Source of the DNA: Stappia sp. BW2
Lineage (GTDB): Bacteria > Pseudomonadota > Alphaproteobacteria > Rhizobiales > Stappiaceae
Length of the DNA: 64,000 nt
Reading direction: 5' to 3'
Assembly (NCBI RefSeq): GCF_008107695.1
Contig: NZ_VIRG01000070.1
Coordinates: 930,001 to 994,000 of the forward strand
Shown: positions 1 to 64,000 of the stretch, in pieces
Layout: each line of letters starts with the position of its first letter
Position numbering within the stretch: position 1 is the stretch's first letter
Made by a program: the position numbers and the translations under genes
The notes under the pieces: model-generated
Seen by the model: only the letters and a program-made list of their open reading frames with translations
Told to the model about the DNA's origin: nothing
The model's database searches: none

Positions 1-507
1 ATAAAGAGCCCAGGCACGGGAGATCCCGATGGAAAGCTGTGCGAGCGGGCCGTTACGGCCGCGTTCCAGTTCTTCGTTGGCTTTTTCGTAGCGGCCGTCC
101 AGCATTTCCTGCGCGCCGAGTGTCAGCTGGGCAAGGAAATTCTGCAGTCCGGCGCTTTCCAGTTCCTTGGAATAGACAACAGCCTGTTCAACGTCGCCGT
201 TGGCCAGCTTCAGCAGAAAGGTGCGCTCCAGCAGCATGGTGTTGTCGGGGTCGGCCGCGAGAGTTTCTTCGTAAAATGCCGCAGCCTGTGCATAATCTTT
301 CTGAAAGCCTGCAAGCCGTCCCGACAGATAGCTGCCGGACAGGGTGAACGGCAGATCGGACGGCGTGCCGAGGGGTTCCACCTCGGTGCTTGTTTCCGCT
401 AGAGCCGTCGCAGGAAGAAGGGCGAGCACACTGACCAGCGCAAGCAGTTTCTGACGGAGCGGATTGCGAGCCCTGGTTGAAACGGCACCGATCGCATTTG
501 TAATCAT
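1..507 (-). CDS. TPR-repeat secreted protein, N-terminal part (truncated by window edge)
   Basis: Read directly from the complement: an open frame of 169 codons starts with ATG at 507 and runs off the left edge without a stop. Residues about 14-38 form a hydrophobic signal segment ending in an Ala-rich cleavage region (ALLPATALAE). Beyond it come helical repeats typical of tetratricopeptide units (for example AAFYEETLAADPDN, then LERTFLLKLANGDVEQA). TPR proteins are usually protein-interaction scaffolds; partner and role are unknown here. An in-frame GTG lies three codons upstream as an alternative start. Only the N-terminus is visible, so length and any C-terminal domain cannot be judged. 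Confidence 0.8.
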   Translation of the reverse strand, partial: MITNAIGAVSTRARNPLRQKLLALVSVLALLPATALAETSTEVEPLGTPSDLPFTLSGSYLSGRLAGFQKDYAQAAAFYEETLAADPDNTMLLERTFLLKLANGDVEQAVVYSKELESAGLQNFLAQLTLGAQEMLDGRYEKANEELERGRNGPLAQLSIGISRAWALY

Positions 508-832
508 TGTTCGCACTTCTATCCCTGAACTTGATGGGTTTACTGCTTATTGCCTTTGACAATGGCGTCTTTAAGGCTGACCGGCAAGGCAACCGGTATA
601 ACTTTCTGCGGGTTTAAATCCATTTGATTTTGCCCTACGTCGGAAATGCTGAGAGTTACGAGCAAACACGATCGCTTTCGTGGAAAAAAGGGCTTGAAGA
701 CGGACAGATGCCGTAGCAGGAATGTGCAGTGCAAAAAATGTCGGGCGCATGCGTTCCGATCGCTGCATTGTGATAATGCAAGTTGGCTGCGTGAGATAAC
801 CGGCAGACTGAACCAGGCGAGGAGAGTGTCAG
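508..832. other. Intergenic region between divergent TPR gene and ppdK
   Basis: This 325-base gap separates two divergently transcribed genes and should hold both promoters. I see no convincing ORF. A short hairpin GCATT-GTGAT-AATGC lies about 50 bases before ppdK, and a GAGGAG ribosome-binding site lies just before its ATG. No recognisable RNA gene or operator was found. Confidence 0.5.
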
Positions 833-3505
833 ATGACCAAGTGGGTCTACAGTTTCGGCAATGGAGCCGCAGAAGGTGCGGCGGACATGCGTAATCTTCT
901 TGGCGGGAAGGGCGCGAACCTTGCTGAAATGAGCAGCCTGGGTCTACCGGTGCCACCCGGGTTCACCATCACCACTGAAGTCTGTACCTGGTATTATGAG
1001 CACGAAAAATCCTATCCGGATGCATTGAAGGCCCAGGTTGTCGAAGCGCTGGAAAAGGTTGGCGAGGCGACAAGCCGCAAGTTTGGCGATCCGGAGCGGC
1101 CTCTGCTGGTCTCCGTACGTTCCGGGGCACGCGTTTCCATGCCCGGCATGATGGACACCGTCCTCAACCTTGGCCTTAACGACCAGACTGTAGAGGCCAT
1201 CGCGCGCGAAGCGGGCGACCGGCGTTTCGCCTACGACAGCTACCGCCGTTTCATCCAGATGTATTCCGACGTGGTTCTGGGGCTCGATCACCACGAGTTC
1301 GAAGAAATTCTGGAAGAGTACAAGGAACGCAACGAGTTGACGCTCGATACGGAAATCGATGCGGATGCCTGGCTTGGCATTATCGAGAAATTCAAGGCGC
1401 TGGTGGAAGAGGAACTGGAAAAACCGTTCCCGCAGGATCCGCAGGAGCAGCTCTGGGGCGCCATTGGCGCCGTTTTCAGTTCCTGGATGGTGCCGCGCGC
1501 CGTGACTTACCGCCGCCTGCATGATCTGCCGTCGTCCTGGGGCACGGCCGTCAACGTTCAGGCCATGGTGTTCGGCAACATGGGCGAGAGCTCTGCCACC
1601 GGCGTTGCCTTCACGCGTAATCCGTCCACCGGCGAAAACGCCCTTTATGGCGAGTTCCTGGTCAACGCTCAGGGCGAGGACGTGGTTGCCGGTATCCGCA
1701 CGCCGCAGGATATCACCGAGAAGGCCCGTATCGAGGCAGGGTCTTCCAGCCCGTCGCTGGAAGCCTTGATGCCGGAGGCCTTCGCCGAGTTCCAGACATA
1801 CTGCGCCAAACTGGAAGCCCATTACCGGGACATGCAGGACCTGGAGTTCACCATTGAAAAGGGCAAGCTGTGGATGCTGCAGACCCGGTCGGGCAAGCGC
1901 ACCGCCAAGGCAGCGTTGAAGATCGCGGTCGACATGGTGGCGGAAGGGCTGCTGGGCGAGGAAGAGGCGATTGGCCGCGTCGAACCGGCAGCGCTCGATC
2001 AGCTTCTGCACCCAACCATCGATCCGAAAGCAAAGCGTGATATCATCACGACAGGTCTGCCGGCATCGCCCGGGGCCGCGTCGGGCGCCATCGTCTTTTC
2101 CTCTGATGACGCGGAAAATGCCAAGTCAGAAGGCCGGAAGGTCATCCTGGTGCGGGTTGAGACCAGCCCGGAGGATATCCACGGCATGCATGCGGCCGAA
2201 GGCATTCTGACCAGTCGCGGCGGCATGACCAGCCACGCGGCCGTTGTTGCCCGCGGCATGGGCAAGCCTTGCGTCGCCGGGGCAGGGATGCTGCGCATCG
2301 ACTACCGCAACGGCGTGATCAACGCTGCGGGCCGTCAGCTTAAAGAAGGCGATATCATTACCATCGATGGTGCCACTGGCCAGGTTCTTGTTGGCGAAGT
2401 CGAGATGCTGCAGCCGACCCTTTCGGGTGATTTCGGGACGCTGATGGGCTGGGCCGACAAGGGGCGTCGCATGCGCGTGCGCACCAACGCGGAAACACCG
2501 CAGGATGCAAAGGTGGCCCGGGAATTCGGCGCCGAGGGCATTGGCCTTTGCCGCACCGAACATATGTTCTTCGAGGGCGAGCGCATCGTCGCCGTGCGTG
2601 AAATGATTCTGGCAGACACGGAAGCCGGTCGTCGCACCGCGCTTGCCAAACTGCTGCCCATGCAGCGGCAGGATTTTACCGATCTCTTCGAGATCATGCA
2701 TGGCCTGCCGGTGACCATCCGTCTGCTGGATCCGCCGCTGCATGAATTCCTGCCGAAATCGGAAGAGGAACTGGCGGACGTCGCGAAAGCGATGGGCGCT
2801 GATCCGGATTTGCTGCGCGACCGCGCGCTGGCGCTGGAGGAATTCAACCCCATGCTCGGCCATCGCGGCTGCCGCCTGTTGGTATCCTATCCGGAAATTG
2901 CCGAAATGCAGGCACGGGCCATCTTCGAGGCGGCCGTCGAAGCTGCGAAGAAGACCGGCGCGCCGGTGGTTCCGGAAATCATGGTTCCGCTGGTTGGCCT
3001 CAAGGGGGAACTGGACCTCGTACGCAAGAGCATCGAGGCCATGGCCAAGGCGGTGATGAGTGAAACAGGTGCGGAACTGACCTATCAGGTCGGCACCATG
3101 GTGGAATTGCCGCGTGCCGCGCTGAAGGCGGCGGAAATCGCCGAGTCTGCCGAGTTCTTCTCCTTCGGTACCAACGACCTGACACAGACCACTTTCGGTA
3201 TCTCGCGTGACGACGCCGCTTCGTTCCTCGGAACCTATCAGACGCGCGGTCTTCTGGAGCAGGACCCGTTCGTCTCGCTCGATCAGGAAGGCGTGGGCGA
3301 ACTCATCAAGATCGGTGTCGAGCGTGGCCGGTCCACGCGTCCCGATATCAAGCTTGGCATTTGCGGTGAGCATGGCGGCGATCCGGCGTCCATCTCCTTC
3401 TGCGAAAGCGTTGGCCTGGACTATGTCTCCTGTTCACCGTTCCGCGTGCCGATTGCGCGGCTGGCGGCTGCGCAGGCTGCCTTGAAGTTCAAGTCCGGAA
3501 GCTGA
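833..3505 (+). CDS. ppdK: Pyruvate, phosphate dikinase
   Basis: Interconverts pyruvate + ATP + Pi and phosphoenolpyruvate + AMP + PPi in the cytosol, a gluconeogenic or reversible glycolytic step. The 890-residue length matches the family. The N-terminal nucleotide-binding domain begins with a GGKGANLAEM stretch. The phosphohistidine domain carries GGMTSHAA with the catalytic His near residue 468. The C-terminal PEP/pyruvate barrel has LCRTEHMFF and ends with a YVSCSP motif whose catalytic Cys is near residue 867. The start is fixed by an upstream GAGGAG about 9 bases before the ATG. meaB follows 40 bases later on the same strand and may be cotranscribed. Confidence 0.97.
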   Translation: MTKWVYSFGNGAAEGAADMRNLLGGKGANLAEMSSLGLPVPPGFTITTEVCTWYYEHEKSYPDALKAQVVEALEKVGEATSRKFGDPERPLLVSVRSGARVSMPGMMDTVLNLGLNDQTVEAIAREAGDRRFAYDSYRRFIQMYSDVVLGLDHHEFEEILEEYKERNELTLDTEIDADAWLGIIEKFKALVEEELEKPFPQDPQEQLWGAIGAVFSSWMVPRAVTYRRLHDLPSSWGTAVNVQAMVFGNMGESSATGVAFTRNPSTGENALYGEFLVNAQGEDVVAGIRTPQDITEKARIEAGSSSPSLEALMPEAFAEFQTYCAKLEAHYRDMQDLEFTIEKGKLWMLQTRSGKRTAKAALKIAVDMVAEGLLGEEEAIGRVEPAALDQLLHPTIDPKAKRDIITTGLPASPGAASGAIVFSSDDAENAKSEGRKVILVRVETSPEDIHGMHAAEGILTSRGGMTSHAAVVARGMGKPCVAGAGMLRIDYRNGVINAAGRQLKEGDIITIDGATGQVLVGEVEMLQPTLSGDFGTLMGWADKGRRMRVRTNAETPQDAKVAREFGAEGIGLCRTEHMFFEGERIVAVREMILADTEAGRRTALAKLLPMQRQDFTDLFEIMHGLPVTIRLLDPPLHEFLPKSEEELADVAKAMGADPDLLRDRALALEEFNPMLGHRGCRLLVSYPEIAEMQARAIFEAAVEAAKKTGAPVVPEIMVPLVGLKGELDLVRKSIEAMAKAVMSETGAELTYQVGTMVELPRAALKAAEIAESAEFFSFGTNDLTQTTFGISRDDAASFLGTYQTRGLLEQDPFVSLDQEGVGELIKIGVERGRSTRPDIKLGICGEHGGDPASISFCESVGLDYVSCSPFRVPIARLAAAQAALKFKSGS

Positions 3506-3545
3506 ATGGGCGGGAAAGGCCCGTTGAGTCGACAGGGAGTGCGGT

Positions 3546-4502
3546 GTGAGTGATGCCTACCCCAAGCTGGACGCCTTGCGTGCGGGTGGCAAGAGGCAGC
3601 TCTCACGTGTGCTCAGCCGGTTGGAAAGCCATTCGGAAGACGCGGAAACCGCAGCTTTTCTGGATCGGGCCGCCGGAGAGCCCACCGCGAAGGTGCTTGG
3701 CCTCACCGGTCCTCCCGGGGTGGGTAAATCCAGTCTGACGGATGCCCTCATCAAGGCCTGCCGGGCAGCGGGGCAAAGCGTGGCGGTGCTGGCCATCGAC
3801 CCGTCTTCCACGGTGACCGGAGGCGCGCTTCTGGGCGACCGCACCCGGTTGAAGACCGACCCTTCCGATGATGGTGTTTTCGTGCGCTCCATGGCTGCGC
3901 GGGATCGTCTCGGCGGTTTGTCCGATCATGCGGTTGCCGCGATTGCCGTTCTCAGGTGTGTCTGCGATTGCGTGATCGTTGAAACCGTTGGCATCGGCCA
4001 GTCCGAAGGCGATCTGAAGCAGGCTGTCGACACGGTTGTGCTGTGTATTCAGCCAGGATCCGGCGACAGTCTTCAGTTCATGAAAGCCGGCATCATGGAG
4101 TTGCCGGACATCGTGGCTGTTACCAAGGCCGATATGGGAGCGCTTGCGCGCCGGGCCACCTCCGACGTTGCCGGTGCCTTGTCGCTAAGCGACACAGGTG
4201 GCACGGGTGGGTGGACGGTACCGGTGTGCGAAGTCTCCGCGCAGACCCTCAGCGGCGTTGACGAACTGGTCGGGCATTGGCAGCGCCATCATGCCCATAT
4301 CGCGTCAGACAATACCTTGCAGAGGCAGCGGAAAGCTCAGCATGTCGCCTGGTTCAAGGATATGGTGCGCACGGAATTTGGCCATGCGGGACTGAAGCTG
4401 GCCGCCGGTTCGGGGCAGGACTGGCTGACGTCGGCCGAGACGGCCCCCTTTGCGAGCTTTCATGGCTTTTCCGCCAAGCTCCGGCCACTGCTGGGTGTTT
4501 GA
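3546..4502 (+). CDS. meaB: Methylmalonyl-CoA mutase-associated GTPase MeaB (ArgK family)
   Basis: Metallochaperone G protein that gates adenosylcobalamin loading and protects methylmalonyl-CoA mutase. It has the family length (318 aa). G1/P-loop GPPGVGKSSL lies near residue 60, a VETVGIGQSE switch follows the central DPSS segment, and the G4-like motif is TKAD. The start is a GTG at 3546 preceded by AGGGAG. No mutase gene is in the window, so its client must lie elsewhere. The older name LAO/AO transport ATPase is misleading. The gene converges on the CHASE4-GGDEF-EAL gene. Confidence 0.93.
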   Translation: MSDAYPKLDALRAGGKRQLSRVLSRLESHSEDAETAAFLDRAAGEPTAKVLGLTGPPGVGKSSLTDALIKACRAAGQSVAVLAIDPSSTVTGGALLGDRTRLKTDPSDDGVFVRSMAARDRLGGLSDHAVAAIAVLRCVCDCVIVETVGIGQSEGDLKQAVDTVVLCIQPGSGDSLQFMKAGIMELPDIVAVTKADMGALARRATSDVAGALSLSDTGGTGGWTVPVCEVSAQTLSGVDELVGHWQRHHAHIASDNTLQRQRKAQHVAWFKDMVRTEFGHAGLKLAAGSGQDWLTSAETAPFASFHGFSAKLRPLLGV

Positions 4503-4556
4503 TCCCAGGGAATGAAGCTCTGATTCCCCAGAAGAATTTGCAGGACTGACGCATAA

Positions 4557-4579
4557 GCCGCTTGCCGGGCCAAAGCGGC
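4557..4579. terminator. Short stem-loop between convergent meaB and diguanylate cyclase gene
   Basis: A perfect 7-bp inverted repeat GCCGCTT/AAGCGGC with a 9-base loop sits in the convergent gap and abuts the stop codon on the minus strand. There is no T-tract, so it is only a weak terminator candidate. Confidence 0.3.
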
Positions 4580-4580
4580 A

Positions 4581-6860
4581 TCAGGCTTCTGCTGCGCGCG
4601 CCTGCAAGCTCAGATCAGTGCCGAAGCCGGTGGCGCTGATGTTGTGGAAGTCGGCCAGAAACTGCGTCAGAGCTTCGTCCGACAACGGGCGGGAGATATA
4701 GAAGCCCTGCATCCGGTGGCAATTGTGCGCCTGCAGGAACCGGATCTGTTCCTGGGTCTCGATGCCTTCCGCCACGATGGTCATGCCGAGCGCCTTGCCG
4801 AGCTGGATGATCGAGACCAGGATTGCCTCGGCCTCCGCGTTTCCGTTCATGTCGGAAACGAAGTCCCGGTCGATCTTCAGCGTATCGAACGGGAACCGGC
4901 GCAGATAGCTGAGGCTGGAATAGCCTGAGCCGAAATCATCGAGAGCGACCTTCACGCCCAGGTTCTTCAGTCTTCGCAGGGCTTTCAGCACCGAATCGTT
5001 CCGGCCCGCAAAGACGCTTTCCGTCACCTCGATTTCGAGGCGCTGCGGCGGCAGGTTGTTGGCAGCCAGAATTGCCATGACCTTCTCGACAAACCGCGGG
5101 TGCTTGAACTGGTTCGGCGAAACGTTGACCGACACGGTGATGCCGGGCCATTCATGCGCCTTGGCGCAAGCCTTGTTGAGCACCCAGATGCCCAGATCGT
5201 TGATCAGGCCTGTTTCCTCGGCGACGGGAATGAACTGCGCCGGGGAAATGACGGTGCCGTCTTTCTTGGTCCAGCGCGCCAGAGCTTCCACACTGACGAT
5301 CCGTTTGGCCGAGGTATCGGATTGTGGCTGATAAGCAAGGTCCAGTTCGTCGTTCTTCAGCGCCAGGCGCAACTCACGTGACAGCCGGTCCTTGGACTGG
5401 ACGTGATGCTCCATGTTCGGTTCGAAGAAGGATCGGCGGCTTCGGCCGTTCTCCTTGGCATCGTAAAGCGCGATATCGGCCTTGCGCAGCAGTTCGTCCG
5501 GATCGTCACCGTCGCGTGGGGCCACGGCCGCACCCATGGAAAGGCTCGCATGAAGTTCACGGCTGCCGATCATAATCGGGCGGCTGATTTCGTCCTGAAC
5601 CTGATCGAGAATATATTCCAGCCAGACATCGTCTTCGCAGTTCTTGATGACCATCGCGAATTCATCGCCGCTGATGCGCGCAACGATCCCGGTTTCGGGA
5701 ATGACGCGCTGCAGCCGCTGGGCAACGGCAGTGATCACCTTGTCACCGGCGGAATGACCGAGGGTGTCGTTGATGTCCTTGAAATGATCGAGGTCGATGT
5801 AGACTACGGCGGTATTCGTTCCGTTGGTCGCGCTTTCTTCCAGTGTGTCCGTCAGCAGCGTATGGAAACGGGCGCGGTTCGGCAGGCCGGACAGGGCATC
5901 GTGGCGAGAGGCGTGCACCGCCCTGGCTTCACTTTGCGCCAGCCGCCTGGTCATCTGGTAGGTGAAGATGGCCACTGCGAAGACCACGGTGGCAATCATG
6001 AAAGCTGCCAGCCACAGGAACGGATTGATGCGGTACATCATCTGGCTGCCAGGCTCAGAGGTTTGCCACGCGATCAGGCCGACAACCTGCCCATGTGGCG
6101 ACTTCAGCTGAAAATGGCCGACACCGTCACGCTCGGTGTCTGTGGGGGCAAGAACAAAGCCGTTCAGGCGCGACATGTCGGAGATTTCTTTCAGCTTTTC
6201 ACCACGCAAGGGCACTAGGCTAACCAGCACTGTCGGTGGAAACCGCACCCGTGAAATCGACTGGATCTGCGGCATGACGGCAGCCGCGCTGAACAGATAG
6301 GGTTCGTCAGCCAGGGAAACGACGCCTGTTTCGGCGATTGACCGGCGAGCATCGCTGCTTTGCGGCACAAAGCTGTAAAGGCCGGACGGTGTGCGGCGGA
6401 AGGAGATGATGTAGCGGGCACGTACCTTGGCGATTGCAGGTTTCAGCTCGTCGAGCAGCTCTGGTGTCATCCATTTGCTTGTGTGGTTCTGCGCGTAGAT
6501 GTACTGCACGTCAAAATCACGATTGATCAGGATCGACTTTGTGAATCCGTGGTTCTGGAACAACCAGTGCATCAGATTGTTGTAGATCCAGCCTTCGTCC
6601 AGATCGGCCTGGTTGACCCTACGATAGGCTTCGTCCCAGATCACGACTCCGTTCTGCTGCTTCACCATGTAGTTCTGGGTGAGCTGCAGCGCACCCGCAA
6701 TCAGCTTGTTCTGAGATTCGACGGCAGTTTCGTCCGACAGGCGGGCAGACCAGTGCAGCAGGCCAAAGATACCGAAAACGGATATCATGACGATGACAAC
6801 CATCGGAATGATGATCGCGTTTGCAATCTGGCCGCCGGAATTTTTAGTCGAATTGTTCAT
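4581..6860 (-). CDS. Membrane CHASE4-GGDEF-EAL c-di-GMP signalling protein
   Basis: A 759-residue inner-membrane protein predicted to make and/or degrade cyclic di-GMP. Order: TM helix about residues 16-38, a periplasmic CHASE4-type sensor containing WDEAYR, a second TM about 278-303 (WLAAFMIATVVFAVAIF), a GGDEF domain with active-type variant SGDEF, then an EAL domain with intact EALAR, LDDFGSGYSS and KIDRDF motifs. Both catalytic halves therefore look competent, though net activity cannot be told from sequence. The ligand of the sensor is unknown. It is a stand-alone gene converging on meaB. Confidence 0.93.
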   Translation of the reverse strand: MNNSTKNSGGQIANAIIIPMVVIVMISVFGIFGLLHWSARLSDETAVESQNKLIAGALQLTQNYMVKQQNGVVIWDEAYRRVNQADLDEGWIYNNLMHWLFQNHGFTKSILINRDFDVQYIYAQNHTSKWMTPELLDELKPAIAKVRARYIISFRRTPSGLYSFVPQSSDARRSIAETGVVSLADEPYLFSAAAVMPQIQSISRVRFPPTVLVSLVPLRGEKLKEISDMSRLNGFVLAPTDTERDGVGHFQLKSPHGQVVGLIAWQTSEPGSQMMYRINPFLWLAAFMIATVVFAVAIFTYQMTRRLAQSEARAVHASRHDALSGLPNRARFHTLLTDTLEESATNGTNTAVVYIDLDHFKDINDTLGHSAGDKVITAVAQRLQRVIPETGIVARISGDEFAMVIKNCEDDVWLEYILDQVQDEISRPIMIGSRELHASLSMGAAVAPRDGDDPDELLRKADIALYDAKENGRSRRSFFEPNMEHHVQSKDRLSRELRLALKNDELDLAYQPQSDTSAKRIVSVEALARWTKKDGTVISPAQFIPVAEETGLINDLGIWVLNKACAKAHEWPGITVSVNVSPNQFKHPRFVEKVMAILAANNLPPQRLEIEVTESVFAGRNDSVLKALRRLKNLGVKVALDDFGSGYSSLSYLRRFPFDTLKIDRDFVSDMNGNAEAEAILVSIIQLGKALGMTIVAEGIETQEQIRFLQAHNCHRMQGFYISRPLSDEALTQFLADFHNISATGFGTDLSLQARAAEA

Positions 6861-6967
6861 ACACGAGCCCGGTTTCTTTGGGCTGAGTATTGTCGGTGCG
6901 GGTTAAGGAATGCCCCAAACTTCTAAGTAAATTAAGGGTAAAGTCTGGAAATATCTGATCCGGTTTT

Positions 6968-7000
6968 GCCCGCATCCTGAAGGCACTCTTCAGCACGGGC
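6968..7000 (-). terminator. Stem-loop downstream of radC
   Basis: Nested inverted repeat: outer GCCCG/CGGGC and inner CTGAAG/CTTCAG with loop GCACT, beginning about 30 bases after the radC stop on the minus strand. It lacks a U-tract, so it could be a Rho-dependent or mRNA-end structure. Confidence 0.35.
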
Positions 7001-7031
7001 GCATAATCTGGCTTCTCTCCCGAGCGGGCAA

Positions 7032-7745
7032 TCAGATCAATTGCAGGCTGCGGAAGCTGACATTGTTTCGCAGACCGACGATGATGTGATCATGCACCTC
7101 GATCCCGAGCGGGCCGGCGATATCGACGATTTTCTTGGTCATCTGAATGTCGGCTCTGGACGGGGTCGGGTCTCCTGACGGGTGGTTATGCACCAGGATC
7201 AGCGCCGTCGCCGAAAGCTCCAGGGCACGCCGGATGACTTCGCGCGGATAGACAGGTGTGTGATCGACAGTGCCTGTCTGCTGAACTTCGTCCGCGATCA
7301 GGGCATTCTTTTTATCCAGAAACAGGACCCTGAATTGCTCAACAGGGGCAAGCCCCATGGAAACCTGCAGGTAGTCCATGACTTTCTGCCAGCTGTCCAG
7401 AACCTGACGTTTTTCCAGGCCGGCCTTGTGAAAACGGATGACGGATGCGTGCACGGCCTGAAGGGCGTCGATGCTGATGTCGGACAGGCCAGGGATTTCC
7501 TTCAGCCTTTCCCTGGGCGCGGCAAGAGCCGCCGGAAAGGAACCGAAGCGCTGCAGCAAGGCTTTGGCAATCGGCTTGGTGTCCTGGCGGGGCAGGGCGG
7601 AAAACAAAAGAAATTCAAGAAGTTCATAGTCGGCAAGGCCTTGCTCGCCGGTTTTACGGAACCGTTCCCGCAGCCGCTGGCGGTGCCCCTTGTGGTCGCC
7701 GCCGGCGGTGGCCGGTGTTTCACTGGCGGTGGTCGTCTCTTTCAT
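7032..7745 (-). CDS. radC: RadC-family JAB/MPN domain protein
   Basis: A 237-residue protein of the RadC family. The N-terminal half has a helix-hairpin-helix region (ALAAPRERLKEIPGLSD). The C-terminal half is an MPN+/JAMM metalloprotease-like domain with the metal motif HNHPSGDPTPSRAD, giving the H-x-H...D set. Despite the historic link to DNA repair, the biochemical role of RadC is unsettled. It lies 65 bases downstream of map on the same strand, so cotranscription is likely. Confidence 0.93.
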   Translation of the reverse strand: MKETTTASETPATAGGDHKGHRQRLRERFRKTGEQGLADYELLEFLLFSALPRQDTKPIAKALLQRFGSFPAALAAPRERLKEIPGLSDISIDALQAVHASVIRFHKAGLEKRQVLDSWQKVMDYLQVSMGLAPVEQFRVLFLDKKNALIADEVQQTGTVDHTPVYPREVIRRALELSATALILVHNHPSGDPTPSRADIQMTKKIVDIAGPLGIEVHDHIIVGLRNNVSFRSLQLI

Positions 7746-7810
7746 GAGCTCCTGCGTCAGCCGCTATCAGATGACAGCACTTCGCCGATAGTTTAGGGGC
7801 AGCCGTACCT

Positions 7811-8641
7811 TCAGTCGGTTTGCAGGCCGGGCTTGTGGATGCCTTTGGGGGAAGTGGTGAAGATCTGGCAGCCTTCGGGAGTGATACCGATGGAATGTTC
7901 GAACTGGGCCGACAGGGATCTGTCGCGCGTGACGGCGGTCCAGCCATCGCTGAGAACCTTCACGTGCGGACGACCCAGATTGACCATCGGTTCGATGGTG
8001 AAAATCATGCCAGGCTTCAGTTCCACACCTTCACCGGGGCGGCCATAGTGCAGGATGTTCGGGGTGTCGTGAAACAGCAGGCCGACGCCATGGCCACAGA
8101 AATCGCGCACCACGGAGCAGCGTTCTGCCTCAACGAATGTCTGGATGGCTGCGCCGATATCACCCGTGGTGTTGCCCGGCTTGGCCGCCTCGATGCCGCG
8201 CATCAGCGATTCATAGGTCACATCAATCAGGCGTTCGGCGGCGCGCTTCAACTGGCCGACCGGGTACATGCGGCTGGAATCGCCGTGCCAGCCGTCCAGA
8301 ATGAAGGTGACGTCGATGTTGACGATGTCGCCTTCGCGCAGGCCCTTTTCGTTGGGAATGCCGTGACAGACGACGTGGTTGATCGACGTGCAGGAGGACT
8401 TGGTGTAGCCGCGATAGTTCAGCGTTGCCGGAATGGCGTTGTGATCCATGCCGTACTGGTAGACGAAGTCATCGATTTCCTGGGTCGTTGTGCCCGGTTT
8501 GACGAGGTCGGTCAGCTCATCAAGACAGGCTGCGGTCAACTGACCGGCACGCATCATGCCTTCGAAATCCTCTGGACCGTATAACCTTATCTGGCCCGTA
8601 TTTTTCAAAGGTGCTTCCGAAGCGTCGATATAGCTGACCAT
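7811..8641 (-). CDS. map: Type I methionine aminopeptidase
   Basis: Removes the initiator methionine from nascent proteins. The 276 residues match a type I enzyme with a short N-terminal extension. Metal ligands of the pita-bread fold are visible in order: Asp in NIDVTF, Asp in GWHGDSS, His in GHGVGLLFHD, Glu in TIEPM and Glu in QFEHSI. The substrate-positioning HGIP motif is intact. radC follows downstream. Confidence 0.96.
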   Translation of the reverse strand: MVSYIDASEAPLKNTGQIRLYGPEDFEGMMRAGQLTAACLDELTDLVKPGTTTQEIDDFVYQYGMDHNAIPATLNYRGYTKSSCTSINHVVCHGIPNEKGLREGDIVNIDVTFILDGWHGDSSRMYPVGQLKRAAERLIDVTYESLMRGIEAAKPGNTTGDIGAAIQTFVEAERCSVVRDFCGHGVGLLFHDTPNILHYGRPGEGVELKPGMIFTIEPMVNLGRPHVKVLSDGWTAVTRDRSLSAQFEHSIGITPEGCQIFTTSPKGIHKPGLQTD

Positions 8642-8860
8642 GGGGATTACCGTGTCTCACAATTTTCCGGTGCATTGTAAGCCATGAAGGCTGGGTTCGG
8701 CACCAATTATCCGTTGTTTGTTCACATACCGCTCCGAGCGCGCAATTTCCAGCTTCTGTTCCGGCAAAATCAGCCTGACGTGGAAACTTCCTGCTAACGC
8801 GGTGAAAAGCCGCGGTGCCTTCTTGCGCTTTTCCGGCAGGAGAGCTAGGGGAAGAGAAAA

Positions 8861-8946
8861 GCGGGCGTGGTGGAATTGGTAGACACAAGGGACTTAAAAT
8901 CCCTCGGCCCTAGGCTGTACGGGTTCGAGTCCCGTCGCCCGCACCA
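8861..8946 (+). tRNA. tRNA-Leu (anticodon TAA)
   Basis: Acceptor arms GCGGGCG and CGCCCGC pair, followed by discriminator A and an encoded CCA (8944-8946). The anticodon stem AGGGA/TCCCT encloses loop CTTAAAA with anticodon TAA at 8895-8897. A T-arm with GGTTCGAGTCC and a long variable arm, as expected for a class II leucine tRNA, are visible. No integrase or direct repeat flanks it. Confidence 0.97.
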
Positions 8947-9121
8947 TAGTTTGTTGTGCGACCGGTCTTCGGTCTGCTTAAGCGCCGACTTGAATCTGGG
9001 TTTCTCTTCTCGCCTGTCACGTCTTTCCGCATGCTCTTGTCTTTCCAGTCGGTTGAAGGCAGGTTGCAAATTCGGCTCTGTGCTTCCTTCTCTTTACCTG
9101 TAAACCGCAGATTTTTCCGGA

Positions 9122-9150
9122 TTGTCACGGATCCGTTGAACGACTGTCAC
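9122..9150 (+). promoter_or_regulatory. Candidate Pho box upstream of phnM
   Basis: TTGTCAC (9122-9128) and CTGTCAC (9144-9150) lie 22 bases apart, twice the 11-base period of PhoB direct repeats, about 160 bases before phnM. The middle repeat is degenerate (CCGTTGA). phn genes are commonly PhoB-controlled, which makes this plausible but unproven. Confidence 0.3.
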
Positions 9151-9190
9151 AATTTCTGCTCGAAAGAACGCTAGATCATCAGGCGTTCAA

Positions 9191-9212
9191 CCGGAAGCGC
9201 ATTTGCTTCCGG
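9191..9212 (+). other. Perfect stem-loop in the phnM leader region
   Basis: CCGGAAGC-GCATTT-GCTTCCGG: 8-bp perfect stem with 6-base loop, about 100 bases before phnM, no T-tract. Could be a weak terminator for the tRNA transcript or a leader structure. Confidence 0.4.
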
Positions 9213-9308
9213 CTCGGTTCGCTCCCGGTCACGCGGAGCCACATCTTTTTCGGTCCACTTTCGGGCCATTCTTGAATTCGTTCATTCTGCTCGCCGGAGG
9301 GAGTTTCC

Positions 9309-10484
9309 ATGACGTATGCCGACAATCGCGTGCCTTCCGGCAGCGCCCTGACAGTTTTGAAAAACGCCCGGCTCGTGCTCGCGGACGAGGTCATCAGTGG
9401 GCACGTTGCCTTTTCCGACACCGGGATTGTCTCGGTTGATCAGGGCAACGCGCCGCAAGCCGGGGACGATCTTCAGGGCGATTATCTGCTGCCGGGGCTG
9501 GTCGACATTCACACCGACCATTTCGAAAAACATGTCTTCCCGCGTGCTCATGTGCGTTGGGATCCATCACGGGCTGCGATGGCACATGATGCGCAGATCA
9601 TCGGCAGCGGCATCACCACCGTTTTCGACAGCCTGTGCGTTGGCGCGACGATCAAGAACCCGGAACGCCGGGAAATCCTTGCGCCGATGATCGATGCGTT
9701 GGAAACGCTCCAGGCGGCTGGCATGTTGAAGTCCGAGCACCTGGTGCACCTGCGCTGTGAGATTACGGATGGCGAGACCACGCGCCTGACGGAAGAAAAC
9801 ATCGGCAAGGACATCGTGCGCATGGTGTCGGTGATGGAACACCTGCCGGGCCGTCGGCAGAGCAAGGATGTTGAGGCCTACCTCCACCGGCGCATGGCGG
9901 ATACGGGCGAAACACGTGCCGTTGCCGAGCGGGAGACGCAGATACTTCTGAATTTTTCGGACGAAACCAGCTCGAAGGTGCGGCCGGCGGTGGTCGCGCT
10001 GGCGCATGCGCACAAGCTGCCGCTGCTCAGCCACGATGATACGGAACTTGAGCATATCGACGAGGCACTTGGTGAAGGTATCAGTGTTTCGGAATTTCCC
10101 TGCACGCTGGAAGCGGCCCGCAAGGCCAAGAGCCATGCCATGCATGTTGTCGGCGGCGCGCCCAATGTCATTCGTGGTGGCTCCCAATCAGGCAACATCG
10201 CTGTCAGCGCGCTCCTGGCAGAAGATCTGGTCGATATCCTGGCATCCGACTACGTCCCGCGCTCGCTGCTTGACTGCGCTTTCCTCGTGGGAACGGGAGA
10301 CGCCTTCCACGCTGATCTGCCGGCGGCAATCCAGATGGTTTCGAAAACACCGGCGGAAGTGGCCGGGCTGTCGGACAGGGGCGAGATCGCTGAGGGCAAA
10401 CGCGCCGACCTGCTTCACGTTGGCGTCTTCAACGGACATCCCTTCATCAAACGGGCCTGGCGGAACGGTCAGCGGGTGCTCTGA
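9309..10484 (+). CDS. phnM: Alpha-D-ribose 1-methylphosphonate 5-triphosphate diphosphatase PhnM
   Basis: Amidohydrolase-fold enzyme of the C-P lyase pathway; releases pyrophosphate from alkylphosphonate-ribose triphosphate. The 391 residues include LPGLVDIHTDHFEKH, the PhnM version of the metal HxH site, then AHDAQIIGSGITTVFD and a C-terminal GxxAEGKRADLL typical of amidohydrolases. The gene stands alone on this strand and converges on phnCDEE. The C-P lyase core genes phnGHIJKL are not in the window, so they must be elsewhere or absent. Regulation may be by PhoB (candidate box at 9122-9150). Confidence 0.94.
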   Translation: MTYADNRVPSGSALTVLKNARLVLADEVISGHVAFSDTGIVSVDQGNAPQAGDDLQGDYLLPGLVDIHTDHFEKHVFPRAHVRWDPSRAAMAHDAQIIGSGITTVFDSLCVGATIKNPERREILAPMIDALETLQAAGMLKSEHLVHLRCEITDGETTRLTEENIGKDIVRMVSVMEHLPGRRQSKDVEAYLHRRMADTGETRAVAERETQILLNFSDETSSKVRPAVVALAHAHKLPLLSHDDTELEHIDEALGEGISVSEFPCTLEAARKAKSHAMHVVGGAPNVIRGGSQSGNIAVSALLAEDLVDILASDYVPRSLLDCAFLVGTGDAFHADLPAAIQMVSKTPAEVAGLSDRGEIAEGKRADLLHVGVFNGHPFIKRAWRNGQRVL

Positions 10485-10687
10485 TCGTTCAGCGGTGAAA
10501 CGCGGTTATTGAACGTCTTCGAGACTGGGCTCGTGGTGAGGTCACGGAATGGATGCTGTGGCTCGACCACGGCATCCATGCCGTTTCCCAGGGTATCGGG
10601 AGGCGTTGATTGGTGTTTGCGGAGTGAGGGGCACGCAGCGAAAACGTGGCAACGCGATCAAAGGGGATGCTTCGCCACATCACGATC

Positions 10688-11545
10688 TCACGTCCGCCCA
10701 GACTCCGAGCCGATGATCTTCCGGCGCAGGAAGCCGGAGAAGCCGTCGATCAGGTAGACGACCAGCACGATGAGGAAAATGATCGTCCAGGCTTCCGGCC
10801 AGCGATAGGCCTGGATGCGGTCGGCGAGGAGGAAGCCGATGCCACCGGCGCCGACGATGCCCAAAATTGTGCCGGTGCGGGTGTTGGATTCGAAATTGTA
10901 GAGAATGATCGACAGGATCACCGGCAGGGCCTGTGGCAGGACTGCGAAGCGGATCGTCTGGAGACTGCCGCCACCGGAGGCGCGGACACCTTCTGCCGGT
11001 TTCTGGGACGTGTTCTCGATCGCTTCGGAAAAAAGTTTGGAGAAGGTGCCGATTTCCGACACCGCGATGGCCAGGATGCCGGCCAGCGGACCGAGGCCGA
11101 ACGCGCGAATGAAGATGAGGGCAAGGATCAATTGTTCGATGGCTCTAAGAGCATCGAACCCGCGCCTGACGCCAAGCCGGAGCCAGGAGAACGGCATGAT
11201 GTTCTTGGCACCCAGAAACGCCAGCGGAAACGCAATCACGGCCCCCAGAAGCGTGCCCATGAAGGCCATGGCGACAGTTTCCCCAAGGCCTTTCAGGATC
11301 TCCTGCCACTCCGCCCAGCTCCTCCAGATATGGGGCGGAAACATGAAGGCCAGCACGTCGCCGAAGCGTGTCGCTCCCTGAAGAAGTCGTGCGGGCGCGA
11401 AACCGAAATCCCACAGGCACCAGCCTGTCAGAAGAAGGAAAACCGTCCAGCCGGCAAGCTGGATCAGACGTGTGCGGCGAGGCGTGGAAAAGGCACCTGG
11501 AACCAGAGATCTGGCGCGTGCGATGTTGGGCGTTGGAGCGGTCAT
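10688..11545 (-). CDS. phnE: Phosphonate ABC transporter permease (second PhnE)
   Basis: Integral membrane half of a phosphonate importer, 285 residues. A hydrophobic helix at residues 28-48 is followed by a binding-protein-dependent permease core. The cytoplasmic EAA-type loop reads EGVRASGGGSLQTIRFAVLP. The start is set at the ATG 11545, two bases after the stop of the upstream phnE, with AAAAGG as ribosome site; a longer frame to 11827 would overlap that gene. Last gene of phnC-phnD-phnE-phnE. Confidence 0.93.
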   Translation of the reverse strand: MTAPTPNIARARSLVPGAFSTPRRTRLIQLAGWTVFLLLTGWCLWDFGFAPARLLQGATRFGDVLAFMFPPHIWRSWAEWQEILKGLGETVAMAFMGTLLGAVIAFPLAFLGAKNIMPFSWLRLGVRRGFDALRAIEQLILALIFIRAFGLGPLAGILAIAVSEIGTFSKLFSEAIENTSQKPAEGVRASGGGSLQTIRFAVLPQALPVILSIILYNFESNTRTGTILGIVGAGGIGFLLADRIQAYRWPEAWTIIFLIVLVVYLIDGFSGFLRRKIIGSESGRT

Positions 11546-11547
11546 GG

Positions 11548-12462
11548 TCAGATACCTTTTCCGGTCAGGCCGATGATGTGGTGGCGCACCTTCTCGCTCA
11601 GCATGTCGATGACGATCACGGTGACGAAGACAATCAGGAACAGGGCCGAGAGATCGGTGTATTCCTGCAGGGACATGGCCACGCGGATCTCCTGGCCTAG
11701 GCCGCCTGCACCGACAAAGCCGACGATGGAGGATGAGCGGACGTTGATTTCGAAACGCAGCAGCGTGTAGCTGATGATGTTTGGAACAACCTGGGGCACG
11801 ATGCCGTAGCGGATCTGGTCGAACCACGATCCCCCCGAGGCTTTGATACCTTCCAACGGTCGCATGTCGGCATTTTCGTTGGCTTCTGAATAGAGCTTGC
11901 CCAGAGCGCCGGTAGCGTGAAGACCGATGGCGAGCACACCGGCCAGAGGACCTACGCCGAAACAGAAAACGAAGATGAGGGCCCAGACCAGATCAGGGAC
12001 CGTCCGGATGATTTCCAGAAACCGCCGGGTCACGTTCAGCACCCATCTGTTGGGCGACAGGTTCCGCGATGCCGGGAAACTCAGGAAAAAGGCCCCGACG
12101 ATGCCAAGCAGCGTTGCCATATAGGCGATCAGGATCGTCTCCAACAGCAGCCAGAGCCAGACCTTCCAGCGCCAGAACCAGCCAGCAAGATCCGCACCCA
12201 GCGTTTCACGATGAAGCTCGGGCAAGGTCTTGTAGAGATATTCTCCCAGCCGCGGCAGGCCTGCCCAGATCTTCCACATGGAAACACGCTCGCCGCCGGG
12301 AAGGGTGACGTCGGTCATGTCGAAGAAGCCGCCGATCCAAGCCGTGACCAAGAAGCAGAGAGCAAAAAGCAGCGTGGAGATCAGGTTCAGCCGCAGGGCA
12401 GACCGGCGGGCGGTGGCGTAGTCGTGTTCGAATTGATCGATGGCGGGGGTAAGGGCTGTCAT
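11548..12462 (-). CDS. phnE: Phosphonate ABC transporter permease (first PhnE)
   Basis: 304-residue inner-membrane permease. It has an N-terminal TM about residues 24-43, a long periplasmic segment, then the five-helix permease core containing RTVPDLVWALIF and an EAA-type loop EGIKASGGSWFDQIRYGIVP. It pairs with the downstream PhnE to form the channel of a PhnCDEE importer. The ATG at 12462 is chosen because the longer frame to 12672 runs through a hairpin and has no N-terminal family match. The ribosome site is weak. Confidence 0.92.
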   Translation of the reverse strand: MTALTPAIDQFEHDYATARRSALRLNLISTLLFALCFLVTAWIGGFFDMTDVTLPGGERVSMWKIWAGLPRLGEYLYKTLPELHRETLGADLAGWFWRWKVWLWLLLETILIAYMATLLGIVGAFFLSFPASRNLSPNRWVLNVTRRFLEIIRTVPDLVWALIFVFCFGVGPLAGVLAIGLHATGALGKLYSEANENADMRPLEGIKASGGSWFDQIRYGIVPQVVPNIISYTLLRFEINVRSSSIVGFVGAGGLGQEIRVAMSLQEYTDLSALFLIVFVTVIVIDMLSEKVRHHIIGLTGKGI

Positions 12463-12652
12463 GGCCACTGCCGTTGCTCGCAATTGAAATGAAAGCGCCG
12501 ATGGATCGCCGCGAACAGGTGTTGGAAACGAGGCTGCTTCACAAAGCTGCGCCTTGACGTGCGACGGGACGGACAGCCGCGACAGATGAGCCGCAAGAAA
12601 GCAGCCTGCCGTCTTTGCCGTCGGACCGCACCTGGCGCTTCCTCTGCGGAGA

Positions 12653-12691
12653 GCCGTTTCAGGCCTGACCAACGGCCCGGCCTGAAACGGC
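12653..12691 (-). promoter_or_regulatory. Strong stem-loop between phnD and phnE
   Basis: GCCGTTTCAGGCC and GGCCTGAAACGGC form a perfect 13-bp stem with a 13-base loop starting 14 bases after the phnD stop. Such structures after a binding-protein gene commonly stabilise its mRNA and cut downstream expression. No U-tract. Confidence 0.6.
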
Positions 12692-12704
12692 GTTCAAGTC
12701 AGCA

Positions 12705-13616
12705 TTAGCCGCCGCGACGCTGTTTTTTCAGCCAATCGCGCATGTCGACGATCCACTGGTAGCGATCGTGATCAACCTCGATCCAGCCTTCCTGCGTGCT
12801 GTCTTCGCCGCCGGTCATCTCGATGAAGGCGAGCGTGTCTTTTTCCGGGATCTCCATGACCGCGGTGCGCATGGCATCGATCAGCCCCTTGGGCAGGTTT
12901 GCGCGGGCGGCCAGCGGGCCGGAGGTGATTTCCGGGGATTTCCAGATGGTGCAGATCGAGTCTTTTTCGATCATGCCCTTGGTGACCATGCGCTGGGGAA
13001 TACCGTCTTCTTCGTTGGTGATGTAGGTGGCGGCAGCGTCATACTGCTTGTTGTAGACGCCAAGGACACCGGTTTCATGGGCGCCGGAGAAGGGGATGGC
13101 CTTGAAAAAGGTTTTCGGGTCGTAGCCCTGTTTGCTCAGGTTGAAGTAGGGGACCGCATAGCCGGAGGTGCTGTCCGGATCGGCAAAGGCAAGCGTCTTG
13201 CCTTTGAGGTCGTCCAGGGTCTTGTAGCCACTGTCGCAACGTACGGCGACCACTGAGAAATAGCCGGTGGAACCGTCTTTCTGCAGGCGCGAGACCAGCG
13301 GAACGATACCGCCGTTGGTTTCGGTGTAGGCGGCGGCATAGGAGGACGACCCGAAGAAGGCAAACTCGATCTGGTCGGCTGCCATCGCCTGGATCACGCC
13401 GTCGTAAGAGCCGGCCGTGAAGATCTCGACATCGACGCCGAGTTCATTTTCCAGGTATTTCTCAAACGGTGTGTAGCGGGCGATCCGGTCCTTTTCGTTT
13501 TCTCCGGACAGGATGCCGAACTTGATCGTCTTGTACTGGTCCTTCCAGCCTTCGGCGAGGGCCGGGGAGGCTGCAAGGATGGCAACGGATACGGCGGCTG
13601 CAAATAGGGCCTTCAT
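12705..13616 (-). CDS. phnD: Phosphonate ABC transporter periplasmic binding protein PhnD
   Basis: Solute receptor for phosphonates and related phosphorus compounds. The 303 residues start with a Sec signal (LFAAAVSVAILAASPALAE). The mature protein shows family landmarks: PFEKYLENELG, MAADQIEFAFFGSSSY and the SGAHETGVLGV loop that contacts the phosphonate group. The ATG at 13616 is preceded by AAAGGAG; the frame to 13661 is an artificial extension. Between phnC and phnE in a four-gene operon. Confidence 0.95.
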   Translation of the reverse strand: MKALFAAAVSVAILAASPALAEGWKDQYKTIKFGILSGENEKDRIARYTPFEKYLENELGVDVEIFTAGSYDGVIQAMAADQIEFAFFGSSSYAAAYTETNGGIVPLVSRLQKDGSTGYFSVVAVRCDSGYKTLDDLKGKTLAFADPDSTSGYAVPYFNLSKQGYDPKTFFKAIPFSGAHETGVLGVYNKQYDAAATYITNEEDGIPQRMVTKGMIEKDSICTIWKSPEITSGPLAARANLPKGLIDAMRTAVMEIPEKDTLAFIEMTGGEDSTQEGWIEVDHDRYQWIVDMRDWLKKQRRGG

Positions 13617-13705
13617 CTTAAGTCTCCTTTGGTGCCGGCTGGTCCGGCGGGTTGGCGGCACAAGCCGCTTAAGGCTGCGAGAGCGGAAAGACCGCTTCGC
13701 GAAAG

Positions 13706-14527
13706 TCAGGTCCCGAAGGCCTTGACGGGCTGCCGGGAAGAGGTTGCTGTCAGGGAGATGGAGGTCACCGCTTCGTTGATGTCGGCCGAAAGATCATCGG
13801 TGCCGTAGATCTGACGCACCTTTTCGCTTGTCAGTGCTTCCGGTGTGCCGTCGAACTGAACCCGCCCGTCCTTCATCGCGACGATCCGGTCGCAATAGGC
13901 ACGGGCAGTGTCGAGTGTGTGCAGGTTGACCAGAACCGTGAGACCGTCCGTCCGGTTGATTTCGCGCAGGGCGTCCATCACCCGGCTGGCATTGGCCGGA
14001 TCGAGAGAGGCAATCGGTTCGTCGGCCAGCATGATGCGCGGGTTCTGCACCAGTGCCTTGGCAATGGCGACACGCTGCTGCTGGCCGCCCGAAAGGGTTC
14101 CTGCACGTTGCAGCGCCTGGGGCACCAGACCGAGCCGGTCCAGCGCTTCGATGGCACGGGCGCGGTCTTCGTCGGTGAAGGAGCGCGTCATGGACCGCAG
14201 GAAGCCTGTGTGGGCTATCCGGCCGATCATGACATTGGTCAGCACATCCATGCGTTCAACAAGATTGAATTGCTGAAAGATCATCGCGCAGGACGCCCGC
14301 CAAAGGCGCAGGTCGCGGCCCTTCAGGGCCGTGATGTTCTGGCCCTCATTCAGGATCGTGCCCCGGCTGGGGTCGGTCAGCCGGTTGACCATGCGCAGGA
14401 AAGTGGACTTGCCGGCCCCCGATCGACCGATGACGCCCACCATCTGCCCCTTGGGAATGGCAAGGGAGACGCTGTCCACAGCGGTCAGGTCTCCAAACAC
14501 TTTTGATAATTGCTCAATGACCAGCAT
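13706..14527 (-). CDS. phnC: Phosphonate ABC transporter ATP-binding protein PhnC
   Basis: Cytoplasmic ATPase of the phosphonate importer, 273 residues. Walker [11 protein letters not shown]-loop region [17 protein letters not shown] (characteristic of PhnC), ABC signature LSGGQQQR, Walker B IMLADEP and the H-switch NLHTLD are all intact. First gene of the minus-strand phn operon, divergent from the second transporter operon across a 298-base AT-rich promoter region. Confidence 0.95.
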
Positions 14528-14825
14528 CGGCCCCTCCGAAAAACGGAGAGCGAGATAGCAGGCATGCGCTGGGATCAGATGTCTATACGATTATACTTTT
14601 ATGAATTTTTACGACAATGGTACGATTAAGATTTGCCGGTAAACAAATAAGAGGAAGAATTATTTGTTAGATTCAAGATAATGGAAATTTCCCCTTTGAA
14701 GTTCTGTTTTGGTGGGATGTAAATTTCGTAAAATTTACATAATACAGTCACGTTCAACAGCGCGCTTGTCGTTACGCTCACTTTGCCTTGCCGGCTTTGT
14801 TTCGGTTTTCTGAGGAGTTCCCGTC
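14528..14825. promoter_or_regulatory. Divergent promoter region between the two phosphonate-type transporter operons
   Basis: The 298 bases are distinctly AT-rich compared with the flanking genes and contain no ORF. TACGATTA is repeated at 14586-14593 and 14621-14628. A perfect 24-bp palindrome at 14717-14740 is listed separately. Both operons must be controlled from here. Confidence 0.6.
14717..14740. promoter_or_regulatory. Perfect 24-bp palindrome, candidate operator
   Basis: ATGTAAATTT (14717-14726), spacer CGTA, AAATTTACAT (14731-14740): arms are exact reverse complements. It lies 86 bases before the second phnD-like start and 190 bases before phnC. Symmetry and placement suggest a dimeric regulator site; no regulator gene is adjacent. 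Confidence 0.5.
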
Positions 14826-15698
14826 ATGCGTTTTTTGAAATCCGCCGCCCTCGCGGCTGCAGTTCTCGCCGTTTCCCTGTCTTCATCCCTGGCCGATAGC
14901 TTCAAGCTGGCCGTAACTGATGTGGAAGGCCTGGAGCGGCTTCAGGTCGAATGGGGTCCGTTCAAGGACGCCCTCGAAAATGCGACAGACCACACGTTCG
15001 AGTTTTTTCCGGTGACCAGCCGTACCGCGGCTGCTGAAGCCTTGCGCGCCAAACGCGTCGATTTCGTCGTGACCGGGCCTGCCGAATACATCGTGATCAA
15101 CGAACTGACCGAAGCCCGCCCGCTGATTGGTCTCGGCCGTCCGGACTATTTCTGTGCCATCGTCGTGCGTGCCGACAGCGGCTTCACGCGCCCGGCCGAT
15201 CTCAAGGGCAAGAAAGTGGCCTTCGGCGACATCGGGTCCACGTCCAACATGCTGTGTCCGATGCAGTTGATGGCCGACTATGGTGTCGATCCGATCAAGG
15301 ACATCGACAAGCTGCATACCTCTCGCAACATCGCGCATGAGGCCTTGAAGAAGGGTGATGTTGCGGCCATCGGCATCAACCACAATTCCTGGCTGGGCAC
15401 CCGCAACAAGGATGACAGCGTCCCCAACGGCTTTTTCCGGGTGATTGCCCGTTCCGGTGATCTGCCGAACGACATGATCATGGTCGGGGCCCATGTCGAT
15501 CCCGCGGCAGCGCAGAAGCTGCGCGAGGCGATCCTCGACAACAAGGATTCAATCATCGCCGCGATCCTGCAGCATGAGGAAAACGACAAGTATTCGGGCA
15601 TGGATCTGGTGGCGATCGAGGACGGTTCCTACGACCTCGTCCGGTCCATGTACACCACCGCCGGTTTCCCGCAATACGACAAGTTCATCGGTGAATAA
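14826..15698 (+). CDS. Divergent PhnD-like ABC transporter substrate-binding protein
   Basis: 290-residue secreted receptor with a Sec signal (SAALAAAVLAVSLSSSLADS). It belongs to the broad phosphate/phosphite/phosphonate binding-protein family: the DLKGKKVAFGDIGSTS segment aligns with the PhnD LKGKTLAFADPDSTSG region, and RAKRVDFVVTGPAEY with the PhnD ADQIEFAFFGSSSY. It lacks the SGAHETG loop of the neighbouring PhnD and has extra Cys (YFCAIV, NMLCPMQ). Its ligand may therefore differ from alkylphosphonates. First gene of an overlapping four-gene operon; its TAA overlaps the next ATG by one base. Confidence 0.85.
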   Translation: MRFLKSAALAAAVLAVSLSSSLADSFKLAVTDVEGLERLQVEWGPFKDALENATDHTFEFFPVTSRTAAAEALRAKRVDFVVTGPAEYIVINELTEARPLIGLGRPDYFCAIVVRADSGFTRPADLKGKKVAFGDIGSTSNMLCPMQLMADYGVDPIKDIDKLHTSRNIAHEALKKGDVAAIGINHNSWLGTRNKDDSVPNGFFRVIARSGDLPNDMIMVGAHVDPAAAQKLREAILDNKDSIIAAILQHEENDKYSGMDLVAIEDGSYDLVRSMYTTAGFPQYDKFIGE

Positions 15699-16513
15699 TG
15701 GCGCAGCCTCTGCTCCAGTCCGCCGGCGCGGTTGCGCCGGCGGTTCCGGCTTCAAAACCCGAGACAAACCCAATCTGCGATCTGAAGGTTGAGGGACTCT
15801 GCAAGTCGTTCGGCAAGGATCGGAACGTGCTGCGCGGTATTTCCTTTTCCGTGGGCCGTGAGGAAGCGGTTGCCCTGATCGGCTCCAACGGTGCTGGCAA
15901 ATCGACCGCCTTGCGGTGCGCACTGCGGCTGATCGAGCCGGAAGCCGGTTCGGTTCTGCTGTTCGGCGAGGATATTTCCGCGGCGCGTCAGCGACAACTC
16001 AGACGGGTTCGCGCCGAAGTTGGGTTTGTCTTTCAAAAGCACAATCTGGTGCCGCGGGTTTCCGCGTTGACCAATGTGATCCATGGCAATCTTGGCCGTG
16101 CCGGCGGCATACGCGGCTGGTCGCAGCTTCTGGCCGCAACGGCCTTGCGGGATCGGGCGATGGCCTGCCTCGAAAGGGTCGGGCTCGCAGACCAGGCCTT
16201 GAAACGGGCTGATCAGCTCTCCGGCGGCCAGTCCCAGCGGGTGGCGATTGCCAGGGCCCTTATGCAGCAGCCCAAAATGATTGTCGCGGACGAGCCGGTT
16301 GCCAGTCTGGATCCGGTTGCCGGTCAGGAAGTGATGGACCTCTTTCGCCAACTGACCCGGGAAGAGGGGATCACGCTTCTGTTCACCTCGCACAACGTCC
16401 AACAGGCGCTTGCCTATTCCGACCGTGTCCTTGCGATCCGGCAGGGGGAAGTCGTTCTGGATGACAGCAGCAGCGGTTTGAGCGCTGCGGATCTGGGGAA
16501 GCACTATGGCTGA
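15698..16513 (+). CDS. PhnC-like ABC transporter ATP-binding protein
   Basis: 271-residue ATPase. After an unusual Ala/Pro-rich N-terminal extension of about 28 residues the ABC domain shows Walker A GSNGAGKST, Q-loop FQKHNLVPRVSALTNV, signature LSGGQSQR, Walker B MIVADEP and H-switch SHNVQ. Similar to PhnC in the Q-loop segment, hence grouped with phosphonate-type importers. The start overlaps the binding-protein stop (TAATG) and its end overlaps the permease by 8 bases, so translation is coupled. Confidence 0.9.
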   Translation: MAQPLLQSAGAVAPAVPASKPETNPICDLKVEGLCKSFGKDRNVLRGISFSVGREEAVALIGSNGAGKSTALRCALRLIEPEAGSVLLFGEDISAARQRQLRRVRAEVGFVFQKHNLVPRVSALTNVIHGNLGRAGGIRGWSQLLAATALRDRAMACLERVGLADQALKRADQLSGGQSQRVAIARALMQQPKMIVADEPVASLDPVAGQEVMDLFRQLTREEGITLLFTSHNVQQALAYSDRVLAIRQGEVVLDDSSSGLSAADLGKHYG

Positions 16514-17339
16514 TCTCCTGACATTCAAGCACTCTCGCCTGCCGGACAGGTTCGAACGTCCCGGCGCGCTGCACTTCGTCGTCTACGTGGCTCTGATTGC
16601 CTTTGTCGTCTGGTCGTTTCAGGGGGCCGGCTGGTCTTTTTCCGCTCTGGTCTCTGGCGGTCCGGCACTGGCCGACTTCCTGTCGCGGGCCTGGCCGCCG
16701 TCGCTGGAGCGGTTGCCACAATTGTCGAAAGCGCTGCTGGAAACATTCCAGATGGCGCTGGCAGGTACGCTCATCGGCATTGTTCTCAGCCTGCCGCTGG
16801 CGGTATTGGCCGCAAAGGGGTTGACGCGACCCTCCTTGCTGTCACGGGCTGTCTATACGTCTGCGCGTTTGCTGATCGCTCTCTTCAGGACGGTGCCGGA
16901 TCTCGTGTGGGCACTGGTTTTCGTCATTTCGGTCGGGTTGGGGCCTTTTGCGGGCACGCTGGCCATCGCTGTCGACACCGTCGGTTTCTGCGGACGTTTC
17001 TTCGCTGAAGCCATGGAAGATGTGGAGAAGGGGCCCGGCGAAGCGCTGACAGCCGCCGGGGCGGGCCGCTTCGACACGATCTTCTGTGCGGTGGTGCCCG
17101 CCGCGATGCCTTCCTTCATCACCACGTCGCTGTTCGCGCTTGAAAAGGCGACCCGGTCGTCCGTCGTGCTCGGCCTTGTCGGGGCAGGGGGCATCGGCAT
17201 CGAACTGAAGGTGGCTATGGACTTTTTTGACTACCAGCTCGCGATGACCATCATCCTGATGATCTTCGTGCTGGTTCTTTGTGTTGAACGGCTCGGCAAC
17301 CTGACCCGCAGCCGCATTCTGGAAGGAGCATCTCAATGA
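16506..17339 (+). CDS. PhnE-like ABC transporter permease
   Basis: 277-residue inner-membrane permease with an N-terminal helix (about residues 23-41) and the permease core: GTLIGIVLSLPLAVLAAKG, FRTVPDLVWALVFV (shared with PhnE) and an EAA-type loop EALTAAGAGRFDTIFCAVVP. A single permease gene here presumably forms a homodimer, unlike the two-PhnE system next door. It overlaps both neighbours (8 bases before, 4 after). Confidence 0.9.
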   Translation: MADLLTFKHSRLPDRFERPGALHFVVYVALIAFVVWSFQGAGWSFSALVSGGPALADFLSRAWPPSLERLPQLSKALLETFQMALAGTLIGIVLSLPLAVLAAKGLTRPSLLSRAVYTSARLLIALFRTVPDLVWALVFVISVGLGPFAGTLAIAVDTVGFCGRFFAEAMEDVEKGPGEALTAAGAGRFDTIFCAVVPAAMPSFITTSLFALEKATRSSVVLGLVGAGGIGIELKVAMDFFDYQLAMTIILMIFVLVLCVERLGNLTRSRILEGASQ

Positions 17340-18010
17340 GCAACGCACTAGCCTCACAAAAAACCGATACGGCCCATCTGGCCTGGGACAAACGCTGGCA
17401 GACGGAGGAGGGCCGGGCCGACTGGTTGCGTCCGGATCCGGATGTTGCCGGTCTGATTGAACGACTGCAGAAGCAGGAAAAGGTCCGGGCTTTGGATCTT
17501 GGTTGCGGCGTTGGCCGTCACGCCCTGTCTTTCGCCCGTGCCGGTTTCGAGACGCATGCGATGGATCTTTCCAAAGCGGGGTTGGCGGAACTGGAAAAGA
17601 GTGCGGCAGCGGAAGGTGTGAACATTGAAACTCATCTGGCCCCGATGACGGCGCTGCCGTTCGAAGACAACAGTTTCGACTACGTTCTGTCCTTCAACGT
17701 GATCTATCACGGCGATCCCTCAATCGTTCGCACAGCGATCTCGGAAATCGCCCGGGTACTGAAACCTGGCGGGATCTATCAGGGGACAATGCTGTCGAAG
17801 CGCAACGCCAACTTCGGTATCGGGACGGAAGTGGCCGCCGACACCTGGGTGCGCGATGGCGACGACGACAAGGATCACCCGCATTTTTATTGCAACGCGA
17901 GTGAGCTGGTGGCTCTGTTCGACCGTTTCGAGCTGAGCTATCTCGAAGACAAGGTGCACACGAAACCCGGTTCGTGGCACTGGCACATGATTGCCGAACT
18001 CAACCGCTGA
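17336..18010 (+). CDS. Class I SAM-dependent methyltransferase linked to PhnD-like transporter
   Basis: 224-residue cytoplasmic methyltransferase. Motif I LDLGCGVG lies at residues 53-60, an acidic ribose contact follows in AMDLS, and post-motif segments FDYVLSFNVIYH and VLKPGGIYQGT fit the Methyltransf_11/25 and TehB-like families. Its start (ATG at 17336) overlaps the permease stop in ATGA, so it is translationally coupled to the importer. That argues the enzyme acts on the imported compound or on a toxic analogue. Substrate unknown; oxyanion detoxification is one possibility. Confidence 0.85.
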   Translation: MSNALASQKTDTAHLAWDKRWQTEEGRADWLRPDPDVAGLIERLQKQEKVRALDLGCGVGRHALSFARAGFETHAMDLSKAGLAELEKSAAAEGVNIETHLAPMTALPFEDNSFDYVLSFNVIYHGDPSIVRTAISEIARVLKPGGIYQGTMLSKRNANFGIGTEVAADTWVRDGDDDKDHPHFYCNASELVALFDRFELSYLEDKVHTKPGSWHWHMIAELNR

Positions 18011-18034
18011 TCGAGCGGGCCGTGCTGGCGGGCG

Positions 18035-19207
18035 TTATTCGCCCGCCGGTTCCGGCAACGGTTCGTCGGTTTGAGGATTGAGCTTCTGGTCGGCGTCGGC
18101 CGTTGGTTGACTCGTGAAGCCCTTGAGGTCCGCGAATTCGCGGGCATCGCGCTGGATTTCCACCGGGCTCAGGGCGTAACCGGTGGCCAGTTCGGCAAGC
18201 GACCGCAGCGCATGCATGTGGATGCGTTCATAGCCGTGGCTGGCATCCACACCAAAGGTGATCAGTGCCGTGCGCACATCCGCACCCGCTTCAATGGCCG
18301 TTGCCGCATCGGAGCGGTAAAAGCGGAAGACATCCTTCTGGAACTTGATGTCATTGTCCCGGCAGAGCTGAACCATCTTGCGGGTCAGATGAAAATCGAA
18401 CGGGCCTGTCTGATCTGCCATCGCAATGGTGACGCCAAATTCGTCCGAATTCTGCCCGGGGGCGCTGGTGCCATTGTCGATGGCGACCAGTGAGGCGATG
18501 TCGGGCGTCAGGATAGATTGAGCGCCTTGGCCGGTCTCTTCCGCGATGGTGAATAGCCAGAACACGTCGACCGTCGGTTCGACGCCGGATTCCACCAACG
18601 CCTTGATTGCCGCCAGCATCACCGCGACCCCGGCCTTGTTGTCGAGGTGGCGGGAGACGATAAAGCCGTTTTCCAGGAATTCCGGAGCCGTGTCGATGGC
18701 AACAAAGTCGCCAACGTCGATACCCAAGCGATGCAGATCCTCCACCGACTTGGAATATGCGTCGACCCGAAGCTCGACATAGGGCCAGCCGACCGGAAGC
18801 TCATCGACACCGGTGTTGTACGTGTGCCCCGAGGCCTTCAGCGGCAAGATGGTGCCGGTATAGGCGCCGCTCTCGGAAAAGATCGTGGTGCGGGCACCTT
18901 CTGAGAACCGCGCGGACCAGTGACCGATGGGGACGAGCTCCAGACGGCCATTGTCCTTGAGGGACTTGACCTGGGCTCCGAGCGTATCGAGATGCGATAC
19001 GAAAGCCCGGGCGGGCCGGCGTTTTTTGCCGGAGACCCTCGCGCGAACTCCGCCGCGGCGTGTGATCTCGTAAAACACCCCGAGCGATTCCAGTTCCTTG
19101 GAAACATGACGGACGATCTCGTCCGTATATCCCGTCGGGCTCGGTATTTTCAGAAGATCCTTCAGCCTGTCGTTCAGGTAGGAAATGTCGATGTTTAGTA
19201 AGGTCAT
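18035..19207 (-). CDS. M42-family peptidase of the NAGGN osmoprotectant system
   Basis: 390-residue metallo-aminopeptidase-like protein of the M42 group. Zn-site segments are visible: FVSHLDTLG, RHLDNKAGVA and IAEETGQG. It is the third member of the conserved trio with N-acetylglutaminylglutamine synthetase and amidotransferase, and its start overlaps the synthetase stop (ATGA). Role in the pathway is inferred, perhaps turnover of the dipeptide amide when osmolarity falls. A short Glu/Asp-rich tail follows the catalytic domain. Confidence 0.9.
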   Translation of the reverse strand: MTLLNIDISYLNDRLKDLLKIPSPTGYTDEIVRHVSKELESLGVFYEITRRGGVRARVSGKKRRPARAFVSHLDTLGAQVKSLKDNGRLELVPIGHWSARFSEGARTTIFSESGAYTGTILPLKASGHTYNTGVDELPVGWPYVELRVDAYSKSVEDLHRLGIDVGDFVAIDTAPEFLENGFIVSRHLDNKAGVAVMLAAIKALVESGVEPTVDVFWLFTIAEETGQGAQSILTPDIASLVAIDNGTSAPGQNSDEFGVTIAMADQTGPFDFHLTRKMVQLCRDNDIKFQKDVFRFYRSDAATAIEAGADVRTALITFGVDASHGYERIHMHALRSLAELATGYALSPVEIQRDAREFADLKGFTSQPTADADQKLNPQTDEPLPEPAGE

Positions 19208-20985
19208 TGTCCGGCCCGGTTCAAGGTCGTCCTGACGGGCTGTGGCACCGACAGGGGAAACAGAAAGTCCACGAAGCGTTCGGCGGTCGGCTGAGGTTCG
19301 TGATTGGCAAGCCCCGGCCTCTCGTTCGCCTCGATAAAGCGATAGTCCGGTTGTCGCGGGTCTGCGACCATCAAGTCAATGCCTGTCACAGGAATTTCAA
19401 TGGCGCGTGCCGCCTTGATCGCCGCCTGAACGAGCGTGCTATGGGTTTCGCCGGTCACATCGTGGATGGTGCCACCCGTGTGAAGGTTGGCGGTGCGGCG
19501 AACCGGCAGGCTCTTGCCTTCCTGCAGGATGTCTTCGAGCTGAAAGCCGTTTGCGCTGAGGCAACGCAGCACTTCGTCGTCCACTTCGATCCTGGATTCC
19601 CCACCCGTTGCCGCGGCACGGCGTCGCGACTGGATATCGATCAGCTCGCCAATCGTCGACTTGCCGTTTCCTGTGACCTCTGCCGGCTTGCGCAGGGCAG
19701 CGGCCACCACCTTGTAGTCGATCACCACAAGGCGAAGATCCTGGCCCGTGACGAATTCCTCCACCAGAACGTCGTTGGAGTAGGTCCGGGCGACGTCGAC
19801 TGCAGCCATCACGTCTTCGGTTGTTGTCAGTCCGATGGCAATGCCCTTGCCCTGTTCCCCGCGCGCAGGTTTGACGACCACCGAGCCGTATTCTTCAAGA
19901 AACGCGGCGATCTCGTCGGCGGAGCCTGCCAGTATCTGGTTCGGCACACAGACACCGGCACGTTCGACAATGCGGCGTGTCGTGGCCTTGTCATCGCAGA
20001 TCGACATGGCGACGGCGCTGGTGAATTCGCTCAGGGATTCCCGGCAGGCAACCGAGCGTCCGCCATAATTCAGCCTGAAGAAGCCGCCTTCCGCGTCGAT
20101 GATCTCGGTCTGGATGCCGCGCCGCCGTGCTTCGTTCACAATAATCGTGGCGTAGGGATTGAGCTTGTCTTCCAGGGCAGGGCCAGCAAACAACGCCTCG
20201 TTGATCGTGTTCTTGCGCTTGACGGTGAAATAGGGAACCCGCTCGAAGCCGAGCTTGTCGTAAAGACCGATGGCAAGGTCGTTGTCGTGCAGGACAGACA
20301 GGTCCATGTACGGCGTGCCTTTGCCCTTGAAGACTTCCGCCATACGCCGAACCAGAGCTTCACCGATGCCCGGAAACCGGGCTTGCGGGGAAACAGCAAG
20401 ACACCAGAGTGAACTGCCGAGATCGGCGCCGTTGGTCACCCGGCCATGGTCAACCCCCATGGCAGTGCCGACGATCACGCCGGTTTCGTCTTCCTCAGCC
20501 ACAAGCACCGTGATGGTGCGCGGGTCGAGCTGCGACCAGAAGAACTCCGGCGGCACCGGCACCATGCCTCGGGTGAGGTAGAGTTCGTTGATCGCCTCGG
20601 CATCGCTGCGCGAGGACAGTCGGCGCACGGTGAAACCCTTGCGCCGGTTACGGGCCGGCCGGTAGGTCGCGAGATCCAGACGGAACGTGTGTGAGGGGTC
20701 CAGAAACAGCTCGTGAGGTGCCGATCCGACCAGCACATGCGGGTCGCGTACATAAAACGCGATGTCGCGCCTGTCAGGCCGTTCGTTGCGCAGCATCTCG
20801 ACCAGCTTGTCGGTTTCGCTGTAGGTATTGGCGAACACCAGCCGCCCCCAACCGCAATCGACAAAGCGGTTTTTCTGGGCTTCCGTCTCTTCCAGCCGGT
20901 ATTCCGGCTTCAGGCCATGCTGGCGCATGCGTTTCAGGCGATGGTCGAAGGCGCCCTTTGGCCGAGATGGTTCATTATCGGCCAT
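19204..20985 (-). CDS. ngg: N-acetylglutaminylglutamine synthetase (GNAT + ATP-grasp)
   Basis: 593-residue two-domain enzyme that builds N-acetylglutaminylglutamine, the precursor of the compatible solute NAGGN. The N-terminal half contains a GNAT acetyltransferase (about residues 115-260, with acetyl-CoA loop ARFPGIGEALV). The C-terminal half is a cyanophycin-synthetase-like ATP-grasp ligase (VVKPARGEQGKG near the middle, IEANERPGL near the end). The ATG at 20985 has an AGGAGGT site that lies within the end of the amidotransferase gene, 3 bases apart. Known from osmoadapted alpha- and gammaproteobacteria. Confidence 0.93.
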   Translation of the reverse strand: MADNEPSRPKGAFDHRLKRMRQHGLKPEYRLEETEAQKNRFVDCGWGRLVFANTYSETDKLVEMLRNERPDRRDIAFYVRDPHVLVGSAPHELFLDPSHTFRLDLATYRPARNRRKGFTVRRLSSRSDAEAINELYLTRGMVPVPPEFFWSQLDPRTITVLVAEEDETGVIVGTAMGVDHGRVTNGADLGSSLWCLAVSPQARFPGIGEALVRRMAEVFKGKGTPYMDLSVLHDNDLAIGLYDKLGFERVPYFTVKRKNTINEALFAGPALEDKLNPYATIIVNEARRRGIQTEIIDAEGGFFRLNYGGRSVACRESLSEFTSAVAMSICDDKATTRRIVERAGVCVPNQILAGSADEIAAFLEEYGSVVVKPARGEQGKGIAIGLTTTEDVMAAVDVARTYSNDVLVEEFVTGQDLRLVVIDYKVVAAALRKPAEVTGNGKSTIGELIDIQSRRRAAATGGESRIEVDDEVLRCLSANGFQLEDILQEGKSLPVRRTANLHTGGTIHDVTGETHSTLVQAAIKAARAIEIPVTGIDLMVADPRQPDYRFIEANERPGLANHEPQPTAERFVDFLFPLSVPQPVRTTLNRAGQ

Positions 20986-20988
20986 GTA

Positions 20989-22764
20989 TCAGACCTCCTG
21001 TGCCTGCAGCCACATTTCCAGCAGCGCGACCTGCCAAAGCTCGGAACCACGCAACGGCGTGATGTATTTGGTCGGGTCGGCATAAAGCTTCTGCAGGTAA
21101 ACCTCGTTGAAGAGGCCTCGTTCCCTGGCGGCCTGACTGGAAAGCGTATCGCGCACCATGTCGAGATACTCGCCCTGGATGTATTTCAGGGCCGGCACCG
21201 GGAAATAGCCCTTCGGACGGTCGATGACGGCGCTCGGAATGACCTTGCGTGCTGCTTCCTTCAAGACACCCTTGCCTTCCTGGGCGAGCTTGAATTCTGC
21301 CGGAATTCTGCCGGCCAGCTCGACCAGTTCATGATCGAGGAAGGGCACACGCGCTTCCAGTCCCCAGGCCATCGAATGGTTGTCGACGCGCTTGACCGGA
21401 TCATCCACCAGCATGACGTTGGTGTCGAGGCGCAGGGCCTTGTCTACCGGATCTTCCGCGCCGGAGCGGGCAAAGTGTTGCTCGACGAATGCAAGGCTTT
21501 CATCGCGCTCGCAATGATAGGCGGGCGAAACAGCTTCTGCCATCTGCGCTTCCGTACGATCGAAGAAGGCGGTGGCGTAGTCCGAGACAGGGCTGTTTGA
21601 GCCGCTGAGCTTCGGATACCAGTGATAGCCGGCAAAGACCTCATCGGCCCCTTGGCCGGACTGGACCACGGTGATGTGCTTGGAAACCTCACGCGACAGC
21701 AGATAAAAGCCGATGTTGTCGTAGGAGACCATCGGCTCCGACATTGCCTGGATCGCTCCGGGCAGGTTCTTCTGGAGCTCGGAAGAGGGAATGAAAATCT
21801 GCTGGTGATTGGTTCCGTAGTGTTCGGCGATCAGGTCGGAATACTGGAACTCGTCGCCCTTTTCGCCGTGGGCTTCTTCAAAGCCGATGGAGAACGTCGC
21901 AAGGCCTTTCTGGCCTTCCTCGGCCAGCAGACCGACGATCAGGCTGGAATCCACACCACCGGACAGGAGAACGCCGACGGGAACGTCCGCCACCATGCGG
22001 CGGCGAACCGCCGTGCGCAGGCTTTCAAGAACCGCATCGCGCCAGTCGTCGGCGCTGCGGGCGAGGTCTTCTGCTGATTTTTCAAACCGCGGCTCCCAGT
22101 AGGTATGCTCGCTGGAGCTGCCGTCAGGTTCAATCGTCCGCACCGTCGCGGCGGGCAGCTTGCGCACACCGTTCAGGATCGTGCGCGGCGCGGGAACGAC
22201 GGCGTGCCAGCTCATGTAGTGATGCAGGGCGACGCGGTCGATCGACTTGTCGATGCCGCCACCGGCCAGCAGCGCGGGCAGGGAGGAAGCGAAGGCAAGA
22301 CGTCCGTTCGCTTCGCTCAGGTACAGCGGCTTGATGCCGAACCTGTCGCGCGCCAGATGGATGCGGCCACTGTCGTGCTCGTGAATGGCGATGGCGAACA
22401 TGCCATGAAACCTGGAAAAACAATCCTTGCCCCATTCGGCCCAGGCCTTGAGGATGACCTCGGTATCGCTGGTGGAGAAGAACGAGTACCCGCGGTCGAT
22501 GAGCTCTGTCCGCAGTTCCTGATAATTATAGATGCAGCCGTTGAACACCAGCGAGAGGCCAAGTGCCATGTCGGTCATGGGCTGGGTGCCACGTTCGCTA
22601 AGGTCGATAATTTTCAAGCGCCTGTGCCCGAATGCGACCCGGCCGCGTTGCGTCACACCCATTCCATCCGGGCCGCGCGCCGCCATTGCGTCCGCCATCC
22701 GGCTGACCCGAACCACGTCTGCCTGGCTACCATTGAAAACCACTTCGCCGCAAATGCCGCACAT
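20989..22764 (-). CDS. asnO: N-acetylglutaminylglutamine amidotransferase (asparagine synthase-like)
   Basis: 591-residue glutamine-dependent amidotransferase that amidates the dipeptide to give NAGGN. Class II glutaminase starts MCGICGE with nucleophile Cys2; RGPDGMG and FNGCIYNY follow. The synthetase half has the PP-loop SGGVDSS and a QGADEVFAGY segment. First gene of the asnO-ngg-M42 operon, facing a MarR-type regulator across an 81-base gap that contains operator-like palindromes. Accumulation of NAGGN under salt stress is established for this gene set in Sinorhizobium. Confidence 0.93.
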   Translation of the reverse strand: MCGICGEVVFNGSQADVVRVSRMADAMAARGPDGMGVTQRGRVAFGHRRLKIIDLSERGTQPMTDMALGLSLVFNGCIYNYQELRTELIDRGYSFFSTSDTEVILKAWAEWGKDCFSRFHGMFAIAIHEHDSGRIHLARDRFGIKPLYLSEANGRLAFASSLPALLAGGGIDKSIDRVALHHYMSWHAVVPAPRTILNGVRKLPAATVRTIEPDGSSSEHTYWEPRFEKSAEDLARSADDWRDAVLESLRTAVRRRMVADVPVGVLLSGGVDSSLIVGLLAEEGQKGLATFSIGFEEAHGEKGDEFQYSDLIAEHYGTNHQQIFIPSSELQKNLPGAIQAMSEPMVSYDNIGFYLLSREVSKHITVVQSGQGADEVFAGYHWYPKLSGSNSPVSDYATAFFDRTEAQMAEAVSPAYHCERDESLAFVEQHFARSGAEDPVDKALRLDTNVMLVDDPVKRVDNHSMAWGLEARVPFLDHELVELAGRIPAEFKLAQEGKGVLKEAARKVIPSAVIDRPKGYFPVPALKYIQGEYLDMVRDTLSSQAARERGLFNEVYLQKLYADPTKYITPLRGSELWQVALLEMWLQAQEV

Positions 22765-22805
22765 ATTGAAAAAATTCTCCGTTTCGTAACTGGACGCGCA
22801 CTATA

Positions 22806-22825
22806 TAGAGCTCTAATCATTAGAG
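22806..22825. promoter_or_regulatory. Overlapping palindromes between asnO and marR, candidate MarR operator
   Basis: TAGAGCTCTA (22806-22815) and CTCTAAT-C-ATTAGAG (22811-22825) are perfect and overlap; another TAGAG lies at 22836-22840. They sit 42 bases from the asnO start and about 20 from the regulator start, ideal for control of both. Confidence 0.6.
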
Positions 22826-22845
22826 TTCAAATGAATAGAGGTGTA

Positions 22846-23325
22846 ATGATGCAGGCGATGCAGTCATCGCAAGTGGTCAAGGCTATCCGGAAGATCGTCC
22901 GGGCCATTGACTTGCGCTCTCGGGAGGTGTCCAGGAAGACTGGGCTCACCATCCCGCAAATTGTTGTTTTGCAAGGCATAAGGGATCTGGGAGAGGTAAC
23001 GACCAAGGCCCTTTCCGACAACGCGGATCTGAGCTCGGCAACTGTTGTAACCATTCTCGACAAGCTGGAAGAAAAGGGCCTCGTCGAACGTTACAGATCC
23101 GTCTCTGACAGACGAATCGTGCATGCCAAATTGACAGAAAAGGGCACAGAGGTTGTCTCGAACCTGCCTGGCCTTCTGCACGACGAGTTTGAGCGAAAGT
23201 TCGACAGTCTGAAAGCTGAAGAGCGGGTTCATCTCGTCGCCTCCATCGAGCAAATTGCCGAAATGATGAATGCGCATAATCTGGATGCGTCTCCGATCCT
23301 GATGACTGGTAAGGTTTCAGGGTAA
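22846..23325 (+). CDS. MarR-family transcriptional regulator
   Basis: 159-residue winged-helix protein. The recognition region LSSATVVTILDKLEEKGLV is followed by the wing SVSDRRIVHAKLTEKG, whose DRR matches the MarR DxR signature. I set the start at 22846 because AGAGGTG precedes it at proper spacing; ATGs at 22831 and 22849 are alternatives, and the longer frame to 22105 only reads antisense through asnO. Divergent placement and the palindromes between suggest it controls the NAGGN operon and itself, possibly in response to osmotic or metabolite cues. Confidence 0.88.
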   Translation: MMQAMQSSQVVKAIRKIVRAIDLRSREVSRKTGLTIPQIVVLQGIRDLGEVTTKALSDNADLSSATVVTILDKLEEKGLVERYRSVSDRRIVHAKLTEKGTEVVSNLPGLLHDEFERKFDSLKAEERVHLVASIEQIAEMMNAHNLDASPILMTGKVSG

Positions 23326-23327
23326 GA

Positions 23328-25469
23328 TCATGCCAGCCGTTTCGAGGAACGGTTTGAGCTGCCCGCAAGGCTTTCGGATTTCAGATCTGTACGGAAGTTT
23401 TGCAGTTGCGACTGAAGGTGTTCTGCGGGCACCGCCGGGGAACAGATATAGCCCTGGATCCCGTCACACTGATGGGTCACGGTCAGTGCCAGTTCGCCTG
23501 CTGTTTCGGCCCCCTCTGCAATGACGCGCAGCCCCAGACTGCGTCCAAGACGGACAATCGCTTCAAAAAGCTGCTCGCGCTGCGGATGGCTGTCTGCCCC
23601 GGAAATGAAGGCGCGATCGATTTTGAGCTCCTGGAACGGCAGACGATGCAGATAATTCAGTGAGGAATATCCTGAGCCGAAGTCGTCCAGCGACAATTGC
23701 ACCCCAATCTGCTGAAGCTCGGACAGGATATCCAGAACCATTTGTTCCCTGGTGTCGACAAAGACGTTCTCCGTGACTTCCAGACACAGGCAACTGGCCG
23801 GCAGCCCATAGGTTTTCAAGGTCTGACGCACTGTCTCGGCAAAACTGGACTGGCGGAATTGAAGCGGTGACACGTTGACCGACACCTGACCGAATTCGAA
23901 CCCGGCCTGTCGCCACTGGGCGGCCTGCTTGCAGGCTGAGTCCAGCACATATCTGCCAAGGTCCAGAATAAGTCCGGTTTTCTCGGCTATCGGAATGAAC
24001 TCTGCCGGGGGAATGTTGCCGCGTTTTTCGTGAGGCCAGCGAAGCAGGGCTTCCAGGCCGATGAGGCGGCCATCAGCGGGGCAAACCTGCGGCTGGTAAT
24101 GCAGAACGAGCTGGCGGGTCTGGAGCGCGGCCCGCAGCAGCGTCTCCGTGAGCATTTCACTCTGGACCCGGTCGTTGAGCGGCGGAGAGAAAAATTCATA
24201 GCGTGGGCCGGCATTCCGTTTTGCCGCCCTCAAGGCAAGACCGGCCATGCGGTGCGCTGTTTCCGCATCTTCAGCGTCCCGTGGCAACAAGGCGATGCCA
24301 ATGCTTGGCTCTACGTGGATTTCACCTTCCTCCATCTGGAAGGGCACGGACAGCATGTCGATTGCCTGCACGGCATAGTCTTCCGCGATTGCGCCCTTAC
24401 CGTCGAAGGGAAGCAGAATGCAAAAGTCATCGGCCGAGATGCGCGCGATCTGCGCGCTCGGGCCAAAGATGTTGGCAAGCCGGGCGTAGGCCTGTAGCAG
24501 GACCCGATTGCCAACCTGCTGGCCAAAGGTATCGTTGACCTTCGCAAAGCCGTTGAAATCCAGATGGATGAGAGACGCTGAAAAGCTTCCGGTTCTGGCC
24601 CGTTTCAACGCTTGGCTCAGGTCGAAAAAGTATCTGGAGCGATTGCCTGCAGTCGTTACCGGATCGGTATAGGCAAGTTTGTGCAACTTGTCCTGAAGGT
24701 CCGTAACCTTCTCCAGCCCATGTGCCAGATCACCGATTTCGTCCCGGCGGTCCGTGAAGGGAATACGCTTTGGCTGGAGGCCGGCGGCGAGATCATCCGC
24801 TGCCTTTGCCAGTCGTCGCAGGGGCCTCAACTCGAAGTGCAAGAGCAGTCCGCCGATGAGGAGGACGGCAATCAAAATGATGATGGCCGCAGAGGTTATT
24901 CGGGTTTTCAGGCGGTTTTCTGCCAGAGACAGGTCGTCCACCCAGCCGACATCGACAGCGAGGGCACCGGCGACCTTGCCGCCTTCAGTGACAATCGGCG
25001 TCAGATAGGCGAGGCGAAACCTGCCTTGAACCGGAACGTTGCCGGAATAAGGCTGTCCGGTCGAAAGGCTGGCGAAGGCAGGGTGTCCTTCATCGATCGT
25101 AACGGCTGGCGGGCTTTGGCCTTCCGGGCCGGGTAATGTGGTCGCAAATTCCTTGAACGTTTTGGTGCTTGCAGACCATCTGAACAGATTGGCTGCGCCC
25201 TGATTGGTCTTGCCGATGGTTTCCACCAGCGCCTTCAGCTTTTCGCCCGGTTGGAGCAATTCATCTGCGGTCGCCTCGGAAACGCGTATCAAGGCCGGAG
25301 CGCCCGTCCCTGCGAATTCGGGAAGAAGCCTTTCATTCGTTCCATAGCGCAGTATCGAGGCGGCTGCGTGAGCTGCCCGGTCAAGCCTTATGGTTGCGTT
25401 TTCCTGAGTGGTTCTGGACAATTCATGATAGGCAAGCCCGGATATCAGCCCGATGCTGCAGAGCACCAT
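23328..25469 (-). CDS. Membrane HAMP-(degenerate GGDEF)-EAL protein, predicted c-di-GMP phosphodiesterase
   Basis: At least 713 residues: N-terminal TM, periplasmic sensor (about 20-190), second TM (about 194-212), HAMP linker, GGDEF-like domain and EAL domain. The GGDEF signature is degraded to SADDF, so cyclase activity is unlikely. The EAL half keeps EALLR, LDDFGSGYSS and KIDRAF. Net c-di-GMP hydrolysis is therefore predicted. The ATG at 25469 lies inside the first TM and has no ribosome site; an in-frame ATT at 25526 preceded by AAGGAT would give a complete N-terminus (see finding). Converges with marR, stops 2 bases apart. Confidence 0.9.
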   Translation of the reverse strand: MVLCSIGLISGLAYHELSRTTQENATIRLDRAAHAAASILRYGTNERLLPEFAGTGAPALIRVSEATADELLQPGEKLKALVETIGKTNQGAANLFRWSASTKTFKEFATTLPGPEGQSPPAVTIDEGHPAFASLSTGQPYSGNVPVQGRFRLAYLTPIVTEGGKVAGALAVDVGWVDDLSLAENRLKTRITSAAIIILIAVLLIGGLLLHFELRPLRRLAKAADDLAAGLQPKRIPFTDRRDEIGDLAHGLEKVTDLQDKLHKLAYTDPVTTAGNRSRYFFDLSQALKRARTGSFSASLIHLDFNGFAKVNDTFGQQVGNRVLLQAYARLANIFGPSAQIARISADDFCILLPFDGKGAIAEDYAVQAIDMLSVPFQMEEGEIHVEPSIGIALLPRDAEDAETAHRMAGLALRAAKRNAGPRYEFFSPPLNDRVQSEMLTETLLRAALQTRQLVLHYQPQVCPADGRLIGLEALLRWPHEKRGNIPPAEFIPIAEKTGLILDLGRYVLDSACKQAAQWRQAGFEFGQVSVNVSPLQFRQSSFAETVRQTLKTYGLPASCLCLEVTENVFVDTREQMVLDILSELQQIGVQLSLDDFGSGYSSLNYLHRLPFQELKIDRAFISGADSHPQREQLFEAIVRLGRSLGLRVIAEGAETAGELALTVTHQCDGIQGYICSPAVPAEHLQSQLQNFRTDLKSESLAGSSNRSSKRLA

Positions 25470-25526
25470 GACAAGCAGGGTAATGCTGACCTTGAATGCA
25501 AGCGAATGTAGGCCGAGCCGTTTAAT

Positions 25527-25902
25527 TGCACCAAATCCTTGTCAACTTCACGTATAAGGGGCTGGATCGACAATCAGCACGCAAAAGTAATTCTTATTCG
25601 CTACGAAATCCTGAACAGGGTCAAGAAATTTGGAGGAATGCAGCCCCCTGACGGCGTCGATTTCGCCTCTGAGGTTCCGGGCTTTGTTTCGGCTACACCT
25701 CTGCCGAAAGCGAAGCCAGGCACCGTCGCCGGTCCTCACCAGGCCTGGCATTGATCAAGAGGGGGATGGCGGTCGCTGTCATCTTCCGGGGAACGCGCTC
25801 CAAAGCCATTGGAAAATCGGCGGAAAGGCGTTAGGACGAGTGGTTGGTTCGGCAGTTCATGGAAAGGTCGATCTGCACAGTGCTTTTCGGGATGACTGAT
25901 AC
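25527..25902. other. Intergenic region between EAL gene and trkH
   Basis: 376 bases between divergent genes. Frames of 60-90 codons exist on the plus strand but show no family signature or ribosome site. The palindrome CCAGGCCTGG lies near 25740. Nothing else recognisable. Confidence 0.4.
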
Positions 25903-27348
25903 TTGATTTCTCTCAGACCAGTTTTGAACGTTCTCGGATTTCTGTATGTCGGCCTGGCAACAGCCATGCTCATTCCGGCAATCGTGGACGTGGCCCAGAA
26001 AAACGCTGATTGGCAGGCCTTTGTCTTTTCCGCGCTTCTGACGGGCATGATCGGCATGCTGCTGTCTCTTGCCGTCGGCGGGTCGCTGCGCGAGGGGCTG
26101 GATACCCGACAGACGTTTGTTCTCACCACGCTTGCCTGGACCACCTTGCCCGCCTTCGGCGCGTTGCCGTTTCTGTGGCTGGGCATTGGTTATGCCGACG
26201 CGGTATTTGAGGCGGTCTCCGGCTTTACCACCACCGGGTCCACCGTTCTGACGGGTATCGACAGTCTGCCTCCGGGATTGCTGGTCTGGCGTTCGCTGAT
26301 GCAATGGATGGGCGGTGTCGGTATCATCGTCATGGCCATCGTGCTGCTGCCGTTCCTGAGGATCGGCGGTATGCAGCTTTTCCAGAGTGAGAATTCCGAC
26401 CGGTCTGAAAAGATCGTCAGCCGCTCGGTTGAACTGATCCGCCTGATCGGGCTTGCCTACCTGTTTCTGACCTTCCTGTGTATCGTCGCCTACCTGATGA
26501 CCGGCATTGACCTGTTCGATGCCTTCAATCACGCCCTGACCACGATATCGACGGGCGGGTTTTCCACCCACGACCTGTCCTTCGGGTATTTCACCAATCC
26601 GGCGTCCGGCTGGGTTGCGATTGTCTTCATGGTCATTGGCGCCCTGCCGTTCGTGCTTATCGTGCAGGCCTTGCGCGGTCATCCGCTCTTGCTCTGGCGC
26701 GATCCGCAGGTGAGGGCGCTTCTCGGGTTCCTGGCCGTCGTGGCGATGACGCTGACCGTCTACCTCGGCCTCAATATGCACTTTCCCTTTGACGATGCTC
26801 TGCTGAGGGCCACCTTCAACGTGGTCTCCATCGTCACCGGAACCGGCTACGCGCTGGGCGACTATTCGCAATGGGGCGCACCGGTTGTCGGGATAGCGCT
26901 GTTGTTGATGTTCGTCGGCGGTTGCACAGGTTCGACCACAGGCGGCATCAAGATTTTCCGCTTTCTGGTGTTCTTCGGGACAGTTCGCGCCCATTTGCGC
27001 CGCATGGTACGGCCACACCGGATCATGTCGGAAGAATACGGTGGCACCAGACTGACGCCTGAATTGTCCTTCTCGGTTCTGGCTTTCCTCGTCGTTTACA
27101 TGGGGTCTGTCGGCATCATCACGGTTGCCTTGTCCTTTTTCGATCTGGACCTGGTCACCGCCATTTCCGCCGCGGCCACTTCGGTGGGCAACGTCGGACC
27201 GGGGCTGGGACCGGTGATCGGACCTGCTGGTCATTTTGCCCCCTTGCCGGACGGCGCCAAGTGGCTGTTGTCCTTCGCGATGCTGGTCGGCCGCCTCGAG
27301 CTGTTCACGATTCTTGTCCTTCTTGACCCGGATTTCTGGTCCAAGTGA
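25903..27348 (+). CDS. trkH: Trk-type potassium uptake protein TrkH
   Basis: 481-residue polytopic membrane protein of the TrkH/KtrB superfamily, the K+-translocating subunit that works with cytosolic TrkA. Four pore-like repeats are recognisable: first filter TTTGSTV, then STGGFST, TGTGYALGD and SVGNVGPGLG; the Gly of each filter is kept. A GCTGSTTGGIKIFR segment before the last repeats is family-typical. The start is TTG at 25903, since a TGA codon lies two codons upstream and no ATG precedes the first helix. No trkA in the window. Potassium uptake complements osmolyte synthesis by the NAGGN operon nearby. Confidence 0.93.
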   Translation: MISLRPVLNVLGFLYVGLATAMLIPAIVDVAQKNADWQAFVFSALLTGMIGMLLSLAVGGSLREGLDTRQTFVLTTLAWTTLPAFGALPFLWLGIGYADAVFEAVSGFTTTGSTVLTGIDSLPPGLLVWRSLMQWMGGVGIIVMAIVLLPFLRIGGMQLFQSENSDRSEKIVSRSVELIRLIGLAYLFLTFLCIVAYLMTGIDLFDAFNHALTTISTGGFSTHDLSFGYFTNPASGWVAIVFMVIGALPFVLIVQALRGHPLLLWRDPQVRALLGFLAVVAMTLTVYLGLNMHFPFDDALLRATFNVVSIVTGTGYALGDYSQWGAPVVGIALLLMFVGGCTGSTTGGIKIFRFLVFFGTVRAHLRRMVRPHRIMSEEYGGTRLTPELSFSVLAFLVVYMGSVGIITVALSFFDLDLVTAISAAATSVGNVGPGLGPVIGPAGHFAPLPDGAKWLLSFAMLVGRLELFTILVLLDPDFWSK

Positions 27349-27410
27349 CCCTCCGGCTCACCTGAGTAAACGGGGCTGTCAGGCCTCGATCTGCATGAGA
27401 GAGACTCGTC

Positions 27411-28115
27411 ATGAAGTTTTCCACGCCGCTTGTCAGTGGCCGTCTGGTCAAGCGTTACAAGCGCTTTCTGGCCGATGTTGTTCTGGATGACGACGGCGGT
27501 GCAATCACGGCGCATTGCGCCAACCCGGGGTCTATGCTCGGTTTGAAGGAACCGGGCGCGCGGGTCTGGCTGTCAATTTCGGACAATCCGAAACGAAAGC
27601 TCAAATATTCCTGGGAAGTGATTGAGGCGGACGGCTCTCTGGTGGGGATCAACACGGCGCATCCCAACAAACTGGTGGAAGAGGCGCTCCAAGCAGGGCG
27701 CATTGCCGAGCTTGCAGGATATGAAAACCTGCGCCGTGAAGTGAAATACGGCAAGAACTCGCGCATCGACATTCTGCTGGAAGCTTCCGACGGGGCAAAG
27801 ACCTACGTGGAAGTGAAGAACGTTCACCTGATGCGGGAAGCAGGACTTGCCGAGTTCCCCGACAGCGTCACCGCGCGCGGTGCGAAGCATCTCGTGGAAC
27901 TGAGCGACATGGTGGCCGAGGGTCATCGGGCAGCGATGGTGTTTCTTGTGCAGCGGCCTGATTGCAGCCGGATGAGCCTGGCGGACGATATCGACCCCGG
28001 CTATGCGGCAGCCTTTGCCGATGCCAGACGCGCCGGTGTGGAGGCCTTTGCAATCGGCTGCGATGTCCGGCTTGACGGCATCGATGCGGTCAAGCCGGTT
28101 GAGATCCTTGCCTGA
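27411..28115 (+). CDS. sfsA: SfsA family protein
   Basis: 234-residue homologue of sugar fermentation stimulation protein A. Family landmarks are KRYKRFLADV, HCANPGSM, NTAHPNKLVEEA, a nuclease-like core RIDILLE...YVEVKNV and FPDSVTARGAKHL. The PD-(D/E)xK-like pattern suggests a nucleic-acid role, but its function is unsettled. Sixty-two bases after trkH on the same strand; converges on the L,D-transpeptidase gene. Confidence 0.94.
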   Translation: MKFSTPLVSGRLVKRYKRFLADVVLDDDGGAITAHCANPGSMLGLKEPGARVWLSISDNPKRKLKYSWEVIEADGSLVGINTAHPNKLVEEALQAGRIAELAGYENLRREVKYGKNSRIDILLEASDGAKTYVEVKNVHLMREAGLAEFPDSVTARGAKHLVELSDMVAEGHRAAMVFLVQRPDCSRMSLADDIDPGYAAAFADARRAGVEAFAIGCDVRLDGIDAVKPVEILA

Positions 28116-28140
28116 GTTAAAGTCAGAGGCCCGGTAGCAA

Positions 28141-28824
28141 TCACGCCTGCCTTACGACAATCGGCGTGCCTTTTGGCACACGGTTGTAAAGATCGATGAT
28201 GTCCTGCTGGAGCAGGCGCACACAGCCTGATGACACGGCCTTGCCGATGGACCAGGTTTCCGAGGTGCCGTGGAGGCGATAGAGCGTGTCGCGGTTGCCT
28301 TCGAAAATATAAAGCGCCCGTGCACCCAGCGGGTTGTCGAGGCCCGGCGGCATGCCGTTCCTGTATTTCTCCAGTTCGGGCTGTCGGTCGATCATTTCTG
28401 AGGGCGGGGTCCACTTGGGCCAGGCGGCCTTGCGGGCGATGCGTGCTCGGCCGCCCCAGGCAAACCCCTCCCGGCCGATACCGACGCCATACCGCATTGC
28501 CTGGCCGCCTTCCATGGTCAGATAGAGAAACCGGTTGGGCGTGTCGACGATGATCGTGCCGGCAGGTTCGGGAGCGGAGTAGTTGACCAGTTGGCGGTAG
28601 TAGACCGGATTGATCTTGGACAGATCGACAGCCGGGATCGGGTAGGGCTCTTCAGGCATTGCCCGGTACATCTGAAGATACTCGGGCGCAATGCGAACAG
28701 GCCCACCCGGCCCATTGGCTGTGTAAGTCGGACCTGGAGCAAGTTGCCCGGTTCGCTGACTGGAAGCGCAGCCGGTCACAAGAGCGGCTGCGGCGGAGGC
28801 GAGGAACAAACGTCTGGTGAGCAT
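28141..28824 (-). CDS. L,D-transpeptidase (YkuD) lipoprotein
   Basis: 227-residue envelope enzyme that forms 3-3 peptidoglycan crosslinks or attaches proteins to peptidoglycan. The YkuD catalytic signature HGTS...SSGCVRL is complete, with Cys nucleophile. The N-terminus MLTRRLFLASAAAALVTGC combines a twin-arginine-like TRRLFL with a lipobox LVTGC, suggesting a Tat-exported lipoprotein. I chose the ATG at 28824; the longer frame to 29235 has no family match ahead of the signal. The ribosome site is weak. Confidence 0.9.
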   Translation of the reverse strand: MLTRRLFLASAAAALVTGCASSQRTGQLAPGPTYTANGPGGPVRIAPEYLQMYRAMPEEPYPIPAVDLSKINPVYYRQLVNYSAPEPAGTIIVDTPNRFLYLTMEGGQAMRYGVGIGREGFAWGGRARIARKAAWPKWTPPSEMIDRQPELEKYRNGMPPGLDNPLGARALYIFEGNRDTLYRLHGTSETWSIGKAVSSGCVRLLQQDIIDLYNRVPKGTPIVVRQA

Positions 28825-29062
28825 TCCGGTTTCCGAATTGGGCTGGGGTAGGGTGTTTTCATGAAGAGAACGCACGACAAGCGTTAAAGTTCTGATTTGC
28901 CATGTTTTTTTCCCGGTAGCCTTAGCTGCCTTAGCGGAAAGTTGTTGTGGTCCAAACGCAAATCGACCGGCCAAACGCGATGTCTGACCGGTCGATTGTC
29001 GAATTATCAGAAGATGTTCCGAGCACGCGGAACAGTTGCTGGACCTTGCTGCAGAGCGTGGT

Positions 29063-29572
29063 TCAGCCCGCCGTTTCCTTGGCAAGCGGCGGCTGAAACT
29101 GCCAACCCATGTCCCAAGGGAAGTAGATCCAGGTATCCTGCGAAACTTCAGTAATGAAAGTGTCGACCATGGGCACGCCGACCGGCTTTGCATAAACGGT
29201 CGCGTAATGCGCCTTCGGCAGCATCTCGCGAACAACCTTCATGGTCTTGCCGGTGTCGACCAGATCATCGATGACCAGAACACCGCTGCCTTCGCCGTCC
29301 TCCAGATCGACGACCTTGGGATCGACCGGCTTGATGACCTTGAGCGACCCCTGGCTGTCGTAATCATGATAGGAGGCAATGCAGACGGTTTCGATCGTGC
29401 GGATGCCGAGTTCGCGTGCAACGATGCCGGCCGGTACCAGTCCGCCACGGGTGATGCAGACGATGGCTTTCCATTTGCCTTCGCTCGACAGGCGCCATGC
29501 CAGAGCGCGGGAATCTCTGTGAAACATGTCCCAGGACACAGGGAATGCTTTGTTTTGGGCTGGGTTTTCCAT
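29063..29572 (-). CDS. gpt: Xanthine phosphoribosyltransferase
   Basis: 169-residue type I phosphoribosyltransferase salvaging xanthine/guanine with PRPP. The PRPP-binding loop [13 protein letters not shown] is intact; [11 protein letters not shown] and [10 protein letters not shown] match the Gpt group. AAGGA precedes the ATG. It lies 15 bases after the CinA-like gene in a minus-strand operon. Confidence 0.95.
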
Positions 29573-29587
29573 TTCTAGTCCTTCAGA

Positions 29588-30331
29588 TTATCCCGATAGG
29601 TCTGCGACTGCTTCGGCCACATCCTTTTTCGCGGCCATCAGTATGGCTTCATCACGCGAGCGGATTACGATTTGTGTGCTGAACTTGCCGTCCGTTGCTC
29701 TCGGATAGGAGCCGATCAAGGTTTGCGGATGTGCGTCCTGAATGGCGGCGAGGCGCTCGGCGATACGGCTCTCGGGCATGTCGGCCGCAACCGTTTCGGA
29801 CAGCATCTTCTTGCCGGTCTTCAGGTCAGGTGCGAGTGCGTCCATCATCGCCTGCATGATGGAGGGAACGCCTGCCATGACGTGGACATTCTCAATCCGG
29901 AAGCCGGGGGCCTTGGAGACCTTGTTTTCAATGAGGTCGGCACCTTCCGGAATCCGGGCCATCCGTTGACGGGCCGGGGTGAATTGTCCCGGCGGGTAAT
30001 GGGGTTCCATGATGGCGACGGCGCGCGGATCGAGGTTCAGGGGGACCCCGAACGCTTCAGCGATGCTTTCCGCAGTGATGTCGTCGTGAGTCGGGCCGAT
30101 GCCTCCGGAGGTGAACACGTAGTCGTAACGTGCCCGCAGCGCGTTGACCGCACTGACAATTTCCGGCGTTTCGTCCGGGACGATGCGGACTTCCTTCAGG
30201 TCGATACCGAGCGCTGTCAGGTAATCGGCGAGGAAGCCGATGTTCTTGTCCTTCGTGCGGCCGGACAGGATCTCGTCACCGATGACCAGAAACGCAGCCG
30301 TTACGACGTCATCTGCCCTCTGACCGGTCAT
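29588..30331 (-). CDS. Molybdopterin-binding / CinA N-terminal-like protein
   Basis: 247-residue MoCF_biosynth domain protein of the competence/damage-inducible CinA type. It has the VIGDEILSGRTKDKN start and the SGGIGPTHDD signature. It lacks the C-terminal CinA nicotinamide-nucleotide amidohydrolase domain, as is common for such stand-alone proteins. Function is not established. I start at ATG 30331, preceded by AGGGAG; an upstream GTG at 30349 would add six residues. Confidence 0.88.
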   Translation of the reverse strand: MTGQRADDVVTAAFLVIGDEILSGRTKDKNIGFLADYLTALGIDLKEVRIVPDETPEIVSAVNALRARYDYVFTSGGIGPTHDDITAESIAEAFGVPLNLDPRAVAIMEPHYPPGQFTPARQRMARIPEGADLIENKVSKAPGFRIENVHVMAGVPSIMQAMMDALAPDLKTGKKMLSETVAADMPESRIAERLAAIQDAHPQTLIGSYPRATDGKFSTQIVIRSRDEAILMAAKKDVAEAVADLSG

Positions 30332-30374
30332 CTTCGCACTCCCTGACACATGGATGGGGATTGGCTTTATCCCA

Positions 30375-30394
30375 GCTTGAGGCTGGGCTCAAGC
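30375..30394 (-). other. Stem-loop downstream of FAD monooxygenase gene
   Basis: GCTTGAG-GCTGGG-CTCAAGC, a perfect 7-bp stem with 6-base loop in the 73-base gap before the CinA-like gene. No U-tract; may partly uncouple the two genes. Confidence 0.35.
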
Positions 30395-30404
30395 GAAAGC
30401 GGGC

Positions 30405-31607
30405 TTATTGCCCGGGAGTCCAGCCATAAATATCATCGAACCGGGCGGCGAGGCTTTCCGGTTTCGACAGACGCAGGACGGTGTCGCGGGCAAGGGCCAT
30501 CGCGCCGCCGTAGTGAAACGTGCGGGCATTCTTGAAGGAAATGCCCTGGATATGCTGAACCCTGTGTTTGCGTTGCCGCTCGAAGGCCCTGAACGCAGCA
30601 GGAATGTTTTCAACGTCCCGTGGCATATGCTGCGCCAGCACCGCCGCATCTTCTATGGACATTGCGGCGCCCTGGGCCATGAACGGCAGCATGGCATGCG
30701 CAGCGTCGCCGATCAGCGCAATGTTGCCATGGGTCCAGGGACCCGCGGCGCTCACGCTGCACAGCGCCCATTTCAACCAGGTTTCAGGGATTGTCAGAAG
30801 GTTGCGAACTTCTGTCGGCCAGTCCCGGAAGATCTTCAGAAGAGTTTCCTTGTCGGCCTTTGCAGACCAGGTTTCGTCCTTCCAGGATTCCCGGACAAGC
30901 CCGACGATGTTGAGTTCCCGTCTGCCGCGAACCGGATAATGCACCAGATGGGCGCTCTTGTGGAACCACAGGCCCGCATCCCGCTGCCAGCGCTCGGGAA
31001 CCGCATCGATCGGTACCGTTGCCCTGTAGGCGACCTGGCCGCTGAAATGTGCATCTTCATGCCCGGGAATGAGCCGACGGGTTTTGGACCAAACACCGTC
31101 TGCACCGATAAGTGCCTTGCAATGCAGGTTTCCGGTGATCTCGTCATCCTGGAAAATGCAGACAAGGTGCTCGTAGGGAGTGGATTCCAGATCGAGCACT
31201 TCGCTGGAAAGGCGGATGGAAATGCCTTCGGTGGCCTCCACCCGGTCCAGCAGAACACGCTGCAGATCTGCCCGGTGGATTTCCCAGAAGGGATAGCCGT
31301 GACGCTCCTTCAGGAAAGTGCCCATGCTGACCCTGGCCAGCTCGTCTCCGGATTTGGCCGACCAGATTTTCACGAAATCGGGGGCATATGCGAAGGGGGC
31401 CAGATCTTCCAGCACACCGAGCTGGTCCAGCACGGAGCAGGCATTGGGCGAAAGCTGCAGACCGGCGCCAACTTCCGAAAGTTGCCGCGCCTTGTCTATA
31501 AGGACGATCTCATGACCTTGAGCGCGCAGGCTGAGGGCAGCCGTGAGACCGCCTATACCGGCCCCGGCAATGATGATCGGAAGCCCGATCTCGCCATTGT
31601 TGCTCAT
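30405..31607 (-). CDS. FAD-dependent aromatic-ring monooxygenase (salicylate/3-hydroxybenzoate hydroxylase type)
   Basis: 400-residue group A flavoprotein monooxygenase. N-terminal FAD site is IIAGAGIGGLTAALSL; the middle has the DG-like LIGADGVWSKTR; the C-terminal second FAD motif is GDAAHAMLPFMAQGA. This pattern fits FAD/NADPH hydroxylases acting on phenolic acids; the exact substrate cannot be assigned. It lies 15 bases downstream of the zf-CHCC gene in the same direction. Confidence 0.88.
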   Translation of the reverse strand: MSNNGEIGLPIIIAGAGIGGLTAALSLRAQGHEIVLIDKARQLSEVGAGLQLSPNACSVLDQLGVLEDLAPFAYAPDFVKIWSAKSGDELARVSMGTFLKERHGYPFWEIHRADLQRVLLDRVEATEGISIRLSSEVLDLESTPYEHLVCIFQDDEITGNLHCKALIGADGVWSKTRRLIPGHEDAHFSGQVAYRATVPIDAVPERWQRDAGLWFHKSAHLVHYPVRGRRELNIVGLVRESWKDETWSAKADKETLLKIFRDWPTEVRNLLTIPETWLKWALCSVSAAGPWTHGNIALIGDAAHAMLPFMAQGAAMSIEDAAVLAQHMPRDVENIPAAFRAFERQRKHRVQHIQGISFKNARTFHYGGAMALARDTVLRLSKPESLAARFDDIYGWTPGQ

Positions 31608-31622
31608 GCACAGACCAATAAT

Positions 31623-31868
31623 TTATGCGGCAGCGGGTGCCCAGGTGCAGTCTGAAGGCGAGGATTCGGTTGCCCGCAGCGTCGTATCGAACTTGTAGAG
31701 CGTGGAACAATAAGGGCAGACCACTTCGTTCTCACTGCCCATGTCCAGAAACACATGCGGGTGATCAAACGGAGGATTTGCGCCGATGCACATGAATTCT
31801 CGTGCGCCTATGGCCACCGAATCGTGTCCGCTGGAGTTTTGGAAATGCGGGACGACATGATCCGCCAT
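31623..31868 (-). CDS. zf-CHCC zinc-finger domain protein
   Basis: 81-residue protein with the zf-CHCC pattern: Cys in FMCIGANPPFDHPH, the His, then CPYC. This family resembles the zinc-binding part of the respiratory complex I NDUFS6 subunit, and a complex I role is plausible but unproven. First gene before the FAD monooxygenase. Confidence 0.9.
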   Translation of the reverse strand: MADHVVPHFQNSSGHDSVAIGAREFMCIGANPPFDHPHVFLDMGSENEVVCPYCSTLYKFDTTLRATESSPSDCTWAPAAA

Positions 31869-32082
31869 GTTGAAATTCCTCTGTCTCTAAAGGTTGGGAC
31901 CCCGATAGCAAATTTTGAGGACCATATCCATTTGTAAAAAATATGGGTAGACCCGTATTCTGCGATCCACAAGCGCAGGCAGCCTTCACCTGAAGCGGGA
32001 ATGGGGCTTTACCTTCGCAGCCTAAACCTCTTACTCTACCTTGCAATTAAGTGTTCCGTTTACGTAAAGGTTAAAGTCTCAG

Positions 32083-32838
32083 ATGCCGCAATTCGAGTTC
32101 GACGGTGTGAGGATCGCCTATCAGGATAAAGGCGAGGGCGACCCTATCCTGCTGATCCACGGGTTTGCATCCAACAAGCAGGTGAACTGGCAGTATCCCG
32201 GTTGGGTCGACCTGCTGGTGGATGATGGCAGGCGTGTGATCACCATCGACAATCGCGGCCATGGGGACAGCCAGAAGTTCTACGATCCGGCCGCCTATGG
32301 CGCGCCCGTGATGGCAGAGGACGCCAAGCGCCTGCTTGATCACCTGAACATCGAACGCGCCGACGTCATGGGCTACTCCATGGGAGCGAGGATTTCCGCT
32401 TTTCTGACCCTCAATCATCCGGGCAGGGTTCGGCGCGCGATCTTCAGCGGCCTTGGTTACGGCATGATTTCCGGTATCGGCGATCCGGAGCCGATCGCAA
32501 CTGCGCTTGAGACCGACCGCATTCAGGATGTGTCCGACCGCACAGGGCGGGCCTTCAGAGCTTTCGCGGAGCAGACCGGATCTGACCGGCGGGCCCTGGC
32601 TGCCTGTATGCGCTCCTCACGGCAGAAAATCAGCGAGGAAGATGTCGCGCGCATCGAGCGACCCGTTCTGATTGCCGTTGGCACGAAGGATGACATTGCC
32701 GGGTCACCGCACAAGCTGGCGTCATTGATCCCGCATGCGGAGGTTCTCGAGATCCCGGGCCGCGATCACATGGTTGCTGTGGGGGACAAGGTCCACAAAC
32801 AGGGCGTTCTTGCGTTCCTGAACAATGTTGAAGCGTAA
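32083..32838 (+). CDS. Alpha/beta hydrolase
   Basis: 251-residue alpha/beta-hydrolase-fold enzyme. Oxyanion segment LLIHGFASN, nucleophile elbow GYSMGA, then GTKDDIAG acid region and GRDHM with the catalytic His. Substrate unknown. A second, distinct hydrolase follows 68 bases later. Confidence 0.92.
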   Translation: MPQFEFDGVRIAYQDKGEGDPILLIHGFASNKQVNWQYPGWVDLLVDDGRRVITIDNRGHGDSQKFYDPAAYGAPVMAEDAKRLLDHLNIERADVMGYSMGARISAFLTLNHPGRVRRAIFSGLGYGMISGIGDPEPIATALETDRIQDVSDRTGRAFRAFAEQTGSDRRALAACMRSSRQKISEEDVARIERPVLIAVGTKDDIAGSPHKLASLIPHAEVLEIPGRDHMVAVGDKVHKQGVLAFLNNVEA

Positions 32839-32906
32839 GATTTGACACCGCCGCACACGCCCTGACAGGCGTTTAGCGAAGGTGAGCGGGCATCGAGGGA
32901 GGTTGC

Positions 32907-33791
32907 ATGGGGCCGAAGCGTGTTGAAATGCTGGGGGCGGAGAAGAACAGTCTGGTTGCAGACCGCTACGGACTGGGCGACCTGCCGGTGATCATGCTCC
33001 ACGGTGGCGGCCAGACGAGGCATTCCTGGGACGGAGCGGCGCGCAGGATCGCGGACCTCGGCCACCCGGTCTATTCGCTCGATCAGCGCGGGCACGGAGA
33101 GAGTGACTGGGTTGCCTCCGGCAATTACACATTCGACGATTTCGCCAAGGACCTGGTTGCCGTCACACGGCAGGTTGAAGCCCTGCATAAGGCCCGACCG
33201 GTTGTTGTCGGTGCGTCGCTGGGTGGTTTTGCCGGCATGCTGGCGGAAGGGCAGGAAAACACCGGTGGCCTGTCGGCACTGGTGCTGGTCGACATCACGC
33301 CGCGGATCGATATGGGCGGAGTTGCCAAGATCCTGGGCTTCATGGGCGACAGGGTCGATGATGGCTTTGCCGACGTGGAAGAGGCCGCCGATGCGATTGC
33401 CCGCTATCTGCCAAACCGCTCTCGGCCGAAGGACCTGTCCGGCCTCTCTAAGAACCTTCGTCTCCATGCCGATGGCCGGTTTCGTTGGCACTGGGACCCG
33501 GCGTTCCTGAAGTCCAAACATCATCAGGATGAGGCTATGGCGGCGGAAAGCCAGCAACGCATGCTGGCAGCGGCCGGCAATCTGTCGCTGCCGGTTTTGC
33601 TGATCCGGGGACAGAATTCCGAATTGGTTTCGATGGACCATGTGCGCGAATTTCAGGCGCAGGTCCCCCACGCGAAATTCACGGATATCCGCGACGCCGG
33701 CCACATGGTTGCCGGTGATCGCAATGACGTGTTCGCCGGGGCCGTGGAAGACTTCCTGATCGCGCTGAAATCAGACGCGGCCATGGCCTGA
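32907..33791 (+). CDS. Alpha/beta hydrolase
   Basis: 294-residue alpha/beta hydrolase with MLHGGGQTRHSW near the start, nucleophile elbow GASLGG, acid region RGQNSELV and catalytic His in DAGHMVAGD. Strong AGGGAGG ribosome site. It shares the fold but little sequence with the preceding hydrolase; the pair may act in one catabolic route with the crotonase downstream, which is on the other strand. Confidence 0.92.
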   Translation: MGPKRVEMLGAEKNSLVADRYGLGDLPVIMLHGGGQTRHSWDGAARRIADLGHPVYSLDQRGHGESDWVASGNYTFDDFAKDLVAVTRQVEALHKARPVVVGASLGGFAGMLAEGQENTGGLSALVLVDITPRIDMGGVAKILGFMGDRVDDGFADVEEAADAIARYLPNRSRPKDLSGLSKNLRLHADGRFRWHWDPAFLKSKHHQDEAMAAESQQRMLAAAGNLSLPVLLIRGQNSELVSMDHVREFQAQVPHAKFTDIRDAGHMVAGDRNDVFAGAVEDFLIALKSDAAMA

Positions 33792-33922
33792 GACTGATCA
33801 GGCGGTGAAACACGGACAGTTGTTTGTCTCGCGGTCACGCGCGAAATAGACGAGTCGTTTCAACTGTCTGGTCCGAAAGGTTCAGAGGTTGATTCAAGCT
33901 TGTTTCGCGGCGCCGGGCGCTG

Positions 33923-34735
33923 TCAGTTGCCGGTAAACACTGGTGCTCTTTTTTCCAGAAAGGCTCTGCAGCCTTCGCGATAGTCAGCGCTGTCGATGCA
34001 GGCCTGTGCGTTGACGAGATCAAGGGCTGCATCTGTCTGATTACCGGGCAGCGCAAGCCTGTTGATCGCCTGCTTTGCTGCTTTCAGAGACAGAGGTGCA
34101 TTGGCGCACAGAGCCGCACTCAGCGCTTCGATGCGATGGTTCAGCTCCATGTCTTCCACCACTTCGTTGACGAGGCCCATGTCGAGCGCCTTTTCCGCCG
34201 TCAGGCGTTCGGCCGAAAACAGCAGTCTCTTGGCGTTGGAGGGTGAAACAGCTTCCAGCAGATCACCGAGCGCTTCGGGCGGATAGGCAAGGCCGAGCCG
34301 GGCTGCAGGAATGGCGAAGAGGGCAGAGCGTGTTGCGATACGCAGGTCACAGGCGAGTGCGATGCCCAGGCCACCGCCAAGGCAGGGGCCTTCGATTGCC
34401 GCAATGACCGGAATTGGCAGAGCCTTCAGAGCCTTGAAGGCCGCGACGTTAATGTCGTCATAGTGTTTGGCGGCTTCTGGTGTGGAGCGGATGGCTTCGA
34501 ATTCCGAAATGTCGGCCCCCGCGCAAAAGCTTTTGCCTCCAGCGCCGCGCACAATGCAAACCCGGATGGCTGGATCCTGAGCCAGTTCGGCCAGCAGGCC
34601 TGGGATTGCCTGCCAGGCGGCGAGCGGCAGGGCGTTTTTCCTGTCCGGTGAGTTCAGCACAAGTTCTGCAATCTGACCGTTGCGAACCACCATCGGGTTG
34701 CCGGAAGTGGCTGTTTGGGACGTTTGCGTAGGCAT
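33923..34735 (-). CDS. Crotonase-fold (enoyl-CoA hydratase/isomerase family) protein
   Basis: 270-residue protein with crotonase landmarks: SFCAGADISEF and IEGPCLGGGLGIALACD, which build the CoA site and oxyanion hole. In my alignment with rat mitochondrial enoyl-CoA hydratase, the two catalytic glutamates (E144, E164) are replaced by Ala (FAIPAARLG) and Arg (NAKRLLF). A conventional hydratase activity is doubtful; another reaction of the superfamily is likely. Specific substrate unknown. Confidence 0.85.
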   Translation of the reverse strand: MPTQTSQTATSGNPMVVRNGQIAELVLNSPDRKNALPLAAWQAIPGLLAELAQDPAIRVCIVRGAGGKSFCAGADISEFEAIRSTPEAAKHYDDINVAAFKALKALPIPVIAAIEGPCLGGGLGIALACDLRIATRSALFAIPAARLGLAYPPEALGDLLEAVSPSNAKRLLFSAERLTAEKALDMGLVNEVVEDMELNHRIEALSAALCANAPLSLKAAKQAINRLALPGNQTDAALDLVNAQACIDSADYREGCRAFLEKRAPVFTGN

Positions 34736-34900
34736 GGCTTAACCTCAAAATACGATTCAGTTCGCAAGGTGCTGAAAATCTTCGGGTATCAGGGTTCATT
34801 CGAGACAGTCATATCTGATATCAGGAAGTTTGATTTGGGAAAATCAGACGACAGTCCTATTTTAAGGGCCACTCGTGACGGCTTGAAAAGGAGACAGGCC

Positions 34901-35737
34901 ATGTCAGCACCGATCGGCAAGACCGGTTTGAAAGAAGTTCCGACGCATGATCCGGTCTGGCATCAGTTGCGGGATGAAGCACAAGCGATGGTCGTGGCAG
35001 AGCCGGCCCTGTCGTCCTTCGTCTATGAAACAGTTCTGAATCACGACAGCCTGGAAGAGGCCGTGGTTCATCGCCTTGGCGACCGGCTGGGCCGGGACAT
35101 CGTTTCCGCATCGCTGATCCGCCAGACCTACCTTGAAGCGCTGGCCGACGAGCCCGAGCTGGCAAAAATCTTCCGCGTCGACATTGTTGCCGTCTTCGAC
35201 CGCGATCCGGCATGCTTCCGTTTCCTGGAGCCCGTGCTTTACTTCAAGGGCTTTCATGGTTTGCAGACGCACCGGTTGGCCAACTGGCTCTGGCGCCGGG
35301 GCCGCAAGGATTTTGCGCTTTATCTGCAAAGCCGTTGCTCGGAAGTTTTCCAGATCGATATCCATCCGGCTGTTCCCGTCGGCCAAGGTATCTTCATCGA
35401 CCATGGCACGGGGATCGTCGTTGGTGGGACTGCCGTGATCGAAGACGATGTCTCGATCCTGCAGGGGGTGACCCTTGGCGGCACAGGCAAGGAAGATGGC
35501 GACCGTCATCCGAAAATCCGCCGTGGTGTTCTGCTCGGCGCAGGGGCCAAGGTGCTGGGCAATCTGGAAATCGGTCATTGCTCACGCATTGCGTCGGGAT
35601 CGGTCGTGCTTCAGGACGTGCCTGCGAACACCACTGTTGCCGGGGTTCCTGCCAAGATCGTCGGAAAAGCAGGATGCGCAGAACCGGCCCGCAGCATGAA
35701 TCAGCTACTGGGCGATTATGGCGGTCAATCGAATTGA
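34901..35737 (+). CDS. cysE: Serine O-acetyltransferase
   Basis: Makes O-acetylserine from serine and acetyl-CoA, the first committed step of cysteine synthesis. 278 residues: helical N-terminal domain, then left-handed beta-helix built of hexapeptides (DIHPAVPVGQGIFIDHGTG, GVTLGGTG, GAGAKVLGN), ending with GVPAKIVG. Catalytic His/Asp lie in FIDHGTG. The ATG at 34901 follows AAGGAG; the longer frame from 34715 starts inside the neighbouring gene's promoter. Confidence 0.95.
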   Translation: MSAPIGKTGLKEVPTHDPVWHQLRDEAQAMVVAEPALSSFVYETVLNHDSLEEAVVHRLGDRLGRDIVSASLIRQTYLEALADEPELAKIFRVDIVAVFDRDPACFRFLEPVLYFKGFHGLQTHRLANWLWRRGRKDFALYLQSRCSEVFQIDIHPAVPVGQGIFIDHGTGIVVGGTAVIEDDVSILQGVTLGGTGKEDGDRHPKIRRGVLLGAGAKVLGNLEIGHCSRIASGSVVLQDVPANTTVAGVPAKIVGKAGCAEPARSMNQLLGDYGGQSN

Positions 35738-35849
35738 AATTCCGGTTTCAGGAAGACGGGGAAAGCTTGCGGAAGGGCTTTGGCATTTCCGTTTGCTCCT
35801 GTAGGGTCCGCGCCAGAATGATGCTGAAAGAAAAGAGCAGGAGAGCGCC

Positions 35850-36065
35850 GTGAAACCCGATGAGATCCGAAAGATCGAAGCCTATCTGCGTTTGAAGTTC
35901 GAGAACAAGAACATCAAGGTGCAGGCCCGTCCGCGCAAGGACGACTCTGCGGAGGTTTATATCGGCGATGAATTCATCGGCGTCATCTTTCGGGATGATG
36001 AGGATGAAGACCTCAGCTGGAACTTCCAGATGGCGATCCTGGAAATCGACCTGGACGAAGTCTGA
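35850..36065 (+). CDS. DUF3126 family small protein
   Basis: 71-residue protein of the alphaproteobacterial DUF3126 family, function unknown. Start GTG at 35850 after AGGAGAG. Acidic, strongly charged, with a YIGDEFIGVIFRDD core. A strong bidirectional terminator follows. Confidence 0.9.
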   Translation: MKPDEIRKIEAYLRLKFENKNIKVQARPRKDDSAEVYIGDEFIGVIFRDDEDEDLSWNFQMAILEIDLDEV

Positions 36066-36086
36066 GCTTCAGACTTTCGATCGCGA

Positions 36087-36127
36087 CATGAAAAAGGCGG
36101 CTCCCTTGGGAAGCCGCCTTTTTCATG
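36087..36127. terminator. Bidirectional intrinsic terminator
   Basis: CATGAAAAAGGCGGCT (36087-36102) and AGCCGCCTTTTTCATG (36112-36127) pair perfectly over 16 bp with loop CCCTTGGGA. Flanking A5 and T5 tracts give U-runs in both directions, serving the DUF3126 gene (+) and the facing gene (-). Confidence 0.9.
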
Positions 36128-36151
36128 TTCTGCCCAATCGGACGAACCCGG

Positions 36152-36850
36152 TTATTTGATCTGATAGCCTTCAATGCTGGCAACGACGTCTGCGTCCAGA
36201 CGGCGCCAGTCAGGTAAAAGTGACTGATCGAAGCTGTAGCGCAGCTCCAGGCCGGAGGCGAACACGATTGCGCGATGGCAGCGAGCCTTTCCGGAAGAGG
36301 AGTCTTTCCGGCAGCGCACGATAAAGCCGTTCTGCACTGTCGGGTCGTAGGCAATGATATCGGTTGCCGGGGCGCGGCGCGCAGACAATGTCAGCACCTT
36401 CAGGCCTGCGGGGCCTCTCTTTTCGCCACCCCGTGCCAGGCGTCTGTAGAACGGATCAAGCCTCGCCCGTAAACTTTCCCGGCCTGGATTGCTCTCGAGG
36501 TCGACCTGGATTTTTGCCGGATACTTCCAGCCTTTATCGCCGTCATCTGATTTGCCCGGAGACCAGTCAAGGTTCAGCCGCAGGGTGGCAAATTCAGCGT
36601 CTCCCCCAAGGGCCTGCCGTTTCTGAAAGGCTGTCGCGATCAGGTTAAGAGGCAATTCAAAGCGTGTCGGGCCAATGGCAAAGTGCACTGGCTGGTCTTG
36701 TCTGGCGCTTGCCTCAGCAGGCCAGCCGAACGACCAGGTGTAGACCTTGCCGGCTATGTGAGCCGTGCCCAGCACGCACATTGCCAAAGCCAGCCATGTG
36801 AAGTGGCGGGGATCCGTCCTGATTGGCCCTGGCAAGGAGACGGGTATCAC
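36152..36850 (-). CDS. Hypothetical protein with N-terminal membrane anchor
   Basis: 232-residue protein, start GTG at 36850 preceded by AAGGGG. One TM helix at about residues 18-35 (TWLALAMCVLGTAHIAG), then a soluble, probably periplasmic domain with many basic residues and a pair of Cys (VRCRKD, KARCHR). No family recognised. It faces the DUF3126 gene across a terminator and is divergent from a small membrane protein gene. Confidence 0.7.
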   Translation of the reverse strand: MIPVSLPGPIRTDPRHFTWLALAMCVLGTAHIAGKVYTWSFGWPAEASARQDQPVHFAIGPTRFELPLNLIATAFQKRQALGGDAEFATLRLNLDWSPGKSDDGDKGWKYPAKIQVDLESNPGRESLRARLDPFYRRLARGGEKRGPAGLKVLTLSARRAPATDIIAYDPTVQNGFIVRCRKDSSSGKARCHRAIVFASGLELRYSFDQSLLPDWRRLDADVVASIEGYQIK

Positions 36851-37062
36851 GACTTCAGCCCCTTGGTTCGAGTGCGCTTTTCTGGGACAGACTGTCCAGA
36901 AACGGCACAGGTGTCTCGCAAAGGGAAGGTGTCAATGCCGCTCCAGGTGGCTCAATTGCGGAGATTCGGCGCATTTGCCATTCCGGCACGGTCTTTGCTC
37001 TTGACCCTTTACGAATTCTTAATCACTTTCCGCAGGAAACAGTTAATAAGGGGTTAACGGGC

Positions 37063-37389
37063 GTGCTGTTCAATCTTCTAATCGTTGGATACATCGCATG
37101 CGCCGGATTTGTAGCGTCGGGTGTGCTGGGTAGTCTTTATCAGTTGATCACGAAGCAGCCGCCGAAGTTCGCCTTCGACGGCGAGGGGCTTCTGTCGTTT
37201 CTTGCAGGTATGTTCCTGTGCGTGTTCGCCGGACCCTTCATCATCATGCGCAATGCCATACGTGGACGCAGGATCGAAAAGCGGCCGGTGGGATGGCTGG
37301 TTGCCTCTTCCACCATCGCCGGTATGTGGAGCATGTGTTCCGGTGTAATGGTGATCAACGTCGCCCTGATTATGATCGGTTACATCTGA
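37063..37389 (+). CDS. Small polytopic membrane protein, unknown function
   Basis: 108-residue protein with three hydrophobic helices (FNLLIVGYIACAGFVASGVLG; LSFLAGMFLCVFAGPFII; GWLVASSTIAGMWSMCSGVM). I start it at GTG 37063 with AAGGGG upstream; the TTG-started frame from 36823 adds 80 low-complexity residues with no helix and overlaps the divergent gene. Six bases before the carbonic anhydrase gene, so an operon is likely. Confidence 0.7.
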   Translation: MLFNLLIVGYIACAGFVASGVLGSLYQLITKQPPKFAFDGEGLLSFLAGMFLCVFAGPFIIMRNAIRGRRIEKRPVGWLVASSTIAGMWSMCSGVMVINVALIMIGYI

Positions 37390-37395
37390 GGTTTC

Positions 37396-37923
37396 ATGCC
37401 TGTCTTCGCTCTTGATGGACGTTCGCCCGTTTTTCCTGAAAACGATGAATACTGGATCGCGCCGAATGCAACGCTGATCGGCGATATCATCCTGCATGAA
37501 GCGGCAAGTGTCTGGTTCAACGCGGTTCTGCGCGGTGACAACGAGCCGATTACCGTCGGCATGCGCTCCAATGTGCAAGATGGTTGCGTCTTCCACACGG
37601 ACATGGGCTTTCCATTGACCATCGGGGCCAATTGCACGATCGGACACAAGGCCATCTTGCATGGCTGCACGATCAAGGACAATTCGCTGATTGGCATGGG
37701 GGCGACCGTCCTCAACGGTGCTGTCATCGGCTCCAACTGCATCATTGGAGCGAATGCCCTTATCGCTGAAGGCAAGGAAATTCCGGACAATTCACTTGTG
37801 GTGGGCGTGCCAGGCAGGGTGGTGAAGACACTGCCGCAGGAAGCGGCGAACGGTATTGCGAATTCCGCTGACGGCTACGTGCGGAACTGGCGCCGTTTCA
37901 AGTCCGGACTGCGCGAACTCTGA
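37396..37923 (+). CDS. Gamma-class carbonic anhydrase-like protein
   Basis: 175-residue left-handed beta-helix protein. Metal-binding His residues are visible in CVFHTD and IGHKAILHGC, and the structural motif RGDNEPITVG is typical. It interconverts CO2 and bicarbonate or acts as a structural homologue (YrdA/CaiE type); which applies is not decidable here. Downstream of the small membrane protein by 6 bases. Confidence 0.92.
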   Translation: MPVFALDGRSPVFPENDEYWIAPNATLIGDIILHEAASVWFNAVLRGDNEPITVGMRSNVQDGCVFHTDMGFPLTIGANCTIGHKAILHGCTIKDNSLIGMGATVLNGAVIGSNCIIGANALIAEGKEIPDNSLVVGVPGRVVKTLPQEAANGIANSADGYVRNWRRFKSGLREL

Positions 37924-38011
37924 TCCCTACTGGCGCGTTCCTCTCGAACAGCCCTTCGACTTGCCTGAAAAGGCGGGAACCGACCTGCGGGGGGCGCGGG
38001 TCGGTTCCCTG

Positions 38012-38057
38012 GATCCGGTCGTGGTAGGGATGGGGAGGGTGGGGACGCGACCGGATC
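38012..38057 (+). other. Inverted repeat enclosing a G-quadruplex motif
   Basis: GATCCGGTCG (38012-38021) and CGACCGGATC (38048-38057) are exact inverted repeats. The 26-base loop contains GGGATGGGGAGGGTGGGG (38027-38044): four G-tracts separated by AT, A and T, a strong canonical G4 pattern. It lies about 90 bases after the carbonic anhydrase stop, G-rich on its coding strand. Confidence 0.6.
38039..38054 (+). repeat. 16-bp intergenic repeat, copy 1
   Basis: GTGGGGACGCGACCGG, identical to 41151-41166. This copy overlaps the right arm of the G4-bearing inverted repeat. Confidence 0.7.
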
Positions 38058-38094
38058 GTCCTAGAGGCCGGCTGACGCCGGACCAATCCCAATC

Positions 38095-38709
38095 CTAGTT
38101 GGACACGCTACTGACGGTGGTCACACGCGTGTCGGAAATGCCTGTCCACTGCACGGGCGAGCTGGCGGACTGACGCTTGATGTAGCGGTAGGGGGTCGAG
38201 TACCAGGGCAAGACCGCCTCGATCTGGTTGTCGAGGATCATGTCGCCATGGTCGGTCCGAACCGTCAGCACTGCGTGTCCCGAATTCTGCGTGTCCTTGG
38301 CGACGGTGATGAGCAGGGCACTCTTGGGCCAGCCGGCCTCCATCAGCACGCGTTGTTTCTCAAGGACATATTCCTCGCAGTCGCCATAACCGTTTACCGG
38401 ATACGTCCAGTACTCTTCCTTGCCGAAGAGATCCTGATCGGTCATCGGGCGAATCCGGTGATTGACTTCCTTGTTGACGGCAATGAGCTCGTTCCAGCGG
38501 GTTTCGTCCAGCTTCACGACAACCGCCTTGTATTTTTCCTTCGGACACGCCCAGGCGTTGTCGCGGCAGAATTGCTCATAGCCGACCGGCGGTTTGACGA
38601 CCGTCCTCATGTCCATGAAGCGACCGGGATCTGCCTGTGCAATCGATCCCATGACAGTGCACGACAGTAAAATTACAGATGCGAGTACAGTTCTGTGAAG
38701 TAATTTCAT
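38095..38709 (-). CDS. Transglutaminase-like cysteine peptidase (BTLCP family)
   Basis: 204-residue secreted protein: Sec signal (VLASVILLSCTVMGSIAQA) followed by a papain-like bacterial transglutaminase-like domain. Catalytic Cys is in GYGDCEEY, His in GHAVLTVRTD, Asp in ILDNQ. LapG, in the same broad family, cleaves surface adhesins in response to c-di-GMP, but this is not shown to be LapG. Stand-alone gene with a long AT-rich upstream region. Confidence 0.9.
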   Translation of the reverse strand: MKLLHRTVLASVILLSCTVMGSIAQADPGRFMDMRTVVKPPVGYEQFCRDNAWACPKEKYKAVVVKLDETRWNELIAVNKEVNHRIRPMTDQDLFGKEEYWTYPVNGYGDCEEYVLEKQRVLMEAGWPKSALLITVAKDTQNSGHAVLTVRTDHGDMILDNQIEAVLPWYSTPYRYIKRQSASSPVQWTGISDTRVTTVSSVSN

Positions 38710-39151
38710 CGTAACGCCCTCCCCAAGGCTGACGCAACGATGACGGAATGATTTTTACTTGGGGAAAATCTCCAAAGTAAAACTCTATCTGTATTTTAAA
38801 GGTGTTTGATCTTAATTTTATCGTTATTTGAATTTACTTTGATTCAAGTTAGAAGAAAACTTTCATAAAATTTGATCTATCCTCCAGAAGTCTCTGAAAT
38901 ATATGGATTTTGGCGCTAATCAGGTGGCTGAAACTGGGCTTTAAACTAGTCACATGGCGAGCCGAAACAGGCATTTTTTCGCACTCTGGGGGTGGGAAAA
39001 GGCAGCGAAAATTTTTTGAATTTTTTTGGATGGGAGCAGTCTGAGAAGGAGATCTGTCGCCCGAAACGCCGAGTAGAAACAAAAAGACCCGGCTGAAGCC
39101 GGGTCCGTCAACATGGTACGCAACCACTTGCGGCAGACAGGAAAGCGCCTG
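38710..39151. other. AT-rich intergenic region between two minus-strand genes
   Basis: 442 bases, the first 250 or so unusually AT-rich (38740-38900) and probably carrying the peptidase-gene promoter. I see no gene. The right end holds the terminator of the PilZ gene (39086-39105). Confidence 0.5.
39086..39105 (-). terminator. Intrinsic terminator of the PilZ gene
   Basis: GACCCGGCT-GA-AGCCGGGTC stem (39086-39105) followed on the minus strand by TTTTTGTTT. Starts 46 bases after the PilZ stop. Confidence 0.8.
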
Positions 39152-39793
39152 TCAGCTTTCTTCTGATGACGATATGTGGTGTTCCAGCAATTCGCGGCTC
39201 TGCACGGCTGCAAATTCGACAGCAATGCCACCTTCAATGCGTCGAATGACACGCGCCTGCATCTTTCCGAGCGTGATCGGGTCGCCCATTTCCGGAACGA
39301 TATCCGTCGCGATAGCTGCACCGGACAGGGACACATCTATTATCCGGCAGACATGCTCCGAGCCGTCTGGCAGGATCATCTTGGTCATCGGATTTTTGGG
39401 AACGAAACGGTCGTGGCGCCGGTCTTCGGGAAGATTGAGCTCATCCCGGTTTGCGAGCCAGGTGAGAACGTTGGCGATCTTGTCACGTTTGCGCACCGTG
39501 TTGCGCAGCTCGACTGCAAAGCCACCATCGATGAGGCGGGAAATCGTGCCTTCGACTCGGCTTAAATGGTCGAGGTAGGCAATCACGCGTTCACCGACTC
39601 TGCCGGTGACGGGTGTAATCATGGCCATGCCGCCTGGCGACATGTCGACGACCTGACAGGGATATTCACGCCGGTCTTCCAGCATGAAGCGGCCCAGAAT
39701 ATTGACCTGGACACGTTGATGGCGCCGGCGGTCAGTGACTTGAAGCGATCTGCTTCCTTCGGTTGCTGTTGCCACTCCGGCGCTCATGCCCAT
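39152..39793 (-). CDS. Tandem PilZ domain protein, candidate c-di-GMP receptor
   Basis: 213-residue cytoplasmic protein with two PilZ domains. The first has RRRHQR and DMSPGG; the second has RRHDR and DVSLSG, both near the RxxxR / (D/N)xSxxG consensus for c-di-GMP binding. Start chosen at ATG 39793 (GGATAAA upstream); TTG 39802 and ATG 39787 are alternatives. Two EAL-domain proteins elsewhere in the window could supply or remove its ligand. Confidence 0.88.
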   Translation of the reverse strand: MGMSAGVATATEGSRSLQVTDRRRHQRVQVNILGRFMLEDRREYPCQVVDMSPGGMAMITPVTGRVGERVIAYLDHLSRVEGTISRLIDGGFAVELRNTVRKRDKIANVLTWLANRDELNLPEDRRHDRFVPKNPMTKMILPDGSEHVCRIIDVSLSGAAIATDIVPEMGDPITLGKMQARVIRRIEGGIAVEFAAVQSRELLEHHISSSEES

Positions 39794-39802
39794 TTTATCC
39801 AA

Positions 39803-40153
39803 AACGATGCGGAAATCGCACTATCCCCGGCTGAGATGCGATTCAAAAGACGTCTGTGAATGCACTTTAGGTAGCTGGGGTTAACGATGTGTAAGAGTGT
39901 AGCCCAGAAGCGGCTCAGGTCCAGACTTGGCGTGGATAAAAATGCGGGCGTGGCCAATATGCCGGTATTTCCAGAGGATAGACGCCTTGAGGCGAAAGAA
40001 ATCGGGAGTAAAAGTCCGGAAGGTCCTTCTTATTTCATCCTGAAACGTCTGCAAATTGACGAAGGGGCAACACACATCGGCCCGGCTGATTCTCAGCCGG
40101 GCCGATGTCGTTGTGCAAACGGGGAAACTACAGCGCCAGATGCGCGGTTCGCG
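39803..40153. other. Intergenic region upstream of PilZ gene
   Basis: 351 bases between the end of the PAS gene and the start of the PilZ gene, both on the minus strand. It contains a strong hairpin (40074-40108). No convincing ORF. Confidence 0.5.
40074..40108 (-). terminator. Long perfect stem-loop downstream of PAS gene
   Basis: ACATCGGCCCGGCTGA (40074-40089) and TCAGCCGGGCCGATGT (40093-40108), 16-bp perfect stem with loop TTC, 45 bases after the PAS-gene stop. No U-tract, but very stable. Confidence 0.6.
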
Positions 40154-40801
40154 TCAGGACTTCCCGCCCGAATAGACGGTCAGATGTCCGACCTTGCGCT
40201 CCGCACCGGTCGGCAGGGGCGGCGTCGGCATGGCCATGCCTTCGGCCGTGAAGCGCGGCAGGATCGGATTGAGTGTCGCTGCCGGAGAATCCACGAAATA
40301 GGGCCGCTCATCCGGCCAGACCAGGCGAAGGCTGCTGACGGACTGGCTCAAAATGGGATGCAGGCCGATCCAGTATGGTTTTTCCATGGGGGTACAGCTG
40401 CCCAGCACCCGGATCCTGCCTTCGCCGGGAACGTTCAGCGGAACCAGCAACATTTCCATTTGCAGGATCTGTCCGCGTTCCGTGTGGCCATTGATGCCGA
40501 TCACGGCGGCAGCGGCGTCTTCGGTTATGGCGGCAAGCAGGCTTTCCAGCGCCTCACGGTCTTTCACGTTCCAGCCGCGCAGGAAGTTGCGGCCCTTGAG
40601 CTCCCGGCAATGCGCGGAACACAGACGCGTTCCGGCCAGGCGGTAGCGCACGTCCTTCGGGCCATTCGTTTCGAGAATGAAAGTGTCGCCGAGCAGGCCA
40701 CGGATTTCACCCGGATCGACTTCGCTGCGGTTCGGCGCGGGGCGGGCGCCGCGAAGATTGTCCCAGTAGTTGTAAAGAGTTTGCGTTACGCCGTGTTTCA
40801 T
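40154..40801 (-). CDS. PAS_5 domain protein
   Basis: 215-residue protein of the alphaproteobacterial PAS_5 family (TLYNYWDNLRG...SEVDPGEIRGLLG, then YRLAGTRLC). These proteins are thought to be single-domain sensors; ligand unknown. Start at ATG 40801, preceded by AAGAGG; the longer frame to 40846 adds a basic tail without family match. A conserved Cys pair (LCSAHC) is visible. Confidence 0.85.
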   Translation of the reverse strand: MKHGVTQTLYNYWDNLRGARPAPNRSEVDPGEIRGLLGDTFILETNGPKDVRYRLAGTRLCSAHCRELKGRNFLRGWNVKDREALESLLAAITEDAAAAVIGINGHTERGQILQMEMLLVPLNVPGEGRIRVLGSCTPMEKPYWIGLHPILSQSVSSLRLVWPDERPYFVDSPAATLNPILPRFTAEGMAMPTPPLPTGAERKVGHLTVYSGGKS

Positions 40802-41150
40802 CTGGTTCGCCTCTTTCCCATTCTTGCGCCCGGTGTTTCGTCCCAAGACAGTGTCTGTTTCAAAACGGGACGAAAATGTTTCCCTGTTGGTTTTTGACCT
40901 CTACAAAGCAGGGGGCGTGCCAAGTGCTGGCGGATCGAAAGTGAACAGTCAGGCCGGGAATTAAGGTTAATTTTCAGTAAAGCTTGTTTTGCGGCATTTG
41001 GGCTGGCAGCTTAACAATCAGTTCATACAAACAGCGGGTGGGAGGAACCTGGTGTTGCAGGTCAGGCTGCGGGCCGATAGGACAGCCGCCAAAAGCTGCC
41101 ACGGTAAAACAAGCGCCGACCAGAGTGAACAATTGTCCTGAACGGGCGTC

Positions 41151-41166
41151 GTGGGGACGCGACCGG
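41151..41166 (+). repeat. 16-bp intergenic repeat, copy 2
   Basis: GTGGGGACGCGACCGG, identical to 38039-38054, about 3.1 kb away in another gap. Confidence 0.7.
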
Positions 41167-41181
41167 TTTTGGGGGGCATCG

Positions 41182-41224
41182 CAAAGCGCTGGCAACCTTC
41201 TGGGTGGCCGGCGCTTTGTATTTT
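41182..41224 (+). terminator. Orphan intrinsic terminator upstream of rhomboid gene
   Basis: CAAAGCGCTGGC (41182-41193) pairs with GCCGGCGCTTTG (41207-41218) over 12 bp with one T-G wobble, followed by TATTTT. It precedes the rhomboid start by about 130 bases and no plus-strand gene lies upstream. Confidence 0.6.
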
Positions 41225-41355
41225 CCGAGCCCTTTGGGCAAGGGAACCGGCAAATCAAATTCACCATTTCCCGGTTTCCCGGCATCCGGCGGTCGAACCG
41301 CTCTTGTTTTGTCTTCGATCTGGCTTAGAAGAAAGACACGAAAGGCAGAGGATCC

Positions 41356-42144
41356 ATGAACGTTTACCGCATCGATGAAGAACGCGCCCGGCGCGAGCAA
41401 GCCCAGAAGGAAAAGCGTCCTCAACGGCCGTCCGGTCCGCCTGTCTTCAATTTGCCGAGCGTCATTGTCTGGCTGAGTGGAATTCTGATTGCGATCCATG
41501 TTCTGCGGGAAATGATCCTTCCGGTGAACCTGTCCAATCTGATCGTGGAGCTGTTCGCCTTCTGGCCGGTGAAATACGCCTATTTCAGCAGCCTGCCGCC
41601 GCTGGATCTCGTCTCCAGCCTCTGGGCCTTCGTCACCTACAGTCTGCTGCATGGCGGTGCCATGCATATTATTTTCAACCTGCTCTGGATGGTGATTTTC
41701 GGTAGTGCTGTCGCCAGACGGTTCGGTGCCGGACGCTTTCTGGTGTTTTCGGCCGCCTGTTCGGTTGGGGGCGCGTTTGCTCACCTTGCGACCCATTGGG
41801 GCGAGGGGGCACCGATGATCGGTGCGTCGGCTGCCATCTCCGGCCAGATGGCGGCCGCCATCCGTTTCGTGTTCGAGCGCGGAGGGCCGCTAGGGGCAAT
41901 CCGCAACAACGATCCGACCGCCTATTTCGTTCCGGCTCAATCCCTGTCGGAATGCCTGCGCGACCGGCAAGTTCTTGTCTTTGTTGCTGTTTGGTTCGGG
42001 CTCAACCTGTTCTTCGGCCTTATGAGCGGGCCCATCGCGGGACAACCGGCCAGTGTTGCCTGGCAAGCCCATATCGGCGGCTTCGTCGCCGGCCTTGCCC
42101 TGTTTCCGTTCTTTGACCCGGTGCCGCAGCGGCGGAATTCCTGA
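41356..42144 (+). CDS. Rhomboid family intramembrane serine protease
   Basis: 262-residue polytopic membrane protease. Basic N-terminal tail of about 30 residues, then six or so helices. Catalytic Ser lies in GASAAISG and His in AHIGGFVAG; HGGAMHIIFN is the conserved helix-2 motif. Cleaves TM segments of unknown substrates. Preceded by GAGGATCC ribosome site. Confidence 0.93.
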   Translation: MNVYRIDEERARREQAQKEKRPQRPSGPPVFNLPSVIVWLSGILIAIHVLREMILPVNLSNLIVELFAFWPVKYAYFSSLPPLDLVSSLWAFVTYSLLHGGAMHIIFNLLWMVIFGSAVARRFGAGRFLVFSAACSVGGAFAHLATHWGEGAPMIGASAAISGQMAAAIRFVFERGGPLGAIRNNDPTAYFVPAQSLSECLRDRQVLVFVAVWFGLNLFFGLMSGPIAGQPASVAWQAHIGGFVAGLALFPFFDPVPQRRNS

Positions 42145-42425
42145 AGTCAGGCTCAAGAGCCCACAAGACGCAACGTCAATAGTTTGCGCGGCCAGATTTT
42201 TTTGCCATGATACCTTCAAGACTGGAGGGCGTCCTGCCGGATTCGGATGGACGTCCGGCCCCAGTTGGTGCGAAGGTGGTCGAGTAGCCGGATAAACTCT
42301 TTGCGGAGACCGGTTGGGAGACTGCATTCAGGTCGATCAACTGTAGACGTTTGATCGCTTCCGATTGAGCGTCGGTTGATCAGGTCCGGTAAAACGGACC
42401 GATTGATGCCATGGGAGGTGATTGA

Positions 42426-42857
42426 ATGACCGTAGCCGCAATCCTGAGTGGGAAAGGCCACGAAATTATCACAGCGCGCAGCGACGCGTTGCTCAGCGAA
42501 ATTTGTGAAACCCTGGCAAAACACAAGATCGGTGCTGTGGTTGTCTCCGATGATGATGGTGCCGTGAATGGCATTGTATCAGAGCGGGACATCGTTCGTG
42601 TCATCGGTACACAAGGTGTGTCCGCGCTGAAAACGCCGGTTTCCAGTGTCATGACCAAAAAGGTTATTACCTGCACCGAAGAGAACAACATCAACGAAGT
42701 CATGGCCCACATGACACAGGGCAGATTCCGCCACATGCCCGTCGTGAAAGACGGAAAACTGACCGGAGTGATCTCCATCGGTGACGTCGTGAAATTCAAG
42801 ATTGCGCAGGTTGAGCTCGAAGCAGAGCAGATGCGCAGCTACATCACGATGGCTTGA
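42426..42857 (+). CDS. CBS-pair domain protein
   Basis: 143-residue protein consisting of one Bateman module (two CBS repeats), with DIVRVIG closing the first repeat and MPVVKDGKLTGVISIGDVVK the second. Such proteins bind adenine nucleotides and regulate partners. Strong GGGAGGTGATT ribosome site. The 281 bases upstream contain nothing recognisable. Confidence 0.9.
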   Translation: MTVAAILSGKGHEIITARSDALLSEICETLAKHKIGAVVVSDDDGAVNGIVSERDIVRVIGTQGVSALKTPVSSVMTKKVITCTEENNINEVMAHMTQGRFRHMPVVKDGKLTGVISIGDVVKFKIAQVELEAEQMRSYITMA

Positions 42858-42880
42858 GCGAAGCTGCTTTCGAACCATGA

Positions 42881-42912
42881 CATCCCGGCGCGTGCGAAAC
42901 GCGGCCGGGGTG
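42881..42912. terminator. Stem-loop between convergent CBS gene and hisI
   Basis: CATCCCGGC and GCCGGGGTG pair (one T-G) around an inner GCG/CGC stem. No T-tract; placed in the convergent gap. Confidence 0.4.
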
Positions 42913-42959
42913 ATCGACTGAGAAACTGTTGATAATCGCCGGCAGGGTTCCGACCTGCT

Positions 42960-43415
42960 TCAGCTCTTGCCGTAAACCTCGTCGGGATCATAAACCCGTT
43001 CGGTTTCAACGCGCTCCAGACGCACCGCGCCATCGCTGCTCTTTACGGTTTTTCTGTAAAAGCAGGAGCGGTATCCCACGTGGCAGGTGGCACCGTTTCC
43101 AGCGACTGAAACCTTCAGCACCAGGGCATCCTGATCGCAATCGGTGAGGATCTCGTGGACGGTCTGGATCTGGCCGGAGGTTTCACCCTTTTTCCAGTAA
43201 CTTTGCCGCGACCGGCTCCAGTACCAGGCTTCGCCGGTCTCGATTGTCCGCTTCAGGGCTTCGGCGTTCATATAGCCCACCATTAGCACTTCGCCTGACG
43301 TCACATCGGTGACGACAGCCACAATCAGGCCGTCCCGGTCGAATTTCGGCATCATCAGGTCGCCGTTTTCGACCGTTTGCTTGTCGGCGCGTTCAGTCAG
43401 GTGAGTGTTGCACAT
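42960..43415 (-). CDS. hisI: Phosphoribosyl-AMP cyclohydrolase
   Basis: Third step of histidine biosynthesis (opens the adenine ring of PR-AMP). 151 residues with [20 protein letters not shown], Mg/Zn-binding DCDQDA and [16 protein letters not shown], all family-typical. The ATG at 43415 is chosen; the frame to 43589 overlaps folE. The ribosome site AAGGGC lies within a hairpin. Unlike E. coli, HisI here is not fused to HisE. Confidence 0.94.
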
Positions 43416-43422
43416 GGGGGAA

Positions 43423-43453
43423 AGCCCTTGCCGTCTTTTTAAACGCAAGGGCT
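43423..43453 (-). promoter_or_regulatory. Hairpin between folE and hisI overlapping the hisI ribosome site
   Basis: AGCCCTTG (43423-43430) pairs with CAAGGGCT (43446-43453), with inner CGT/ACG. On the minus-strand mRNA the 3' arm AGGGCT region overlaps the AAGGGC ribosome site of hisI, so folded RNA would hide it. Confidence 0.5.
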
Positions 43454-43459
43454 GGAAAG

Positions 43460-44131
43460 TCAGGCGCCCTTGCTGCGCACCAGAGACATGAATTTCGCCT
43501 GCTCGGCAGGATCGTCCTGGAAAACGCCGGTGAACTGGGTGGTGATCGTGGAGACACCGGGTTTCTGGACACCGCGCATGGTCATGCACTGGTGTTCGGC
43601 TTCCAGCATCACGGCCAAGCCACGCGGGGCCAGCGCGTCGTCAATGACCGATACGATCTGCGCAGTCAAGTTTTCCTGCGTTTGCAGACGCTTGGCATAG
43701 ATGTCGACAACGCGTGCCAGTTTGGAAAGCCCGACCACGCCTTCCGCCGGATAATAGGCGATATGCGCCTCGCCGATGAAAGGCAGCATGTGGTGTTCGC
43801 AATGGGAATGGAACGGGATGCCGCGCACAAGGACAATGTCCTTGTAGCCGCCCACGTCTTCGAATGTCCTGGCCAGATGCTCTGCCGGATCTTCAAAGTA
43901 GCCGCCGTAAAGCTGGCTCAGCGCCTTGACCACGCGTTTGGGTGTTTCCACCAGACCTTCACGGTCCGGGTCGTCGCCGGTCCAGGCCAGAAGCGTTCGC
44001 ACTGCAGCTTCAGCTTCTTCACGGCTAGGCCGTTGCAATTGATCCGGTGTCTTTCTTTCGAATGTTGTTTCTACCGGCTTGAGGACAGCGTCCATGGGGA
44101 TCCTCGCAATTTTACCCTTGTCACTCGTCAT
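43460..44131 (-). CDS. folE: GTP cyclohydrolase I
   Basis: Makes dihydroneopterin triphosphate, the first step of tetrahydrofolate synthesis. 223 residues of FolE-I type: [22 protein letters not shown] (Zn Cys/His ligands), QTQENLT and EHQCMTMRG with the second Zn Cys. Start at ATG 44131; an ATG at 44095 with GAGGAT just before it would shorten the variable N-terminus by 12 residues. Upstream of hisI in the same direction. Confidence 0.95.
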
Positions 44132-44382
44132 ACGGCGCTCACTGATGCACAGATCAGATGGCTCGGGCTTTCAAGCCGCGGACCATTATCATACTCCATA
44201 CAAAAAGCGAACGCGCAGTTTCTGAGTGGGAAGAGCCGGTTTCCAACCTGCATGCGACATGCGAGAAACCAACTGCGACCACTCTGCCCCTTGCGAATTT
44301 GCTGTGGCATCTGATGTATATATAGGAAAGCAGTGCGCCATCAATGTGTCGCGCGTCACAGGCTTTCACGAAGAGGCGAGTT

Positions 44383-44835
44383 ATGCTTGACGACATTTAC
44401 AATGCGAAGATCCTCGACTTCGCCGGAAACATCCCGCGGGTCGGTCGTCTCGGCCAACCGGACGCCAGCGCGAAAGCCCATTCCAAACTTTGTGGATCGA
44501 CCGTGATTGTGGATCTTTGCATGAAAGACGGAGTGGTCACGGACTTCGCTCATGACGTCAAAGCCTGCGCGCTTGGCCAGGCATCCTCCTCGATCATGGC
44601 CCGGAACATCATCGGCGCGAGCGGGGCTGAACTGCGTGAGGTCCAGAAATCAATGCGCGCAATGCTGAAGGAGGGCGGCGACGCACCTTCTGGTCGTTTT
44701 GAAGATCTGAAGTTTCTGGAACCTGTGCGCGAATACAAGGCCCGGCACGCGTCAACGATGCTGACGTTCGATGCCGTTGTCGATGCGCTCGACCAGATTG
44801 AAGCCAAGAAAAAGGCAGACGGTGCCGCGGCATGA
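44383..44835 (+). CDS. Iron-sulfur cluster assembly scaffold (NifU N-terminal-like)
   Basis: 150-residue IscU/NifU-like protein. Conserved Cys positions occur in KLCGSTVIVDLC and VKACALGQASSSIM, and the last Cys of canonical scaffolds is replaced (EYKARHASTML has His). So cluster binding may be atypical. ATG at 44383 follows GAGGCGAG. Divergent from folE. A yidD gene lies 166 bases downstream. Confidence 0.86.
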   Translation: MLDDIYNAKILDFAGNIPRVGRLGQPDASAKAHSKLCGSTVIVDLCMKDGVVTDFAHDVKACALGQASSSIMARNIIGASGAELREVQKSMRAMLKEGGDAPSGRFEDLKFLEPVREYKARHASTMLTFDAVVDALDQIEAKKKADGAAA

Positions 44836-45001
44836 AGGCGCTCGCCGCAGATTGCGTTGGCCCTGCGCTGTGGCGCGTTGGCAATGGCGGGGCGGAAATG
44901 AATGTCTTGAAGGCAGGAGCGGCCAATACTCGGCGAGATTGGATGATGGCCAAACTATCCTCTTCCGGATGGCATTCGAACGCTGCCTTTGAACATCGAT
45001 A

Positions 45002-45352
45002 ATGTGCAATAGCCACGGCCCCAAAAACACACCTCAAAACCGGCTTGGCCCAGGCGGAATGATCGCAATCGCGCTGATCTGGGTCTACCGTCATTCCCTG
45101 TCTCTCTTCATGGGGCGCACCTGCCGCTATGCGCCGACCTGTTCGGACTATACCGAGCAGTCCATCCGCCGCTTCGGCTTCTGGGCTGGAGGCTGGATCG
45201 GCCTGTCGCGTGTTCTCAGATGTAACCCTTGGGGGGCTTCCGGTTTCGACCCGGTCCCGGACGCCTTGCCGCCGGATGCACGCTGGTTTTTGCCATGGCG
45301 TTACGGTCATTGGACCGGCAAGCACATTCCGCGGGAACACCGGTTGGACTGA
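45002..45352 (+). CDS. yidD: YidD membrane protein insertion efficiency factor
   Basis: 116-residue protein with CRYAPTCSDYTEQSI and RCNPWGASGFDPVP, the family signature. YidD aids YidC-dependent insertion of inner-membrane proteins. Usually it is near rnpA-yidC, but here it sits beside a scaffold gene. A weak ribosome site leaves the exact start uncertain. Confidence 0.92.
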   Translation: MCNSHGPKNTPQNRLGPGGMIAIALIWVYRHSLSLFMGRTCRYAPTCSDYTEQSIRRFGFWAGGWIGLSRVLRCNPWGASGFDPVPDALPPDARWFLPWRYGHWTGKHIPREHRLD

Positions 45353-45430
45353 GCGCTGTATCAACCAGTTGTTGACCTGACGTTAGGTCAATGCAACGCT
45401 TGCTTCTCATGCCAGTAGGCGGAGGGAAGA

Positions 45431-47221
45431 ATGAGCGTACGCGACTTCCATTTCATAATGATCAAGCCAACTCATTATGACGACGATGGCTACCCGATCC
45501 AGTGGCTTCGTTCTGCGATACCGTCCAACACACTTGCCAGTCTGAACGGACTGGCAGAAAACGCGCGGAACCGTGAGGTGCTCGGAACGGGCGTCCGCAT
45601 CCATCTTCACACCTTTGATGAAACCAACAAACGGGTTCGTCCGGACAAGATCGCCCGGCAAATCCGAAAAGCGGGCGGATCTGCGCTTATTGCGCTGGTC
45701 GGGGTTCAATCAAATCAGTTTCCGCGCGCCGGCGACCTTGCGCGCACTTTCCTGAAGCAAGGCCTCCCGGTTGCCATCGGCGGGTTTCATGTCTCCGGCT
45801 GCATTTCCATGCTCGATGAAATGCCGGAAGAAATGGTGCAGCTGCAAAAGGAAGGGGTCGTCTATTTTGCCGGCGAGGCCGAGGACGGGCGGTTGGACGA
45901 CATCTTCCGCGATGCGTTTTCTGGAGATCTGAAGCCGCTCTACAACTTCATGGCGGATTTGCCGTCGCTGGAGGGGGAGCCGACACCGATCCTGCCTTCC
46001 CAGCACATTCGCTTCACGGCCGGATCGCATTCCAGTTTCGATCTTGGCCGCGGCTGTCCGTTCCAGTGTTCCTTCTGCACGATCATCAACGTGCAGGGCC
46101 GCAAGAGCCGGTTTCGGTCAGCCGATGATCTGGAGCAGATCTTTCGCGACAACGTCGCGCAGGGCATCGACCGCTTCTTCATCACCGACGACAATTTCGC
46201 CCGCAACCGGGAATGGGAACCCCTCTTCGACCGCCTGATCCGGTTGAGGGAGCAGGAGAACTTCGACATCAAGTTCATCATCCAGGTGGATACGCTCTGC
46301 CACCGGATTGACGGTTTCATCGAGAAGGCGACCCGGGCCGGGGTGAACCGGGTCTTTATAGGTCTGGAAAATATCAATCCGGACAACCTGCTTGCTGCCA
46401 AAAAGCGGCAGAACAAGATCACCGAATACCGCGAGATGCTGCAGAAATGGCGGGCGCACGGGGCGACCACCTATGCCGGTTACATCATCGGGTTTCCAGG
46501 GGACACGAAAGAGTCGGTCCTGCATGACGTCGAGATCATCAAGAAAGAGCTTCCTCTCGATCTGCTCGAGTTCTTCTACCTGACACCATTGCCGGGTTCC
46601 GAGGATCACAAGGTGCTGCTCGACAAAGGCATCTGGATGGATCCCGATCTCAACAAGTATGACCTCAATCACCGGGTGAACCATCACCCGAAAATGAGCG
46701 ACGAGGATTGGGAGGACGCCTATCGGCAGGCCTGGGCGAGTTATTATTCAGATGGCCACATCGAGACGGTGCTGCGCCGGGCCGCTGCACACCGCAAGGG
46801 CCGTCCGGGCAATAAGCTGTTTCTGATGATGTGGTTCAAGCTGATGGTCGAATGCGAGGGCGTTCATCCGCTGGAGGGCGGTTACTTCCGCCTGAAATTC
46901 CGAACCGACCGACGCGGTGGCCTGCCGCTTGAAAATCCGCTTACCTTTTATCCGCGCTATCTGGCTGAAATCGTCGCCAAACATTGGACCTATCTGTCCG
47001 CCGTCTGGCGGGTTTACCGGATCTACCGGAAGGTCAAGGCATCGCCTGACAGGCGGACCTATTCCGACCTTGCCATCGCGCCGATGAACCGGAGCGAAGA
47101 GGAGGATCTGGCGATGATCCGGGAAACGCGTGGCGGTACGGAAGCGGTTGCCAAACAGCTTCGCGATGCAGCGCTCTCCAAGGCCGGTAAGGATCGGGCA
47201 AAGGCGGCTACGGCCTTGTGA
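45431..47221 (+). CDS. B12-binding-like / radical SAM protein
   Basis: 596-residue radical SAM enzyme. Residues about 1-165 form a Rossmann domain like cobalamin-binding domains (ALVGVQSNQFP, VAIGGFHVSGC) but without the DxHxxG cobalamin signature. The core has C209-x3-C213-x2-C216 in GCPFQCSFC, which ligates the 4Fe-4S cluster. A basic C-terminal region of about 180 residues follows. Strong GGAGGGA ribosome site. It precedes a GNAT-C39 fusion and an RLAN-ATP-grasp ligase in the same direction; substrate unknown. Confidence 0.9.
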   Translation: MSVRDFHFIMIKPTHYDDDGYPIQWLRSAIPSNTLASLNGLAENARNREVLGTGVRIHLHTFDETNKRVRPDKIARQIRKAGGSALIALVGVQSNQFPRAGDLARTFLKQGLPVAIGGFHVSGCISMLDEMPEEMVQLQKEGVVYFAGEAEDGRLDDIFRDAFSGDLKPLYNFMADLPSLEGEPTPILPSQHIRFTAGSHSSFDLGRGCPFQCSFCTIINVQGRKSRFRSADDLEQIFRDNVAQGIDRFFITDDNFARNREWEPLFDRLIRLREQENFDIKFIIQVDTLCHRIDGFIEKATRAGVNRVFIGLENINPDNLLAAKKRQNKITEYREMLQKWRAHGATTYAGYIIGFPGDTKESVLHDVEIIKKELPLDLLEFFYLTPLPGSEDHKVLLDKGIWMDPDLNKYDLNHRVNHHPKMSDEDWEDAYRQAWASYYSDGHIETVLRRAAAHRKGRPGNKLFLMMWFKLMVECEGVHPLEGGYFRLKFRTDRRGGLPLENPLTFYPRYLAEIVAKHWTYLSAVWRVYRIYRKVKASPDRRTYSDLAIAPMNRSEEEDLAMIRETRGGTEAVAKQLRDAALSKAGKDRAKAATAL

Positions 47222-47281
47222 GTGATAGGGGGAGCCTTGCGCCGAAGGAGCCGCCAGCCAGAGGTCATTCCCAGTGCCGCA

Positions 47282-47398
47282 ATGATGATCTCCGCGGTGG
47301 CGACAAGGACAACTGAGGAACGTATTTTCCCTTGTTTCCTGCGTTTTGGAAAATGTGTTGCCGCTGCGAAAATTCTCGAAGACAGCAGGCGCAAATAG
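47282..47398 (+). other. 38-codon ORF between radical SAM and GNAT-C39 genes
   Basis: ATG at 47282 to TAG 47398 encodes a 38-residue basic peptide with two Cys (FPCFLRFGKC). No ribosome site. Listed only because it lies in the 295-base gap of a possible peptide-modifying set. Confidence 0.15.
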
Positions 47399-47516
47399 GT
47401 GTATTTCGCAAAGGCCGCCGACCGGTCCGCGCAGCTTTAACACTGCCTCAGGACCGTCGCCAATTTTGGATGGAGACCGGGCGCGGCACACCGGACACTG
47501 GGTCTTTCTAGGCACC

Positions 47517-48647
47517 ATGGACAAGGCTTTGCCCCAGGCCGAAACCGGGGACACTTTCATTCGCATTGCCGAGCCCGGCGACCTTGCCGAATTGTTCCGC
47601 ATTGAAAACGCCGCCTTTGCCGGGGATCGCATTTCCCGGCGAAGCTTCAAGCGTTTTCTGGACAGCCCCCGCGCACGGCTTCTGGTAGCCATCGGTCCGA
47701 ACGGGCTGGTCGGTTACGCGTTGCTGCTTTTGCGCCAGGGCACGGCGCTGGCAAGGCTATATTCGCTGGCCGTCGATCCTGTCTGCCGGGGGCAGGGGCT
47801 CGGGGCAAAGCTCTTGAAAGCGTCCGAGGCTGCCGCCTTCGACAGCGAGCGCATTGTGCTGCGGCTTGAGGTGCGGGCGGACAACGAGACCGCCATCGCG
47901 CTTTATCAGCGTGGCGGCTACCGCATGCTTGGCAAGGTGGAGGCCTATTACGAGGACGGCTGCGCTGCGCTGCGCATGGAAAAGCTGCTGCATGGTCCGG
48001 TATTGGGCACGGGAAACGCTCCATATTATTCCCAGACCACCGAATTCACCTGTGGACCTGCCTGTGCGCTGATGGCGGCACGGCATTTTGACCGGTCCGT
48101 GCCGGCAGAACCCTTGACCGAGCTTACGCTCTGGCGGGAGGCGACGACGATCTATCTCGCCTCGGGGCATGGTGGCTGCGGCCCGTTTGGGCTTGCCAAT
48201 GCCTTGGCGCGGCGCGGGCTTGCCGTTGAGGTTCGGCTGTTTCCCGATGATCTTCTGTTTCTCAACTCCGTCCGCGACCCGGAAAAGCGGAAGGTGCTGA
48301 CACTGGTTCAGGAAGGCTATCGCACAGAAGCCGAAGAGCTTGGCGTTGCCCGTTCGGAAAACCCTTTGGAAGCAACGGCCCTTGCTGCCGAGATTTCAGC
48401 CGGAACGCTGGCGATCGCGCTCATCTCCGGCTACCGCATGTTTGGTCAAAAAGTTCCTCATTGGGTGCTCGTGCACGACGCGGACGACCGCCACCTGATC
48501 ATTCATGATCCGTGGCTGGAGCGAGAGCGCCATGAAAGCCCGGCGGATGCTGCCAATCTTCCGATTCCCTTTGCCGAATTCGACCGCATGGCCCGTTGGG
48601 GCAGAACCGCGGTCCGTGCTCAAATCCTGATACGAAAGGACGCCTGA
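47517..48647 (+). CDS. GNAT acetyltransferase / C39-like cysteine peptidase fusion
   Basis: 376-residue two-domain protein. Residues about 12-155 are a GNAT domain with the acetyl-CoA loop RGQGLG (91-96). Residues about 165-370 are a papain-like C39-type peptidase: TCGPACALMA with Cys179, PHWVLVHDAD with His315 and HDPW with Asp331, a full triad. Start at ATG 47517 (frame to 47346 has no domain). It ends 4 bases before the RimK-like gene. This architecture is known from predicted amidoligase operons; the product is not known. Confidence 0.88.
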   Translation: MDKALPQAETGDTFIRIAEPGDLAELFRIENAAFAGDRISRRSFKRFLDSPRARLLVAIGPNGLVGYALLLLRQGTALARLYSLAVDPVCRGQGLGAKLLKASEAAAFDSERIVLRLEVRADNETAIALYQRGGYRMLGKVEAYYEDGCAALRMEKLLHGPVLGTGNAPYYSQTTEFTCGPACALMAARHFDRSVPAEPLTELTLWREATTIYLASGHGGCGPFGLANALARRGLAVEVRLFPDDLLFLNSVRDPEKRKVLTLVQEGYRTEAEELGVARSENPLEATALAAEISAGTLAIALISGYRMFGQKVPHWVLVHDADDRHLIIHDPWLERERHESPADAANLPIPFAEFDRMARWGRTAVRAQILIRKDA

Positions 48648-48651
48648 TCCA

Positions 48652-50118
48652 ATGTCTTCCTGGGTCATTCTGGTCGACCACCTCAAAGATCTCTCCAACA
48701 CGGATACACCGCACAAGGTCATGACCGTGCGTGAGTACCTGACGCATCCAAAACTGTTTGCCGGTGCCAAGCCGACCATTCTCAACCTGGCCCGGTCCTA
48801 CGCCTATCAGGGCGCGGGCTATTATGCGTCTCTTTTGGCCGAAGCGCGCCAGCACCGGGTGGTGCCGGTTGTCGAGACCATGATCGAACTGTCCCGCAAG
48901 CAGCTCTATCAGCATGCCTTGCCGGAACTTGAAGACCGGCTGAACCGCTGCCTGCGCAAGATGGCGCCCGAAGCTGCCGGTGCGGTTACAAGATTGCTGG
49001 TCTACCTCGGCCAGGTCGGTGATCCCGCGCTTGAACCGTTCGCCCGGCTGCTGTTCGACTGGTTCCGGGCACCGGTGCTGGAAGTGCTCTTGGAAGAGGG
49101 CGAGTGGCGCAGCATCAAGCGGATCCGCGTGTTGGCGGTGAACGATCTTGAAGCGGAAGAACGTGCGCATTTTCTGGCTGCGGTGGAAAGCTATACGACA
49201 CGTCCCTGGCGGGCTCCGAAACAACGCGCCTTGATGAAGTATTCCATGGCTGTTCTTTCCGACCCCAAGGAAGAATTGCCGCCGTCTTCCATCGCCTCGC
49301 TGAAGCACATGGCCAAGGTGGCCGCGCGCCACGGAGTTGAAGTCGTGCCTATCGGGAAGGGCGATCTCGACAAGCTGGCGCAATACGACGCCCTGTTCAT
49401 TCGCGAGACCACCAACATCGACAATCACACCTATCGGTTTGCCCGGCGCGCCGTGCAGGAAGGCATGCCGGTGATCGACGATCCGGTGTCGATGATCCGC
49501 TGTACCAACAAGGTCTATCTGACCGAGCTTCTGGCAAGCCACGGCATCGCGACGCCCAAGACCATCGTCCTGTCTTCCCTGAAAGAAGCGGGTGACCTGG
49601 AGGCCAGGCTCGGCTCACCCATCGTTCTCAAGATCCCTGACGGCTCCTTCAGCCGCGGTGTTTTCCGGGTGACGGGTGCAGACGCCATCAAGGAGAAGCT
49701 GAAAGAGCTTTTCCAGGAAAGCGCCATTCTGCTTGCCCAGGAGTATTGCCCGACGGATTTCGACTGGCGCATCGGTGTGCTGGACGGCGAACCGCTGTTT
49801 GCGTGCCAGTATCTGATGGCCAAGAAACACTGGCAGATCGTGCGGCACGAGACCGGCAAGAAAGCCGTCGAGGGCGGGTTCAAGACTGTTTCCATGGCCG
49901 AAACGCCACCGGCGGTCATCGATATCGCCGTACGGGCAGCCCGCCTGATTGGGGATGGTCTTTACGGGGTCGACCTGAAGGTGATCGGAGAGCGGGTGGT
50001 GGTCATTGAGGTCAACGACAATCCCAATCTCGATCACGGGGTTGAAGATCTTGCCGAAAAGGATGCTGTCTGGGATCAGCTCATTCGCTGGTTTGTGCGC
50101 CGCCTGGAGGCGCGTTAG
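48652..50118 (+). CDS. RLAN-ATP-grasp (RimK family) ligase
   Basis: 488-residue ligase. The N-terminal part (about 1-190) matches the RLAN domain seen before RimK-like ATP-grasps. The C-terminal part (about 275-485) is ATP-grasp with IVLKIPDGSFSRGVF, LAQEYCPTDFDWRIGVLDG and a metal-binding EVNDNPNLDHG. RimK-type enzymes form amide bonds to glutamate or other amino acids. Translationally close (4 bases) to the GNAT-C39 fusion, so both likely act on one substrate. Next gene is thrS. Confidence 0.9.
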   Translation: MSSWVILVDHLKDLSNTDTPHKVMTVREYLTHPKLFAGAKPTILNLARSYAYQGAGYYASLLAEARQHRVVPVVETMIELSRKQLYQHALPELEDRLNRCLRKMAPEAAGAVTRLLVYLGQVGDPALEPFARLLFDWFRAPVLEVLLEEGEWRSIKRIRVLAVNDLEAEERAHFLAAVESYTTRPWRAPKQRALMKYSMAVLSDPKEELPPSSIASLKHMAKVAARHGVEVVPIGKGDLDKLAQYDALFIRETTNIDNHTYRFARRAVQEGMPVIDDPVSMIRCTNKVYLTELLASHGIATPKTIVLSSLKEAGDLEARLGSPIVLKIPDGSFSRGVFRVTGADAIKEKLKELFQESAILLAQEYCPTDFDWRIGVLDGEPLFACQYLMAKKHWQIVRHETGKKAVEGGFKTVSMAETPPAVIDIAVRAARLIGDGLYGVDLKVIGERVVVIEVNDNPNLDHGVEDLAEKDAVWDQLIRWFVRRLEAR

Positions 50119-50255
50119 AGCAACACCGGACCCAGATTCAAGGAAATGCTTCGGAAAAGGTTGCCGGATTAGTTTGAATCCCTTATGCCCGGCTCGTTCC
50201 ATTTCCTTTGAACAGCTTACCTGCCTTGTCTGCAGGAGTGAGCAGGAGAAAACCG

Positions 50256-52226
50256 ATGATTGAACTTACTTTCCCCGACAATTCCGTTCGCGAATACGAG
50301 GCAGGCACCACTGGTCTTGCCGTCGCCGAAGGCATTTCCAAGTCGCTGGCCAAAAAGGCCGTGGCCATGACCCTCGACGGGGAACTGCAAGATCTCACCG
50401 ACCAGATCAGCGGCAATCACCAGATCGAGATCGTCACCCGTGACGATCCCCGCGCCCTTGAACTGATCCGTCACGATGCCGCCCACGTCATGGCTGAAGC
50501 CGTGCAGGAGCTGTGGCCCGGTACCCAGGTGACCATTGGGCCGGTGATCGAAAACGGCTTCTATTACGACTTCAAGCGCGTCCATCCGGACACGGGCGCC
50601 GACTGGCCGTTCACGCCGGAAGAGCTGCCGGTCATCGAAAAGAAGATGCGCGAGATCATTGCCCGGGGTGCCCAGTTCACCAAGGAAGTGTGGAGCCGCG
50701 ACGAAGCCAAGCGTTATTTCGCTGCCAAGGGCGAGGACTACAAGGTCGAGCTTGTCGACGCGATTCCGGAAGGTCAGGACCTCAAAATCTACAAGCAGGG
50801 CCAGTGGCTGGACCTGTGCCGTGGCCCGCATATGGTCTCCACCCGGCAGATCGGCGATGCCTTCAAGCTGATGAAGGTGGCCGGTGCCTACTGGCGCGGT
50901 GACAGCAACAACGAAATGCTGACGCGCATCTACGCAACGGCCTGGCACAGCGAGAAGGAGCTCAAGGCCTACCTTCATATGCTGGAAGAGGCCGAAAAGC
51001 GCGACCACCGTAAGCTGGGGCGGGAAATGGACCTGTTCCACTTCCAGGAAGAAGGCCCGGGCGTTGTCTTCTGGCACCCGAAGGGCTGGGACATGTTCCA
51101 GAGCCTGATCGCCTACAAGCGCCGGGTTCTGAAGGATACCTACAAGGAAGTGAACGCGCCGCAGGTGCTGCACACGTCGCTTTGGGAAACCTCCGGTCAC
51201 TGGACCTGGTACAAGGAGAACATGTTCTCCGTGCAGTGTGCCGATCCGGAAGCCGAGGACGAGCGCATCTTCGCGCTGAAGCCGATGAACTGCCCAGGCC
51301 ACGTGCAGATCTTCAAGCACGGGCTGAAGAGCTACCGCGATCTGCCGATGCGCCTTGCCGAGTTCGGCATGGTGCACCGCTATGAACCGTCGGGTGCTCT
51401 GCATGGCCTGATGCGCGTGCGCGGCTTCACCCAGGACGATGCCCATGTCTTCTGCACCGAAGAGCAAATGGCGGACGAGTGCCTGAAGATCAACGATCTG
51501 ATTCTGTCGGTCTACAAGGACTTCGGCTTCGACGAGATCGTGGTGAAGCTGTCCACCCGTCCGGAAAAGCGCGTGGGCACAGACGAGGCGTGGGATCATG
51601 CCGAAGCGATCATGTCCGATGTGCTGAAGCAGATCGAAGCTCAGTCAGGTGGCCGGGTGAAGACCGACATTCTGCCGGGCGAGGGCGCTTTCTACGGTCC
51701 GAAGTTCGAATACACCCTGAAGGATGCCATCGGCCGTGAGTGGCAGTGCGGCACGACGCAGGTCGATTTCAACCTGCCGGAGCGTTTTGGGGCCTTCTAT
51801 GTCGACAAGGACGGCGAGAAGAAGACGCCGGTGATGATCCACCGCGCCATCTGCGGTTCCATGGAACGGTTCCTCGGCATCCTGATCGAGAACTTCGCCG
51901 GGCACTTCCCGCTGTGGTTCGCTCCGCTCCAGATTGTGGTCGCGACGATCACCTCGGAAGCCGATGACTACGGCCAGGAAGTGGCGGATCTGCTCAAGGC
52001 GAAAGGTCTCAAGGTCGAGACCGATTTCCGCAACGAGAAGATCAACTACAAGGTCCGCGAACATTCGCTGGCCAAGGTTCCGGTGATCATCGTGTGCGGG
52101 ATGCGTGAAGCCGAGGAGCGGACCGTGAACGTTCGCCGTCTTGGCTCCAAGGACCAGACCCCGATGGGGCTGGACGAGGCGATTGCAGCGTTTGTCGAAG
52201 AAGCGACGCCGCCGGACCTGAAGTAA
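50256..52226 (+). CDS. thrS: Threonyl-tRNA synthetase
   Basis: 656-residue class II synthetase with TGS domain (residues 1-60), editing domain containing [11 protein letters not shown] and the zinc His/Cys set, catalytic domain ([37 protein letters not shown]) and an anticodon-binding domain at the end. The ATG at 50256 follows AGGAGA; the 50208 start adds 16 residues without family match. Leader 50119-50255 has no obvious regulatory RNA. Confidence 0.97.
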
Positions 52227-52262
52227 GGTTTTCCCTGGCATTAAGGGAAAATCTGACAGCTT

Positions 52263-52292
52263 GCACATTGCCCTGACATCAGGGCAATGTGC
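52263..52292 (+). terminator. Stem-loop after thrS
   Basis: GCACATTGCCCTGA and TCAGGGCAATGTGC pair over 14 bp with loop CA, 37 bases after the thrS stop. No U-tract, so Rho-assisted or mRNA-protecting. Confidence 0.6.
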
Positions 52293-52369
52293 TGTCACAA
52301 TCATGAAACAGGAAGTCTGGTATTGGGTTCCGGATTAGTCACCGTTTCATCAGGGTCAAAACGACTGCC

Positions 52370-53218
52370 GTGAACTACGCTGAATTCAGTTATGCCAATC
52401 CGGAACATCCGCCGCTGAAGCGCTGGACCATCCGCACCATCGAAGGGCTCTCCGGCCGCCGGAAGCTGCTCAACATCTATGAGGTGTGGAAGGAGACGAT
52501 GGTCGGCACATCCGATTACATCTGGAATGACCTTCTTGGCCTTATCAATCTCAACGTTTCGGTTGCCGATGGTGAATGGCCGCCAAAGGACCTTCCGGAA
52601 GGTCCGTTGGTGCTTATCGCCAACCATCCCTATGGCATTGGCGATGGTCTTGCGATCCTGGCGCTTGCTGAAAAGCTTGGTCGCCCGTTCAAGATCCTGA
52701 TCAATAACGAGTTGCTGAAGGTGCCCGAGGTCCGGCCGTTCTCGCTGCCGGTCGATTTCGAGGAAACCAAGGAAGCCCTCAAGACCAATATGGCCACCCG
52801 CAAGGAGGCTCTGCGTCTCCTGCAGGAAGGCACGACCATCATCGTGTTTCCGGGCGGCGGTGTTGCAACGGCGGCAAAGCCTTTCGGAAAGGCCGAAGAG
52901 CTGCCGTGGAAGACCTTCACCGCGAAGATGATCCGCTCATCAAGGGCGACCGTTCTGCCACTGTATTTCGATGGGCAGAACTCTTGGCTGTTCCAGCTGG
53001 TGAGCAAATATTCTCTGACCCTTCGGCTGGCACTGCTCGTGCGCGAATTCCGCCGTATCCTCGGTTCCGTGATGACGGCGCGCGCAGGCAGGGCAATTCC
53101 GTTTGAAACGTTGGCCGGGTTTGGGGATCAGAAGGAAATCATGGATTTCCTGCAGACGAAGGTCTTGGAGATGGCGCCAGCCACACGGAGCCGGCGCTTG
53201 TTGGGCCGGCGGCAGTAA
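52370..53218 (+). CDS. Lysophospholipid acyltransferase (PlsC-like) family protein
   Basis: 282-residue acyltransferase. The first motif is NHPYGIGD, the variant H-x5-D spacing of the NHPxGxxDG subgroup, and the FPGGGVA segment serves as motif III. Start GTG at 52370. Function is transfer of acyl chains to a lysolipid; donor and acceptor unknown. Ornithine-lipid OlsA-type activity is possible. Confidence 0.85.
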   Translation: MNYAEFSYANPEHPPLKRWTIRTIEGLSGRRKLLNIYEVWKETMVGTSDYIWNDLLGLINLNVSVADGEWPPKDLPEGPLVLIANHPYGIGDGLAILALAEKLGRPFKILINNELLKVPEVRPFSLPVDFEETKEALKTNMATRKEALRLLQEGTTIIVFPGGGVATAAKPFGKAEELPWKTFTAKMIRSSRATVLPLYFDGQNSWLFQLVSKYSLTLRLALLVREFRRILGSVMTARAGRAIPFETLAGFGDQKEIMDFLQTKVLEMAPATRSRRLLGRRQ

Positions 53219-53272
53219 TCACACTCACGCACTCAATACTGAATTGACGGCAGGCTGAGCGCCCACGGCAAC

Positions 53273-54373
53273 TCAGTTGCTGATGCTGGACTGCTGTTGG
53301 CTTGCCAGTTCGCTGACGGAAGTGACCACTTCCACTTCCCGGTCTTCTCCCGGCTCCACCTGGAAGGTGTGCAGATAGGTGCGCCCGTTGTTGCGGGCGA
53401 GCGCTTCGTATTCACCCTCAGCCAGCACGAAGTCAGGGAAAGCGCCTGTTGCTTCCACGACGACATCGCCGCCAGGGCTCAGAACGGACCAGGTCGTGTT
53501 GGCAATGGCTTCACCGCCGCGTTCGTTGACCAGCTTGAGTGTGATGCCGGCGGCCTTGTGGAAGATCGTTGCTTCGGTGAGTTTGCCCGGCAGCACCTGG
53601 ATGTCTGCGCGGACGACCGCGTTCACATCACCGTATTTGCTGACGATGTGATACATATTGGCGCCGAGACGGAGAATGGTGCCCGGTTTGATGTTGCTGG
53701 CGATGAGGTTCCGCTCGCCGCGCTGGTTGAATTCCATGCCATAGAGATCGAAGGCAACAGCCCGATCATCGAGGTCTTCACCGTCCTTGAGGGCCGCGCC
53801 GAACTTGATACCGCCCGCATTGAGCGTCACCATTTTCGACTGGACTTCCTTGCCGATGACGATGCGGTTGGTTGCCTGGGCGTAGCCATAGGCGGTGTGG
53901 ATCAGATAGGTGCCCGGGTCGAGACGAAATTCCGCATCGCCGCCCTTGGACGTTGCAACCAGCTGCAGACGTCCGTCCGCATTGGTTGTCTCCGAATAGA
54001 TCCGCCAGATAAGACCGTCATTCAGCGGAGGGCTGTCTGGGGTCAGCTTCGCCATCAAGTAAAGTGCGCCTTGCCGCAAACCGCCTTTGACACCGGGGGA
54101 GGAGGCTCGGGCGGGGGCATAGGGAACAAGCGTGTCGGAAAAGAGAGGTTCCGGTTCGCGGTCGAGCAGATTGATGATGGGTTCTTCAGGCTGCGTGGAG
54201 GGGGCGTTGGGATCCGGCTTTGCCAGCGGAACCGGCGGAACGTCCGATGTCTGTGCCAGCGAGGCAGGTGCTGCGCCCATAGCGATGACGGCACTCAGCA
54301 TCAAGGAGACAGCGCTGCTTTTGACAGCACGCTTCCAAACCGACCGGCCAGAAAGGGGATCTGAATTCACCAT
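53273..54373 (-). CDS. Secreted protein with three carboxypeptidase-regulatory-like repeats
   Basis: 366-residue exported protein, no family named with certainty. Sec signal about residues 16-41 (ends ASLAQ), a Pro-rich linker with PVPLAKPDPNAP, then three beta-sandwich-like repeats sharing G-x-Y and alternating V/I pattern: GTYLIHTAYGYA, GANMYHIVSKYGDV and EGEYEALARNNG. A role as a periplasmic adhesion or scaffold protein would be guessing. ATG 54373 is used; ATG 54427 (AGGTGA upstream) is an alternative. Confidence 0.75.
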   Translation of the reverse strand: MVNSDPLSGRSVWKRAVKSSAVSLMLSAVIAMGAAPASLAQTSDVPPVPLAKPDPNAPSTQPEEPIINLLDREPEPLFSDTLVPYAPARASSPGVKGGLRQGALYLMAKLTPDSPPLNDGLIWRIYSETTNADGRLQLVATSKGGDAEFRLDPGTYLIHTAYGYAQATNRIVIGKEVQSKMVTLNAGGIKFGAALKDGEDLDDRAVAFDLYGMEFNQRGERNLIASNIKPGTILRLGANMYHIVSKYGDVNAVVRADIQVLPGKLTEATIFHKAAGITLKLVNERGGEAIANTTWSVLSPGGDVVVEATGAFPDFVLAEGEYEALARNNGRTYLHTFQVEPGEDREVEVVTSVSELASQQQSSISN

Positions 54374-54714
54374 GCCCACTTCGTTATCATTTTTGACTCG
54401 CAGACTTTTACCAGCCTTTTGAGGCATTCGTCACCTGAAACCGACCCTTGAGATCCGGCCCGGTTTGCCTTGTGCGCTTCGACCGGGCACAGGGAAATGA
54501 CTATGTTTCTGTTTGCACTGCGATTTTCGCATTTCCATCGCAGAAAGGCCATCCGAGAAACCAAGATGACATACCCGAGATTCACCGCATTACAATGTTG
54601 TCCCTTATTGCGCCCGAAAATTGGGCAAATTCAAGACCCCGCGATCAAAGTTGACAATTACGTTCAATGAATTACGTGGATCGTACGACTGCAACAGGCG
54701 GACAGGATCTATTC
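54374..54714. other. Intergenic region between divergent secreted protein and nitroreductase
   Basis: 341 bases. The inverted repeat GCCCGGT (54458-54464) / ACCGGGC (54482-54488) is the only structure noted. TTGACA at 54652-54657 resembles a -35 box for the nitroreductase gene, but no good -10 follows. No RNA or ORF supported. Confidence 0.4.
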
Positions 54715-55311
54715 ATGCCAAGTAACAGCGCCGGATCGTCGGCAACTCTGGAGTTCCTAAGGCATCGGCGCTCGCACCCGTGCGTTACCATGACGGTGCC
54801 TGGACCAACCGAGGAACAGATCAACGATATTCTGACCATTGCAGCGCGCGTGCCCGACCACGGCAAGCTGGCACCCTGGCGTTTTGTGCTTTACCGGCCG
54901 GACCAGGGAGAAAAGATCGGGGTCTGGCTGGCGGATCGTTACGAAGCTCTCAACGGTCCGCTCGACAGCGAGCAGCGGCAAAAGGAATTGACCCGGTTTA
55001 CCCGTGGTCCGCTGGTCATCGGTGTTCTGAGCCAGGCCGCCCAGCACCCGAAAATTCCGGTCTGGGAACAGGAGCTTTCCGCCGGAGCGGTTTGCATGAA
55101 TCTGCTCACGGCTGCGGCAGCTTCGGGCTTTGCCTCGCAGTGGCTGTCAGAATGGTTTGCTTTTGACGAAGAAGCCGCCCGTTATCTGGGCGCGCGCGAC
55201 GGCGAGCGGTTTGCCGGGTTCATTCATATAGGGACCCCGACACAGCCTCCTTTCGAGCGCCCACGCCCCAACCTTGCCGACATTGTTTCCACCTGGACAG
55301 AGACCGACTGA
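54715..55311 (+). CDS. Nitroreductase family protein
   Basis: 198-residue FMN-dependent oxidoreductase (FMN/NAD(P)H family). LEFLRHRRSHP gives the N-terminal FMN-phosphate Arg cluster; ARVPDHGKLAPWRF and GFASQWLSEWFA are typical. ATG 54715 with CAGGAT upstream; a longer frame from 54667 adds 16 residues. Three bases before a flavin reductase gene, which likely supplies or uses reduced flavin. Confidence 0.9.
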   Translation: MPSNSAGSSATLEFLRHRRSHPCVTMTVPGPTEEQINDILTIAARVPDHGKLAPWRFVLYRPDQGEKIGVWLADRYEALNGPLDSEQRQKELTRFTRGPLVIGVLSQAAQHPKIPVWEQELSAGAVCMNLLTAAAASGFASQWLSEWFAFDEEAARYLGARDGERFAGFIHIGTPTQPPFERPRPNLADIVSTWTETD

Positions 55312-55314
55312 CCC

Positions 55315-55917
55315 ATGTTTTACGAAACGGAAAAAAACGACCACGGCCTGCCGCATAATCCGTTCAAGGCGATTGTCGCCCCGCGCCCGATCGGCTGGAT
55401 TTCCAGCCTGGATGCGGACGGAAAAGCCAATCTGGCGCCCTACAGCTTCTTCAATGCTGTGTGCGATACCCCGCCAATCGTCATGTTCTCCTCGAGCGGA
55501 TACAAGGACAGCGTTTCCAATATCGATGCGACCGGCGAGTTCGTCTGCAATATGGCCAACCTCGGCCTGAAGGATGAGATGAACCAGTCTTCCGCGGGCG
55601 TTGAACACGGTGTGTCCGAGTTCGATCTGGCGGGCCTGGAGACCGCAGCCTCGCACCTGGTGAAAGCCCCACGGGTGGCAAAGGCCGTCACTGCACTGGA
55701 GTGCAAGCACCTTCAGACGCTGCGGCTGAAGACACTGACTGGAAGCGAAACGGACAATTACGTTGTTTTCGGCCAGGTTGTGGGTGTCCACATTGACGAC
55801 AGCATTCTCGTTGACGGAATGGTGGATGTGACGCTTTACAAGCCGTTGTCTCGTCTGGGCTACATGGACTATGCGTCGGTGAACGAGGTGTTCCAGATGG
55901 GGCGGCCCAAGGCCTGA
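55315..55917 (+). CDS. Flavin reductase-like domain protein
   Basis: 200-residue split-barrel FMN-binding protein with VAPRPIGWISSLDADGKANLAPYSFFN, the flavin-reductase-like signature. It is the downstream partner of the nitroreductase gene (3-base gap). Followed by a clear terminator. Confidence 0.9.
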   Translation: MFYETEKNDHGLPHNPFKAIVAPRPIGWISSLDADGKANLAPYSFFNAVCDTPPIVMFSSSGYKDSVSNIDATGEFVCNMANLGLKDEMNQSSAGVEHGVSEFDLAGLETAASHLVKAPRVAKAVTALECKHLQTLRLKTLTGSETDNYVVFGQVVGVHIDDSILVDGMVDVTLYKPLSRLGYMDYASVNEVFQMGRPKA

Positions 55918-56252
55918 CGCCGGTTCATATGATTGCAGCTATTTGAGGCGCCGGCTGTGTCGGCGCCTTTTTTCCGACTTGCCGACTCACGGAATTCGGC
56001 GTTATTTGAATAAAGTAGTCGAATTTTTCCTGGCGTGTTTTTCCAAAGGAAATGGCCGGTCGCCGCTTGGCTGTCCACATTACCGGCTTTCGGCATAAGT
56101 AGATCTATCCAGGCCCAAAAGAAAAAAGACCCGCCTGTAGTTGCCTAGATCACCGCCTGTGTGTTGTTAAGGTTTTGTTAACCTTTTGAGCGTGAAAGTT
56201 AACGCTGAAGGTTAACGAAGTGATAATTTGGTTCCGTCGAGGAGACAGGGTC
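55918..56252 (+). other. Intergenic region upstream of transglycosylase gene
   Basis: 335 bases. After the terminator (55946-55973) the sequence holds GTTAAC-rich repeats (GTTAAGG..GTTAACC..GTTAACG..GTTAACG, 56166-56217) immediately before the gene, possibly promoter or a binding site. No ORF supported. Confidence 0.45.
55946..55973 (+). terminator. Intrinsic terminator after flavin reductase gene
   Basis: AGGCGCCG-GCTGTGT-CGGCGCCT stem with T6 tail. Confidence 0.85.
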
Positions 56253-57560
56253 ATGCGAGTTGCTGACACCGCCTCGATCGCGTCTAGGATCGAGCTTGCG
56301 TTTCAGTCTGCCAGTACATCAACGGGTACGTCATTCGACTATCTGGTCAAGACAGCTGCGCGAGAATCGTCATTCAACCCCACGGCAAAGGCCAGGACAT
56401 CCAGCGCCACCGGGTTGTTCCAATTCATTGAATCCACCTGGCTGGAAACAATGAAGGAAGCTGGTCCGAAACACGGTCTTGATAAATACTCTGATCAGAT
56501 TCAACGATCCAGAAACGGAAAGTTCTATGTGAGCGACCCGCAAATGCGGCGGGAAATTCTCGAGCTGCGCAAGGACCCGGAAATCTCTTCGATGATGGCT
56601 GGGGCGCTTACACAGAAAAACGCCCAGTATCTGGAGCGCAGAATCGGGCGCGCTCCAACCGATGGCGAGCTCTATATGGCTCATTTTCTCGGAGCAAATG
56701 GGGCCAGCAGACTGATTGGGGCCGCCGATGCCAACCCTGACATGCGTGCCGACAAGATTTTTTCCTCTCAAGCCCGCGCCAACAAGCCGATCTTCTATCA
56801 TTCCAATGGCAAAGCCCGGTCGATGCAGGAAGTCTACGAGGTCATCGTTTCCAAACATGACGCCGTGACAATGATTGCGCAGGCCAGCACCAACAAGAAC
56901 CTGCGGACCTCCGGCGAGCTTAGACAGGTTGCGACCCTTCCCAATGCAAAGCCTGCGGAAGGTGCCGCGACGATCAATCAGAGATCCTTCGATCATCTGG
57001 CAGGAGACCCGGCAGCGGCCTTTGCCATGCGATCCAAGCCCGCGGGGCCAGGGCAGATTGCCAGGGCCGACTCGGCCGGGCCCCAGTTGCCACAGGAAGA
57101 GCTGTTTCAGCTGGCGAAGGCCGATGTGCCGTTGCCAGAGCGGGCCGTGAACGAGAGTGTAACCTCAACGGCGAGCGCCGCCTTTCTGGAAGAGACCACC
57201 GGGGCGGTAACGTCGAATCGTCCGGTTCCGCAAAACACGCGTGAGACTGCTGGCGACGGCAAGAATTTCGACGCGGGCGACAGAGTTCTGTCCGCTTTCC
57301 AGGCGACGGAAACGGCCAGCCCCTTTGAAGCTCTTTTCCGCAATGATGAGGCTTCGAACCAGGCTGGCGTCAATCCGCGATTCGCATCCGCCTTTGCGGC
57401 GGTGGAAGAGGCCGCCCGTTACAGCGCCCTGTCCGGAGCTTCCAACCAGGTTCAGGCGCAGGAACTGGCGTTGGTGAATCAGGGTGGACCGCTGGATCTG
57501 ACACGTTTCCTCCGCCAGAAAGCCGAAGAAGAGCAAAAGGACCTGTTACCTCCGGCCTGA
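56253..57560 (+). CDS. Transglycosylase SLT domain protein without signal peptide
   Basis: 435 residues. An SLT lysozyme-like domain occupies about residues 20-190, with catalytic Glu in AARESSFNP and structural GLFQF. The remainder is low-complexity and Pro/Ala-rich. No Sec signal is visible, so export would need another route (flagellar or type III export is one hypothesis; flagellar lytic enzymes of this type exist). ATG 56253 with AGGAGA; TTG-frame from 56220 is less likely. Followed by a DUF2336 gene. Confidence 0.85.
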   Translation: MRVADTASIASRIELAFQSASTSTGTSFDYLVKTAARESSFNPTAKARTSSATGLFQFIESTWLETMKEAGPKHGLDKYSDQIQRSRNGKFYVSDPQMRREILELRKDPEISSMMAGALTQKNAQYLERRIGRAPTDGELYMAHFLGANGASRLIGAADANPDMRADKIFSSQARANKPIFYHSNGKARSMQEVYEVIVSKHDAVTMIAQASTNKNLRTSGELRQVATLPNAKPAEGAATINQRSFDHLAGDPAAAFAMRSKPAGPGQIARADSAGPQLPQEELFQLAKADVPLPERAVNESVTSTASAAFLEETTGAVTSNRPVPQNTRETAGDGKNFDAGDRVLSAFQATETASPFEALFRNDEASNQAGVNPRFASAFAAVEEAARYSALSGASNQVQAQELALVNQGGPLDLTRFLRQKAEEEQKDLLPPA

Positions 57561-57652
57561 GGCCGGAGAACCTGGCAAAATTATGGTGAACCGATCGTTA
57601 AGCCTTTGGTGTCAGACTAACACTCGACACTTGGGAAGATTGTTTTACCGCC

Positions 57653-58807
57653 ATGAATGCATACGACTTTCACCCTCTGAACGAAGTTGACGAGCGATCC
57701 TTGGATATACGGGCCGCGCAAGAATTCGCGGACCGTTATTTGGCAGCCGAACCGGGCAGCCAGGAACAGATCAGCATGGCAGCAGCCCTGACCATCCTTC
57801 TCGACGATCCCAGCCGCGGCGTCCGCAAGGCGATAGCGAACATGCTCGCGTCGTGTAGCTATGCTCCCGGTCATGTGGTGCGTTGCCTTGCAAGCGATGT
57901 AGACGAAGTGGCTTTGCCGGTTCTGAAAAACTCCCCCATTCTGACAGACGTTGAGCTGGTCGACCTACTTGCCGAAGGCAGCGATGCTGTTCAATGCGCC
58001 ATTGCCTCGCGCGAGGGACTGCCGGCTTCGGTGTGCGCCGCGATTTGTGAGGTTGGCTGCGAGCAGGCCTGCAGGCAGCTTCTGGAAAACAGGAGTGCGC
58101 GTATTCTGCAGTCTTCGCTTCTGCGTATCGCGCAAAGGTTCGAAGACCGGCCGGATCTATGCGACCAGCTTCTGAAAACCCGGGATCTGCCGCTGACCAC
58201 GCGTTACCAGTTGCTGATGCGGCTCGCGCAGAACCTTGACGATCATCCGATCGTTCTGGAGCGGGTTCCGGAAAACCAGCGCCACACCTTCCTGAGCGAT
58301 GCGGAAGACAAGGTCGTTCTGCGGCTCGCTCTGGAAGCCGGTGCGGATGATCTGCCGGAGTTCGTCGAGCATCTGCGTCTCAACGGAAAGCTGACCACAA
58401 GGTTGTTGCTGCGCGCCGTCTGCTGTGGCCGGTTACGGTTTTTCGCTGCAGCGCTTGCCAACCTGGGCCAGGTGCCGCTGCCGAGGCTGTGCAAGCTTCT
58501 GGTGACGGTTCGCCGGTCGGCGCTGCAAGCCATGCTCCGCAAGGCTGGTCTGCCTCTGCGCGCGCACCAGGCCTTCCTTCTGGCGATCGATATCGCCCGG
58601 CAGGCGGATGCCGATTTCACCTACGACCTGGCGCTGGACGAAGCCCGGATGCTGACGGAAACGCTGTTGTCCGAAATGCAGGACGGTGCCTTGGGGGCGG
58701 ACGAAGACGTTGCCGCGTTCCTGCGCCGCTTCGCCATCGATGTTGCCCGCCTGGAAGCACGGCTACTCGTCAAGAACAGCGGGTTACGGGTGACAGCGGC
58801 CGCTTGA
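57653..58807 (+). CDS. DUF2336 family protein
   Basis: 384-residue all-alpha protein of the alphaproteobacterial DUF2336 family, function unknown; helical repeats typical (VRKAIANMLA, ALPVLKNSPIL). Cytoplasmic, no TM. 92 bases after the transglycosylase gene on the same strand; converges on the caspase-like gene. Confidence 0.9.
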   Translation: MNAYDFHPLNEVDERSLDIRAAQEFADRYLAAEPGSQEQISMAAALTILLDDPSRGVRKAIANMLASCSYAPGHVVRCLASDVDEVALPVLKNSPILTDVELVDLLAEGSDAVQCAIASREGLPASVCAAICEVGCEQACRQLLENRSARILQSSLLRIAQRFEDRPDLCDQLLKTRDLPLTTRYQLLMRLAQNLDDHPIVLERVPENQRHTFLSDAEDKVVLRLALEAGADDLPEFVEHLRLNGKLTTRLLLRAVCCGRLRFFAAALANLGQVPLPRLCKLLVTVRRSALQAMLRKAGLPLRAHQAFLLAIDIARQADADFTYDLALDEARMLTETLLSEMQDGALGADEDVAAFLRRFAIDVARLEARLLVKNSGLRVTAAA

Positions 58808-58927
58808 GCCGCTTTTGCGATCCGGCAACAGCAAATGTCTGCCTATGTTCGAAGGCGCACTTGTTTTCGGGCAGCGACCACGGACAGGTGTTAGGCTGTA
58901 TGTAAGCTGACACCCCAACCGTTCGAA

Positions 58928-58945
58928 GCCGTCTATAAAGACGGC
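58928..58945. terminator. Stem-loop between convergent DUF2336 and caspase genes
   Basis: GCCGTC-TATAAA-GACGGC in the 258-base convergent gap; no T-tract. Nothing else recognised in the gap. Confidence 0.35.
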
Positions 58946-59065
58946 GCCGGGGGATGTGCCTATCCGCAAAACGCTCCACGCCGCACCGGGGTCTTGTTTC
59001 AGATCGCGGGCTTGCCGGAACAACGCAGCTTTAAGCGTTCAAAAAATCTAGCTTCAGCCGAGCGA

Positions 59066-60823
59066 TTAAAGCCAATGGCAGTTCAATATCCAACTGGCCT
59101 TCGAGCTTTTGCAAGCAAGCTTTCTGCCGCAGGGGTGCGTCAATGTCTGTCGTCCGACACCGGGCACCATCCCGATGATCTTGTTGCCATAAACGGTCGG
59201 ACTTTTCGGGCAACTATCGGCGGTTTTGGTGGTTGTGCTCGACTTCTTGCTGTTGCCAGAAGGGTCAGGCTTTCTGGTTGCAACACAGCGGCCGTTCTTT
59301 AGTTCCTGGTTCCGTCCACAGGTCAGCGGGCAAACGCGTCCGGTTGATTTCTTGAGTTGATCCAGAATGGCGGGGCTCGGGTCGAGTGAGGCAAGATCAA
59401 TGCCCGCTTCATGCCCGTAGGTCCTCAACGCCCGACGGCTTTTGTTACCCCAGTCTCCGTCAACACGGCCAACGGAACAGCCGACCCGGTTGAGCTCGGT
59501 CTGCAGAGCCGTTGCCAGTTCCTCAGGCGAGAGCGGTGTTACCGGCGCTGGGGAGACGCTTGCCGGTGTTTCGTCGGGTGTCAGCGCAGCAACGGTGATT
59601 TCGTCAGCCGGCTTGGTTGCCGTTCTTTCAGTTGAGGTGTTCGCCGCCGAAGCGATGGTCTGGGCTTCTGCCTGTGCCTTGGCTTGGGCCTTTCGGCGCT
59701 CTTCGGCTTCGGCCTGGCGTTTGATCGACTCGATTTTCAGCCGGGCAAGGTCGGCATAGATCCCCTTGGGATACCGGGTGATGTAGCTTTCAAACATCTC
59801 CGGCCGGTTCGAGTTCTGGATCGTCTGCCAGTAGGTGATCTCGGCCGTCGTATCCGGCTTGGCCTGCTGGGCCTTGTCACGCTCCGCTTTCGCATTGATT
59901 TCGTCGATCCGGATCCGCGCGATATCAGCGAACTGACCTTCCGGGTAGCGAGACAGATAGGTCTCGAAATAAGCGGCATTCTGACCGGACTTGATGCTGT
60001 CCCAATAGGTCAGCTCAATCTGCGGGTTGATCGTCGGTTTCTTTTCTTCCGGCGGTTCGACAACTTCCACGGCTTTCAGGATGACTTCACCTGTCAGCGA
60101 GGAATTGTCCCAGGGGACCTGCTGTCCCTTGGTGGCTTCCAGGACGTCCCGACGCACCATCACAAGGTCGCGGGTAACGTCCTGCCCGGGCGTGCCCAGA
60201 TGTTTGATCAGGGCAGATGTGAACGGGCTGTTTTTGCCGTCGCCATCAAGCGCGACATTTCCCGGCTGCGTGGCAAAGGAAATGAGGGAGCCAACCCCGG
60301 ATCCGATCTTCGCAAGGCCTCTGCCAACAGCGCTTGATCGCGTTCCCATGGACCGGGCAAGGTTCTCTGTGAAGGGATTGTTCCGGCACGCATCCAGAAA
60401 GACCAGATTTACCTTCGTGCTCTGCTCCATGGCATTCAACACGAGGTTTGCTGGCAGCGTTTCGAAATCCAGGTCGAGATGGGTATCGAGCTGGGCGTCG
60501 ACTGGGACAAGATAGTTCTCGCCATTTACCTGAATGCCATGACCTGCATAGAAGAACAGGGCAAGATCAGCCTTGTCGAGCTTCTTGATGAAGGCGCGCA
60601 CGGTCTGGCGCATGTCCCTGAGGCTGAGGTCAAGGCCTGTCACCACATCGAACCCAAGATCCTTGAGCTTTTCCGACATGCCCTGTGCATCGTTATAGGG
60701 GTTCTTCAACTCCGCGACGTTGGCGTAGCCCGAGTTGCCTATCACGAGGGCTACTCTTCGTTCGGCTTGTGCGGAATTCAAAGACAGCAATAAAAGAAAA
60801 AAGACATAGAAAAAATGTTTCAC
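59066..60823 (-). CDS. Caspase-like (peptidase C14) secreted protein
   Basis: 585 residues. Signal peptide HFFYVFFLLLLSLNSAQA, then a caspase-fold domain (about 20-240): His in YAGHG and Cys in LDACRNNP, so the dyad is intact. After it come two related repeats (YWDSIKSGQNAAYFETYLSRYP and YWQTIQNSNRPEMFESYITRYP), a long Ala/Gln-rich coiled segment, a peptidoglycan-binding-like motif (LNRVGCSVGRVDGDWG) and a Cys-rich tail. Likely a periplasmic envelope protease. Start is GTG 60823, six bases after GGAGA; a TTG at 60829 is the alternative. Confidence 0.85.
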   Translation of the reverse strand: MKHFFYVFFLLLLSLNSAQAERRVALVIGNSGYANVAELKNPYNDAQGMSEKLKDLGFDVVTGLDLSLRDMRQTVRAFIKKLDKADLALFFYAGHGIQVNGENYLVPVDAQLDTHLDLDFETLPANLVLNAMEQSTKVNLVFLDACRNNPFTENLARSMGTRSSAVGRGLAKIGSGVGSLISFATQPGNVALDGDGKNSPFTSALIKHLGTPGQDVTRDLVMVRRDVLEATKGQQVPWDNSSLTGEVILKAVEVVEPPEEKKPTINPQIELTYWDSIKSGQNAAYFETYLSRYPEGQFADIARIRIDEINAKAERDKAQQAKPDTTAEITYWQTIQNSNRPEMFESYITRYPKGIYADLARLKIESIKRQAEAEERRKAQAKAQAEAQTIASAANTSTERTATKPADEITVAALTPDETPASVSPAPVTPLSPEELATALQTELNRVGCSVGRVDGDWGNKSRRALRTYGHEAGIDLASLDPSPAILDQLKKSTGRVCPLTCGRNQELKNGRCVATRKPDPSGNSKKSSTTTKTADSCPKSPTVYGNKIIGMVPGVGRQTLTHPCGRKLACKSSKASWILNCHWL

Positions 60824-60931
60824 GGCCAATCTCCAAGAATAACCGGAATGCTATGTCTGGCTGAATTCTGTGTCAATCAACTGTTTGACGTTGCTGCAGG
60901 AACGCCGTTTGAGAACCGGTCTTGCGAGACG

Positions 60932-61456
60932 TCAGGTTTCGTCCGGTTGCGGCGGGAACTGTGCAAGATATTCTTCCGTTACCCCTTGCAGGGTTTTCAG
61001 CAGTTCGACACCGGTCTTGTTGGCTTCGTCCTTTGCGCCTTCGGCCACCATGGCACGAATGGCCTCAACGTAGCGTTCGACAAGAGACAGGGGCAGCTTG
61101 TCGGGGGAGGGCACGGTTTCGATCAGGTGGCAGAAACTGGCAGCTGCCTGACCGACCAGCGGAAAGCCGAGTGTCAGGGCCTGGCCCTTGATGTTATGCG
61201 CGGCCTGAAACAGGCTGGCCAAGGTTTCGTCGTTCAATCCTTCGGTCCGAACGGCTTCCCAGGCGCGGAGCAGGGTGGCGCTTTCGTTGTCCATCCATGT
61301 TCCGAAGTGGGATGACAAGCGTGCCAGCGCCGCTTCCGCAGCCTTGACCGGATCGAACTTCTTCGCCTCGCGGGGCGTCAATTCCCGAACCTTGCTGCGC
61401 AAGTCCGATGGCGGGGACAAGATTTCATATTCCTGGTCCTTGGCAGTGTCGGCCAT
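60932..61456 (-). CDS. Histidine phosphotransfer (Hpt) domain protein
   Basis: 174-residue phosphorelay relay protein. Phosphoacceptor His in AHNIKGQALTLGF, helical bundle following. Partner kinase and regulator not in the window. Ribosome-site GAGGAC is distant. Upstream of the caspase gene in the same direction, 108 bases apart. Confidence 0.88.
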   Translation of the reverse strand: MADTAKDQEYEILSPPSDLRSKVRELTPREAKKFDPVKAAEAALARLSSHFGTWMDNESATLLRAWEAVRTEGLNDETLASLFQAAHNIKGQALTLGFPLVGQAAASFCHLIETVPSPDKLPLSLVERYVEAIRAMVAEGAKDEANKTGVELLKTLQGVTEEYLAQFPPQPDET

Positions 61457-61599
61457 GACGGCAAATGTCCTCTATATCCTGGCTTGGTCTGGCATTGAGT
61501 GCGCCCAAGAGCATGTCTTGAGCACCGTTTGCCAGAGCCTGCGCCCCGCAGTATCGACAATCATGCTTAACAGTATGTTTCCGTAAGGATGTCCTGACC

Positions 61600-62409
61600 C
61601 TAATAGCGGAACATTTCTGTGAGGATGCGCTCGTCCCAGCCGTGATCGGAATCGAACATGATCACGCCTTCCGCCTCCGGCGCCTCACGCACGGCGACAT
61701 GGGTGACATTGCGGATTTCTGTGTGGTCCGCCGATGCACTGACCGGGCGCTTGAAGGGATCGAGAATCTCGATGTCGACCTTTGCACCGTTGGGCAGGAT
61801 CGCGCCGCGCCAGCGCCGTGGCCGGAAAGCGCTGATCGGGGTGAGCGCGAGCAGCTGGGCGGTGATCGGCAGGATCGGCCCATGTGCAGAAAGATTGTAG
61901 GCGGTGCTTCCGGCGGGAGTGGCGACAATGATGCCGTCGCAAACAAGCTCTTCCAGCCGGACGCGGCCGTCGACGGATACGCGCAGCCGGGCGGCCTGCG
62001 ATGTCTGACGCAGCAAAGAAACCTCATTGATGGCCAGCGCATGATGAATGTCGTTTGCGGTTGTCGCCGTCATTTCCAGGGGACGGATGGTCGTGATGTC
62101 GGCCAGGGCAAGTCGGTCCTTCAGATCGAATTCCTTGTATTCGTTCATCAGGAAGCCGACGGAGCCGCGGTTCATGCCGTAGATCGGCTTGCCGCTGCCC
62201 ATATGCCTGTGAAGCGTTTGCAGCATCAGGCCATCGCCACCGAGCGCCACGATGACATCAGCCTCGGCCACCGGAACATTGCCGTATCGGACGGACAGGT
62301 CTTCCCGTGCCTTGAGCGCTTCCTCCGTGTCGCTGGCTACAAAGGCAAGCTTCTCGGTGGAAACCGGACGGAAGTGTTCGGCACTGGAAGGAGGCACTGA
62401 TTGGTACAT
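61600..62409 (-). CDS. nadK: NAD kinase
   Basis: 269-residue ATP-NAD kinase making NADP. Catalytic [29 protein letters not shown] are all present. The ribosome site is not evident, so the N-terminus may be mis-set. Neighbouring genes on the same strand are Hpt (downstream) and a serine protease (upstream). Confidence 0.96.
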
Positions 62410-62576
62410 GAGCCGGGGAGTCTTTGCGTCTGACAGTCTGCCGGCCGGAACCTGCTGGCATTGCGAAAAGGCATCCGACCGAACTTACGGAAGTAGCACC
62501 ATAACCGGGCGACAGGCTGAGGTGCAGAGAAAATTTGTTTTTTCCGTCCGGATAGTGTTTGCGCGGCGGACGGGCA

Positions 62577-63404
62577 TCAGTCGTGCGCATCTACAGATGG
62601 TCTGAGGGGCGGGGCCTCAGGTGGGCTTTGTGCTGGACAGTGCGGGTCTGCCAGAAGGTCCTGCCATCCGTAGAAAGGCACGATGGCTGAGCGGAGATCA
62701 TCGATCCTGGCAGACATGATACCAGCCACCCGGAGCCCGTTCGGGGTTGCGACCAGAAGGGGCCCGCCAGACGCGCCTGCTTCCGAAGCGCAATCCGTCA
62801 CCCAACTGTCCTCCGTGGTGCCCAGCACGCGACAGGCAGGCACAACAGTGGGCAGGAAACGGCGGCTCCGGCGATAGCCGGCGGATTGAAATCTTGTCTC
62901 CCTGGTCAGGATCGCCGCTTCTTCCAGAGCGAGAACCGGAACGGGCTGCAAGGTGCTTGGTTCTTTCAGTACGATGACGGCGACGTCCTTGTGAATGTCC
63001 TGCAGCTTGGGTTTTTGAGCAGGTTCGTAGCCCTGTGCGATGAGCACGCAAGCAGGAACCAGACGGGCAGAGTATTCGTCCCGGCGAACACCGGCGATGA
63101 ACAGGAGGTCGTCAACCGGCAACGGTCTGCCTGTCGATTTGTTGTAAAGGCAATGGGCGGCGGTGAGCACGAGATCGGGCGCGATCAGCGTACCGGTGCA
63201 CATGGTTGTCGACTTGAACCCGGCGAAGTTGACACGGCCGATGGATGTCCAGGGAGCCTCCGTCGAGTCGATGACCTTTAGTTCGGCTGCCGTCGCGGAT
63301 GCAGCCTTGAAACAAAGCAGGGCGAGTGCGGTGAGGGCGATAGCGCGTAGTGCTATCCGTCCCGCAAATCTAAAAGGTCGATTGTTTTGCATCGCCGCCT
63401 GCAT
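62577..63404 (-). CDS. Secreted trypsin-like (S1) serine protease
   Basis: 275 residues: signal (IALTALALLCFKAASATAAE), then S1 domain with His in TAAHC, Asp in KDVAVIVL and Ser in GASGGPLL. Trypsin-like proteases of this sort are periplasmic in bacteria. Strong GAGGAGGG upstream of ATG 63404. Confidence 0.92.
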   Translation of the reverse strand: MQAAMQNNRPFRFAGRIALRAIALTALALLCFKAASATAAELKVIDSTEAPWTSIGRVNFAGFKSTTMCTGTLIAPDLVLTAAHCLYNKSTGRPLPVDDLLFIAGVRRDEYSARLVPACVLIAQGYEPAQKPKLQDIHKDVAVIVLKEPSTLQPVPVLALEEAAILTRETRFQSAGYRRSRRFLPTVVPACRVLGTTEDSWVTDCASEAGASGGPLLVATPNGLRVAGIMSARIDDLRSAIVPFYGWQDLLADPHCPAQSPPEAPPLRPSVDAHD

Positions 63405-63482
63405 GCTCCAACACCCTCCTCAAGGGCTCATCTTGGCGCTTGGAGCTTAATGCGGACCTAAGCGGACTGGCGAAAGGCCGGG

Positions 63483-64000
63483 CTATTCCCGGTAGTAGTC
63501 CCAGACCAGGGAGCGGGCCAACGTTTCGTCGTTGTGGCACATTCTGGCTCCCAGCAGCGCATTGAGGTTGGCAATAACCTGTTCCGGATATTGCGCGGCC
63601 TCGTTGACCGGAGCACCCTGCGTGGAGGCCGCCTTCATCAGAATATTCGGCAATCCGGAAAAATGCACGAATTGCCAGTCCCGGCCAAGGCGGCACAGCG
63701 CTGCGGGTGAACCCTCATGGGCAGATGCCGGGAATTCGCCGGGCCATTTCTTCAGAAACTGCCGGTAGTCGAATTCCCACATGGCGGCATCCCGCCAGGA
63801 GAGAGGAGTTTGGCCGGAAAGATACGGTATCAAGCTTGCGCCGTCGGGGGCGTGTTCAGGGGCAATGTCCAGCAGATCCAGCAGGGTGGGAAAGATGTCG
63901 GTGGAGGATGTGAAAGCAGTGACCCGGGTCGCGCTGGTCTTTCCCGGTGGGCGGATCATCAGGGGGATGTGATAGCTTTCACGGTAAATTCCGCCTTTGC
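63483..64000 (-). CDS. Sulfatase, C-terminal part (truncated by window edge)
   Basis: Open frame reads in from the right edge and ends at TAG 63483. The visible 172 residues start ...KGGIYRESYHIPLMIRPPG then TSSTDIFPTLLDLLDI, the typical C-terminal half of the sulfatase / alkaline-phosphatase superfamily. The catalytic Cys/Ser N-terminal motif lies outside the window, so activity cannot be stated. Confidence 0.88.
   Translation of the reverse strand, partial: KGGIYRESYHIPLMIRPPGKTSATRVTAFTSSTDIFPTLLDLLDIAPEHAPDGASLIPYLSGQTPLSWRDAAMWEFDYRQFLKKWPGEFPASAHEGSPAALCRLGRDWQFVHFSGLPNILMKAASTQGAPVNEAAQYPEQVIANLNALLGARMCHNDETLARSLVWDYYRE

Follow-up and report, generated by a model that had tools for sequence, protein, structure and literature searches.

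A two-gene GNAT and RLAN-ATP-grasp ligase module in Stappia sp. BW2, with an optional C39 domain and a neighbouring radical SAM gene

Introduction

On a 64,000-nucleotide stretch of the Stappia sp. BW2 genome (positions 930,001 to 994,000 of contig NZ_VIRG01000070.1; hereafter, the window), a radical SAM gene is followed by a gene for a GNAT domain fused to a C39-like peptidase domain and by a gene for an RLAN-ATP-grasp ligase. Do these three genes form one system, and if only some of them belong together, what might those do? A pair consisting of a GNAT-C39 (DUF3335) protein and an RLAN-ATP-grasp amidoligase was reportedly predicted by Iyer et al. 2009 (Mol Biosyst 5:1636), and we know of no activity, substrate or mutant phenotype for a GNAT/RLAN-ATP-grasp pair. 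The 2009 prediction, which we know second-hand, is cited in PMC8939145, PMC12239564, PMC4431377 and PMC10318531. The pair in the window shares with it both Pfam domains, the GNAT-DUF3335 fusion and the adjacency to RLAN-ATP-grasp, and differs from it in nothing, the adjoining radical SAM gene lying outside. An initial annotation had noted that such pairs were predicted to make or modify peptides or novel metabolites, with no product established, and this standing is supported here. In the open literature searched (most subscription papers fell outside its scope), no experimental work on the pair came to light; its kind had been predicted in an earlier publication and is, in that literature, experimentally uncharacterised. 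The present analysis adds that the radical SAM gene lies outside the system, that the C39 domain is optional, and that the GNAT also occurs in a stand-alone form and, at one locus, fused to the ligase; some of this may already be in Iyer et al. 2009.

Results

Layout of the locus

The radical SAM gene (45431..47221, + strand; 596 aa) carries a CX3CX2C motif at residues 209-216 and matches the Pfam profile Radical_SAM with 76.3 bits (cut-off 29.5). On the same strand, the fusion gene (47517..48647) comprises a RimI/Ard1-like GNAT part (47517..48000; E118, Y130, Y144-Y145), which scores 55.3 bits for Acetyltransf_1 (cut-off 20.7), and a C39-like, papain-fold part (48021..48632; C179, H315, D331), which scores 260 bits for DUF3335, the 'Peptidase_C39 like family' (cut-off 25). 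The ligase gene (48652..50118, + strand; 488 aa) encodes an RLAN domain (48727..49179, equivalent to C17:978727-979179; 142.1 bits, cut-off 25) placed in front of a RimK-like ATP-grasp domain (49507..50037; K287, K327, D441, E453, N455; 38.1 bits for RimK ATP-grasp, cut-off 21). Open reading frames and Pfam matches above the cut-offs agree with the initial placement of the three genes and their domains, with the radical SAM gene upstream of the fusion, and the distance of 4 bases given there between the fusion and the ATP-grasp gene is confirmed by the fusion stop codon at 48645-48647 and the ligase ATG at 48652. The nearest named locus by ligase, among the matches listed, is that of Roseibium marinum (86% identity), by which measure the window's genome is Roseibium-like.

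The fusion more likely begins at ATG 47517 (376 aa) than at TTG 47346 (433 aa); a codon-bias gene caller picks this ATG, homologues of approximately 360-400 aa agree with it, and the residue numbers of the C39 part are counted from it. With this start, 295 nt separate the radical SAM gene from the fusion, so that tight spacing is confined to the fusion and the ligase.

GNAT and ligase recur together

Among 299 Pseudomonadota genomes, we identified RLAN in 56 and DUF3335 in 47, with both domains in 46, that is, in 46 of the 47 DUF3335-bearing and 46 of the 56 RLAN-bearing genomes. The two domains lie at most 3 kb apart in 44 of the 46 genomes that have both (the exceptions are G125 and G307), which, together with the 4-base gap in the window, bears out the earlier view of the GNAT-C39 and RLAN-ATP-grasp genes as a unit. 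Ten genomes have RLAN and no DUF3335; nine of these loci were fetched, and in all nine a stand-alone GNAT of approximately 150-160 aa sits beside the ligase. From the phylum set, 36 of the 59 RLAN matches and 4 further DUF3335 loci were fetched, and the 36 RLAN loci divide into 24 with GNAT-C39, 11 with GNAT only and 1 with neither; the last of these (L195, from genome G307) has its GNAT-C39 on another contig (L226). In the 34 loci fetched from relatives of the window's genome, GNAT-C39 is present in 31 and GNAT only in 3.

The sample of named loci consists of the 80 best among 587 confirmed candidates, which tilts it towards Alphaproteobacteria, and the sets of loci share members (the contigs of named L234 and L280 match those of G021 and G392 in length). 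Carriers of the pair include Azospirillum brasilense (L306) and Mesorhizobium ciceri (L272). A GNAT adjoins the ligase in 78 of these 80 (best 80 of 587), on the same strand in 74 of the 78 and on the opposite strand in 4. Two loci have no adjacent GNAT: L308, and L307, whose available stretch extends 325 bases upstream of the ligase. For the 66 co-directional pairs of gene calls in the same sample (best 80 of 587), the GNAT and ligase genes overlap in 40 cases and are separated by 0-20 nt in 14, by 21-100 nt in 5 and by more than 100 nt in 7. Locus L212 has a single 639-aa frame in which a GNAT precedes, and is fused to, RLAN-ATP-grasp; a separate GNAT-C39 is encoded there on the other strand. 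Although L195 and L308, without an adjacent GNAT, count against it, we read the functional unit as one of two genes, a RimI/Ard1-type GNAT and an RLAN-RimK-type ATP-grasp ligase.

The C39 domain is an optional part of the GNAT protein

Of the 78 named loci with a GNAT (from the best 80 of 587), 49 have the C39 domain and 29 do not. On a 'quick' tree of 79 chosen ligases, 51 of them with C39, the C39 label needs 16 changes, of which at least 12 are forced by the starred branches, compared to 23.2 changes when the labels are shuffled on the same tree. The label is thus clustered on the ligase tree, yet it has changed many times, the changes being gains or losses. Taken together with the GNAT adjacency counts, these many changes indicate that the core consists of the GNAT and the RLAN-ATP-grasp ligase and that C39 (DUF3335) is optional, fused to the GNAT in many lineages and absent from others. 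Systems that have the domain can be compared with natural ones that lack it, also within genome G174, which holds two ligase copies, one with GNAT-C39 (L194) and one with GNAT alone (L228). Alignments and tree were made without L047, L056 and L064 (ligase in two frames) and L051 (cut by a contig end); L296, with two separate ligase matches, was used for its GNAT-C39 only.

Conserved residues and predicted folds

The AlphaFold2 model of the fusion has a pLDDT of 90.7, and by fold its GNAT part is closest to RimI from E. coli and Ard1 from archaea. The best curated profile of this part is likewise RimI (TIGR01575); its scores of 75 and 78.4 bits fall below the cut-off of 86.4, so that it was not accepted as a RimI, and within its own genome it is the second-best RimI match, after a gene elsewhere with 93.8 bits. 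The GNAT thus resembles the RimI/Ard1 N-terminal acetyltransferases in best profile and best folds and differs from them in being fused to C39, the RimI that exceeds the cut-off lying elsewhere in the genome. In two alignments (A2 and A4), E118 is invariant (34/34 and 25/25) and Y130 is nearly so (32/34 and 22/25), and Y144 and Y145 are each conserved in 33/34 sequences of A2; all of these positions lie in stretches common to Ard1 and the genome's RimI. The glutamate and the tyrosine 12 residues further on are what we take to be the RimI catalytic pair, and the role of the YY in N-terminal acetyltransferases is to hold the backbone of the peptide; RimI-type GNATs can also act on other amines. 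In the C39 part, C179 and H315 are invariant in both alignments (34/34 in A2 and all 25 in A4), position 331 is D in 28/34 and E in 6/34, and a second cysteine, C221, is present in 34/34 and 24/25. A profile search for solved relatives of the C39 domain returned a best E of 0.034.

In the ligase, K287, K327, D441, E453, N455 and D456 are invariant in 44/44 and 36/36 sequences. Its model has a pLDDT of 87.7 and a pTM of 0.61; by E-value the best fold is a D-Ala-D-Ala ligase, followed by RimK with RpsF, ArgX with LysW, and LysX, with the matches spanning approximately 310 of the 488 columns. Comparison to the RimK family (TIGR00768) gives 85.3 bits, below the cut-off of 143.4, and membership was rejected; another gene elsewhere in the genome belongs to the RimK family with 289.8 bits.

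The radical SAM gene, judged a neighbour by position

Among 121 relatives, RLAN is found in 35 and a close homologue of the radical SAM protein (E <= 1e-60) in 56; 20 genomes have both, 15 RLAN only, 36 the radical SAM gene only and 50 neither, an association that is not significant (Fisher p = 0.16, kinship uncorrected). Within the window's genus (45 genomes), the radical SAM gene occurs in 34 genomes, RLAN in 14 and both in 12; it adjoins or lies near the pair in 12 of the 14 RLAN genomes and is also present in 22 of the 31 genomes without RLAN. The order of genes at the locus is FolE-SufU-YidD-[slot]-ThrS. Close pair-less copies of the radical SAM gene were taken from 16 of 18 genomes of the genus, all but G030 and G031, and tblastn finds SufU, YidD, the radical SAM gene and ThrS in this order in 16/16 of the loci, with GNAT-C39 and ligase absent from all 16. 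Conversely, in 11 loci from two other genera of the family (8 in g4 and 3 in g5), as well as in two loci of the window's own genus (L051 and L053), the slot after YidD holds the pair and lacks the radical SAM gene. In the RLAN loci fetched from relatives, the radical SAM gene lies inside the locus in 12/34, the window being a thirteenth case; in 4 of the 12, transporter and regulator genes separate the radical SAM gene from the pair. The gene is located elsewhere in 7 of the genomes that have both. In the named loci it appears once in 80 (best 80 of 587), in the genus Roseibium.

The radical SAM gene is therefore not conserved with the pair across relatives and named loci, the first of the two outcomes (the other being no metabolite difference in mutants) that the initial annotation had set as refutation; it had proposed an orthologue neighbourhood check for a conserved radical SAM member. 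Its view that this gene belongs to the system does not hold, given a slot that is filled independently and the single occurrence in the best 80 of 587 named loci, and we judge the gene to be a positional neighbour in a variable yidD-thrS slot, outside the module.

DxHxxG, a motif tied to B12-dependent radical SAM chemistry, is absent from the radical SAM protein. In 14 of the 16 pair-less loci, an EamA-type transporter gene lies between the radical SAM gene and ThrS, accompanied in 13 of those 14 by an Lrp-type regulator gene (both families are named from one member each), and the radical SAM-ThrS distance is 422 nt in L100 and 120 nt in L109.

Discussion

Our preferred reading, to which we assign a probability of roughly 0.45, is a two-gene module with an optional C39 domain, with the radical SAM gene outside, that combines RimK-like ligation, acetylation and trimming or transfer. 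By analogy with RimK and judging from the conserved residues, the ligase would activate a carboxylate as an acyl phosphate and extend a peptide or protein by amino acids; acetylation of the alpha-amino group (N-terminus) of the same substrate or product would fall to the GNAT; and the C39 cysteine domain, where present, may trim or transfer the added residues, somewhat as RimB works against RimK. We infer both this chemistry and the order of its steps. RimK appends glutamates to the C-terminus of RpsF, from which RimB can take them off again (PMC12239564). RimK/RimB and RloC/RloA share with the pair a RimK-like ATP-grasp core fold and a protease domain tied to the ligase. The pair differs from RimK/RimB in the extra RLAN domain of its ligase and in its protease, which is papain-like and fused to a GNAT, whereas RimB is a retropepsin-like aspartic, not a cysteine, protease. 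The scores of GNAT and ligase, under the RimI and RimK family cut-offs, count against the preferred reading, as do the top fold of the ligase, that of a small-molecule enzyme, the pTM of its model, at only 0.61, and the ability of RimI-type GNATs to act on other amines.

The chief rival, somewhat less probable than the preferred reading and a serious contender, is that the module produces a small metabolite, an N-acetylated di- or oligopeptide made much as in the NAGGN osmolyte system, in which case the GNAT would acetylate an amino acid or dipeptide, the ATP-grasp enzyme would ligate, and C39 would hydrolyse or transfer. The combination of GNAT and ATP-grasp is the architecture of NAGGN synthetase (TIGR03103), which is itself encoded in the window (19204-20985), and the single chain at L212 has the same order, GNAT then ATP-grasp. 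D-Ala-D-Ala ligases among the best ligase folds and the lack of a protein-substrate gene conserved nearby (127 loci) also lean toward a small metabolite, whereas the RimI/Ard1 motifs lean toward a peptide or protein substrate that may be capped, extended and trimmed. Neither gene qualifies as a NAGGN synthetase (23.8 and 23.6 bits against the TIGR03103 cut-off of 569), and the pair differs from it in having RLAN, in lacking an AsnO partner (the neighbourhoods of the 127 loci show no conserved AsnO-like amidotransferase) and in the GNAT motif, since its GNAT keeps the RimI/Ard1 Glu and YY where, by eye, the NAGGN GNAT has Ser and no YY.

A graspetide-like RiPP cluster, in which the ligase and the C39 domain would mature a ribosomal precursor peptide, is improbable. 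ATP-grasp and a C39-like domain do co-occur here, and PsnB, a graspetide ligase, ranks 36th in the fold matches of the ligase. However, the fusion partner of the C39 domain is a GNAT and not an ABC transporter, and many GNAT and ligase genes overlap, which leaves no room for a precursor between them. Moreover, across the 127 loci (open reading frames below 45 aa being uncalled) the GNAT is the sole gene that recurs beside the ligase across many genera, with neither a precursor peptide gene nor any other third gene recurring; the next neighbour cluster, ABC-ATPase-like, is found in 12/127 loci at scattered positions. Least probable, and largely refuted by the distribution, is a biosynthetic cluster of three genes in which the radical SAM protein acts as tailoring enzyme. 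In its favour, the gene lies next to the pair or close by in 13 of the 35 relatives with RLAN (12 in the window's genus). Against it, radical SAM gene and pair each occupy the slot alone, the gene is found in 1 of the named loci (best 80 of 587), and it lies apart from the pair in 7 genomes with both.

Returning to the module of GNAT and ligase, its wide distribution (nearly a fifth of the sampled Pseudomonadota carry RLAN) stands beside the lack of experimental work in the literature searched. With the radical SAM gene set aside, GNAT and ligase as core and C39 as an add-on, the experiment narrows to two genes and one domain. A broader proposal, which we regard as unlikely though worth stating, is that of a widespread system acting on peptides or a protein, with a RimI-like capping enzyme, an RLAN-RimK-like extending enzyme and an optional papain-like erasing or transferring domain; if true, it would be another ligase-protease pairing around a RimK-type enzyme, beside RimK/RimB and RloC/RloA.

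Some further neighbours are limited to particular lineages: an ECF sigma factor, a gene of 262-264 aa and DUF3303 in Mesorhizobium-type loci, and rplU, rpmA and obgE, recognised by eye, in Hyphomonadaceae-type loci. DUF2817 and DUF155 occur near some loci.

Variable surroundings of the GNAT-C39/ligase pair

In four comparison loci taken from other genomes (L095, L096, L097 and L101), a gene of ~217-248 aa lies between the radical SAM gene and ThrS and occupies the place that the GNAT-C39/ligase pair has in other strains, a further sign that this stretch is a variable slot; a Pfam scan of one member of this set gave no match. The radical SAM gene of the window (45431-47221), represented also in L110-L133, belongs to a family that is multi-copy in the window's genus, where a single genome holds as many as 4 members; the copies less closely related to it occur in varied gene contexts. 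No NCBIfam model scores near its cut-off against the window's radical SAM protein.

Some other neighbours of the pair are lineage-specific. We identified a DUF2817 gene close to the ligase or GNAT-C39 gene in 6 loci (L202, L205, L207, L216, L227 and L231), accompanied by DUF155 in 3 of them (each family assigned from a scan of one member); DUF2817 is a possible peptide-degrading partner in this lineage. In Mesorhizobium-type loci (L272, L266, L210 and similar), the pair is preceded by genes for an ECF-type sigma factor and an unassigned protein of 262-264 aa and followed by a DUF3303 gene, a context that possibly provides a clue to regulation.

Variant architectures and a second GNAT/ATP-grasp system

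L212 encodes a GNAT-RLAN-ATP-grasp fusion in a single 639-aa frame (7056-8972, minus strand), adjoined by a separate GNAT-C39 gene on the opposite strand. L229 carries two additional GNAT-C39-type copies without a ligase (4136-5194, minus strand, and 13324-14394, plus strand), which flank genes that, judged by eye, resemble a dipeptide-type ABC transporter; the same gene clusters also adjoin the GNAT/ligase pair in L033. The ligase frame is split in two pieces in three relatives (L047, L056 and L064), which may reflect decay or sequencing error.

The window's second GNAT plus ATP-grasp system, ~25 kb away from the pair, is a complete-looking NAGGN osmolyte operon (18035-22764, minus strand), in which three TIGR profiles exceed their cut-offs: TIGR03106 for the M42 peptidase (569 bits), TIGR03103 for the N-acetylglutaminylglutamine synthetase (866 bits), and TIGR03104 for the amidotransferase (995 bits).
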